From NCBI GenBank assembly GCA_013298775.1, contig JAAFIV010000045.1:1-35265 (forward strand): a DNA stretch of 35,265 nucleotides, read 5' to 3'. Positions 1 through 35,265 of this stretch are shown one piece after another. A model generated the notes under the pieces. The model saw nothing but the letters and a program-made list of their open reading frames with translations. It was not told the origin of the DNA and ran no database searches. The translations under genes and the position numbers were made by a program. Positions within the stretch are counted from its first letter, which is position 1, and every line of letters starts with the position of its first letter. This stretch comes from Ignavibacteria bacterium (GTDB lineage Bacteria; Bacteroidota; Ignavibacteria; Kapaibacteriales; UBA4661).

Positions 1-119
1 AGCAAATGAAGCATTACTGGATTCGTCTGGCAGCCTTTGAGTCTTTCACCGCACTCCGTACCGAAGTTTACCGTGTCCTTAATGCTATTGGCTCAGAATA
101 CCGAATTTCTTTTCAATAG
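1..119 (+). CDS. 3' end of an unidentified CDS (partial, possibly a transposase tail)
   Basis: An open frame enters from the left edge (frame of position 3) and stops at TAG 117-119. About 38 residues are visible and end in IGSEYRISFQ. The basic and aromatic composition and this ending resemble the C-terminal tails of some IS630-like transposases, but that is only an impression from a short fragment. The stop lies 12 bp before the alpha-glucosidase ATG. It could equally be the end of an ordinary gene. Confidence 0.45.
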   Translation, partial: QMKHYWIRLAAFESFTALRTEVYRVLNAIGSEYRISFQ

Positions 120-131
120 GTACTTACCACT

Positions 132-2687
132 ATGCTCACAAACACGGCTTTTTATCGGCATTCCCGCGCTTTTATGTTGTTCATTGGTAGTTTTGTTTTG
201 TTGATATTTTCGCTGACATTTTTATTGCCAATCTCCGCTCAAACCCGCACCAATACTCAATCAAATTCTTCTTCTATGCTCTCGGAATCGCTCGGAAAAT
301 GCACCGATTGGAAACAAGAATCAAACGGGCTGCTCATTACCACGCCGCAAGGTGTACTGCGCCTTACAGCTTATACGCCATATATCATTCGCGTTCGCGC
401 TGTGCGCACAAATGCTGATTGGAACGACCATTCGTTTGCTGTTACCATGCAAGCACAAACCGTGAAATTCAGCGTCAAGGACGATGCCGACGCGCTCACG
501 CTCACCACCGACGCGATGAAAGTTGTAGTAAAGAAAAACCCCGTGCGCGTACAATTTTTCACGCTTGATGGAAAGCTCCTGAACGAGGATGAAAGCGCGT
601 TTGGAACGACATGGCTTGGCACCGAAGTAACGACGCACAAACGCCTTTTGCCCGATGAACGCTTCATTGGATTGGGTGAAAAAGCAGGCGGCACCGACAA
701 ACGCGGCAGCGCGTTCACGAACTGGAATACGGATGCCTTTGGTTATCATGGCGGCTCGGACCCGCTCTACGTCTCGATTCCGTTCTTTATGGGCTTGCAC
801 TCAAAGTCGCTTGTGTATGGTATTTTCCTGGATAATTCCTATCGCACAAACTTTAACTTTGGCGCGTCCAACGACCGTTTTTCCTCGTTTTCCGCCGATG
901 CGGGCGAGATGAATTATTACTTTATCCACCGCCCAAGCGTTGCCGAAACGATTCGTGCCTACACCGAACTCACAGGTTTGATGCCGCTTCCGCCCTTGTG
1001 GTCGTTGGGGTATCAGCAATGTCGGTACAGCTATTTTCCCGATACAGAAGTAATGAGCATTGCCCGAACCATGCGTGAAAAGGGCTTTGCGGGCGATGCG
1101 ATTGTGCTGGATATTCACTACATGGATGCCTACAAAGTCTTCACCTTTCACCCCGAACGCTTTCCGAATCCGAAAAAACTTACGTCGGATTTGAAAGCAA
1201 TGGGCTTCAATACCGTTGTTATCAACGACCCAGGAATCAAGGTGGAAAAAGGCTATTCGGCATTTGAAGATGGCGTAAAACAAGGGATTTTTGCGCAATA
1301 TCCCGACGGAACGCCATACAAAGGCGAGGTCTGGCCCGGCTGGTGTCATTTCCCGGATTTCACCAATCCCAAAGCCCGCCAGTGGTGGGGCGATAAAATG
1401 AAAACCCTCACCGATGCTGGCGTTACGGGCTTTTGGAACGACATGAACGAACCCGCAACGTGGGGGCAAAGTATTCCAAACATTGTAGAGTTTGACTTCG
1501 ACGGCACAAAAGGAACACACCGCAAGGCGCATAACGTCTATGGTCTTGAGATGGCACGAAGCAGCTACGAAGGCGCGAAGCGGAATCTGAACGGCAAACG
1601 TCCTTTCGTGCTGACACGCGCTGCCTACGCGGGCATTCAGCGTTATTCCTCCATTTGGACAGGCGACAACACCGCAACGGACGACCATTTGATGCTGGGC
1701 GCGAAGCTGGTCGCGGGCTTGGGACTAGCTGGTGTGCCGTTTGCGGGCGTGGATATTGGCGGCTTCAATGGTAATGGTTCGCGTGAGCTTTTTGCGCGAT
1801 GGGTTACGGTGGGCGCATTTACGCCATTTTTCCGTATTCATTCCGCCATTTACACGAAAGAGCAAGACCCTTGGTCGTTTGGTGAGGACGTTGAGGAAAT
1901 TTGCAAAAACTATATCCAACTGCGCTATAACCTTATGCCGTACTTGTATTCAGCCTTCTACGAAGCCTCGCAAACAGGCTTGCCCGTTGCACGGAGTTTG
2001 GCAATCAATTACCCGTTTGATGCAAACATTTACAACGGTGCATTTTCCGCGCAATACCTCTTTGGCGCGTCGTTGCTGGTCGCGCCCGTTGTGAGTGCGC
2101 AACAATTTGCAAAAGTGTATCTGCCAGAAAAAGGTGAAGTGTGGTACGATTTTCATTCGCACAAGCAAATAAGCGGTGGGCAGGAATTTTTGGTAGAAGC
2201 ACCGCTCAACCGTTTGCCAATTTTCGTGCGTGGGGGCAGCATCATTCCTCAGCAATCGCCTGTGCTTCATGCCGCGCAAAAGCCGACTGATACGCTCACG
2301 CTGCACGTGTATCGCGGCAATAATGCTAACTCCTTCACTTATTACGAAGACGACGGCGAAAGCTACGCGCATGAACAGGGCGATTTTGTGAAGCGCGTCA
2401 TTCGTTTCGATGCAGCAAAGAAAAACCTGACCTTTGAACAGTCTGAAGGCAAGCGAGTATCAAAGTTTCGGACTGTTCGCTGCATTTTTCATGGCTTCGG
2501 AACGACGCTGCCAAACGAGATAAAAGTTGGCACGAAAACAACAAAAACAAGCATGGAATTTTTTACCTTTTTACCACAACTTTCCGGCTACGACCCGCTT
2601 GGAGGTCAGACAAAATCAGGCGCGGAAGAGCTTTCGGCGGTCATTACGTTTCCGCTTCAAGCGGAGAAGTTTGTGGTGCAGTGGTAG
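132..2687 (+). CDS. Secreted glycoside hydrolase family 31 alpha-glucosidase
   Basis: This 851-residue protein is predicted to hydrolyse alpha-glycosidic bonds of oligosaccharides outside the cytoplasm. The N-terminus is a signal peptide with a long hydrophobic stretch ending near PISAQ (about residues 15-37). The GH31 nucleophile motif WNDMNEP is present with Asp437. The acid/base motif WTGDN follows with Asp512. The order is N-terminal beta-sandwich, catalytic TIM barrel (about residues 270-640) and C-terminal beta domains, as is usual in the family. The start at 132 has only a weak AGG upstream. Met15 (position 174) is an alternative start that would still leave a complete signal peptide. 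No other sugar-use genes are nearby, so the exact substrate (maltose, isomaltose or xylosides) cannot be told from context. Confidence 0.93.
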   Translation: MLTNTAFYRHSRAFMLFIGSFVLLIFSLTFLLPISAQTRTNTQSNSSSMLSESLGKCTDWKQESNGLLITTPQGVLRLTAYTPYIIRVRAVRTNADWNDHSFAVTMQAQTVKFSVKDDADALTLTTDAMKVVVKKNPVRVQFFTLDGKLLNEDESAFGTTWLGTEVTTHKRLLPDERFIGLGEKAGGTDKRGSAFTNWNTDAFGYHGGSDPLYVSIPFFMGLHSKSLVYGIFLDNSYRTNFNFGASNDRFSSFSADAGEMNYYFIHRPSVAETIRAYTELTGLMPLPPLWSLGYQQCRYSYFPDTEVMSIARTMREKGFAGDAIVLDIHYMDAYKVFTFHPERFPNPKKLTSDLKAMGFNTVVINDPGIKVEKGYSAFEDGVKQGIFAQYPDGTPYKGEVWPGWCHFPDFTNPKARQWWGDKMKTLTDAGVTGFWNDMNEPATWGQSIPNIVEFDFDGTKGTHRKAHNVYGLEMARSSYEGAKRNLNGKRPFVLTRAAYAGIQRYSSIWTGDNTATDDHLMLGAKLVAGLGLAGVPFAGVDIGGFNGNGSRELFARWVTVGAFTPFFRIHSAIYTKEQDPWSFGEDVEEICKNYIQLRYNLMPYLYSAFYEASQTGLPVARSLAINYPFDANIYNGAFSAQYLFGASLLVAPVVSAQQFAKVYLPEKGEVWYDFHSHKQISGGQEFLVEAPLNRLPIFVRGGSIIPQQSPVLHAAQKPTDTLTLHVYRGNNANSFTYYEDDGESYAHEQGDFVKRVIRFDAAKKNLTFEQSEGKRVSKFRTVRCIFHGFGTTLPNEIKVGTKTTKTSMEFFTFLPQLSGYDPLGGQTKSGAEELSAVITFPLQAEKFVVQW

Positions 2688-2774
2688 TCTGATTATCGAA
2701 AAAAGTTGTCGAGACAATTCCATTTTACCGAACCCAATTTTAGTACCCAGTTTTTCTCCACCCAATTACCTCTA

Positions 2775-4334
2775 ATGCCTATGTTTTCTCGCTTGCGCTC
2801 TGCTTCAACCTTTGGCGTTGGTGCGTTTTTGGTGGAAATCGAAACGCACTTGGAAAATGCGCTGCCTGCTTTTGTGGTCGTGGGTTTGCCAGATTCTGCC
2901 GTGAAAGAAGCGCGGGAGCGGGTTTCGGCGGCAATTAAAAACTCGAAGTTTTTGTTTCCGAATAAGAAAATTACGGTCAATCTCGCGCCCGCCGACATTC
3001 GCAAGGAAGGTAGCGCGTTTGATTTGCCGATAGCCATTGGCATTCTGCGGGCGTGTGGGCTTATTCCCGCAACCACGCTTGCCGACGAGCTTGATAAAAC
3101 CTTGATTTTGGGCGAACTCGCGCTGGATGGCACACTGCGTCCCATTCGCGGCGCGTTGCCGATTGCGATTGAGGCGAAGAATCACGGTTTTGTGCGCGTT
3201 ATGCTGCCATCGCAGAACGCCGATGAAGCGGCAGTGGTGAGCGGCGTGGAAATTATTCCCGTCGAAACATTGCGCCAAACCGTTGAGTTCCTTTCGGCAG
3301 AAAACCGCATCGCGCCTCGCTCCATTGACCCCATGAGCCTTTTTGACCGCGCCGAATCGTACAGCATTGATTGGAACGACGTAAAAGGACAGGAAAATGT
3401 GAAGCGTGCGCTCGAAGTCTCGGCGGCAGGCGGACACAATGCAATTATGATTGGTGCGCCTGGAAGCGGTAAAACCATGATTGCCAAACGCTTGGCGACG
3501 ATTTTGCCACCGCTCACGTTGGATGAAGCTCTTGAAACCACGAAAATTCATTCCGTCGTGGGTCTGCTGCCCAGCAATGAAGCTCTTCTCACGGCACGTC
3601 CTTTTCGCGCACCGCATCACACCATATCAGATGCTGCGCTGGTGGGCGGGGGAATGGGCGTGGTGCGCCCGGGCGAGATTTCGCTTGCGCATCACGGCGT
3701 GTTGTTTTTGGATGAATTGCCCGAGTTTGCCCGCAATGTTTTAGAGGTTTTGCGCCAACCGCTTGAAGACCGCAATATCACTATCTCGCGGACAAAAATG
3801 ACGGTCAATTATCCCGCGAATTTTATGATGATTTGCTCCATGAATCCTTGCCCCTGCGGGAATTTCGGCAACCCGCACCACGAGTGTTCATGCACTCCGC
3901 AGCAAATCCAACGCTACATGGCGAAGGTTTCGGGTCCGCTTCTGGACCGCATAGATATTCACGTGGACGTAATTCCCGTGAAATACGATGAGCTTGCTTC
4001 CACGAAACAAGGCGAAAGCTCTGCGCAAGTCCGTGAGCGGGTTGTACGGGCGCGTGAGGTGCAGAAACGGCGTTTTGCCAAGCGCAAAGGTGTGTTCAAA
4101 AATGCGGATATGAGTTCGCAAGATATTCGTAAATTCTGCGTTCTGGACGCGGAAGGCGAGCAACTTATGAAACGCGCCATGACCACGATGGGCTTCTCTG
4201 CTCGCGCCTTCGACCGCATTTTGAAAGTTGCTCGCACCATTGCCGACCTCGCCGACCGCGATACGATTTTACCGCCGCACATCGCGGAAGCGATTCAGTA
4301 TCGCAGTCTCGACCGTCAGCATTGGAATGCGTAA
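2775..4334 (+). CDS. comM: ComM/YifB family Mg-chelatase-like AAA+ ATPase
   Basis: A protein of about 519 residues in the ComM (YifB) family. Family members act in natural transformation as hexameric helicases that promote branch migration. The N-terminal ChlI-like domain (about residues 1-170) carries the typical FVVVGLPD and KEARERV segments. The AAA+ core has Walker A GAPGSGKT at residues 227-234 and Walker B VLFLDE at 309-314. A cysteine-rich stretch follows (SMNPCPCG then HECSC), then the C-terminal domain of the family. The frame stays open upstream to 2706, but family alignment begins near MFSRLRSASTFGVGA, so ATG 2775 or ATG 2781 is preferred. Neither has a good ribosome binding site. 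dprA, another transformation gene, is also in this window but not adjacent. Confidence 0.93.
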   Translation: MPMFSRLRSASTFGVGAFLVEIETHLENALPAFVVVGLPDSAVKEARERVSAAIKNSKFLFPNKKITVNLAPADIRKEGSAFDLPIAIGILRACGLIPATTLADELDKTLILGELALDGTLRPIRGALPIAIEAKNHGFVRVMLPSQNADEAAVVSGVEIIPVETLRQTVEFLSAENRIAPRSIDPMSLFDRAESYSIDWNDVKGQENVKRALEVSAAGGHNAIMIGAPGSGKTMIAKRLATILPPLTLDEALETTKIHSVVGLLPSNEALLTARPFRAPHHTISDAALVGGGMGVVRPGEISLAHHGVLFLDELPEFARNVLEVLRQPLEDRNITISRTKMTVNYPANFMMICSMNPCPCGNFGNPHHECSCTPQQIQRYMAKVSGPLLDRIDIHVDVIPVKYDELASTKQGESSAQVRERVVRAREVQKRRFAKRKGVFKNADMSSQDIRKFCVLDAEGEQLMKRAMTTMGFSARAFDRILKVARTIADLADRDTILPPHIAEAIQYRSLDRQHWNA

Positions 4335-4336
4335 TT

Positions 4337-4436
4337 CCCTCACCCCAACCCCTCTCCCAGAGGTAGAGGGGCAAGGAATTAAGCCATCTTCACCCTCGCC
4401 CTCTGGGAGAGGGTCGCTCGCAGAGCGGGGTGAGGG
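4337..4436. repeat. Family B palindromic repeat, copy 1
   Basis: An approximately 100-bp interspersed repeat bounded by CCCTCACCCC on the left and GGGGTGAGGG on the right. Internal stems CCTCTCCCAGAG and CTCTGGGAGAGG can pair. It shares outer ends and internal order with the copy at 9259-9355. Its position directly after the comM stop suggests it could end up in the 3' UTR and fold as a hairpin. Confidence 0.85.
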
Positions 4437-4599
4437 TCTTAACACGGCAAAACTAGACAGGTAAAAACTTGATTTTAATCGCTTTGTAAGCAATTCATTT
4501 CCACGCTCAAAAAATTGGCAGCATTTTTGCACTGTGATTCTTGCGTGACGAAAAAGAGGGCAAATACTACAAATGTAGTTGGCAAAATGAACAACCAAT

Positions 4600-4676
4600 A
4601 GTGGCACAGACATTCTTGTTTGTGAGTGTTAGCGCGGGTTTCAGGCGATAAACACAGACAGGAATGTCTGTGCCAC
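4600..4676. repeat. Family A palindromic repeat, copy 1
   Basis: A palindromic element of about 77 bp. The left end GTGGCACAGACATTC is exactly complementary to the right end GAATGTCTGTGCCAC. The two arms flank a linker containing TGAGTGTTAGCGCGGGTTTC. The same layout recurs at 10244, 14887, 18249 and 25625. Each arm can also fold by itself through CACAGAC and GTCTGTG (degenerate in the left arm here). Confidence 0.9.
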
Positions 4677-4779
4677 CTGTAAATATAACCTGCCATCACA
4701 CTTAACTAAACCCAACAATAATTTCCTTCAACAACGTCATTGCAGCACGATTGTATCACGGTTTTGCACTGTTTTATTG

Positions 4780-5865
4780 ATGGGTACCCGCTTTATGACT
4801 TCATCTATTGCTTCCATTTATTTTGATTCCTACCGGAGCTATTGCGCTGTCGTGGAAAGTTCTACCGAAGAGGTGGATTCTTTTATACTGCGCCATTTGG
4901 ACGCAACGGCACAACCGCTTGATTTTACGCGCCCTCTGGAGGAGGTCGTGCGCTCGGAAGGATTTCAAGAATTAGTTGCCATGCTTTCGCCGCTTGCTGG
5001 AACGGTGCGGCAATGCGTGGTTTCGACCACAATGGAAAACGCGCTCGCGCATCAAATCCCGTATTCTAACACGCTCACCACCGACGAACTGCGCCGTTTG
5101 GTGCGTTTGGAAGCAAGCGAGCATTTGCCGAATTACGACGCAGGACAATTTCTCGCAACGATTTACCCGCTCTACGGCTTTGCTGCGAACCCGTTTATGG
5201 CAATGTCCGTCATGCTTTCCACAACAATTACCAGCGTTGCAGAGCAGGTTTCGCGCCTCTTGCGAGCGGATTTGCAGCGTTTAAGCGTCGCACAAACATC
5301 TGCTCATGCGGCATTGCGGTATAATTATCCCGAAGAGCGAGGCGTGGTCGCGCTTTTAGGCTTGCAGCGTGGCTACGTGGATGTAAGCATTGTGCGCAAT
5401 TCTGTCCTTTTACACACCATGACGCTCAGTTTAGAACATGAACTCTCTGAAGCCTTGCATGAAGCCGCCGAACTTGGTTATGACGAAGAAAAGCAATCAT
5501 TGGAGCGCACTGGGCTTGGGAAACTCTGTTTCGACGCGCTTCAGAATGCAGAAGAGGCAGTGCAAGCCCGCATTGAAACGGCATATTTTTTTGGTGCCGA
5601 CCTCACAAAAGCTGCATTAGACGAAGTTTCTGCGTATTTTGCAGATAATCGCACAAGCAATCCCGAGCAAATAACCGAACTTCGCCGCTTAAACCCGCTT
5701 CGATACTTTGGTTCGCGCTTGGATGAGCGCATGAACAGCTATTGCGCTCGCGTGGGGCATATCCTCACGCCCTGTATTGGTGCGGCTTTGCCGGAAGCAA
5801 CGGCTGGTATTATTTTAAGCTCACACGTTCCCTCTTCCACTCTTTCGCATAGGAAAACCGCATGA
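4780..5865 (+). CDS. Hypothetical protein with probable actin-like (PilM/GspL-type) fold
   Basis: A soluble protein of about 361 residues that I do not recognise by name. The order of segments resembles PilM/GspL-type actin-fold proteins: a strand pair near the N-terminus (SIASIYFDSYRSYCAVVES), a segment like the PilM stretch before the first helices (LTTDELRRLVRLEASEHLP), and a later two-strand motif (GVVALLGLQRGYVDVSI). The Gly/Asp residues expected in the nucleotide-binding loops are not obvious, so ATP binding is doubtful. There is no signal peptide or clear membrane segment. The stop overlaps the start of the CreD-like gene by 4 bp (ATGA), so the two are almost certainly co-translated. 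ATG 4780 is chosen; TTG 4777 and ATG 4795 are alternatives. Gene call confident, fold call tentative. Confidence 0.75.
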   Translation: MGTRFMTSSIASIYFDSYRSYCAVVESSTEEVDSFILRHLDATAQPLDFTRPLEEVVRSEGFQELVAMLSPLAGTVRQCVVSTTMENALAHQIPYSNTLTTDELRRLVRLEASEHLPNYDAGQFLATIYPLYGFAANPFMAMSVMLSTTITSVAEQVSRLLRADLQRLSVAQTSAHAALRYNYPEERGVVALLGLQRGYVDVSIVRNSVLLHTMTLSLEHELSEALHEAAELGYDEEKQSLERTGLGKLCFDALQNAEEAVQARIETAYFFGADLTKAALDEVSAYFADNRTSNPEQITELRRLNPLRYFGSRLDERMNSYCARVGHILTPCIGAALPEATAGIILSSHVPSSTLSHRKTA

Positions 5866-7235
5866 TTACGCGCTTCTTCAAAAATTCCACTGGCTTACGG
5901 ATGATAATTATTGCCTTCCTCACGTTGGTAATGCTTGTGCCTGTCTCGTTTGTGGAAAGTTTGATTGATGAACGCCAAGCGCGGCGCGACGAGGCAACAA
6001 AAGAAGTAAGCGAGAAATGGGGCGGTGCGCAGACGATTACGGGACCAATTATTTCGATTCCCTATAAAACCTTTGTGCGCCAGCAAACAACGGATGATAA
6101 CGGAGCAACAAAGACCGAAGTTAATGAAATCACGGAATACCTGCACATTTTGCCCGAACAACTCCGCATAAAAACGACGCTTTCGCCCGAAGTGCGCTAT
6201 CGCGGCATTTACGAGGTGATTTTGTATCGCTCGCAAATTGCCATCGAAGGCTCATTTTTGCTGAATGCGGTGCGCGAATCGAACATCAGCCCCGAAAGTA
6301 TTTTGTGGCAAGATGCCAACGTTTCGCTCGGCATTACGGACTTGAAAGGTATTAAGGAAATTGTCAAAATTCGCTTCAATGATGCGGAATATCTCGCTGA
6401 CCCAGGGCTGAATAACAACCTCGTGCTGGAGCAAGGAATCAGCATTAAAGCACCCTTGAAAGGGCTTGACAAAGCTACTTTCAGCCTCACGCTGGACTTG
6501 AACGGTTCGAGCGAACTCATGTTTATTCCCGTCGGGCGCGAAAGCAGTGTGCAGGTGGAATCGAACTGGGGCAATCCGAGCTTCGCAGGGACGTATTTGC
6601 CAGAGAAGCGCGAAGTGACGGGGCAGAAATTTACAGCAACATGGAAAATTTTGCACCTGAACCGCAATTATCCGCAATCGTGGTCAGGCAATGCCTACAC
6701 CGTACGCGAATCAGCCTTTGGCGTGAAATTGAAACTTGCGATTGACGAATACCAAAAAACCATGCGCACGGCAAAGTACGCGATTATGTTTCTCGCGCTC
6801 ACTTTCCTTGCCTTCTTCATGGCGGAAATCCTGACGCGGCGCGTGATTCACCCGATTCAGTACGTGCTTATCGGGCTTGGGTTGGTAATTTTCTACACGC
6901 TGCTTTTGTCGTTTTCGGAGCAAATCAATTTCAACCGCGCCTATATTGTTTCCAGTGCAGCAATTATCCTCCTTATCACGGGTTACACGCGGAGCGTTTT
7001 GTCGAATTGGACGGCAACGGGCATCATTTTCGGCATTCTCACCATCCTCTACGGATTTTTGTTCATCATCCTCCAACTGCAAGACTACGCGCTGCTTCTG
7101 GGCAGTTGCGGCTTGTTCGTAATTCTTGGTTTGGTGATGTACATTACGCGAAATATTGACTGGTTTGCCATTGGCGGAAAGTCCGACGATACAGACGCAG
7201 AGCCGCCGAGCGATACACCGATTGCACAGAAATAA
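5862..7235 (+). CDS. creD: CreD-like inner membrane protein
   Basis: A 457-residue membrane protein that matches the CreD family throughout. It has an N-terminal membrane segment (about residues 13-32), then the motif KWGGAQTITGPIISIPY. A long periplasmic beta-rich region follows, and a C-terminal block of five or six hydrophobic helices (about residues 305-440) ends in a charged tail. CreD is linked to envelope integrity and beta-lactam tolerance in proteobacteria through the CreBC two-component system. No creBC is seen here, and its molecular activity is not established. The start overlaps the stop of the preceding gene, which points to functional coupling with that actin-fold candidate. 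Confidence 0.9.
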   Translation: MITRFFKNSTGLRMIIIAFLTLVMLVPVSFVESLIDERQARRDEATKEVSEKWGGAQTITGPIISIPYKTFVRQQTTDDNGATKTEVNEITEYLHILPEQLRIKTTLSPEVRYRGIYEVILYRSQIAIEGSFLLNAVRESNISPESILWQDANVSLGITDLKGIKEIVKIRFNDAEYLADPGLNNNLVLEQGISIKAPLKGLDKATFSLTLDLNGSSELMFIPVGRESSVQVESNWGNPSFAGTYLPEKREVTGQKFTATWKILHLNRNYPQSWSGNAYTVRESAFGVKLKLAIDEYQKTMRTAKYAIMFLALTFLAFFMAEILTRRVIHPIQYVLIGLGLVIFYTLLLSFSEQINFNRAYIVSSAAIILLITGYTRSVLSNWTATGIIFGILTILYGFLFIILQLQDYALLLGSCGLFVILGLVMYITRNIDWFAIGGKSDDTDAEPPSDTPIAQK

Positions 7236-7293
7236 ACTATTTCGTAAAAACCTGCTCTAAAGCGTATATTGCTTTTTGAAATTGGTCGGGTCT

Positions 7294-7402
7294 TCCCGTC
7301 GGGCGGCTGAGGAGTAAAGAAACGCTGCCGTCCGGCGGGTGAGCCGCTTGCACAGCACTCACCGGACGGCTACTGCTCTTGTGATAACAGCCGCCCGACG
7401 AG
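7294..7402. repeat. Family C palindromic repeat, copy 1 (forward)
   Basis: An element of about 109 bp with nested inverted repeats. The outer pair is CCGTCGGGCGGCTG and CAGCCGCCCGACG; the inner pair is GCCGTCCGGCGGGTGA and TCACCGGACGGC, around a GCTTGCACAGC core. An extra outer pair, GGTCGG (about 7285) and CCGACC (about 7411), may extend the palindrome. It occupies most of the gap between the CreD-like gene and the LRR gene. Matching copies lie at 16701 and, reversed, at 24411. Confidence 0.9.
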
Positions 7403-7468
7403 ATAACAACCGACCTATTACGCTCTTTTGCAAAATAATCTCCTTGAATACTCGTTTATTTTTGTTTT

Positions 7469-8365
7469 ATGAATTTTGCCCAATTTCTCTCCATGCACGT
7501 TTCTATACGGCTTGCAGGTGCTATTCTTGTCGGCGTTTCTTTGCTCGGCAATGCGAGCGTGCAAGCACAAACCACAAAAAAACCGTCAGGACAGGCTTCG
7601 CAGCAAACATCTTCGCAACAAACATCTTCGCAGGGTTCTTCGCAAAACACTGCGCCCAATGTAACAGGAAATCTGACACAAGTCGCACCACAAGGCACAC
7701 CACAAGGCGCGTCGCAGCTTTTGGATTCCGCAAAATTAGCGGCTCTTCCCTTTTACAAATCAGTGGAAAAAGCACTTTCGGAGCGCGACCAAGCATATCG
7801 TTTAGATGTAGAAATTCAACGCCTTTCCGAGCTTCCCGCAAGCATTGGCGAGCTGTACAACCTACAAGAAATTTATGCGAATAGGAATAATCTGCGTGGT
7901 TTGCCGACGAACATTGGCACCTTGAAAAATCTCCAAGTGCTGTACCTGCGGCGTAATCGCATAACGAAATTACCGAATACCATCGGGCAGCTTGTCAATA
8001 TGCGGGCGTTCGACGTGAGCGACAACGAATTAGAAGATATTCCTGCGCTCATTGGCAATATGATAGGGCTGAACGTGCTGTATTTAAGCCGCAATTACCT
8101 GACCTATATTCCGCCAAGCATTGGCTGGTTGAAGAATGTTCGCGAGCTGTATTTGGATAATAATCAAATCGAAACCTTGCCGCCAGAAATTGGGAAATTG
8201 ACCAATTTGCTGATTCTGGATTTGAGCGGAAACAACCTCACCACGCTTCCGATTGGCATTGAAAAATTGGTCAAACTGAGGGAATTACGCCTTTCGGGGA
8301 ATCTTATTTCAGAAATTGAATTGGCGCGTATTCACAGTATTTTGCCGAATGCAACAATCAAGTAA
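7469..8365 (+). CDS. Secreted leucine-rich-repeat protein
   Basis: A 298-residue exported protein. The N-terminus is a signal peptide ending near NASVQAQ (about residue 34). A low-complexity Gln/Ser/Thr linker follows (residues 35-85) and contains two near-identical QTSSQ units. From about residue 110 to the end there are roughly seven to eight 23-residue leucine-rich repeats of the LP..IG.L.NL..L.L..N.I type. LRRs of this class usually form a curved protein-binding solenoid; the partner is unknown. No catalytic domain and no lipobox are visible. The start could also be Met9 (7493). A family C repeat lies upstream and the methyltransferase gene begins about 40 bp downstream. Confidence 0.9.
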   Translation: MNFAQFLSMHVSIRLAGAILVGVSLLGNASVQAQTTKKPSGQASQQTSSQQTSSQGSSQNTAPNVTGNLTQVAPQGTPQGASQLLDSAKLAALPFYKSVEKALSERDQAYRLDVEIQRLSELPASIGELYNLQEIYANRNNLRGLPTNIGTLKNLQVLYLRRNRITKLPNTIGQLVNMRAFDVSDNELEDIPALIGNMIGLNVLYLSRNYLTYIPPSIGWLKNVRELYLDNNQIETLPPEIGKLTNLLILDLSGNNLTTLPIGIEKLVKLRELRLSGNLISEIELARIHSILPNATIK

Positions 8366-8404
8366 TTTGTTGATACTCCCTCCTTCAACTTTCCCTCCCT
8401 TGCT

Positions 8405-9202
8405 ATGCTCCGTGCCGCGTACATTCGCTTCAAGCAGCTCTTACCGCGCTCTCTGAGGAATGCTCTGAGTGGCATTAACCAACGTTTGTTTGCGCGGCGC
8501 ACAATTGAGCGGAAGTATGGTGCGTGGTTCGATGTGGATTGGCGCAAAAAATTCCGCACCATGCCCGATGCCGACTGGATTGCTGCCTACGATGCCGTCT
8601 GGCAAAACCACCATAATAATTGCACCGATGAAACCGATGCTGCCATGATTATTGCTGCCTTGGGAGGCGCACCACATCAGGGTTTAGAAACAAATACGGA
8701 GAGAAAACATCACGTACAATCGGTCTTGGAAGTAGGCTGTGGCGCAGGGAGTTTGGCAATCGCAATGGCGGAAGCAGGTTTCCGTGTTACGTGTGTGGAC
8801 GTGAGTTCGGAAGCATTACGCAAAGCCGCAGAACGCGCACAAACACTTGGCTTGCAGGGTGAGCGCGAAATTACTTGGCAACAAGGTTTTGCCGAAGCAT
8901 TGCCCTTTGCGGATAAATCCTTTGACGCTATCACCTGCTGCCACACGCTCGAACACGTGCGCGACCTTGAGACGACGGTGCGAGAACTGAAGCGGGTTGC
9001 GCGGAAACGGATTGTGGTGGTGGTACCGCGCCAAGAATATCGCTTGTACGCGGAAAATTATCATACACAGTTTTTCTCCACGCCCGAGCAGCTTTCAAGC
9101 GCATTTGGCTTGCCACGCTCAGAAACCCGCGAGCTAAATTACGTCGGGCGCGACAATGAATTTCAGGATGAAGCCTTGTTGTATATTGGGTTTGTGGAAT
9201 AA
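8405..9202 (+). CDS. Class I SAM-dependent methyltransferase
   Basis: A 265-residue Rossmann-fold methyltransferase. Motif I is VLEVGCGAGS, with the glycine loop at residues 111-115. The acidic residue that holds the ribose is Asp132 in VTCVDVS. A later segment, LPFADKSFDAITCCHTLEHV, corresponds to the Methyltransf_11 type motif. The N-terminal 100 residues are rich in Arg, Trp and Tyr and give no specific family match. The substrate is unknown; members of this group act on small molecules, lipids, quinones or sugars. It begins about 40 bp after the LRR gene and may share its transcript. Confidence 0.88.
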   Translation: MLRAAYIRFKQLLPRSLRNALSGINQRLFARRTIERKYGAWFDVDWRKKFRTMPDADWIAAYDAVWQNHHNNCTDETDAAMIIAALGGAPHQGLETNTERKHHVQSVLEVGCGAGSLAIAMAEAGFRVTCVDVSSEALRKAAERAQTLGLQGEREITWQQGFAEALPFADKSFDAITCCHTLEHVRDLETTVRELKRVARKRIVVVVPRQEYRLYAENYHTQFFSTPEQLSSAFGLPRSETRELNYVGRDNEFQDEALLYIGFVE

Positions 9203-9258
9203 TACTGTTCATTCCGAAAAATTATAAAAGCGTTAGAAACTCACCTTACGCACATTGT

Positions 9259-9355
9259 CCTCACCCAACCCTCTCCCAAAGGGAGAGGGCTTCAGAGCTA
9301 GCTTCCTTCAACCCTCGCCCTCTGGGAGAGGGTCTCGCGCAGCGAGGGGTGAGGG
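9259..9355. repeat. Family B palindromic repeat, copy 2
   Basis: The second copy of the family found at 4337. It begins CCTCACCCAACCCTCTCCC and ends GAGGGGTGAGGG, with the shared central segment ACCCTCGCCCTCTGGGAGAG. The left half has its own short hairpin, CCCTCTCCC and GGGAGAGGG. It lies between the methyltransferase gene and scpA. Confidence 0.85.
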
Positions 9356-9418
9356 CAGCACTTGGGCTTGCGCAAGGTAAGCTAGAAATTATTCTCAATT
9401 CAATAAAATATTTCCTTC

Positions 9419-10195
9419 ATGTATCGCATAGAACTCCCGAATTTTCAAGGTCCCTTCGACCTTCTCCTCTATTTCATTCGCCGCGACGAAATCAATGTTC
9501 ACGATATTCCGATTGCACGATTAGCAAACGAGTTTCTTGAGTACACGCGGCTTATGGAGCTTCTTGACCTTGAATTAGCGGGAGAATTCCTCGTCATGGC
9601 TTCGACGCTCATGCAGATAAAAGCAAAAATGCTGCTTCCCGAAGACAAGAAAACCGATGCCGACGGCTTACCCGAAGAAGACCCCCGCGCAGAACTGGTG
9701 CGGCGTTTGCTCGAATACACGCGCTACAAAGAAGCCGCCGAGCAGCTCAACGTGATGTCCGACAACCAACGCTATATCTACTATCGCCAATTTTTCGAGG
9801 CAGACGAAAAAACCGCCGAAGCCCCGCACGATGAGCTTGCGCACCTGACCTTATTCGACCTTTTAGCGGCATTCTCCAAAGCCTTGCAGAAAGCCCCGAA
9901 AGCCTCAATGCCGCATCAAATCGAGCGCGAACCCGTTACCATTGAAGACCAAGCGGCGTACATTTTGGCAATTTTCGAGCATCGCCCAAGCATCAGTTTT
10001 CGGGAATTAGTGCAAGAACAAGACCGCTCTACGCTGCTTGTAACCTTCCTCGCCGTACTGGAAATGATGCGCAGCCAAACAGTGGTGCTACGCCAAGCCG
10101 AGCAGTTTGGCGAAATTCTTCTGTACCGCAACTTGCAGGAAGCAGGCGGTGTGCGCGAAGGCGCAGAAGCAGAAGAGCTTGCGGCGGCGGAGTAA
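9419..10195 (+). CDS. scpA: Segregation and condensation protein A
   Basis: A 258-residue kleisin that bridges SMC heads in the bacterial condensin complex (SMC-ScpA-ScpB), which compacts and segregates the chromosome. The N-terminal signature NFQGPFDLLLYFIRR and the following DIPIARL and EFLVMASTLMQIKAKMLLP are typical of ScpA. The C-terminal part has the winged-helix region (FRELVQEQDRSTLLVTFLAVLEMMR). The length is normal for the family. scpB is not next to it. The ATG has no recognisable Shine-Dalgarno sequence. Confidence 0.96.
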   Translation: MYRIELPNFQGPFDLLLYFIRRDEINVHDIPIARLANEFLEYTRLMELLDLELAGEFLVMASTLMQIKAKMLLPEDKKTDADGLPEEDPRAELVRRLLEYTRYKEAAEQLNVMSDNQRYIYYRQFFEADEKTAEAPHDELAHLTLFDLLAAFSKALQKAPKASMPHQIEREPVTIEDQAAYILAIFEHRPSISFRELVQEQDRSTLLVTFLAVLEMMRSQTVVLRQAEQFGEILLYRNLQEAGGVREGAEAEELAAAE

Positions 10196-10243
10196 TTTTT
10201 ATTCCAAAATCATCTTTTTAGCACACAACAAAATCTCTTCAGT

Positions 10244-10320
10244 AGTGGCACAGACATTCTTGTCTGTGAGTGTTGGTGAGGGGGCAAGTGATAAACACAG
10301 ACAGGAAGTCTCAAGCCACT
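10244..10320. repeat. Family A palindromic repeat, copy 2 (mosaic arms)
   Basis: This copy has the usual left arm (AGTGGCACAGACATTCTTG), but its right arm reads CAGGAAGTCTCAAGCCACT. That arm matches the alternative arm seen at the left end of the 25625 copy (AGTGGCTTGAGACTTC). The two arms therefore pair only at their ends and near the loop. It lies between scpA and the penicillin-acylase-like gene. Confidence 0.85.
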
Positions 10321-10402
10321 GAACCCTGATTTTATCTACCTTCCAGAGATTCTATTCTGTGCTACATCCCCTGAAATTCCCTCCATTCTCAAATCTTTTC
10401 CC

Positions 10403-13375
10403 ATGAAGCGATTTTCCTTTGCACGCCGCACACCAAGCCATATTGTGGGTATTTTGCTTGTTCTCCTCGTGTTTTGTGCGTGTGCCGCACTGTTTTCCTT
10501 TGTTGTGATGACGCGCTCCGCACCAAAAACCGATGGAAGCGAGGATGTAAGCGGTATTCAGGGCGAAGTATCCTTATTTCGCAACGAATATGGCATTGTC
10601 CACGTGATTGCTACAAACGACGCGGATGCGTACTTTGGCATCGGGTACGCCCACGCGCAAGACCGCCTTTGGCAAATGGATTTTCGTCGCCGCGTGGCAA
10701 AGGGACAGCTTGCAGCCTTATTCGGACGCTCAATGTTGGAGCATGATATATTTCTGCGCACCATGCGTTTCGACAGTTTGTCGGCGCAATTATACCGCCA
10801 AACCGCTCCCGAAGCCCGTGCCGCGCTAGAGGCATACACACGTGGCGTAAATGCGTACTTAGCGGCAAATAAAGGTCGCTTAGCGTTTGAATTTGACGCA
10901 CTTGACTACGAACCAGATGTCTGGAAGCCCGAGGATTGCTTGCTATTGCAACGTCTCTGGGCGTGGGAAATGAGTAGCGCGTTTACGCTCGACCTCACGC
11001 TTGCTGCACTTGCTGATTCGCTGGGCAAAGAGCGCGTCCTGCAACTTCTCCCCACCAGTGGCAATGCGCCCTACAACAGCGATGCCTACTACGCTCCAGC
11101 AGTTTTGGACTCGCTTCTTCCCACGAAACCCGCCTCGTTTGGTTTAGTTGGCAATGCTGCAAACCTTGTAACAATGCCGCTTCCCAGCATTGATTCTCTC
11201 GCACCCGCCAGCACAACGGCAAGCGTGAGCGCAGGAACAGTGAGTATGCGAAAGCCGTTTACAGAGGCGCAGACAAGAGTGTCCGCGCTACGGAAGTCGG
11301 CTGTAGGTAGCGCAGATACTCTTGTCTGCGCCACAGGACGCGCTGGTAAAGAGCTACACACCCTCGCCGAGCGCATCCGCACAACCCGCGAAGCAGTACA
11401 AATGCGGGGTTCAGCGATTGGCTCGAATGCGTGGGCAACGCGCCCGTCGGCAATATTTCACCAAGAAACCGATACGTTGCGAGACACCACAACGGGACAA
11501 ACACTCGTCGTGCCGCGCCTTCTGCCCGACCGCTACAAGCACGGCGCACTACTCGCCAACGACCTCCACACGCCTTTTTCCAATCCTGCAATGTTCTACG
11601 AGGCGCATATTACCTCACCTTCGCTCAATGTTGTTGGTTTTACGCTTCCCGGAATGCCGTTTGTGCTGTCGGGGCGCAATGATAAATGTTCGTGGGGCGT
11701 AGCAAATATGATGCTCGACGACACGGACTATTTCCTCGAAACAATAGATTCCACCGACCTTAAGCAATACCTCACGTCCAGCGCGGCATTGAGCAGCAGC
11801 GCGAGTGGCGGTGCGAAAGAAAAGTTTTTCTTTATTGCCGATACAATCTACGTGAAAGATTCCAGTATTGCCGTGCTAGATGCCCGCTACACCAAGCGTT
11901 CATGCGTGGTTTCGGACTTTCCTACCTTGCAAAGCGGACTTCTACGTGGCGTGAAACTCCGCTCTGGAGAAGTCCTGCGCATTGTGAATGATTCGGTACA
12001 AAACATCTCCCAGAAGCCTCTTCAAACCTTGTTTCAAAGGCAAAAACCTGAACATCGCTGCATTACATTTTCATGGACGGGACACTACATGAGCGATGAT
12101 GCTGCCGCATACTTACGTCTCAACAAGGCACAAAACCTTGCCGAAGCGCGTGTTGCCGTGCAAACAATCGGCGCACCTGCACTAAACATTGCTCTTGCCG
12201 ATACCGAAGGGAATATTGCCATGATTCCTTGTGGCTCAGTACCAGTGCGCTCTGTGAGCAGTACGCATCCAAATTTTCTTCGCAAGGGCGCGGACACAAA
12301 CGAGGCGTGGCAAGGCACAGGCGTAATGAGCGCACAAGAGCTTGGAAGCCTCGCCAATCCTCCGTCGGGGCGCGTCATTGCAGCAAATAATCATCTTCAG
12401 CGCAGCAATGCTAATGACGGACGTATGCCACCATCGTTTTTGTGGGACGCGCCCGCCCGTGCCGCCCGCGCAAGCGAGTATTTGCAGGACTTTGAGCATT
12501 TATCAGCAAATAATATGACCATTATGCAAACCGATGTGGTCTCGCACGTCGCACAGATGCTCACTGCCCAGCTTGTGAAGGAATTTTCGACGACTTCCGC
12601 AACCGCACAATTACGCCTCCAAAGCGAGCGCGAAGGCTTGAAACTTCTCCGCGCATGGAATGGCGAAATGAGTGCGACTTCTGCCGCAGCAAGCATTTAT
12701 GCGGTCTTTCTGGAACGCTACACCTACAACACCCTTTCCGACGAGCTTGGTGAAGCATTGTACAATCAATACGCAGCAATATCGCGCCTTCCCGTGCGAG
12801 CGATGCTCCACCTGACCGCCGAAGCCAGCAAGGGAAATGCGGACAGCAGCAAAGCGTGGTGGTTCGACAATAAGGCGACAAGCCGCATGGAGACTGCTTC
12901 GGAGATTATGCGCCAAAGCTATTCCGAAGCAATAGATGTGCTTCTGCGCCGCATGAATACTGATTCGGTCGCCGCTTGGCAGTATGGAAAATTGCATACG
13001 CTTACGCTTCGTCATGTTCTGAGCGAATCCATTTCGCCCGCCGTTCCCCAAAGTATCAAAAATGCCGTCGAATCAAGGAAATATGAGCTTTCTGGCGATG
13101 CGCACACGCTGTTCGGCAGCGAATGGCAAATGAGCGCACGCCTCGAAACCCGCTTCCAGCCTGTTCTTGGCTCCACAGCCCGCTTTGTATGCGATATGCA
13201 GGACACGCTCGTGTATGTGGCACTTGCGGGCGGCAATAGCGGGGAAATTTTCACCAAAGCTGCTTCTAATCAGCTTCCGCTCTGGCTCAACAACGTGATG
13301 ATTCCGCTTTCAATCAGCCGCGAAGCGCATCCGAGCTTTGAAAAACGGCTTGTTCTTGTGCCAATCACACCGTAA
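10403..13375 (+). CDS. Penicillin acylase family (Ntn-hydrolase) protein with in-frame repeat insertion
   Basis: A 990-residue protein of the penicillin amidase family (S45). Family members mature by autocatalytic cleavage before a serine that becomes the N-terminal nucleophile; substrates include acyl-homoserine lactones and beta-lactam side chains. A membrane segment (about residues 13-36) suggests export or anchoring. The A-chain signature YGIVHVIATNDADAYFGIGY and AQDRLWQMDFRRR is clear. The nucleophile is Ser341 in GSNAWA. Downstream, NDLHTPF and AANNH match the B-chain motifs. The region before Ser341 is long, low in complexity and contains a palindromic repeat in frame (residues 288-310). 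The protein is longer than the 750-850 residues common for the family. The natural substrate cannot be predicted from context. Confidence 0.92.
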   Translation: MKRFSFARRTPSHIVGILLVLLVFCACAALFSFVVMTRSAPKTDGSEDVSGIQGEVSLFRNEYGIVHVIATNDADAYFGIGYAHAQDRLWQMDFRRRVAKGQLAALFGRSMLEHDIFLRTMRFDSLSAQLYRQTAPEARAALEAYTRGVNAYLAANKGRLAFEFDALDYEPDVWKPEDCLLLQRLWAWEMSSAFTLDLTLAALADSLGKERVLQLLPTSGNAPYNSDAYYAPAVLDSLLPTKPASFGLVGNAANLVTMPLPSIDSLAPASTTASVSAGTVSMRKPFTEAQTRVSALRKSAVGSADTLVCATGRAGKELHTLAERIRTTREAVQMRGSAIGSNAWATRPSAIFHQETDTLRDTTTGQTLVVPRLLPDRYKHGALLANDLHTPFSNPAMFYEAHITSPSLNVVGFTLPGMPFVLSGRNDKCSWGVANMMLDDTDYFLETIDSTDLKQYLTSSAALSSSASGGAKEKFFFIADTIYVKDSSIAVLDARYTKRSCVVSDFPTLQSGLLRGVKLRSGEVLRIVNDSVQNISQKPLQTLFQRQKPEHRCITFSWTGHYMSDDAAAYLRLNKAQNLAEARVAVQTIGAPALNIALADTEGNIAMIPCGSVPVRSVSSTHPNFLRKGADTNEAWQGTGVMSAQELGSLANPPSGRVIAANNHLQRSNANDGRMPPSFLWDAPARAARASEYLQDFEHLSANNMTIMQTDVVSHVAQMLTAQLVKEFSTTSATAQLRLQSEREGLKLLRAWNGEMSATSAAASIYAVFLERYTYNTLSDELGEALYNQYAAISRLPVRAMLHLTAEASKGNADSSKAWWFDNKATSRMETASEIMRQSYSEAIDVLLRRMNTDSVAAWQYGKLHTLTLRHVLSESISPAVPQSIKNAVESRKYELSGDAHTLFGSEWQMSARLETRFQPVLGSTARFVCDMQDTLVYVALAGGNSGEIFTKAASNQLPLWLNNVMIPLSISREAHPSFEKRLVLVPITP
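11266..11332. repeat. Family A palindromic element inside a coding sequence
   Basis: A 67-bp palindrome whose arms GGCGCAGACAAGAGT and ACTCTTGTCTGCGCC are exact complements. It resembles the intergenic family A elements in layout: two small hairpin units in opposite orientation, with the AGACAAGA core. Its length, however, keeps the penicillin-acylase-like frame open. It encodes residues 288-310, including the segment ADTLVCA. It belongs to the GCAGATACTC arm class also seen at 33955 and, partly, in the right arm at 25702. Confidence 0.85.
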
Positions 13376-13563
13376 AAGCAAGGATTCATCAGCTTTTCAA
13401 GGAATCTTCACGCTTTACGCAAGAAACATTTGTAAAAAACGTGGAATTTAGCGTATCTTTCGCGGTTTGTGTTCAGAGGCTGTGCGCCTCTTCGTTCTCG
13501 AATCTCTCAAGAAGATACTCTCAACAAGAATTTCCCTCCAAGATTTCTCACAAAGGATTGTTT

Positions 13564-14838
13564 ATGTGGAGTTTTCTACGCCGAATTTCGCTGGTTCAGT
13601 GGATTTTTATTGCGCTCGTGTTAGGCATTGCTTTTGGCGCATTTTTCCCGCAAGAAGCAATCAACCTGAAAATTTTCTCGACCGTCTTTCTACGCATGAT
13701 AAAATCTATCGTCGCGCCGATGATTTTCGGAACGCTCGTGGTCGGCATTGCGGGTCATGGCGACGATGTAAAGAAAATTGGTCGTTTGGCGGGACGTTCC
13801 TTCATTTACTTTGAACTCGTAACGACCGTCGCGCTCTTTGTCGGCTTAGGAGCGGCACATTTGGTGCAGCCTGGCGCAGGAATAGCTCTCACGCGCCCTG
13901 CGAGCGAGGCGGCAGAGTTTGCCTCGAAATCCACGCAAGTAACGTTCTCTGGCGTTCTGGAACATATGATTCCGCAAAGTTTCTTCGAGGCGGCAGCGCA
14001 TAACGAAGTGTTGCAAGTAGTCTTTTTTGCGGTGATTTTTGCAATCGCGCTCACGCAAGTAAAACCGAGTCCTGCAAAAGAAACGATTCTGCATTTCTGC
14101 GAAGGCTTGTCGCAAACAATGTTCAAGTTCACGGGAATTGTGATGAACTACGCGCCTATCGGCATTGGTGCTGCGATTGGCTATGTGGTTGGACAGAGCG
14201 GTTTAGGTGTGTTGTGGAATTTGGGCAAGCTCGTTCTGACGCTGTATGGCGCACTTGTAGTGTTTATTTTATGTGTTCTTGTGCCGATTGCGCTCATTGC
14301 TCGCTTAAATTTGAAAAATTTCATCCGCGCTGTGAAAGACCCAGCAATCATCGCCTTTACAACCGCTTCCAGCGAAGCCGCGCTGCCGATTGCTTTACAA
14401 AATATGCAGAAGTTTGGCGTACCGCAGCGCATCGTTTCGTTTGTGCTGCCGACGGGCTATTCATTCAATCTCGACGGTTCGACGCTGTATCTGGCGGTGG
14501 CGGCACTCTTCGTCGCGCAGGCAGCAAACGTCGAGCTTTCCTTCGCAACGCAAATGACGATGATGCTGTCGCTTATGATTACCAGCAAAGGCGTGGCAGC
14601 TGTCGCGCGGGCTTCCTTGGTCATTTTGTCGGGTACGCTCGTGCAGTTCGGCTTGCCACTTGAGGGAATTGCAATCATTCTGGGCGTGGATGCGTTTATG
14701 GATATGGCGCGTACTTCGGTGAATTTGGTTGGAAACTGCTTGGCTTCTGCGGTGATGGCACGTTGGGAAGGCGAACTAGGCGAAGCAAACTTCGATGACC
14801 CAAGTATTGGTGCGAGCGCGACAGTGGAAGCGCATTAA
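13564..14838 (+). CDS. Dicarboxylate/amino acid:cation symporter (DAACS, GltP/DctA type)
   Basis: An inner membrane carrier of about 424 residues that couples uptake of glutamate, aspartate or C4-dicarboxylates to protons or sodium. Eight hydrophobic segments are visible. The re-entrant loop motif ASSEAALPI, the TM7 motif NLDGS and the TM8 segment DAFMDMARTSVNLVGN are the substrate and cation site elements of the family. The frame is open from 13441, but ATG 13564 is preferred because AAAGGA lies about 8 bp upstream and MWSFLRRISLVQW fits the family start. Glutamate and dicarboxylate specificity cannot be separated by eye. Confidence 0.94.
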   Translation: MWSFLRRISLVQWIFIALVLGIAFGAFFPQEAINLKIFSTVFLRMIKSIVAPMIFGTLVVGIAGHGDDVKKIGRLAGRSFIYFELVTTVALFVGLGAAHLVQPGAGIALTRPASEAAEFASKSTQVTFSGVLEHMIPQSFFEAAAHNEVLQVVFFAVIFAIALTQVKPSPAKETILHFCEGLSQTMFKFTGIVMNYAPIGIGAAIGYVVGQSGLGVLWNLGKLVLTLYGALVVFILCVLVPIALIARLNLKNFIRAVKDPAIIAFTTASSEAALPIALQNMQKFGVPQRIVSFVLPTGYSFNLDGSTLYLAVAALFVAQAANVELSFATQMTMMLSLMITSKGVAAVARASLVILSGTLVQFGLPLEGIAIILGVDAFMDMARTSVNLVGNCLASAVMARWEGELGEANFDDPSIGASATVEAH

Positions 14839-14886
14839 AAGAAGTGTTGAGTTTTGAATAAGGGATATGCAATTAATTTCTTTAGT

Positions 14887-14964
14887 AGTGGCACAGACAT
14901 TCTTGTCTGTGAGTATTGGCGCAGGTTTCAAGCGACAAACACAGACAAGAATGTATGTGCCACT
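14887..14964. repeat. Family A palindromic repeat, copy 3
   Basis: A 78-bp copy with left end AGTGGCACAGACATTCTTG and right end CAAGAATGTATGTGCCACT, with one mismatch in the stem. The central linker (GAGTATTGGCGCAGGTTTC) matches the other copies with a few changes. It lies between the symporter and carboxylase genes. Confidence 0.9.
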
Positions 14965-15023
14965 ATGATGATTTAACAAATTTTGTGTATCTCTAAAATT
15001 TTATGATGAATAAGGTCTGACAT

Positions 15024-16688
15024 ATGGCAACAACGATTGGCTCAGAAATCGCACACGACCTCGTGTTTGAGCAAAATGCGGACGCAAATAAACAACTCTG
15101 GCGCGTGATTGATGGACGCGCAGAACGCACCAAACTCGGTGGTGGACGCTCCGCGCTCGAAAAGCACAAGGCAAAAGGCAAACTCACCGCGAGAGAGCGT
15201 ATTTACGCGCTTGTGGATGCGGAATCGTACTTTTTGGAAATCGGCTTATTTGCTGCCGAAGATATGTACGCCGACGTGGGCGGAGCGGCTTCGGCGGGCG
15301 TGGTTACGGGCGTTGGCGTGATTCACGGACGCGAGTGCATGATTGTCTCCAACGATGCCACCGTGAAAGCGGGCGCGTGGTTTCCCATGACGGCAAAAAA
15401 GAATTTGCGGGCGCAGGAAATCGCGCTGGAAAACCGCTTGCCGATTATTTACCTTGTGGATTCGGCGGGCGTGTTTCTGCCAATGCAAGACGAAATTTTC
15501 CCCGATAAAGAACACTTCGGACGGCAATTCCGCAACAACGCACAGCTTTCCGCGCTTGGTGTGCCGCAGATTGCCGCAATTATGGGTCCTTGCGTGGCGG
15601 GTGGCGCGTACTTGCCCATTATGAGCGATGAGGCATTGATTGTGGAAGGGCAAGGCAGCTTGTTTTTGGCGGGTCCCGCGCTTGTGGAAGCTGCCATTGG
15701 CGAGAAAACGACCATTGAGCCGCTTGGTGGTGCGGTTATGCACAGCACCATTAGCGGCGTGGTGGATTACAAAGTGAAAGATGATGAAGAATGTATTCGT
15801 GTTATTCGCTCATTAGTTGAAAAATTTTCACCCGAAAAAGGGCGGAAAAATGTCTTTTCGCGCGAAACGTCAAAGCCACCAAAATTCGAGAGCGACGAAC
15901 TGTGGGGCGTGATTCCCTCCGACCGCACCAAACCCTACAACACCTACGAAGTTATTGCCCGCCTCGTGGATGATTCCGCTTTTGATGAATACAAAGCCGA
16001 TTACGGAAAGACCATTTTGTGCGGCTATGCGCGGATTGACGGCTGGGCGGTGGGCATTGTGGCGAATAACCGCGCTATTACGAAGTCTGGCAAGGGCGAA
16101 ATTCAGGTGGGCGGCGTGATTTATTCCGACAGTGCCGACAAAGCGGCGCGGTTTATTATGAATTGTAATCAACGCAAAATTCCGCTCGTTTTTTTGCAGG
16201 ACGTAACGGGTTTTATCGTGGGAACACGCGCCGAGCAAGGCGGCATCATCAAGGACGGCGCGAAAATGGTGAATGCGGTTGCCAATTCGATTGTTCCAAA
16301 ACTCACCTTCATTCTCGGCAATAGCTACGGAGCGGGTAACTACGCTATGTGTGGCAAAGCATACGACCCGCGTTTTATCTTCAGCTTGCCAACATCGAAA
16401 ATTGCCGTCATGGGCGGAGCGCAAGCCTCGAAAACGCTGCTCACTATTCGCACCGCATCGCTTGAGAAGCAAGGAAAGAAGCTGAGTGCAGACGACCAAA
16501 CAAAAATGCTGAAGGAAATTCAAGGCAAATACGAGGAAACAATGCACCCAATCTACGGCGCGGCGCGGTTGTGGGTGGATGGCATTATTCCACCAACGGC
16601 AATTCGTGAGGTGGTCTCGCGCTCGCTTGCTGTTGCTGCGCACAATGGCGAATTTCCTGAGTGGAAATCGGGTGTGCTGCAAGTGTGA
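15024..16688 (+). CDS. Acyl-CoA carboxylase beta (carboxyltransferase) subunit
   Basis: A 554-residue biotin-dependent carboxyltransferase subunit that moves a carboxyl group from carboxybiotin to an acyl-CoA. Two crotonase-like halves are visible. The N-half has KGKLTARERI, LVDSAGVFLPMQDEIFPD and the oxyanion segment GPCVAGGAYLP. The C-half has QDVTGFIVGT and NSYGAGNYAMCGKAYDPRF followed by VMGGAQA. The combination of DEIFPDKEHFGR and GAGNYAMCGKAYDPRF is closer to methylcrotonyl-CoA carboxylase beta than to propionyl-CoA carboxylase beta, suggesting leucine or branched-chain degradation. This is inferred from motifs only. No biotin carboxylase alpha subunit is in the window. AAGG about 8 bp before the ATG supports the start. 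Confidence 0.92.
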   Translation: MATTIGSEIAHDLVFEQNADANKQLWRVIDGRAERTKLGGGRSALEKHKAKGKLTARERIYALVDAESYFLEIGLFAAEDMYADVGGAASAGVVTGVGVIHGRECMIVSNDATVKAGAWFPMTAKKNLRAQEIALENRLPIIYLVDSAGVFLPMQDEIFPDKEHFGRQFRNNAQLSALGVPQIAAIMGPCVAGGAYLPIMSDEALIVEGQGSLFLAGPALVEAAIGEKTTIEPLGGAVMHSTISGVVDYKVKDDEECIRVIRSLVEKFSPEKGRKNVFSRETSKPPKFESDELWGVIPSDRTKPYNTYEVIARLVDDSAFDEYKADYGKTILCGYARIDGWAVGIVANNRAITKSGKGEIQVGGVIYSDSADKAARFIMNCNQRKIPLVFLQDVTGFIVGTRAEQGGIIKDGAKMVNAVANSIVPKLTFILGNSYGAGNYAMCGKAYDPRFIFSLPTSKIAVMGGAQASKTLLTIRTASLEKQGKKLSADDQTKMLKEIQGKYEETMHPIYGAARLWVDGIIPPTAIREVVSRSLAVAAHNGEFPEWKSGVLQV

Positions 16689-16700
16689 TACAAAGGTGTC

Positions 16701-16812
16701 TTCCCGCCCAAGCGGCTGAAGAGTGCAAGTACACTGCCGTCCGGCGGGTGGGTTGCTTGCACAGCACCTGCCGGACGGCTACTGCGCTGGTGATAACAGC
16801 CGCCCGACAGGA
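16701..16812. repeat. Family C palindromic repeat, copy 2 (forward)
   Basis: A 112-bp copy in the same orientation as the one at 7294. Outer ends are TCCCGCCCAAGCGGCTG and CAGCCGCCCGACAGGA; inner stems are GCCGTCCGGCGGGTG and CTGCCGGACGGC, with a GCTTGCACAGCAC core. Its left outer arm has diverged. It starts about 12 bp after the carboxylase stop and may fold in the 3' UTR. Confidence 0.9.
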
Positions 16813-16859
16813 AGAGTTCAATAATCTTCAATTTTCTCTCTCACCCTTCCTCCCCGCTC

Positions 16860-18074
16860 ATGTGGTCGCAATCGGAAATTCTCGCATTGTCGCTTGTTCC
16901 TAAAATGCGCTCGGTGGATTTGCGCCGCTTTGTGGATGAATACGCCTCGCTGACCGCATTGCTCCACGCTGCACCGCCTGAAGTGCGCAAAGCAAAAATT
17001 CTCGACCATGTTGCTGCTCTCGCGCTACCTGATGTTTCTGCCATTCCGCAAAATGAGCTGTTTGCTGAAAGTGAACCAAGCTATTCCCCCAAACTCCGCT
17101 CCCTCGCAAGCGTCTATGACGAATTGATGAGCCAAGCCCACGAACAAGAGCGTTTATGCGCCCTTGAGGAGGTACAGATTGTTTCGTTTTGGAGCGAAGA
17201 CTATCCCGAACTGCTCAAGCAAATTTTTTATCCGCCGAGTTTGTTGTTTGTACGAGGCAGTATTGACGCGCTTTCTGGCAATTCTGAGCAATTTCAACAA
17301 TCCGAACAATCCAATCCTTTACTCATCGGCATCGTCGGCACACGGCACTGCACCGATTACGGGCGCATGGCTGCCGAGCAGTACGCACGGTGCTTTGCCG
17401 AAGCAGGTGTAGCGGTTGTAAGCGGCTTGGCGACTGGGATTGACACCTTTTCGCACAAAGCCAGTCTGCGAGCGGGCGGCGTAACAATTTCGGTGATTGC
17501 AAGCGGCATTGACAAAATTAGTCCGCAAATTTCGGCATCGTTAGCGAAGGAAATTTCCAATGAGCGCGGTGCGGTTGTAAGCGAGTATCCATGCGGCACG
17601 GTGGCACAACGGGCATACTTCCCGCGCAGAAACCGCATTATTACTGGGCTTTCCAATGCTGTTTTGGTGGTGGAAAGCGGCGAGCGTGGTGGCTCCTTGA
17701 TTACAGCCCGTTTTGCGCATGATGAAAACCGTGAACTTTTCGCTATTCCGGGCAGAATTTATTCCGAGCGCAGCAAAGGCGCGAATATGCTCATCCAACG
17801 CTCGGAAGCCCGATTGACGCTGCATCCGCACGATATGTTGCAATCGCTCGGCGTGGATGTTACAAGCGCAGAGCAGCCAAACACCGCATTGGAACTGGAC
17901 GAGGGCGAGAAAAAAGTCTATCAAGCTCTCTCTGGCGACCCTATTCATATCGAGACTATTGCAGAGCGCACGGGCTATGCCGTTCAGGACTTGTTGTTTA
18001 TCTTGCTTCAGCTTGAGTTTCGAGGTTTGGTGCGGCAAATGGCGGGAAAACAGTTTATGCGCTTGGGAACGTGA
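16860..18074 (+). CDS. dprA: DNA-processing protein DprA
   Basis: A 404-residue protein that binds incoming single-stranded DNA during natural transformation and loads RecA. The Rossmann-like core begins with GIVGTRHCTDYG (GTR at 160-162). It is followed by SGLATGIDTFSH, FPRRNRIITGLSNAVLVVESGERGGSLITARFA and PGRIYSERSKGANMLI, all family hallmarks. The C-terminal 70 residues fit the DprA winged-helix domain. A short Gln/Ser/Asn-rich insertion precedes the core. There is no ribosome binding site before ATG 16860. Confidence 0.96.
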   Translation: MWSQSEILALSLVPKMRSVDLRRFVDEYASLTALLHAAPPEVRKAKILDHVAALALPDVSAIPQNELFAESEPSYSPKLRSLASVYDELMSQAHEQERLCALEEVQIVSFWSEDYPELLKQIFYPPSLLFVRGSIDALSGNSEQFQQSEQSNPLLIGIVGTRHCTDYGRMAAEQYARCFAEAGVAVVSGLATGIDTFSHKASLRAGGVTISVIASGIDKISPQISASLAKEISNERGAVVSEYPCGTVAQRAYFPRRNRIITGLSNAVLVVESGERGGSLITARFAHDENRELFAIPGRIYSERSKGANMLIQRSEARLTLHPHDMLQSLGVDVTSAEQPNTALELDEGEKKVYQALSGDPIHIETIAERTGYAVQDLLFILLQLEFRGLVRQMAGKQFMRLGT

Positions 18075-18435
18075 AGCGCAGGAGGAGGAGGGCTGAAATA
18101 TGAGGGCTGAAGGAAGATACACAGTTTACGGAAAGTTTACACGGGTTGTTCGAGAAAGTGTATGTTTTTGTAAGGAAATCCGTTCGAGAAGCAGTATTTT
18201 CGCTATTTGTATGTTGTACGGCTCTGTACACGACAAAACTTTTTTCATAGTGGCACAGACATTCTTGTCTGTGAGTGTTAGTGCAGGTTTCAGACGACAA
18301 ACACAGACAAGAATGTCTGTGCCACTGAAGGCTGGTTTGACGCGCTTTACACAGGTTTTATCGTGTACAAAGGTTGTACGGATTGTATTCAATCTCCCAA
18401 ACATTCATTCTTCCACACTCAATCGGCACACAATT
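18075..18435. other. Intergenic stretch with one family A repeat
   Basis: About 360 bp between dprA and phoU. An open frame continuous with phoU runs back to 18100, but it passes through the family A repeat and shows no PhoU-like sequence, so it is treated as non-coding. A short direct repeat (GAGGGCTGAA) occurs twice just after the dprA stop. Otherwise nothing is recognised. Confidence 0.6.
18249..18326. repeat. Family A palindromic repeat, copy 4 (perfect stem)
   Basis: The best preserved copy: 78 bp whose first and last 25 bases are exact reverse complements, starting AGTGGCACAGACATTCTTG. The linker includes AGTGTTAGTGCAGGTTTCAG. Each arm contains its own hairpin, CACAGAC and GTCTGTG, around ATTCTT or AAGAAT. 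It serves as the reference for this family. Confidence 0.93.
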
Positions 18436-19146
18436 ATGCACCGTTCCTTTGAAGATAGTCTCGACAAGCTGCGTACACGGCTTATTCGCATGGGGAGTAT
18501 TGTTGAAGAGCAGGTAGAATATGCTCTGCGTGCCACGCTGGATGGCAGCCGCGAAGTGGCGCAACTGGTCATGGAGCGTGATGATAAAGTTGATAAATTG
18601 GATATGAAAATTGATAAACAATGCCAAAAGATTTTCGCTCTGCATCAGCCAGTGGCGAGCGATTTGCGGCTTTTGCTTGCTGCGCTGAAAATCAACAATG
18701 AGCTGGAACGCACGGGCGACCTTGCGTACAACGTTGCGCGAAATGTGCTTGAGCAGCCTGATTTGCCACGCATTGCCGAGCAGATGCAGCTTCAACGCCT
18801 CACACAGGGCGTACACACGATGGTGAAAGGTAGCTTGGATGCGTTCGTGAATAACGACCCCGAACTTGCCTACCAAATCATGCGCACGGATAACCAGATT
18901 GATGCGATGACCAAAGACATTTTTGAGGCAACCGTCGCATACATGAAAACCGATGTAAACGTGATAGATGCCTGTGTTGGAATGCTCATGGTGCTGCGTA
19001 ATTTAGAGCGCATGGCAGACCAAGCGACGAACATTTGTGAGAATGTGATTTTCCTTGTGGAAGCAAAACTTGTGAAGATGATTCCAATGCACGGACTGGA
19101 AGATTTTGGGGCAAGCGGGGACAGTGTATCGGAGCCGAGCGCGTAA
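18436..19146 (+). CDS. phoU: Phosphate transport system regulator PhoU
   Basis: A 236-residue all-helical protein of the PhoU family, which links the PstSCAB phosphate transporter to the phosphate-sensing histidine kinase and restrains the Pho response. It has two tandem PhoU three-helix domains. The first has ALHQPVASDLRLLLAALKINNELERTGDLAYNVA; the second has ACVGMLMVLRNLERMADQATNICENVIFLVE. Acidic metal-binding motifs of the E...D type are present in both. MHRSFEDSLDKLR fits the usual family N-terminus, so ATG 18436 is chosen over longer starts. No pst or phoBR genes are in view. Confidence 0.95.
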   Translation: MHRSFEDSLDKLRTRLIRMGSIVEEQVEYALRATLDGSREVAQLVMERDDKVDKLDMKIDKQCQKIFALHQPVASDLRLLLAALKINNELERTGDLAYNVARNVLEQPDLPRIAEQMQLQRLTQGVHTMVKGSLDAFVNNDPELAYQIMRTDNQIDAMTKDIFEATVAYMKTDVNVIDACVGMLMVLRNLERMADQATNICENVIFLVEAKLVKMIPMHGLEDFGASGDSVSEPSA

Positions 19147-19283
19147 TTCCTGCATTTGCAGCATCTTAGCACGGCGATTTTATCTGGGTGAGAAATTCCG
19201 TATTTTTGAAATCTGGTTCTTCTCAACCATGAATTATTTCCCCACAGCGCGATTGTACTCATTCACCATTTACCTCCTTCTCT

Positions 19284-20261
19284 ATGGAAAGCTCACCAAC
19301 ACTGGGATTTCAGCGCATTCAGCCCTCGCATGATGTTGAAAATATTACAACAATTCCATCCAATACGATGAACAATATTGCCGACGTGGAAACGCCAGAA
19401 AGCGCGTCAGCACTCAAGAGCGAGGTTGAACGCCGTCCCGAATGGCTAAAAGTACGCGCTCCGGGCGGAGAAACCTACGCCAACGTTAAAACGATGATGC
19501 GCTCAAAAACGCTTCATACCGTGTGCGAAGAGGCGCGTTGCCCGAACATCAGCGAGTGCTGGAACGCAGGCACGGCAACGTTTATGATTTTGGGCGATAC
19601 GTGTACGCGCTCGTGTGGTTTTTGTGCAGTGAAAACGGGTCGTCCGCTTGTGTTGGACAAAGAAGAGCCGCGCCGTGTGGCAGAAGCAGTGCAGTCTATG
19701 AACTTGAAACACGCAGTCATTACATCGGTGAACCGTGATGAATTGCCCGATGGCGGCTCTGGAATTTTTGCCGAAACGATTTCCGCCGTGCGCGAGGTAA
19801 ATCCAGGCATTACGATTGAAGTGCTGATTCCTGATTTCAAAGGAAAAATGGAATCGCTTGAGCGTATCATCAATGCTCGTCCCGACGTGTTGAATCATAA
19901 CACGGAAACCGTTCCGCGCTTGTATCGCCGTGTGCGTCCGCAAGCAAAATATACATGGACATTGGCGGTGTTGGAAGAAGCAAAAAAACAAGGAATGCGC
20001 ACAAAGACAGGAATTATGCTGGGTTTGGGCGAAACGCGCGAAGAATTACTTACGGTGATGCAGGATTTATGCGCAATTACGGTAGATGTGCTGACACTGG
20101 GTCAATATCTTCAGCCCACAAAAGGACATTTGCCCGTCGAGCGTTTTGTGCATCCCGACGAGTTTGCAGAATTGAAGCAGATTGGTGAAGATATGGGCTT
20201 TGACCTTGTGGAATCAGGTCCGCTTGTGCGCTCATCGTACCATGCAGAGCGTCATGTGTAA
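19284..20261 (+). CDS. lipA: Lipoyl synthase
   Basis: A 325-residue radical-SAM enzyme that inserts two sulfur atoms into the octanoyl group carried by lipoate-dependent proteins such as pyruvate dehydrogenase E2. The auxiliary cluster motif [12 protein letters not shown] supplies Cys81, Cys86 and Cys92. The radical-SAM motif CTRSCGFC supplies Cys107, Cys111 and Cys114. The C-terminal RSSYHA provides the conserved serine ligand. An N-terminal extension of about 45 residues precedes the family core; Met30 (19371) could be an alternative start. A strong intrinsic terminator follows 40 bp after the stop. Confidence 0.97.
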
Positions 20262-20301
20262 TCAGAATTGTTTCGCAAAATGAGTAGGCAGAATGGCACA
20301 A

Positions 20302-20337
20302 AACCTCTCCAACAGATTCGTTGAAGAGGTTTTTTTA
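20302..20337 (+). terminator. Intrinsic terminator after lipA
   Basis: The stem AACCTCTCCAAC and GTTGAAGAGGTT (one mismatch) around a six-base loop AGATTC is followed directly by seven T residues. It lies about 40 bp past the lipA stop, in the right orientation for a rho-independent terminator. Confidence 0.85.
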
Positions 20338-20389
20338 TTCCCAAAAGAAGGAATCCAAGTTGTGGATAAAAGAAATAAAGTGAAGCGTG

Positions 20390-20432
20390 ATGAGCCGAAG
20401 CAGTCATGCCTAGAAGCCGCATGAAGGCTCAT
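20390..20432. other. Hairpin-forming intergenic segment
   Basis: Outer stem ATGAGCC and GGCTCAT encloses an inner stem TCATGC and GCATGA, giving a 43-base imperfect hairpin with an asymmetric bulge. There is no T-run on either side, so it is not a standard terminator. It lies between the lipA terminator and the 3' end of the minus-strand gene at 20502. It could be a structured 3' UTR or a remnant repeat. Confidence 0.4.
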
Positions 20433-20501
20433 TTAACCTGTGGTTTTTCCCCGTTTGTTGGCACAATGTTCTAAGAAATGGACGTTGGTTTGTTTCGTGT
20501 C

Positions 20502-20963
20502 TTAACGCTTGCGAGCAAGTGTTTGTGCGCTTGTTTTGCGTTTTGCTGTCTCAAGATTAGCTGAGAGCGGCGCAGGAGCGATTTTCAGTGAAGTATTGCC
20601 ACTCGCGATTTGCTCTTGCGCATTTGCACCAATAAGCTGCATGAAGTCGTTTGTCGCTTGAGCGTTTGTTGCTTGAGCGTTTTTCGGTTGTGTATTTGTT
20701 GCTGGCGTTTGTTCGATAGTGTTGAGCGAATCATTCTCCGATTCCATCGTGATATTCAGCAATTCCGTCAAGTGCATTTCGTCGAAGGCTTCTGCTGGAA
20801 TACGCTCAATGTCGGAGCGAGAACAATCAAGGCGCAGAGCTGGTGCTTCGGTGGCTTGTGCTGAACGTATTTGAGGTGTTGTATCGGCTGCAAACACGGA
20901 AACCGCACATAAAGCAATCCACAAAGCTGATAATGCCAAAGCGAGAGCGCGTTTCTTCGTCAT
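20502..20963 (-). CDS. Small secreted protein of unknown function
   Basis: I do not recognise a family. The 153-residue product starts MTKKRALALALSALW, a good signal peptide with probable cleavage after VSVFA. The mature part is low in complexity, Ala/Thr/Gln/Asn-rich, with AQATNAQATN as a short tandem unit and a basic tail (LARKR). One Cys (DCSRSD) is present. The frame extends upstream with TTG at 20978, but ATG 20963 has GGAG about 9 bases upstream and is preferred. It is the only minus-strand gene among the first 25 kb and is transcribed divergently from the gene at 21267. Confidence 0.72.
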   Translation of the reverse strand: MTKKRALALALSALWIALCAVSVFAADTTPQIRSAQATEAPALRLDCSRSDIERIPAEAFDEMHLTELLNITMESENDSLNTIEQTPATNTQPKNAQATNAQATNDFMQLIGANAQEQIASGNTSLKIAPAPLSANLETAKRKTSAQTLARKR

Positions 20964-21266
20964 GATGTTCTTCTCCAAAAGAATGAAGTTTGTATTTTCT
21001 AACGTATAATTGATTGTTATACAAAAGATATGTTAAAAACTCATGCCAGAAATTTTATTGCTCTTTTTTGTTAAATATAGTCATTTTTGATTCCTAAGCT
21101 CTCAAGAAAACCTCTTGAGAATGAGAGCTTTGGATTGCGATGAGAGCTATGAGAGTTTTTGAGAGAAAATGAGAGTTGTGAGGGTTTTTGAAACATTCCA
21201 TTTGAAAAAGCAGTACATTGCGCTTTCGCATTTGCTCAATTTTCTTTTTGGCAATATTTTCAAGAT
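20964..21266. other. AT-rich divergent intergenic region with palindromes and GAGAG repeats
   Basis: About 300 bp between two divergently transcribed genes for secreted proteins. Nearest the minus-strand gene is GTATAA-7-TTATAC (21004-21022). A second palindrome pairs AAGCTCTCA (21096-21104) with TGAGAGCTT (21122-21130). The TGAGAG word recurs about five times between 21121 and 21175. The region probably holds promoters for both genes. Confidence 0.5.
21004..21022. promoter_or_regulatory. Possible operator palindrome GTATAA-N7-TTATAC
   Basis: A perfect 6-base inverted repeat separated by seven bases. It lies about 40 bp upstream of the ATG of the small secreted protein on the minus strand, where a promoter would be expected. 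The size and symmetry fit a dimeric regulator site, but short AT-rich palindromes arise by chance. Confidence 0.3.
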
Positions 21267-21959
21267 ATGTTCATGGAACAATGGCTTCAACGCTTGATAA
21301 TTGCTGGTGTGTGCTTGGTTGTGTGCTTCTTCTGTGGCTTCTCATCGTGCGCTGATGCTCTGAGGGTGCAGACCGTTACGCAGCGCGTTATCCTTCAACG
21401 CCAAACAACATTGTACAAACTCCAGCAAGGACGGCGTACTCCAGAATACTTTGGTATGGCACTCGCTGAAGATACTCTGTTTTCCTTTGCTACGGTTCAA
21501 GCTCCCAGCGAAGCAGGGAACAGGCAGCTTTTCTACATTGTGCGCGAAAGCGGCGAGGCGTGGTTTGATGCTGATTCGGGGCAAAGTTCGCCCAAAGCCT
21601 TGACCGAGTACGATGCCGTTACGCGGGTCTGCGATACGAAATTTTCCCTGCCAAGCGATATGGATTCCCTCGCATGGGCGCGGGCGTTTGCCTTCGTGGA
21701 CACGCACACGAGCGATATTATCAATCAAGCCAGCCCGACGCTTATTCAAACAAGCAAGCGGAACCGATTGCCGAACAGCATAAGTTTTACCATTCGCCGC
21801 ACACCACAGGCGGGCGGAATAGTGCAATACAGCGTCCGCGCCAATGAAAGCCTTACCGACCTGAACGCCAGAAAATGTGCTTTCTTCATGCAAACCGGAC
21901 GCGATGAACGGTTTTATCAGGGCTTGGAGCAAATGACACCGAAAGCGCGGCGCGAGTAG
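21267..21959 (+). CDS. Exported protein of unknown function, possible lipoprotein
   Basis: A 230-residue protein I cannot assign. The N-terminus has a hydrophobic segment (about residues 9-27, LIIAGVCLVVCFFCGFSSC) typical of a signal sequence. The final FSSC could act as a degenerate lipobox, making it a lipoprotein candidate, but the Phe is not ideal. The mature part is mixed alpha/beta with no recognised motif and few cysteines. ATG 21273 (Met3) is an alternative start. A variable promoter region with GAGAG repeats lies upstream. There is a gap of about 140 bp before the next gene. Confidence 0.7.
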   Translation: MFMEQWLQRLIIAGVCLVVCFFCGFSSCADALRVQTVTQRVILQRQTTLYKLQQGRRTPEYFGMALAEDTLFSFATVQAPSEAGNRQLFYIVRESGEAWFDADSGQSSPKALTEYDAVTRVCDTKFSLPSDMDSLAWARAFAFVDTHTSDIINQASPTLIQTSKRNRLPNSISFTIRRTPQAGGIVQYSVRANESLTDLNARKCAFFMQTGRDERFYQGLEQMTPKARRE

Positions 21960-22099
21960 GCTGGAAGTAAAATGACATAGCTAAAAATGAGGCATATACA
22001 ATCAGGAGGGTAAATTCAAAATATGATTTCCTCTGAATTTATCGTATTTTTGCAGCCTTGAATCCACATCACTCATCATTTTTTCACTGTTCAAGAATT

Positions 22100-22579
22100 A
22101 TGCGCGAACTCTCTATTGAAAGCAATGGTAGCCTTGAAAAAACAGCCGTGTACATCAACGGCGAACAGATTAGCGGCATTCACCAGCTCATGCTCCACAT
22201 CAACGAAGACGGCGATTTCGATACGATTCTCGTGTACGAAGGCACGGATAAACAGATGTACACCAAGAATCTTTTTTCGGATTATTTGGATAATATCAAA
22301 AAGGTGCCGCCTACCTTCACCGAAGAAGAGGCACAGTATTTACGCCTTCTCACGGTGACGAGCGATGGTGACTTAGCAAATACGCTGGTCTATATCAATG
22401 AAGAAGAACAAATCGGCTTGACGGATTTGCTCGTGCAGGTACAGCGCGGTGCGCAAGCGCAAAAATCCTTAACATCCTTCTTCAAGAAGCAAGAACCCGC
22501 CGAGCGTCCCGTGTTTCGCGCCGAAGCGCAGTACCGCAATGAGGACGATACTATTTCCACTGAATTGATTTTTGGATAA
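22100..22579 (+). CDS. Hypothetical protein with two copies of a short beta-rich motif
   Basis: A soluble, acidic protein of about 159 residues, not recognised by family. Two internal segments align: LSIESNGSLEKTAVYINGEQISGIHQLML and LTVTSDGDLANTLVYINEEEQIGLTDLLV. They share S.DG.L..T.VYIN.E.I.G...L. A third, weaker match closes the protein (AEAQYRNEDDTISTELIFG). This suggests tandem beta-units. There is no signal peptide. The frame opens at TTG 22058, but ATG 22100 begins the conserved-looking part. The HisF-like gene starts 12 bp after the stop, so they are likely co-transcribed. Confidence 0.75.
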   Translation: MRELSIESNGSLEKTAVYINGEQISGIHQLMLHINEDGDFDTILVYEGTDKQMYTKNLFSDYLDNIKKVPPTFTEEEAQYLRLLTVTSDGDLANTLVYINEEEQIGLTDLLVQVQRGAQAQKSLTSFFKKQEPAERPVFRAEAQYRNEDDTISTELIFG

Positions 22580-22591
22580 GGTACTTCATTT

Positions 22592-23377
22592 ATGCTCAAA
22601 CGCCGCTTGATTCCTAAACTTCAGATGAAGCAAAGTCGCTTCAGCCCAAACCAAATGGTGCTGGTAACGACGGTGCAATTTGACAAAGTTGTTGAAGTAG
22701 GCGACCCCGTGTCGCAAGCAAAGATTTATCAAGCACAGGCAGCAGATGAACTTGTTTTTCTTGACCTCGATGCCACGCCGAATTCCCGCAAACCAATGGC
22801 GCATATTATTCGCAAAGCAGCAGAAGAAATCTTTATGCCGATGACCATTGGCGGCGGCGTAACGTCGCTGGAAGATTTTCGCCTCATGCTGGAAAATGGC
22901 GCGGATAAAGTTGCCATCAACACCGCCGCACTGGACACGCCCGACCTAATAACGCAAGCCTCTGAGCGGTTTGGGGCGCAGTGCGTGGTGGTGAGCATTG
23001 ATTTTAAGCAAACAGACGATGGCGCGTACAAAGTCTGGACGGCGTGTGGCAGACGCGCAACACCGCTTCATCCCTTGGAATGGGCGCAAAAAGCAGAAGA
23101 ATTGGGCGCGGGCGAACTCATGCTCACCTCGATTGACCGCGATGGAATGCGCAAAGGGCTGGATGTGGATATGATTCGCACTATCGCTGAAGCCGTCTCT
23201 ATTCCTGTAATTGCGGCGGGTGGCTGCGGCGTTGCGATGGACTTTGTCGATGGTTTTCAGCTCGGCAAAGCCGATGCGGTTTCGGCAGGAACATTCTTTT
23301 GTTTTCAAGACCAAAACCCCATGCAAACCCGCGCCCACATTGCCAATGCGGGTATTCCTATTCGTCTTCACACCTGA
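22592..23377 (+). CDS. HisF-like imidazole glycerol phosphate synthase paralogue (WbuZ-type)
   Basis: A 261-residue TIM-barrel protein similar along its length to HisF. True HisF uses Asp11 and Asp130 to form the imidazole ring from PRFAR and ammonia. Here the first motif reads IPKLQMKQ instead of IPCLDVKDG, so the residue matching Asp11 is Gln11. The second, VVVSIDFKQ, keeps Asp137. MVLVTTVQFDKVVEVGDPVSQAKIY and SIDRDGMRKGLDVD are typical of the HisF paralogues (WbuZ) that accompany sugar amidotransferases in polysaccharide loci. No hisH, hisA or WbuX-like gene is nearby. A role in ammonia-dependent modification of a sugar or other metabolite is inferred, and histidine synthesis looks unlikely. 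Confidence 0.85.
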   Translation: MLKRRLIPKLQMKQSRFSPNQMVLVTTVQFDKVVEVGDPVSQAKIYQAQAADELVFLDLDATPNSRKPMAHIIRKAAEEIFMPMTIGGGVTSLEDFRLMLENGADKVAINTAALDTPDLITQASERFGAQCVVVSIDFKQTDDGAYKVWTACGRRATPLHPLEWAQKAEELGAGELMLTSIDRDGMRKGLDVDMIRTIAEAVSIPVIAAGGCGVAMDFVDGFQLGKADAVSAGTFFCFQDQNPMQTRAHIANAGIPIRLHT

Positions 23378-23406
23378 TTCAAGACCCTTGATTTTCCTTC
23401 GATTTT

Positions 23407-24387
23407 ATGCGTGTTTCACAAGAATTCCCTTTCCAACTGTTGCTCTCGTTGATGCTTGTTCTCTCCATGCAGAGCGCATCAAACCTCCACGCGCAAGATG
23501 TTCGCGTCCAAGCAACGCTGGATACCACTGCAATTCGCATTGGCGAACAAACCGCACTGCGCCTCAACGTTGAGCATTCACGCGGTGTGCAGGTGCGTTT
23601 CCCGATGCCGCAGGATAGTTTATCGCCAAATATCGAAATTGTTTCGCGCAGCGCGGTGGATTCCACCGACGAGCAAGGACGCGCTGTGCAGCGTCAAATC
23701 TACACGCTTACTTCCTTCACCGATGGTCTGCATGATATTCCCGCGCTCACGGTGCAATATCGCAAGCCGAATGACACGGCATTGTACAGCATTCAAACGC
23801 CGATTCTTACGCTGACCGTGCAGGGTGTTCCTGTGGATACGACCAATCGCCAAATCCGCGACATCAAGCCGCCAATGGCGGTGGAGCGCACCTTTGCTGA
23901 GATTGCACCCTACCTGCTCATCGCGCTTGGCGTGATTGCTGCCATTGCGGGCGGCGTCTATTGGTGGCGGAAGCGAAAACCTGTTGTCGGCGAGGAAGTG
24001 CGACCCTCTGTACCGAGTTTGCCGCCGTATCAGGTGGCAATGGAAGAGCTGGAACGCTTGGAGAAAGAACGTCTCTGGCAAGCGGGCGACGCGAAGGAAT
24101 ATCACACACGGCTTGCAGACATTGTGCGCGTGTACGTCGAGCGCAGTTACAACGTTACGACGCTCGAAGCCACGAGCGATGAGATTTTAGCGCAATTCCG
24201 CATGGTTGCTGCTCCGACGGGTAGTTTGGAAATGCTGCGTTTCGTTTTAAAAACGGCAGACATGGTGAAATTTGCTCGCTACGAAGCACTTCCCGATGAA
24301 AACGACCGCTCTATGAAATTGGCAAAAGAATTTGTGACGATTACGACCTTGAAGCCGGAAACACAAGAAAATATCACGCTTGGGTAA
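23407..24387 (+). CDS. BatD-like membrane protein
   Basis: A 326-residue protein with a signal peptide (cleavage near LHAQ), a periplasmic beta-sandwich region with the BatD-like start IRIGEQTALRLNVEHS, and a single membrane segment (about residues 166-190, ending in basic WWRKRK). Its cytoplasmic helical domain (EYHTRLADIVRVYVERSYNV and ATSDEILAQF) resembles DUF4381/BatD C-terminal regions. Bat proteins accompany MoxR ATPases and VWA-domain proteins in Bacteroidota. Here no moxR, batA or batB is adjacent. The gene follows the HisF-like gene by about 30 bp and is followed by a family C repeat. Confidence 0.75.
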   Translation: MRVSQEFPFQLLLSLMLVLSMQSASNLHAQDVRVQATLDTTAIRIGEQTALRLNVEHSRGVQVRFPMPQDSLSPNIEIVSRSAVDSTDEQGRAVQRQIYTLTSFTDGLHDIPALTVQYRKPNDTALYSIQTPILTLTVQGVPVDTTNRQIRDIKPPMAVERTFAEIAPYLLIALGVIAAIAGGVYWWRKRKPVVGEEVRPSVPSLPPYQVAMEELERLEKERLWQAGDAKEYHTRLADIVRVYVERSYNVTTLEATSDEILAQFRMVAAPTGSLEMLRFVLKTADMVKFARYEALPDENDRSMKLAKEFVTITTLKPETQENITLG

Positions 24388-24410
24388 GTTTTTCGTAACT
24401 GCTTAGATAT

Positions 24411-24520
24411 TCCCGTCGGGCGGCTGTTATCACAAGCGCAGTAGCCGTCCGGCGGGTGCTGTGCAAGCGACTCACCCGCCAGACGGCAGCGCATCTGCAC
24501 TCCTCAGCCGCCCGACGGGA
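24411..24520. repeat. Family C palindromic repeat, copy 3 (reverse)
   Basis: A 110-bp copy in the opposite orientation to those at 7294 and 16701. Outer ends TCCCGTCGGGCGGCTG and CAGCCGCCCGACGGGA are exact complements. The asymmetric TGTTATCACAAG segment is on the left here and on the right in the other two, which gives the orientation. It lies between the BatD-like gene and bshB1. Confidence 0.92.
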
Positions 24521-24571
24521 TAGTACCTGACCAGTTACGTTTTTCCTTTAGAATTATCCCTCATTGCCCGC

Positions 24572-25417
24572 ATGAATCCTTATCATCACACCATCAATGC
24601 TGACCGTATTTTTCACGCTGAAACCGCACGAGAAGACGCATCGTCTCTGTTGCCACCGCCTGTTCATGCACTGGTGATTGCGGCGCATCCCGACGATGCC
24701 GAGCTTTCTTGCGGTGGCGTGATTCTGCAAATGACTTCGGAAGGCAAGGGCGTTGCGGTGGTGGAATGCACACGCGGGGAAATGGGTTCGCGCGGTACGC
24801 CAGAGATTCGGCGCAATGAAGCTCTGGAAGCCGCAAAAATACTAGGATTGACGGAACGGTGGAATTTGAATTTGCCTGATGGAAATATTACCCAAACGCC
24901 AGAAAATATCGCGGCAATCGTGGCGGCAATTCGCTACTTTCGCCCGAATATTCTGCTTTTCAATCCGCCCCACGAGCGGCACATTGACCACGAAAACGTG
25001 CATCGCCTCACGCGAACAGCCGTGTTCCAGAGCGGGTTGGCAAAATTACAGGTTGAAGCCTTCGGAGTGAAACTGCCGCCGCATCGCCCCAAGCGGCTTT
25101 TTTGCTATATGCAGACCTACGAATTTGAACCAACCTTTTACGTGGATATTTCCGCGCATTTCGAGGGAAAACTCCGCTCCATTTTTGCTCATTCTTCGCA
25201 AGTATTTGTGCCATCCGAAGCAAAAAAAGCGGATGAACCAGATGCCGTTCAAGAAGACGCAAACGCTCCCCAAACCTTGATTTCCAGCCCAGAATTTTAC
25301 GAATTTTTGAAAGCCCGCGCACGGCATTTTGGCGGGAAAATTGGAGTGCAGTATGCGGAAGGATTTTTGTCTATTGAGGCACTTGGTTTCCGCTCACTAT
25401 CGGATATGCTTGGGTAA
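24572..25417 (+). CDS. bshB1: Bacillithiol biosynthesis deacetylase BshB1 (LmbE family)
   Basis: A 281-residue zinc-dependent de-N-acetylase. BshB1 removes the acetyl group from N-acetylglucosaminyl-malate, the second step of bacillithiol synthesis. The LmbE motif AHPDDAE (His39, Asp42) and the second ligand motif PPHERHIDHENVH (His137 to His140) are present, along with SSPEFYEFLKARARHFG and YAEGF near the C-terminus, typical of BshB1. A roughly 15-residue Glu/Asp/Ala insertion precedes ISSPEF. The first 30 residues are an extension before the core. bshA and bshC are not in the window. Confidence 0.92.
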   Translation: MNPYHHTINADRIFHAETAREDASSLLPPPVHALVIAAHPDDAELSCGGVILQMTSEGKGVAVVECTRGEMGSRGTPEIRRNEALEAAKILGLTERWNLNLPDGNITQTPENIAAIVAAIRYFRPNILLFNPPHERHIDHENVHRLTRTAVFQSGLAKLQVEAFGVKLPPHRPKRLFCYMQTYEFEPTFYVDISAHFEGKLRSIFAHSSQVFVPSEAKKADEPDAVQEDANAPQTLISSPEFYEFLKARARHFGGKIGVQYAEGFLSIEALGFRSLSDMLG

Positions 25418-25524
25418 ACAGGAACGTGTAATTTTGAATCCTTTTTGATATGCCTCAACGCAAGGTATAATCTGTCTTACAAGCCTATTTTTTGATTTTT
25501 GCACTTTGAAGCAGTTTTTCCTGC

Positions 25525-25557
25525 AAGCCTGATATAGTCCGCGACACAGGCTTTTTT
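25525..25557 (+). terminator. Probable intrinsic terminator after bshB1
   Basis: A seven-base stem AAGCCTG and CAGGCTT is followed by a run of T residues. It lies about 110 bp after the bshB1 stop. The loop is long (about 15 bases), so the strength is uncertain. Confidence 0.65.
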
Positions 25558-25624
25558 TGCATCAAGGTCGGCAAAACCGACCGTTGCTTTTAAGACAGTA
25601 CACGGATGAGTTACTTTGGTCTTC

Positions 25625-25702
25625 AGTGGCTTGAGACTTCTTGTCTGTGAGTGTTAGTGCAGGTTTTAGATGACAAACATAGGCAGGGATATCTGCGCCA
25701 CT
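25625..25702. repeat. Family A palindromic repeat, copy 5 (mosaic arms)
   Basis: Left arm AGTGGCTTGAGACTTCTTG and right arm ATATCTGCGCCACT belong to two different arm classes, so they pair only at the outermost AGTGGC and near the loop. The linker AGTGTTAGTGCAGGTTTTAG is conserved. Its left arm is the complement of the right arm at 10244, and its right arm resembles the units at 11266 and 33955. Confidence 0.85.
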
Positions 25703-25768
25703 GAAAGTTCTGCTATTGTCGTGCAAAGCTACAATTTTTTACCACATTTTTGCGAAAAGGAAAGAATC

Positions 25769-27388
25769 TCACGCAGGAAAAACCTTTGGCAAACAAGCAA
25801 TGATGCCGCTTGCCGTTACGCCTTCGGGTGAGAATTGTTTAGCGCATATATCGCCCGCCGCCGCATGGAGGAACGCGCCCAAAGTAGCCGCTCGCAAGCC
25901 TTCCACGCCCTGCGCAAGCAATGCCCCGATTACGCCCGCAAGCACATCGCCGCTTCCAGCCGTTGCCATGCCAGCATTGCCGTTTAGATTCCAGTACTGA
26001 TGCGGTATTAGTATATTGTTTTCATCAATAAGAACGCCGCTTACAATAGTTGGTACATTCTTGAGCAATATCGTACAGCCCAGTCGTGATGACCACTCTG
26101 CGGTAAGCGTGGCTGCGTTTTCGGCAATTTCCTCACGCGGAAGCCCCGTCAAACGCGCAAACTCGCCGTGATGCGGTGTGCAGATGACGTTGTTGCGGGC
26201 ATTTGCTGGAAGGCTGATAATGTCGCCGTTTGGCGAGCGGAGTGCGCGAAGCCCGTCTGCATCCAGCACAAGCGCGGTTTTCGCGGGAAGTGTGGCAATA
26301 AGGCGGCGCACACATTCCACCGATTCCTCCTCCCTCCCAAGTCCCATACCGCAGACAAGTACATCGTTTACTTCGGCAGCTTTTTGCAGAAGTGGTAATG
26401 CTGCAAGGCTGATTCCACCTGCTTCGGTGGCTGGTAGCGGCGTGTGCATGATTTCTGGCGCGAGCGCGGCGTGTAGCATTGCGGCGTGAAGTGTTCTACT
26501 TGGCGCATACAAGCGCACTAGCCCCGCGCCCGCATGAATGCTTGCGTTGGCGGTAAGCGTTGGTGCGCCGTGCATTTGCGCCGAACCGCCAATGACACCG
26601 ACTTGCCCGTAACTGCGCTTGTTTGTTTGGTGAAGATTGGAACGATGCGGGAGAAACGTGCGAATGTCAGACAGCTCTACAGCGTGAATCTGCGCGGTTT
26701 TGGCGATATATGCTTCGGGAATACCAATCGGCACAACAGAAATTTCTCCGCACACGCGGCGACCATCGTTCAGCAGCAATCCCGTTTTCAAGGCTGCCAT
26801 TGTTATTGTGCAATCAGCTTGGAAGCAGTATTTGTCCGCCTTTCCCGTGAGCGCGTTCAAGCCTGTTGGGACATCTATTGCAATGCGCAGATTGGTTTTT
26901 TGCGAGAATTCACCCGCAAGGCGTTCCAACAAAACAAGCGCGAGACCGCGCAACTGCTCGCTTCCACTTGTGCCAATGAGCGCGTCAATGATGCAATCCG
27001 CTTCGAGACTGAGCGCACGAGCATCATCCTCTAAAGCCAAGCATTGAAGCGGGATTCCGTGCTTTTCGAGCGCGTGAAGATTTGCCAGCGTTTCCACGCT
27101 CATTTTTTCTTTCGCGCCAATCCACGCCACGCGTACACGCACGTTTGGGCAATGAAAAAAATGCCGCGCAATCACGAATCCATCGCCGCCGTTATTACCT
27201 GAACCCGCCAAGACCAGTATTTGTCGCATTCCTCGCCGATTGCCCCAGAACTCATCGAAGCGTCGCTGAAGTATTTCAAACGCCGAGCGAGCAGCATTTT
27301 CCATCAAAATTGCGGCGGGAATGCCAAGTTCGTGGACAGCATACGCATCTGCTTGGCGCATAGAATCTGGTTGGAGGATGTGTTGCAT
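25769..27388 (-). CDS. nnr: Bifunctional NAD(P)H-hydrate repair enzyme (epimerase + dehydratase)
   Basis: A 539-residue fusion that repairs hydrated NAD(P)H. The N-terminal NnrE domain (about residues 1-215) epimerises R- and S-NAD(P)HX and carries AGSGNNGGDGFV (about 61-72). The C-terminal NnrD domain is the ADP-dependent dehydratase, a ribokinase-like fold with NKRSYGQVGVIGGSAQMHGAP, TPHHGEFARL and the catalytic GMATAGSGDVLAG (Asp about 481). The frame runs back to 27496, but MQHILQPDSMRQAD is the usual family start, so 27388 is chosen. An intrinsic terminator for nrdJ sits only about 30 bp upstream, so expression may depend on readthrough or on a promoter overlapping it. Confidence 0.95.
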   Translation of the reverse strand: MQHILQPDSMRQADAYAVHELGIPAAILMENAARSAFEILQRRFDEFWGNRRGMRQILVLAGSGNNGGDGFVIARHFFHCPNVRVRVAWIGAKEKMSVETLANLHALEKHGIPLQCLALEDDARALSLEADCIIDALIGTSGSEQLRGLALVLLERLAGEFSQKTNLRIAIDVPTGLNALTGKADKYCFQADCTITMAALKTGLLLNDGRRVCGEISVVPIGIPEAYIAKTAQIHAVELSDIRTFLPHRSNLHQTNKRSYGQVGVIGGSAQMHGAPTLTANASIHAGAGLVRLYAPSRTLHAAMLHAALAPEIMHTPLPATEAGGISLAALPLLQKAAEVNDVLVCGMGLGREEESVECVRRLIATLPAKTALVLDADGLRALRSPNGDIISLPANARNNVICTPHHGEFARLTGLPREEIAENAATLTAEWSSRLGCTILLKNVPTIVSGVLIDENNILIPHQYWNLNGNAGMATAGSGDVLAGVIGALLAQGVEGLRAATLGAFLHAAAGDICAKQFSPEGVTASGIIACLPKVFPA

Positions 27389-27403
27389 GAGAAATTCAAC
27401 AAG

Positions 27404-27457
27404 CACTATAAAAAATAAAAAGGCTACTACTTCTGAATGAACGAAGCAGTAGCCTTT
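27404..27457 (-). terminator. Intrinsic terminator after nrdJ
   Basis: Read on the minus strand, a 15-base stem (AAAGGCTACTGCTTC with its partner, one G-T pair) and a short loop are followed by a T-rich tail. It lies about 75 bp past the nrdJ stop and just before the nnr start. The stem is flanked by A/T runs on both sides and could work in both directions. Confidence 0.85.
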
Positions 27458-27531
27458 TTGTTGTACCAGAAGCGAGCATTGACGCGGGGTTTGCACTTTA
27501 TGCTTCTTCTTTCAATTTTTATACTTTTATC

Positions 27532-30500
27532 TTACGAGCAACCACTTGTCGTGCCGCAATCGTCGCAAACTGTGCATGAACCATTGCGCTTGACACGCAT
27601 TGAGCCGCAGTTGAAGCACTGTTCGCCTGTGTAGCCTTTTACGCGGGCTTCGGCGATGCGAGCTGTGCGGGTGTCGCCGCTACCATTTGTGCCGTTTGTC
27701 GCAAGCACAGAAGCGGTTTCTGCGTATTCCAATTCATGCTGGCGCGGTGCAACCTTTGTTTCTGGCGATGGTGGCGACGGAACCATGTAGGATTGCGGCG
27801 TAAGCTCTGGCGAAGCAGGTTTTACGGGAACTTCATCCACAGCTTTCACGTGAACAAAATCGTTGCGCTTCAAGTAATCGTAGCCGATGGAGCGGAAAAC
27901 GTAATCCAAAATGGAGGTCGAATTTTTAATTGCCTCGTGTCCTTCCACCAAGCCAGCTGGCTCGAAGCGTGTGAAGGTAAAGGTTTCGACGAGTTCATCC
28001 ACAGGCATACCGTATTGAAGAGCTTTCGAGGCAAGTACCGCGAAGCAATTCATCAAGCCTTTGAAGGACGCGCCTTCTTTGTACATATCAATAAAAATTT
28101 CGCCCAGCGTTCCGTCCTCGAACTCGCCTGTACGCAAGAACACTTTATGTCCGCCTACATAAGCCTCGCGGACAAAACCGTTACGCTTTTTCGGCAAGCG
28201 GCGGCGTTGTGCGCGGTGATAGACTTTCTCCACGATTTGCATTTGGACTTCTTTCGGTCCTTTTGTTTCGTCGAGGTCTTCGTCGGTGCCGAGCATCAAG
28301 ATTTCATCCAATTCGCTCGCATTGGTGCTGTTCAAGGGCTGAGAAAGTTTCGAGCCGTCGCGGTAGAGCGCAATGGCTTTTACACCTAATTTCCACGATT
28401 CCATATACACATCGGCTACTTCTTCGATGCTTGCTTCGCCCGGCATATTCACCGTTTTCGAGATTGCACCCGAAATAAACGGCTGAACAGCAGCCATCAT
28501 GCGGACATGCGCCATATGTGCGATGTAGCGTTCACCTTTCGCACCGCACTTATTCGCACAATCAAACACGGGCAAATGCTCCGCTTTCAGATGTGGTGCG
28601 CCTTCGACGGTCATTGTTCCACAAATGTATTCGTTTACTTCTTCAAGTTGCTGCTTCGTAAAGCCAAGTTCTGCGAGCATATTGAAGCTGTAATCATTCA
28701 ACTGCGCATCGCTAAAACCAAGCGTTTTTGTGCAGAATTCCTCGCCGAGAGCCCATTTATTGAAGGCAAATTTGATGTCGAAAACGGTATCAAGCTGCTT
28801 CTCAACTGCCTCAATCGCTTCGGGCGTAAAGCCGCGTTCTTTCAGGCTTTGGCGGTTCACGTGCGGGCAACCTGTGAGCGAACCGTGTCCTTTGCAGTAT
28901 TTCTCAATTTCCTCAATTTGCTGCGCCGTGTAGCCAAGCGTTACGAGTGCTTTGTGAACAGATTGGTTCACGATTTTGAAGTACCCGCCGCCAGCAAGTT
29001 TTTTGAATTTTACAATCGCAAAGTCAGGTTCTACGCCTGTTGTATCGCAATCCATCACAAGACCGATTGTGCCTGTTGGCGCAATCACGGTTGTTTGCGC
29101 GTTGCGATAGCCGTGCTGTTCACCAAGCGCAACTGCATTGTCCCACGCTTCGCGGGCAGCTTTGATGAGGTTTGCGGGCGCGTCGTCGGCATTGATGCCA
29201 ACGGGGAACACGCTAATTCCTTCGTACTCGCTGCGAGCCACATTATATGCGGCGCGGCGGTGGTTGCGCATGACGCGGAGCATGGATTCACGGTTGTTTG
29301 CATAACCCGTGAACGCGCCTTGTTCCTTCGCAATGAGTGCGGAGGTTGCGTAGGCTTCGCCCGTCATGAGCGCGGAAATTGCACCAGCAATCGCCAAACC
29401 ACGCGGAGAATCGTAGGGAATGCCTTGCGTCATGAGAATCGTTCCCAAGTTCGCGTAGCCAAGCCCCAAGGTGCGGAATTTGTAGCTGAGTTCAGCAATG
29501 CGCTTTGAGGGGAACTGCGCCATCAGAACAGAAATTTCAAGAATCGTTGTCCAGATGCGGCTTGCGTGGCGGAAGTCTTCTACTTTAAATTCGCCATTTT
29601 CTGCAACAAAGTGTGCAAGGTTCAAGCTAGCGAGATTACACGCGGTGTCGTCGAGGAACATATATTCCGAGCAGTTGTGAACACCGATGCCATTTGCCGT
29701 AAAGTGGCTTGTTTCTGGCTCTGTGAGGTCGAATACGTCTTGCTCGCCAAGATAGTTGAGACTTGCAACATAATCCGTCAAAGAATCGTTGTACGCGCTT
29801 ACGCTCGCATTCACATCGCGTAATTTTGCTGCTTTTTCGGTATCTGCGATAAAGCCAATTTTTTGCTCAAAGACAATGCGTGAAGAGCGGCTAATGCGAA
29901 GGCTGTGCATTTCCTCAACCGCATATTCTTTTGTTCCGCCTTTACCATCGGGCAAAAGGCTTGTCAATGCGCCTGCGCGACGATTTTTGTACAATTTTGC
30001 TTTAATGCCAAAATTCAACAACATGAGTTGAACTTGTTGCAACATTTCCAATGAGCAGGAATCAAGCCCAACGTATTGGCTCTTCTCGCCATAATTTGCA
30101 ACTGTTCCGTCGGCAGTAAACAAACCACGTAACATCGCGGCTTGCTCATGCTCGGACAAGGCAAAACTGGCATCGGTCAATGCTTTTTTCGTCGAACCTT
30201 CGTTTAAGACAGCAAATCGCTTGAACATTTCCAAGATTTTTGGGCTGCCAACCGCAGTACGACTTGTTGTCAGGGTTTCTGTTGTGTGTCCGGCTTTATT
30301 GTGTTCGCCAAATTCAGGACGCAGCGAGTTAATTGTTTCGGTTGCCCAATCAACAATCATTTGCTCGTCTTTGCTCATGGTCAAGAATGCAACTTCACGC
30401 TGTGAGCCATCGGCAGCAGATTCGTTCAAATGCGTGATGCAGCCGTCGCCTAAGAGCAAGCCAATGAGTTGCGCAATATCTTCCGAACCTGTTGAAGTAT

Positions 30501-32142
30501 TACCAAATGTTCCTGGTACAAGGCGCACAACATCATCTTTTGTTAGTTCATGCGCAGGCACATCGCCGCGATTTTCGGTGAATACTTTGTGGTCGGCGGT
30601 AAGTTCTACGCGGTATCCAGCCTTTGTTGTCAATTCATACACAGGCTTTGTGCCTGTTGGGAAGATGTTTTCTACCCAGTGCATCTTGCCGTCAATACTC
30701 TTCACGCCTCGCGCCTGACCAATCATGTTGCCAATACGCTCCAAGCCATTATGCGTTGCAACAAACGTATTTGCTGTAACGCAAGGATTAGAGCCATTGA
30801 TACGTCCATCCGCCGGAGACGTATGCCATTCGTTAATCGTCGTGTCGTACTGAAGTCCTGGGTCGGCAGATTTCCACGCGCTCATGGCAATTTTATTCCA
30901 CAAGTCCCGTGCTTTCAGGGTTTTGCGAATCGCGCCATTGGTGCGATTGGTCAAATTCCAGCTTGCGTCGTTCACCACAGCGTGCATAAATTCTTCGGTA
31001 ACACGCACGGAATTGTTCGAGTTCTGACCGCTCACGGTATTGTATGCTTCACCTTCGTAATGCGTGTCGAAGGCGGTAAAATCAAGCGTTGTGAAGCCCT
31101 GCTCGACAAGCGTGAGAACGCGGAAAATGTAGCTGTGCGGAATTTCCACCTGAACAGCAGCATTGATGAGCTTTGCAAGGGTTTTGTTCGCTTTTGCATC
31201 GGTACCATTTTTCAATGCCTCGTCCATGATGGCTTGCAAGTGCTGTGCCGCGAGCTTCGAGCCTGCAACGAGCGCAGCTACTTTATCTTCTTCTTTTGCT
31301 TTCCACGCGATGAACTCTTCAATATCTGGATGATCCACGTTCAGAATGACCATTTTCGCGGCGCGGCGCGTTGTTCCACCAGATTTGATTGCTCCTGCTG
31401 CGCGGTCGTAAATCTTCAAAAAGCTCATCAAACCTGATGATGTACCGCCACCGGAGAGTTTTTCGCCCGTTGCGCGGAGCGACGAGAAGTTCGTACCTGT
31501 GCCGGAGCCGTACTTGAAAATACGTGCTTCGCGGGTTACGAGGTCGAAAATACCGCCGTCGTTCACCAAATCATCTTCAACGGATTGGATGAAGCACGCA
31601 TGAGGTTGCGGATGCGTGTAAGCATCTTTCGAGGCAACAAGTTTCTCCGTTTTTGGGTCCACGTAGTAGTGTCCTTGCGACTTTCCCGTGATTCCGTAGG
31701 CAAAATTCAAGCCCGTATTGAACCATTGCGGCGAATTCGGCGCAGCCATTTGTTTCAAGAGCATAAATGCGGTTTCGTCGTAGAATGCCTGTGCGTCTTC
31801 GGTGGAATCGAAATAGCCATGCTTTTCCCCCCACTCGCGCCAGCAACCTGCCAAGCGGTGTGCAACCTGTTTAATGGAACGCTCTGCGCCCATTTTTTGC
31901 TTACCATGTTCGTCTAAAACTGGCTGACCATGCTCGTCCGTAAGCGGTACACCGGCTTTACGGAAGTATTTTTGGGCGAGAATATCCGTCGCAACTTGCG
32001 ACCACTGCTTTGGCACTTCGATATTGTCCATTTGAAATACCACCGAACCATCGGTATTGCGCAGGGTTGAGCTGCGAAGGGTATAATCAAATTGGTCGAA
32101 AACACTTACGCCAACCTGCGTAAAACGACGCTGGATGTTCAT
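27532..32142 (-). CDS. nrdJ: Class II B12-dependent ribonucleotide reductase with intein
   Basis: The 1536-residue precursor makes deoxyribonucleotides using adenosylcobalamin. Without the intein the protein is 1166 residues, the size of the long NrdJ type. Typical segments are [49 protein letters not shown], the NP/CSE loop split by the intein, [12 protein letters not shown] and [15 protein letters not shown]. The C-terminus is a zinc-ribbon-like cluster (CFNCG then CTVCDDCG and GCS, Cys1509 to Cys1535) typical of this subfamily. GGAG lies 7 bases before ATG 32142. Class II enzymes work with or without oxygen and need B12. No B12 riboswitch box was found upstream. Confidence 0.96.
29674..30783 (-). 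other. Intein in NrdJ with LAGLIDADG homing endonuclease
   Basis: Precursor residues 454-823 (370 residues) interrupt the conserved NPCSE motif of the reductase. Intein residue 1 is Cys. Block B is LTADHKVF (His65 of the intein). Two endonuclease motifs are visible: LIGLLLGDG (106-114) and LRGLFTADG (218-226). The C-terminal blocks are [16 protein letters not shown] and the final HN, followed by Cys+1 of the host protein. All residues needed for standard class 1 splicing are present, so it should be active. Both endonuclease motifs keep an acidic residue (Asp113 and Asp225), so homing activity may remain. Confidence 0.95.
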
Positions 32143-32544
32143 GCAAAAACTCCGCTAAATATAGATAACTGAGGGGTTTAGTGGGGTGTGCGGCTCTTTA
32201 TGCTGTAAAGACCAGTTCCAAAGACTGGAGGAAGATAAAAAAATCCCTAGCTGCACGGGAGGATTAACTTAAAAAGATTTATTCTGAATGCCCAAAAAAA
32301 TAATTTTCCACAGAAGAGAATACTTGTTCTCTATGTCAGTATTGCCACTTAATGCCCGCCAAATCTTGCTTGTAAGATTTTCCACAAATTACTCCCATTT
32401 CATAAAAAAGGCGGTCATGGTCGGTTTTGGCGGCAGCATCGTTCTGTATCAGCACGTTTTTGGGCAATGCTCCGACGCACGCACATGACGCAGAAAAGGG
32501 TGATTGTTTGCGCTGGTATTTGTTTTACCATTCAGGTTTCATGA
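32143..32544. other. Gene-poor region between nrdJ and the transposase remnant
   Basis: About 400 bp. The nrdJ-proximal part should contain its promoter and leader. It has a small hairpin CCAGT-7-ACTGG (32212-32228) and a segment TCCC-TAGCTGCAC-GGGA (about 32253). A 66-codon frame at 32288 on the plus strand shows no family features and is not called. I see no B12 box and no clear NrdR boxes. Confidence 0.5.
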
Positions 32545-33270
32545 GGCTTTGATAGTAGAAGGCACGGTGAGAATGTCGCCGATAATAATCGCCGCTTTAC
32601 CAATGCCATCTTCTGGATAACAGGCTCCAGCGCACCGCGGCGTGACCTTCCAACCTGCTACGGAAAATGGGGAACAGCCTTCCAACGATACAATCGCTGG
32701 TCACAAGCCGGACGATGGGAAGCAATTTTCGACATCATTCAAGATGAAGAAGGTGTTGATATGGATTGGGTAGCGGGCGACTCAACCATTGTCTGGAATC
32801 ATCAACACGTCGCCGGACAAAAAAGCAATCCGACGGTACACCAAAAAAGCCCAGATACCTGTCTAGAGCGCAGTTGCGGCGGATTGAGTACGAAAATTCA
32901 TGGGACAACCGATGCACTCGGCAATCCGACAGAACTGTTGCTCAGTGCTGGAGAACGTGCTGACATCAGGTTTGCTCGTGACCTTGTCGGCGAGCAGCGT
33001 CCGAAGTTCTTTATCGCTGATAATGGCTATGATGCCGACTATTTTCTGGAATGGCTCAAGGAACAATCTATTAAACCGGTCATTCCGGCATGGAAATGCT
33101 GCAAGGAACCACGTGAGATTGACATGAACCTATATGCTGACCGCAATACAGTTGAGCGATTTTGGAATCGCTTGAAACAATTAGACTGAATTGCCACACG
33201 GTACGACAAAACAGCACGTAATTTTCTTTCCCTCATCTTCTTGCCAAGCATCATGATATGGCTTGCCTAG
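32545..33270 (+). pseudogene. Decayed IS5-family (IS427-type) transposase
   Basis: The translated frame matches an IS5/IS427-type DDE transposase: DNNRRFTNAIFW, RRDLPTCYGKWGTAFQRYNRW, then AGDST (first Asp), RSCGGLSTKIHGTTDALGNP in near-standard form, IADNGYDAD (second Asp) and the Glu region RNTVERFWNRLKQ. The frame begins only after a TGA at 32542 and has no start codon in the proper place. A second TGA at 33187 interrupts the usual KQ-RR-IATRYDKTA segment, where an Arg codon CGA is expected. The rest of the C-terminus continues in frame to TAG 33268. I could not define terminal inverted repeats. Confidence 0.88.
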
Positions 33271-33286
33271 AACTTGTAAACACGCC

Positions 33287-33904
33287 CTACGCCTCCCATG
33301 ATTTTTTTTGTGCATTTCCTTCATCGGCAACACTTACATTCACCCCGATTTTCTTTTTGATTCTGCTAAGTGATTGCGGCGCAATACCCAGAAAAGTTGC
33401 TAAATGTTTGAGCGGTATTCTTTGCACAAGTTTTGGAGTTGAATGTAGCATTTTTTTGAAGCGATATTCTGCTGTTTCGGTTTGAATATCTTCTAAAATT
33501 TCTTCTGTAAAAAACTGTACTTCTTGGGTAATCTTGCGTGAAAAATTTGCCCAGCCTTTGAGTTCCCAAAGCGCATGTGTTTGTTCTGCAGATATTTGCC
33601 AGACAATAGATTTTTCCAGAGCTTGAATGTTTTCCGTTGCCGGTTTTTGAGTATTAAAACTTACCTGCGAAGTAAAGCAATAGGGCGCGTCGGTGAAGAA
33701 TTTCGTAATGTCGTTACCATCCTTGAAAATGTAAAATCGCAACAGACCACGTTCAAGAAAATAGAGATGTTTGCAGATTCTGCCTTGTTCTAAAATTATT
33801 TCACCTTTTTCAATAATTCTTTTTTCACAACAACGAGAAATCTGCTCCCATTCTGCATTAGTCAGGGAAGTGTAGCGTTCAATAAAGTGTCGAAACATCT
33901 CCAT
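33287..33904 (-). CDS. Crp/Fnr family transcriptional regulator
   Basis: About 205 residues. The N-terminal cyclic-nucleotide-binding-like domain (LEQGRICKHLYFLERGLLRFYIFKDGNDITKFF) is followed by a dimer helix and a C-terminal winged helix-turn-helix (IPLKHLATFLGIAPQSLSRIKKKI). This layout is common in Bacteroidota-type Crp/Fnr regulators. The cNMP-binding pocket motif (GE....RSA) is not evident and there is no FNR-type cysteine set, so the ligand is unknown. The frame extends upstream to an ATG at 33934; Met11 (33904) or Met13 (33898) fits the family start better. It converges with the transposase remnant, 16 bp apart, and is downstream of ilvD on the same strand. Confidence 0.9.
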   Translation of the reverse strand: MEMFRHFIERYTSLTNAEWEQISRCCEKRIIEKGEIILEQGRICKHLYFLERGLLRFYIFKDGNDITKFFTDAPYCFTSQVSFNTQKPATENIQALEKSIVWQISAEQTHALWELKGWANFSRKITQEVQFFTEEILEDIQTETAEYRFKKMLHSTPKLVQRIPLKHLATFLGIAPQSLSRIKKKIGVNVSVADEGNAQKKSWEA

Positions 33905-33954
33905 ACTTGCGTCGTAAAATCTATGGGGAAACATCCGTTAGAATTTTCGCAAAG

Positions 33955-33978
33955 GGCGCAAACAAGAGTATCTGCGCC
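33955..33978. repeat. Solo half-unit of the family A repeat
   Basis: A 24-bp imperfect hairpin starting GGCGCAAACAAGAG and ending TATCTGCGCC. Its reverse complement matches the right-hand unit of the in-gene copy at 11266 almost base for base. The linker and partner arm are missing. It lies between ilvD and the Crp/Fnr gene. Confidence 0.7.
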
Positions 33979-34009
33979 ACGAGATGCGAAAAATTCATTT
34001 GGCAGACTG

Positions 34010-35265
34010 CTAGAAGGTATCGGTTACACAGCCCTCACTCGCTGATGATACCGTTTTTGCGTACTTATACAAATAGCCGCTTGTTACCTTGAGCGGCGGA
34101 ATCACTTGCGCGGAGCGGCGTTTGGCAATTTCTTCATCGGACAAATCCACGTGCAAACGGTTATTCACGGCATCAATCGTAATCACGTCCCCGTCTTGCA
34201 GCAAGCCAATTGTGCCGCCGCGCTGCGCCTCTGGCGTGATGTGTCCCACCACAAAACCGTGCGTCCCACCCGAAAAACGACCATCGGTGATGAGCGCAAC
34301 GTCATTGCCCAAGCCCGCACCAATCACGAGCGATGTCGGTTTTAGCATTTCCGGCATTCCGGGTGCGCCCGCAGGACCGATAAAGCGAATCACAATCACT
34401 TCGCCTTTCTGCACTTTTCCTTCCATTATGCCCTTATTTGCTTCGTCCTCGCCCTCGAATACACGTGCTTTGCCAACAAACTTCTCGCCTTCTTTGCCCG
34501 TGATTTTCGCCACTGCGCCTTCGGTTGCTAAATTGCCGTAGAGCATTTGCAAATGCCCCGTTTTTTTGATGGGATTTGCGACTGAGGTGATAACATCTTG
34601 CTTCTCGTCCAGAAGTGGCACATTTGCTAGGTTCTCCGCAATCGTCTTGCCCGTAACCGTCATGCAATCACCATGCAAGAAACCATTTTCAAGCATAAAT
34701 TTCATCACGGCGGGCGTGCCGCCCACTAAATGCACATCTTCCATCATGTACTTGCCCGATGGCTTCAAATCTGCCAAGAACGGCGTTTTATCGCTGATGC
34801 GCTGCACATCCGAAAGCGTCCAATCAATCTCAAATGCGCGGGCGATTGCTAAAAAGTGCAACACCGCATTCGTCGAACCGCCCATGACCATCACGGTTGC
34901 AAGCGCATTTTCGAGGGATTTTTTCGTAACAATATCGCGTGGCTTCAGGTCGAGTTTGAGCAAATTGTGCATCGCGGCAGCCACACCTAAGCATTCATCA
35001 CGCTTTTCGGGTGAAACGGCGGGATTAGACGACGAGTACGGCAAGCTAAGACCAAGTGCCTCAATCGCCGACGACATCGTGTTTGCGGTGTACATGCCAC
35101 CACATGCGCCCGCTCCCGGACAGGCATTGCGCACAACGCCCTTAAAATCTTCATCCGAAATCGTTCCCGCAACCCGCTCCCCGAGTGCTTCAAATGCCGA
35201 AACGATGTTGAGTTTTTTGCCTTTGTAATTTCCTGATGCAATCGTACCGCCATAGACCATGATTG
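34010..35265 (-). CDS. ilvD: Dihydroxy-acid dehydratase (5' end outside the window)
   Basis: The visible 416-418 residues are the C-terminal three-quarters of IlvD, which dehydrates 2,3-dihydroxy-3-methyl acids to 2-keto acids in valine, leucine and isoleucine synthesis. The iron-sulfur motif [28 protein letters not shown], and [14 protein letters not shown] followed by [19 protein letters not shown] are clear. The coding frame runs off the right edge (an Ile codon precedes [10 protein letters not shown]), so the real start lies beyond the window. The length fits a normal enzyme of about 560 residues. The rest of the ilv/leu genes are not in view. Confidence 0.96.

Follow-up and report, generated by a model that had tools for sequence, protein, structure and literature searches.

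A palindromic REP doublet read in frame in the inter-chain linker of a penicillin-amidase family precursor from an Ignavibacteria bacterium

The acylase gene at 10403-13375 of the window (the whole analysed stretch of 35,265 nucleotides of contig JAAFIV010000045.1) contains a palindromic repeat within its coding sequence. The locus raises the question of how such a repeat came to lie in an open gene, why it is tolerated there, and what becomes of the peptide that it encodes.

The element and its host gene

The features of the gene that bear on this question are as follows.

10403..13375, + strand: penicillin-amidase (S45 Ntn-hydrolase) family gene, 990 aa, which hosts the element
11099..11422, + strand: codons of the length-variable linker from the conserved Pro232 to Ser341 (alignment and AlphaFold model)
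11266..11332, no strand assigned: 67-bp palindromic REP doublet, in frame, residues 288-310 (palindrome, frame, alignment and folding)
11266..11292, - strand: family II (GTAG-type) REP unit, the first of two, which departs from the 27-base consensus by 2 mismatches; the gene reads AQTRVSAL
11293..11305, no strand assigned: 13-base spacer separating the two REP units
11306..11332, + strand: family II (GTAG-type) REP unit, the second of two, with 1 mismatch; the gene reads GSADTLVCA
11339..11395, + strand: codons of a confident helix, residues 313-331, between the element and Ser341 (AlphaFold model)
11423..11425, + strand: codon of the nucleophile Ser341 (Ser in 110/110 rows of the acylase alignment, three of which are duplicates)

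The reading frame is uninterrupted across 11266-11332, as an earlier note on this DNA had claimed, and the element encodes EAQTRVSALRKSAVGSADTLVCA, which adds about 22 amino acids 31 residues upstream of Ser341. The exact 15-base palindrome arms described in the same note are also present, and extended arms of 26 bases are 92% complementary. Folded as DNA, the element reaches -26.8 kcal/mol, compared with -10.5 +/- 2.0 kcal/mol for shuffled sequences (z = -8.0; 0/200 shuffles equal it). Taken singly, the two units have folding energies of -7.3 and -7.9 kcal/mol (z -3.2 and -4.8), and each is thus a short stem-loop in its own right.

The match of the 990-aa ORF to profile PF01804 (1.4e-155) and the nucleophilic serine place the window acylase in the penicillin amidase family of S45 Ntn hydrolases. 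The precursors of D-succinylase (Z 46) and cephalosporin acylase are its top whole-chain structural matches; the Z values of penicillin G acylase (PGA) are not comparable with these because the PGA structure entries are divided into two chains. Both parts of the protein are modelled well by AlphaFold (pTM 0.85), and residues 244-311 have pLDDT values below 50, which is read as disorder. The precursor carries a membrane segment at its N-terminus.

REP families and the origin of the insertion

The element belongs to a palindromic repeat family found throughout the genome, and it lies in frame: pattern matches to the two REP families together number 396 forward and 402 reverse in the same genome, with 0 in a reversed-pattern control. 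The earlier note had likened its layout to that of the intergenic repeats of the window. The likeness holds in that all are palindromic doublets; membership in the same family was rejected in detail, as the element comes from a sister family whose units are arranged the opposite way. In the element (family II) the GTAG ends are internal and point apart (divergent), whereas in the intergenic family I doublets the GTGG ends are external and point toward each other (convergent). The family I copies in the window are listed here.

4605..4672, no strand assigned: family I (GTGG-type) REP doublet, intergenic, convergent
10249..10268, + strand: family I unit from a doublet that has decayed, in the scpA-acylase gap; the sister genome G005 lacks it here
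14892..14959, no strand assigned: family I REP doublet, intergenic; copy at the same place in G005
18254..18321, no strand assigned: family I REP doublet, common to G005; intergenic according to the gene caller, but crossed by an open frame from 18100

In a 1.98-Mb sample, 124 family II units (no more than 4 mismatches) were found, 6 in called genes and 118 outside them, compared with 0/208 family I units in called genes (Fisher p = 0.0025). This contrast rests on the gene caller, a simple codon-usage program of our own, because a looser test (a stop-to-stop frame of at least 150 codons, with at least 40 codons on either side of the REP) puts both families in open frames (27/236 family I and 19/127 family II matches). 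Among 57 units that differ from the consensus by at most 3 mismatches, the end tetranucleotide is GTAG (G in 57, T in 57, A in 56, G in 54), a count that is partly circular because the consensus was picked from sequence. Family II is a high-copy, mostly intergenic repeat that often occurs as inverted dimers; of its 44 pairs, 35 are divergent and 8 convergent. The offset within divergent pairs is 53 in 17/35, 43 in 6 and 40 in 2, the window element being one of these two.

Five sampled genes carry family II in frame. In addition to the acylase, the search for further in-frame copies that the earlier note had proposed yielded four genes, which encode an ABC-permease/M1-peptidase fusion, an NFACT protein, a cytochrome b protein and a barrel-like protein with no Pfam match. 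The NFACT insert is missing from 7/7 aligned orthologues and the permease-peptidase insert from 2/2. A match in L317, in the gene for a transcription-repair coupling factor (6 mismatches), and five matches with 5 mismatches (L164, L177, L179, L192 and L193) were taken as chance and were not counted as elements. Doublets of family I have a mean of 3.24 of six frames open (shuffles, 1.53) and a length that is a multiple of three in 73/88, compared with 2.66 (shuffles, 2.09) and 2/35 for family II. That REPs are kept translatable for insertion into genes is therefore unsupported as a simple rule: family I is the more open, yet it occurs in 0 called genes.

The other seven acylase orthologues of the genus all lack the element, in agreement with the absence in relatives for which the earlier note had suggested a check. 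In G005, the sister genome, its place is occupied by a short tandem repeat, ATTTCCGCTACCAGC, and no clean empty site was found in the sister at the element position, so that a gain is not readable base by base and a loss in the sister is possible. For the family I copies to the left and right of the acylase gene, presence or absence between the sisters is clear; no target-site rule for insertion was found. One genus orthologue, L037, has in-frame REPs of its own in the same linker (TDIPVC...TDKSVCAT, REP-derived).

Very probably, the element is a RAYT-type mobile REP doublet that is tolerated in a disordered, length-variable inter-chain linker of the acylase precursor. As a divergent GTAG-tagged doublet it would be a short non-autonomous repeat, spread by RAYT (REP-associated tyrosine) transposases, and it would have entered this gene once the two sister species had separated; a gain here appears likelier than a loss in the sister. 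It would be tolerated because a single consensus REP unit is stop-free in 5/6 frames (3/6 for the entire window doublet), because the net change preserved the frame, and because the site is a disordered linker of variable length that joins the alpha and beta parts; the precursor presumably still folds and cleaves itself normally.

Two RAYT-like (Y1_Tnp) loci are present in the same genome, with other hairpins and without these REPs within the 3.3 kb examined at each. The recG gene of sister species contains, in frame, a RAYT with REPs on its flanks; these are family I or GTAGCACAGACATTC units, and no RAYT is flanked by family II proper. A literature search for RAYT together with RecG found no account, with most subscription papers outside its reach; the sole paper that contains both names mentions RecG, in its available text, only in the references.

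Three readings compete with a tolerated mobile doublet. The loose composition of the linker would suit a chance palindrome in a low-complexity region; this is made extremely unlikely by the z value of -8.0 and the hundreds of copies, the units being 1 and 2 mismatches from the 27-base consensus. Repeats within genes are often disruptive, and the linker is strongly unlike that of the sister, as would be seen if the gene were degenerating and the repeat were a sign of decay. However, all 990 codons are open, the nucleophile and other invariant columns are intact, both parts are modelled well, and protein identity to G005 is 88-90% with a stop codon in neither gene, which makes decay very improbable. 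The remaining reading, in which the REP peptide serves a purpose (a folding aid, regulation of self-cleavage or an mRNA hairpin), draws on the similar reading of the in-gene units: with up to 6 mismatches and the chance-like L317 match excluded, 4/4 minus units read AQTRVSALP-like and 4/4 plus units GSADTLVCA-like. This bias is weak because frames are linked within doublets, one frame meets TAG, and about five independent genes are involved. Moreover, the other genus orthologues lack the insert, and every other insert-bearing acylase has a different one. Co-option is accordingly judged improbable.

The linker as a landing site and the fate of the peptide

The segment from P232 to S341 varies from 33 to 126 residues over 110 rows (median 57; 109 in the window acylase), a length variation of the kind for which the earlier note had suggested a check, and it includes the region predicted to be disordered. 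In blocks of ten, alignment columns for residues 250-309 are filled to 5 to 64%. The same peptide in unrelated homologues, which the note had named as evidence against its reading, was not seen: QTRVSA occurs only in the window acylase, in 1/110 rows of the alignment and 0/30 of a second set.

Genome-repeated sequences occur in this linker in 5/107 acylases, namely the window acylase, L037, L068, L105 and L126. Two of the five records carry Kapaibacterium-like names; the others are named for Ignavibacteria, Acidobacteria (Sulfotelmatobacter) and Rhodospirillales. L068, L105 and L126 are more distant acylases, and their linker repeats differ from those of the window. Across the 107 genes, palindromes with exact arms of at least 12 bases number 5 in linkers (18.8 kb) and 2 elsewhere (248 kb). 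This threshold is one of five tried; the counts in linkers and elsewhere are 8 and 34 at 10 bases, 5 and 10 at 11, 3 and 1 at 13, and 2 and 1 at 14. None of at least 12 bases was found in other internal variable loops of similar total length (5.7 kb vs 4.7 kb, columns below 50% occupancy). Inspection by eye covered the linkers only, and L126 was found in that way. In a hold-out from the family of L105's genome (29 loci besides the query's own, 27 full-length sequences), such palindromes are present in 0/27 linkers and once elsewhere; the recurrence is therefore patchy. The linker peptides of L356 and L139 recall what we take to be known repeat translations, and no second copy of either was found in the examined DNA. 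The palindrome of L104 stays outside the set of five.

The segment preceding the nucleophilic serine of PGA is variable in length and is excised in maturation, and PGA-family precursors give up this spacer by two cleavages, according to the available text of PMC3461476 and PMC2845550. The window acylase likewise has a length-variable segment before its serine, and its removal would be by analogy. The earlier note had proposed such a disposal route, in which a long PGA-like spacer (roughly 250-340) is removed with the element by autoproteolysis and never enters the mature enzyme. The five acylases with genome-copied repeats in this linker, together with the palindrome-free variable loops elsewhere (linkers alone having also been inspected by eye), are consistent with this route. 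However, spacers differ in length within the family, with 54 residues in E. coli, 37 in Alcaligenes and 9 in Thermus in the portions available of PMC3461476. As whole chains, the precursors of D-succinylase and cephalosporin acylase match the window acylase best, the PGA values being no basis for comparison, and the NFACT, cytochrome b and permease inserts are carried without known self-cleavage. Disposal, with removal of the element peptide by autoproteolysis, has a somewhat less than even chance.

Because spacers span 9 to 54 residues and helix 313-331 intervenes, the peptide may instead remain in the mature alpha chain. A short Thermus-like spacer (about 332-340) would leave the helix at the end of that chain and the element as a retained loop, so that removability depends on the fate of the helix. 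The nine residues between the helix end and Ser341 equal the Thermus spacer in length (PMC3461476, in part), and columns 320-339 are filled to 98-99%, compared with the sparse columns of 250-309. Against retention, the equivalence of the helix to any mature alpha chain is presumptive, as the structural aligner gives end points only, and the L105 insert lies only about 13 residues ahead of the nucleophile. The chances of a retained loop are close to even. In MacQ, the spacer peptide is visible in the cavity (PMC5566955, available text).

A broader proposal is that the linker is a protein-level dump site, in which palindromic mobile repeats of various kinds land again and again across different phyla and, once translated, are excised by autoproteolysis to leave the mature enzyme free of them; the related source RAYT of the genus, in frame in recG, would keep its own REPs selected for translatability. 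We regard this proposal as rather unlikely.

Relation to known repeats

In-frame GTAG REPs are already published. The accessible text of PMC3733652 (2013) describes GTAG-tagged REPs inside genes, with a hairpin, dimers and in-frame units, and dimers or groups that code for 20-30 amino acids; the element shares the GTAG end, the hairpin, the dimer arrangement and the in-frame units. Two Xanthomonas recB genes in that survey carry different REPs at about the same site, and flexible linkers are proposed as the reason for the neutral effect. The words 'acylase', 'amidase' and 'autoproteolytic' are absent from its main text as available, and its list of phyla with GTAG repeats, in the same portion, includes neither Chlorobi nor Bacteroidetes, which are named for CGTC repeats. 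The latter have no associated transposase (PMC3733652, Table 1).

The earlier note had compared the element with the palindromic elements of Rickettsia, which are about 150 bp long (PMC10969869) and are likewise palindromic and translated in frame in unrelated genes (PMC10969869 and PMC3733652, both in part). The comparison stands for in-frame insertion in unrelated genes (five sampled) and fails for the end, which is CGTC in Rickettsia by the rule of PMC3733652 and GTAG here. REPINs consist of two REPs in inverted order, as in the element (PMC3116915, available text), and a REP-flanked RAYT is present in sister species, but no RAYT with these REPs was found at the two Y1_Tnp loci of the own genome. 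TnpA-REP subclass 2.4 occurs in Bacteroidetes among others and has REPs inserted within tnpAREP genes, whereas here they lie in host genes; that survey dropped a few proteins that were longer than expected, which it put down to fusion or misannotation (PMC6006769, in the parts available). A literature search for REPs in acylase linkers or proteins found no account, with most subscription papers beyond its reach.

In-frame REP insertion now extends to a bacterial group that the 2013 survey, in its available text, does not name for GTAG repeats (PMC3733652), and the sister genomes lack the inserts. With five acylases carrying genome repeats in the same linker, the question extends beyond one gene, and the case makes it possible to test, concretely and at little expense, whether a self-cleaving protein can harbour mobile DNA while its mature product is spared the cost.

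The palindromic element in the acylase linker

The palindromic element was correctly located by the earlier note at 11266-11332, where it lies in frame within an open reading frame (10403-13375) that continues uninterrupted across it and whose product belongs to the penicillin amidase family (PF01804, 1.4e-155). The element encodes residues 288-310, and 31 residues separate it from the nucleophile Ser341. Its 15-base arms match exactly, and the folding of all 67 bases (z = -8.0 against shuffles) is equalled by 0 of 200 shuffles.

An alignment of homologues (110 rows, 107 distinct) bears out the suspected length variation of the linker, as the Pro232-Ser341 distance ranges from 33 to 126 residues with a median of 57; the linker of L037, a locus of genome G001, ranks first (126) and that of the window third (109). 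The window's element, whose absence from relatives was also in question, is missing from all seven other orthologues of the genus. The acylase protein of the sister species G005 is about 90% identical, and a short tandem repeat occupies the element's position there, so that G005 offers no clean empty site. The L037 linker contains its own short palindromic repeats (REPs), translated TDIPVC...TDKSVCAT, and a pattern search of G001 gave 70 forward and 70 reverse matches, with one copy at this linker site.

REP families and their copies within genes

The genome of which the window is one contig spans 5.19 Mb, and its closest named relatives are assemblies of 'Candidatus Kapaibacterium' and Ignavibacteria. 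In this genome, a loose pattern matching the REP core (families I and II) has 396 forward and 402 reverse matches, counts that overlap because the core is palindromic and one place may score on both strands; the reversed-pattern control has 0. In a sample of stretches, family I units (AGTGGCACAGACATTCTTGTCTGTG) are convergent with GTGG outside in 88 of 93 pairs, 70 of these 88 at an offset of 53 bases, and family II units (GGTAGCGCAGACACTCTTGTCTGCGCC) are divergent with GTAG inside in 35 of 44 pairs. The claimed match in layout between the element and the window's intergenic repeats is therefore only roughly right: both consist of paired REP units, but the intergenic copies are family I, whereas the element is a family II pair whose units are 1 and 2 mismatches from the consensus. 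A longer inverted-repeat element also has two copies in the window (7294-7403 and 24411-24520), with TCCCGTCGGGCGGCTG ends 78 bases apart.

The proposed search for other in-frame copies found family II units inside four further genes of this genome.

Genes with family II units in frame
Window: acylase
L158: ABC-permease/M1-peptidase fusion
L182: NFACT protein
L147: likely membrane segment and barrel-like end, without Pfam match, with matches in related genomes
L305: cytochrome b protein

This count covers 1.98 Mb, or 38% of the genome, in a sample partly picked for its matches, so that its densities are not genome averages. A simple codon-usage caller places none of the 208 family I units inside genes, against 6 of the 124 family II units (at most 4 mismatches; Fisher p = 0.0025). 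This contrast depends on the caller, since the looser criterion of any long open frame gives 27/236 and 19/127. The insert is absent from all 7 aligned orthologues of the NFACT protein and from both aligned orthologues of the permease-peptidase. The units in genes are translated as AQTRVSALP-like (minus, 4/4) and GSADTLVCA-like (plus, 4/4) peptides when up to 6 mismatches are allowed and a chance-like match at L317 is excluded, a weak agreement because pairs share a frame and TAG is met in one of three frames.

A third repeat family (translated PSPLGRGLGEG) lies in frame in the permease-peptidase gene (L158:3045-6902, residues about 310-356), and a similar insert is present in the same linker of its orthologue L218 (genome G002). 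Matches elsewhere also lie within long open frames, and window positions 4332-4441 and 9268-9333 resemble this family by eye.

According to a published study, GTAG-end REPs occur inside genes, their dimers encode 20-30 residues, two recB genes carry REPs at about the same site, and location in flexible linkers or loops was suggested as the reason for their neutral effect (PMC3733652). The in-frame GTAG REP is thus already known as a type, and the acylase element adds another example.

Fate of the element and recurrence of repeats in acylase linkers

In the AlphaFold model (45 sequences, pTM 0.85), residues 244-311 have pLDDT values below 50, and residues 313-331 form a confident helix. In whole-chain structural comparison, D-succinylase scores highest (Z 46), followed by precursors and mutants of cephalosporin acylase (Z 36-39); penicillin G acylases give about 26 for the beta chain, a value that is not comparable because these entries are split into two chains. 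Spacers of 54, 37 and 9 residues are given for E. coli PGA, the Alcaligenes enzyme and the Thermus enzyme, respectively (PMC3461476). By analogy, cutting as in E. coli PGA would remove the element with the autoproteolytic spacer, as the earlier note had proposed, and cutting as in Thermus PAC would make helix 313-331 the end of the alpha chain and keep the element as a loop; the two outcomes appear about equally probable. The element could be tolerated even without disposal: no comparable route is known for the inserts in the NFACT, cytochrome b and permease proteins.

Among 107 acylase genes, exact palindromes with arms of at least 12 bases number 5 in the linkers (18.8 kb) versus 2 in the remaining 248 kb (binomial p = 3.2e-5). 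Leaving out the window, which was the reason for the scan, 4 of 6 palindromes are in linkers, which is still unlikely (about 3e-4 by hand calculation). The arm threshold of 12 was one of five tried, with linkers versus rest at 8 versus 34 for arms of 10 and 2 versus 1 for arms of 14. One outside palindrome falls in a part of the N-terminus that is poorly shared, the other in a conserved region; other internal variable loops contain none of at least 12, with similar numbers of bases at below 50% occupancy (5.7 kb, versus 4.7 kb in linkers). The recurrence is tempered by a hold-out of 27 additional acylases, taken from the family to which L105's genome belongs, which has 0 linker palindromes and 1 elsewhere (pooled with the 107, p = 8.4e-5).

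The linker of L068 (Ignavibacteria) contains a GTAG palindrome found at 19 places in its genome, counting itself. In L105 (named Sulfotelmatobacter), a linker repeat of about 120 bases (L105:4330-4452; 43 genome matches including itself) is in frame about 13 residues upstream of the nucleophile, and its relative L351, 78% identical in the beta part, is without this repeat and has a linker of 54 rather than 97 residues. The palindromic repeat in the L126 linker (named Rhodospirillales; 17 forward and 25 reverse genome matches) has exact arms below 12 and came from reading the longest linkers. L104 contributes a linker palindrome that is at most a putative repeat. The L356 and L139 linker peptides (VILSEARVSRAESKDPYPA and RSFDSCPQGDGFAKV) resemble translated repeats; for these putative repeats, no second copy turned up in the DNA searched.

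A RAYT domain within RecG

REP-associated tyrosine transposases (RAYTs) are thought to spread REPs. The window's genome contains two RAYT-like Y1_Tnp loci (L161 and L162), whose surroundings carry two other hairpin families, and the L161 copy has an in-frame stop. In G005 and G006, a RAYT domain lies in frame within RecG, with DEQHRFG on one side and MSATPIPRT on the other; a piece of G007 at a contig end has the same right-hand RecG/RAYT junction.

RecG-RAYT loci
L213:379-3231, G005, RecG-RAYT
L209:1-2814, G006, RecG-RAYT
L208:3-1559, G007, RecG-RAYT at contig end

PF01797 exceeds its cut-off in all three loci and NF008168 (RecG) in L213 and L209; for NF047646 (REP-associated tyrosine transposase), with a cut-off of 80 bits, the scores are 74.9 in L213, 74.8 in L209 and 92.3 in L208, so that L208 alone passes. 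Inverted REPs of the CACAGACA / family I type flank the RAYT in recG and read VAQTFLSV and QTRMSVP (or QTRMSVL); the flanking units of G005 are exact family I. The RAYT in recG of the sister species, an unexpected location, looks cognate. Because this recG holds a RAYT flanked by family I-type units, spread of these REPs by a RAYT is likely, with family II tied to it by likeness only. A Y1_Tnp piece was also observed within an Eco57I/MmeI-like DNA methylase gene of G001 (L210:1-3189), which is broken there into two open frames.

The literature searched contains no account of recurrent repeats in acylase linkers or of a RAYT in recG, and both may be new. As a single chain, RecG-RAYT would deliver a single-strand nuclease to stalled forks.
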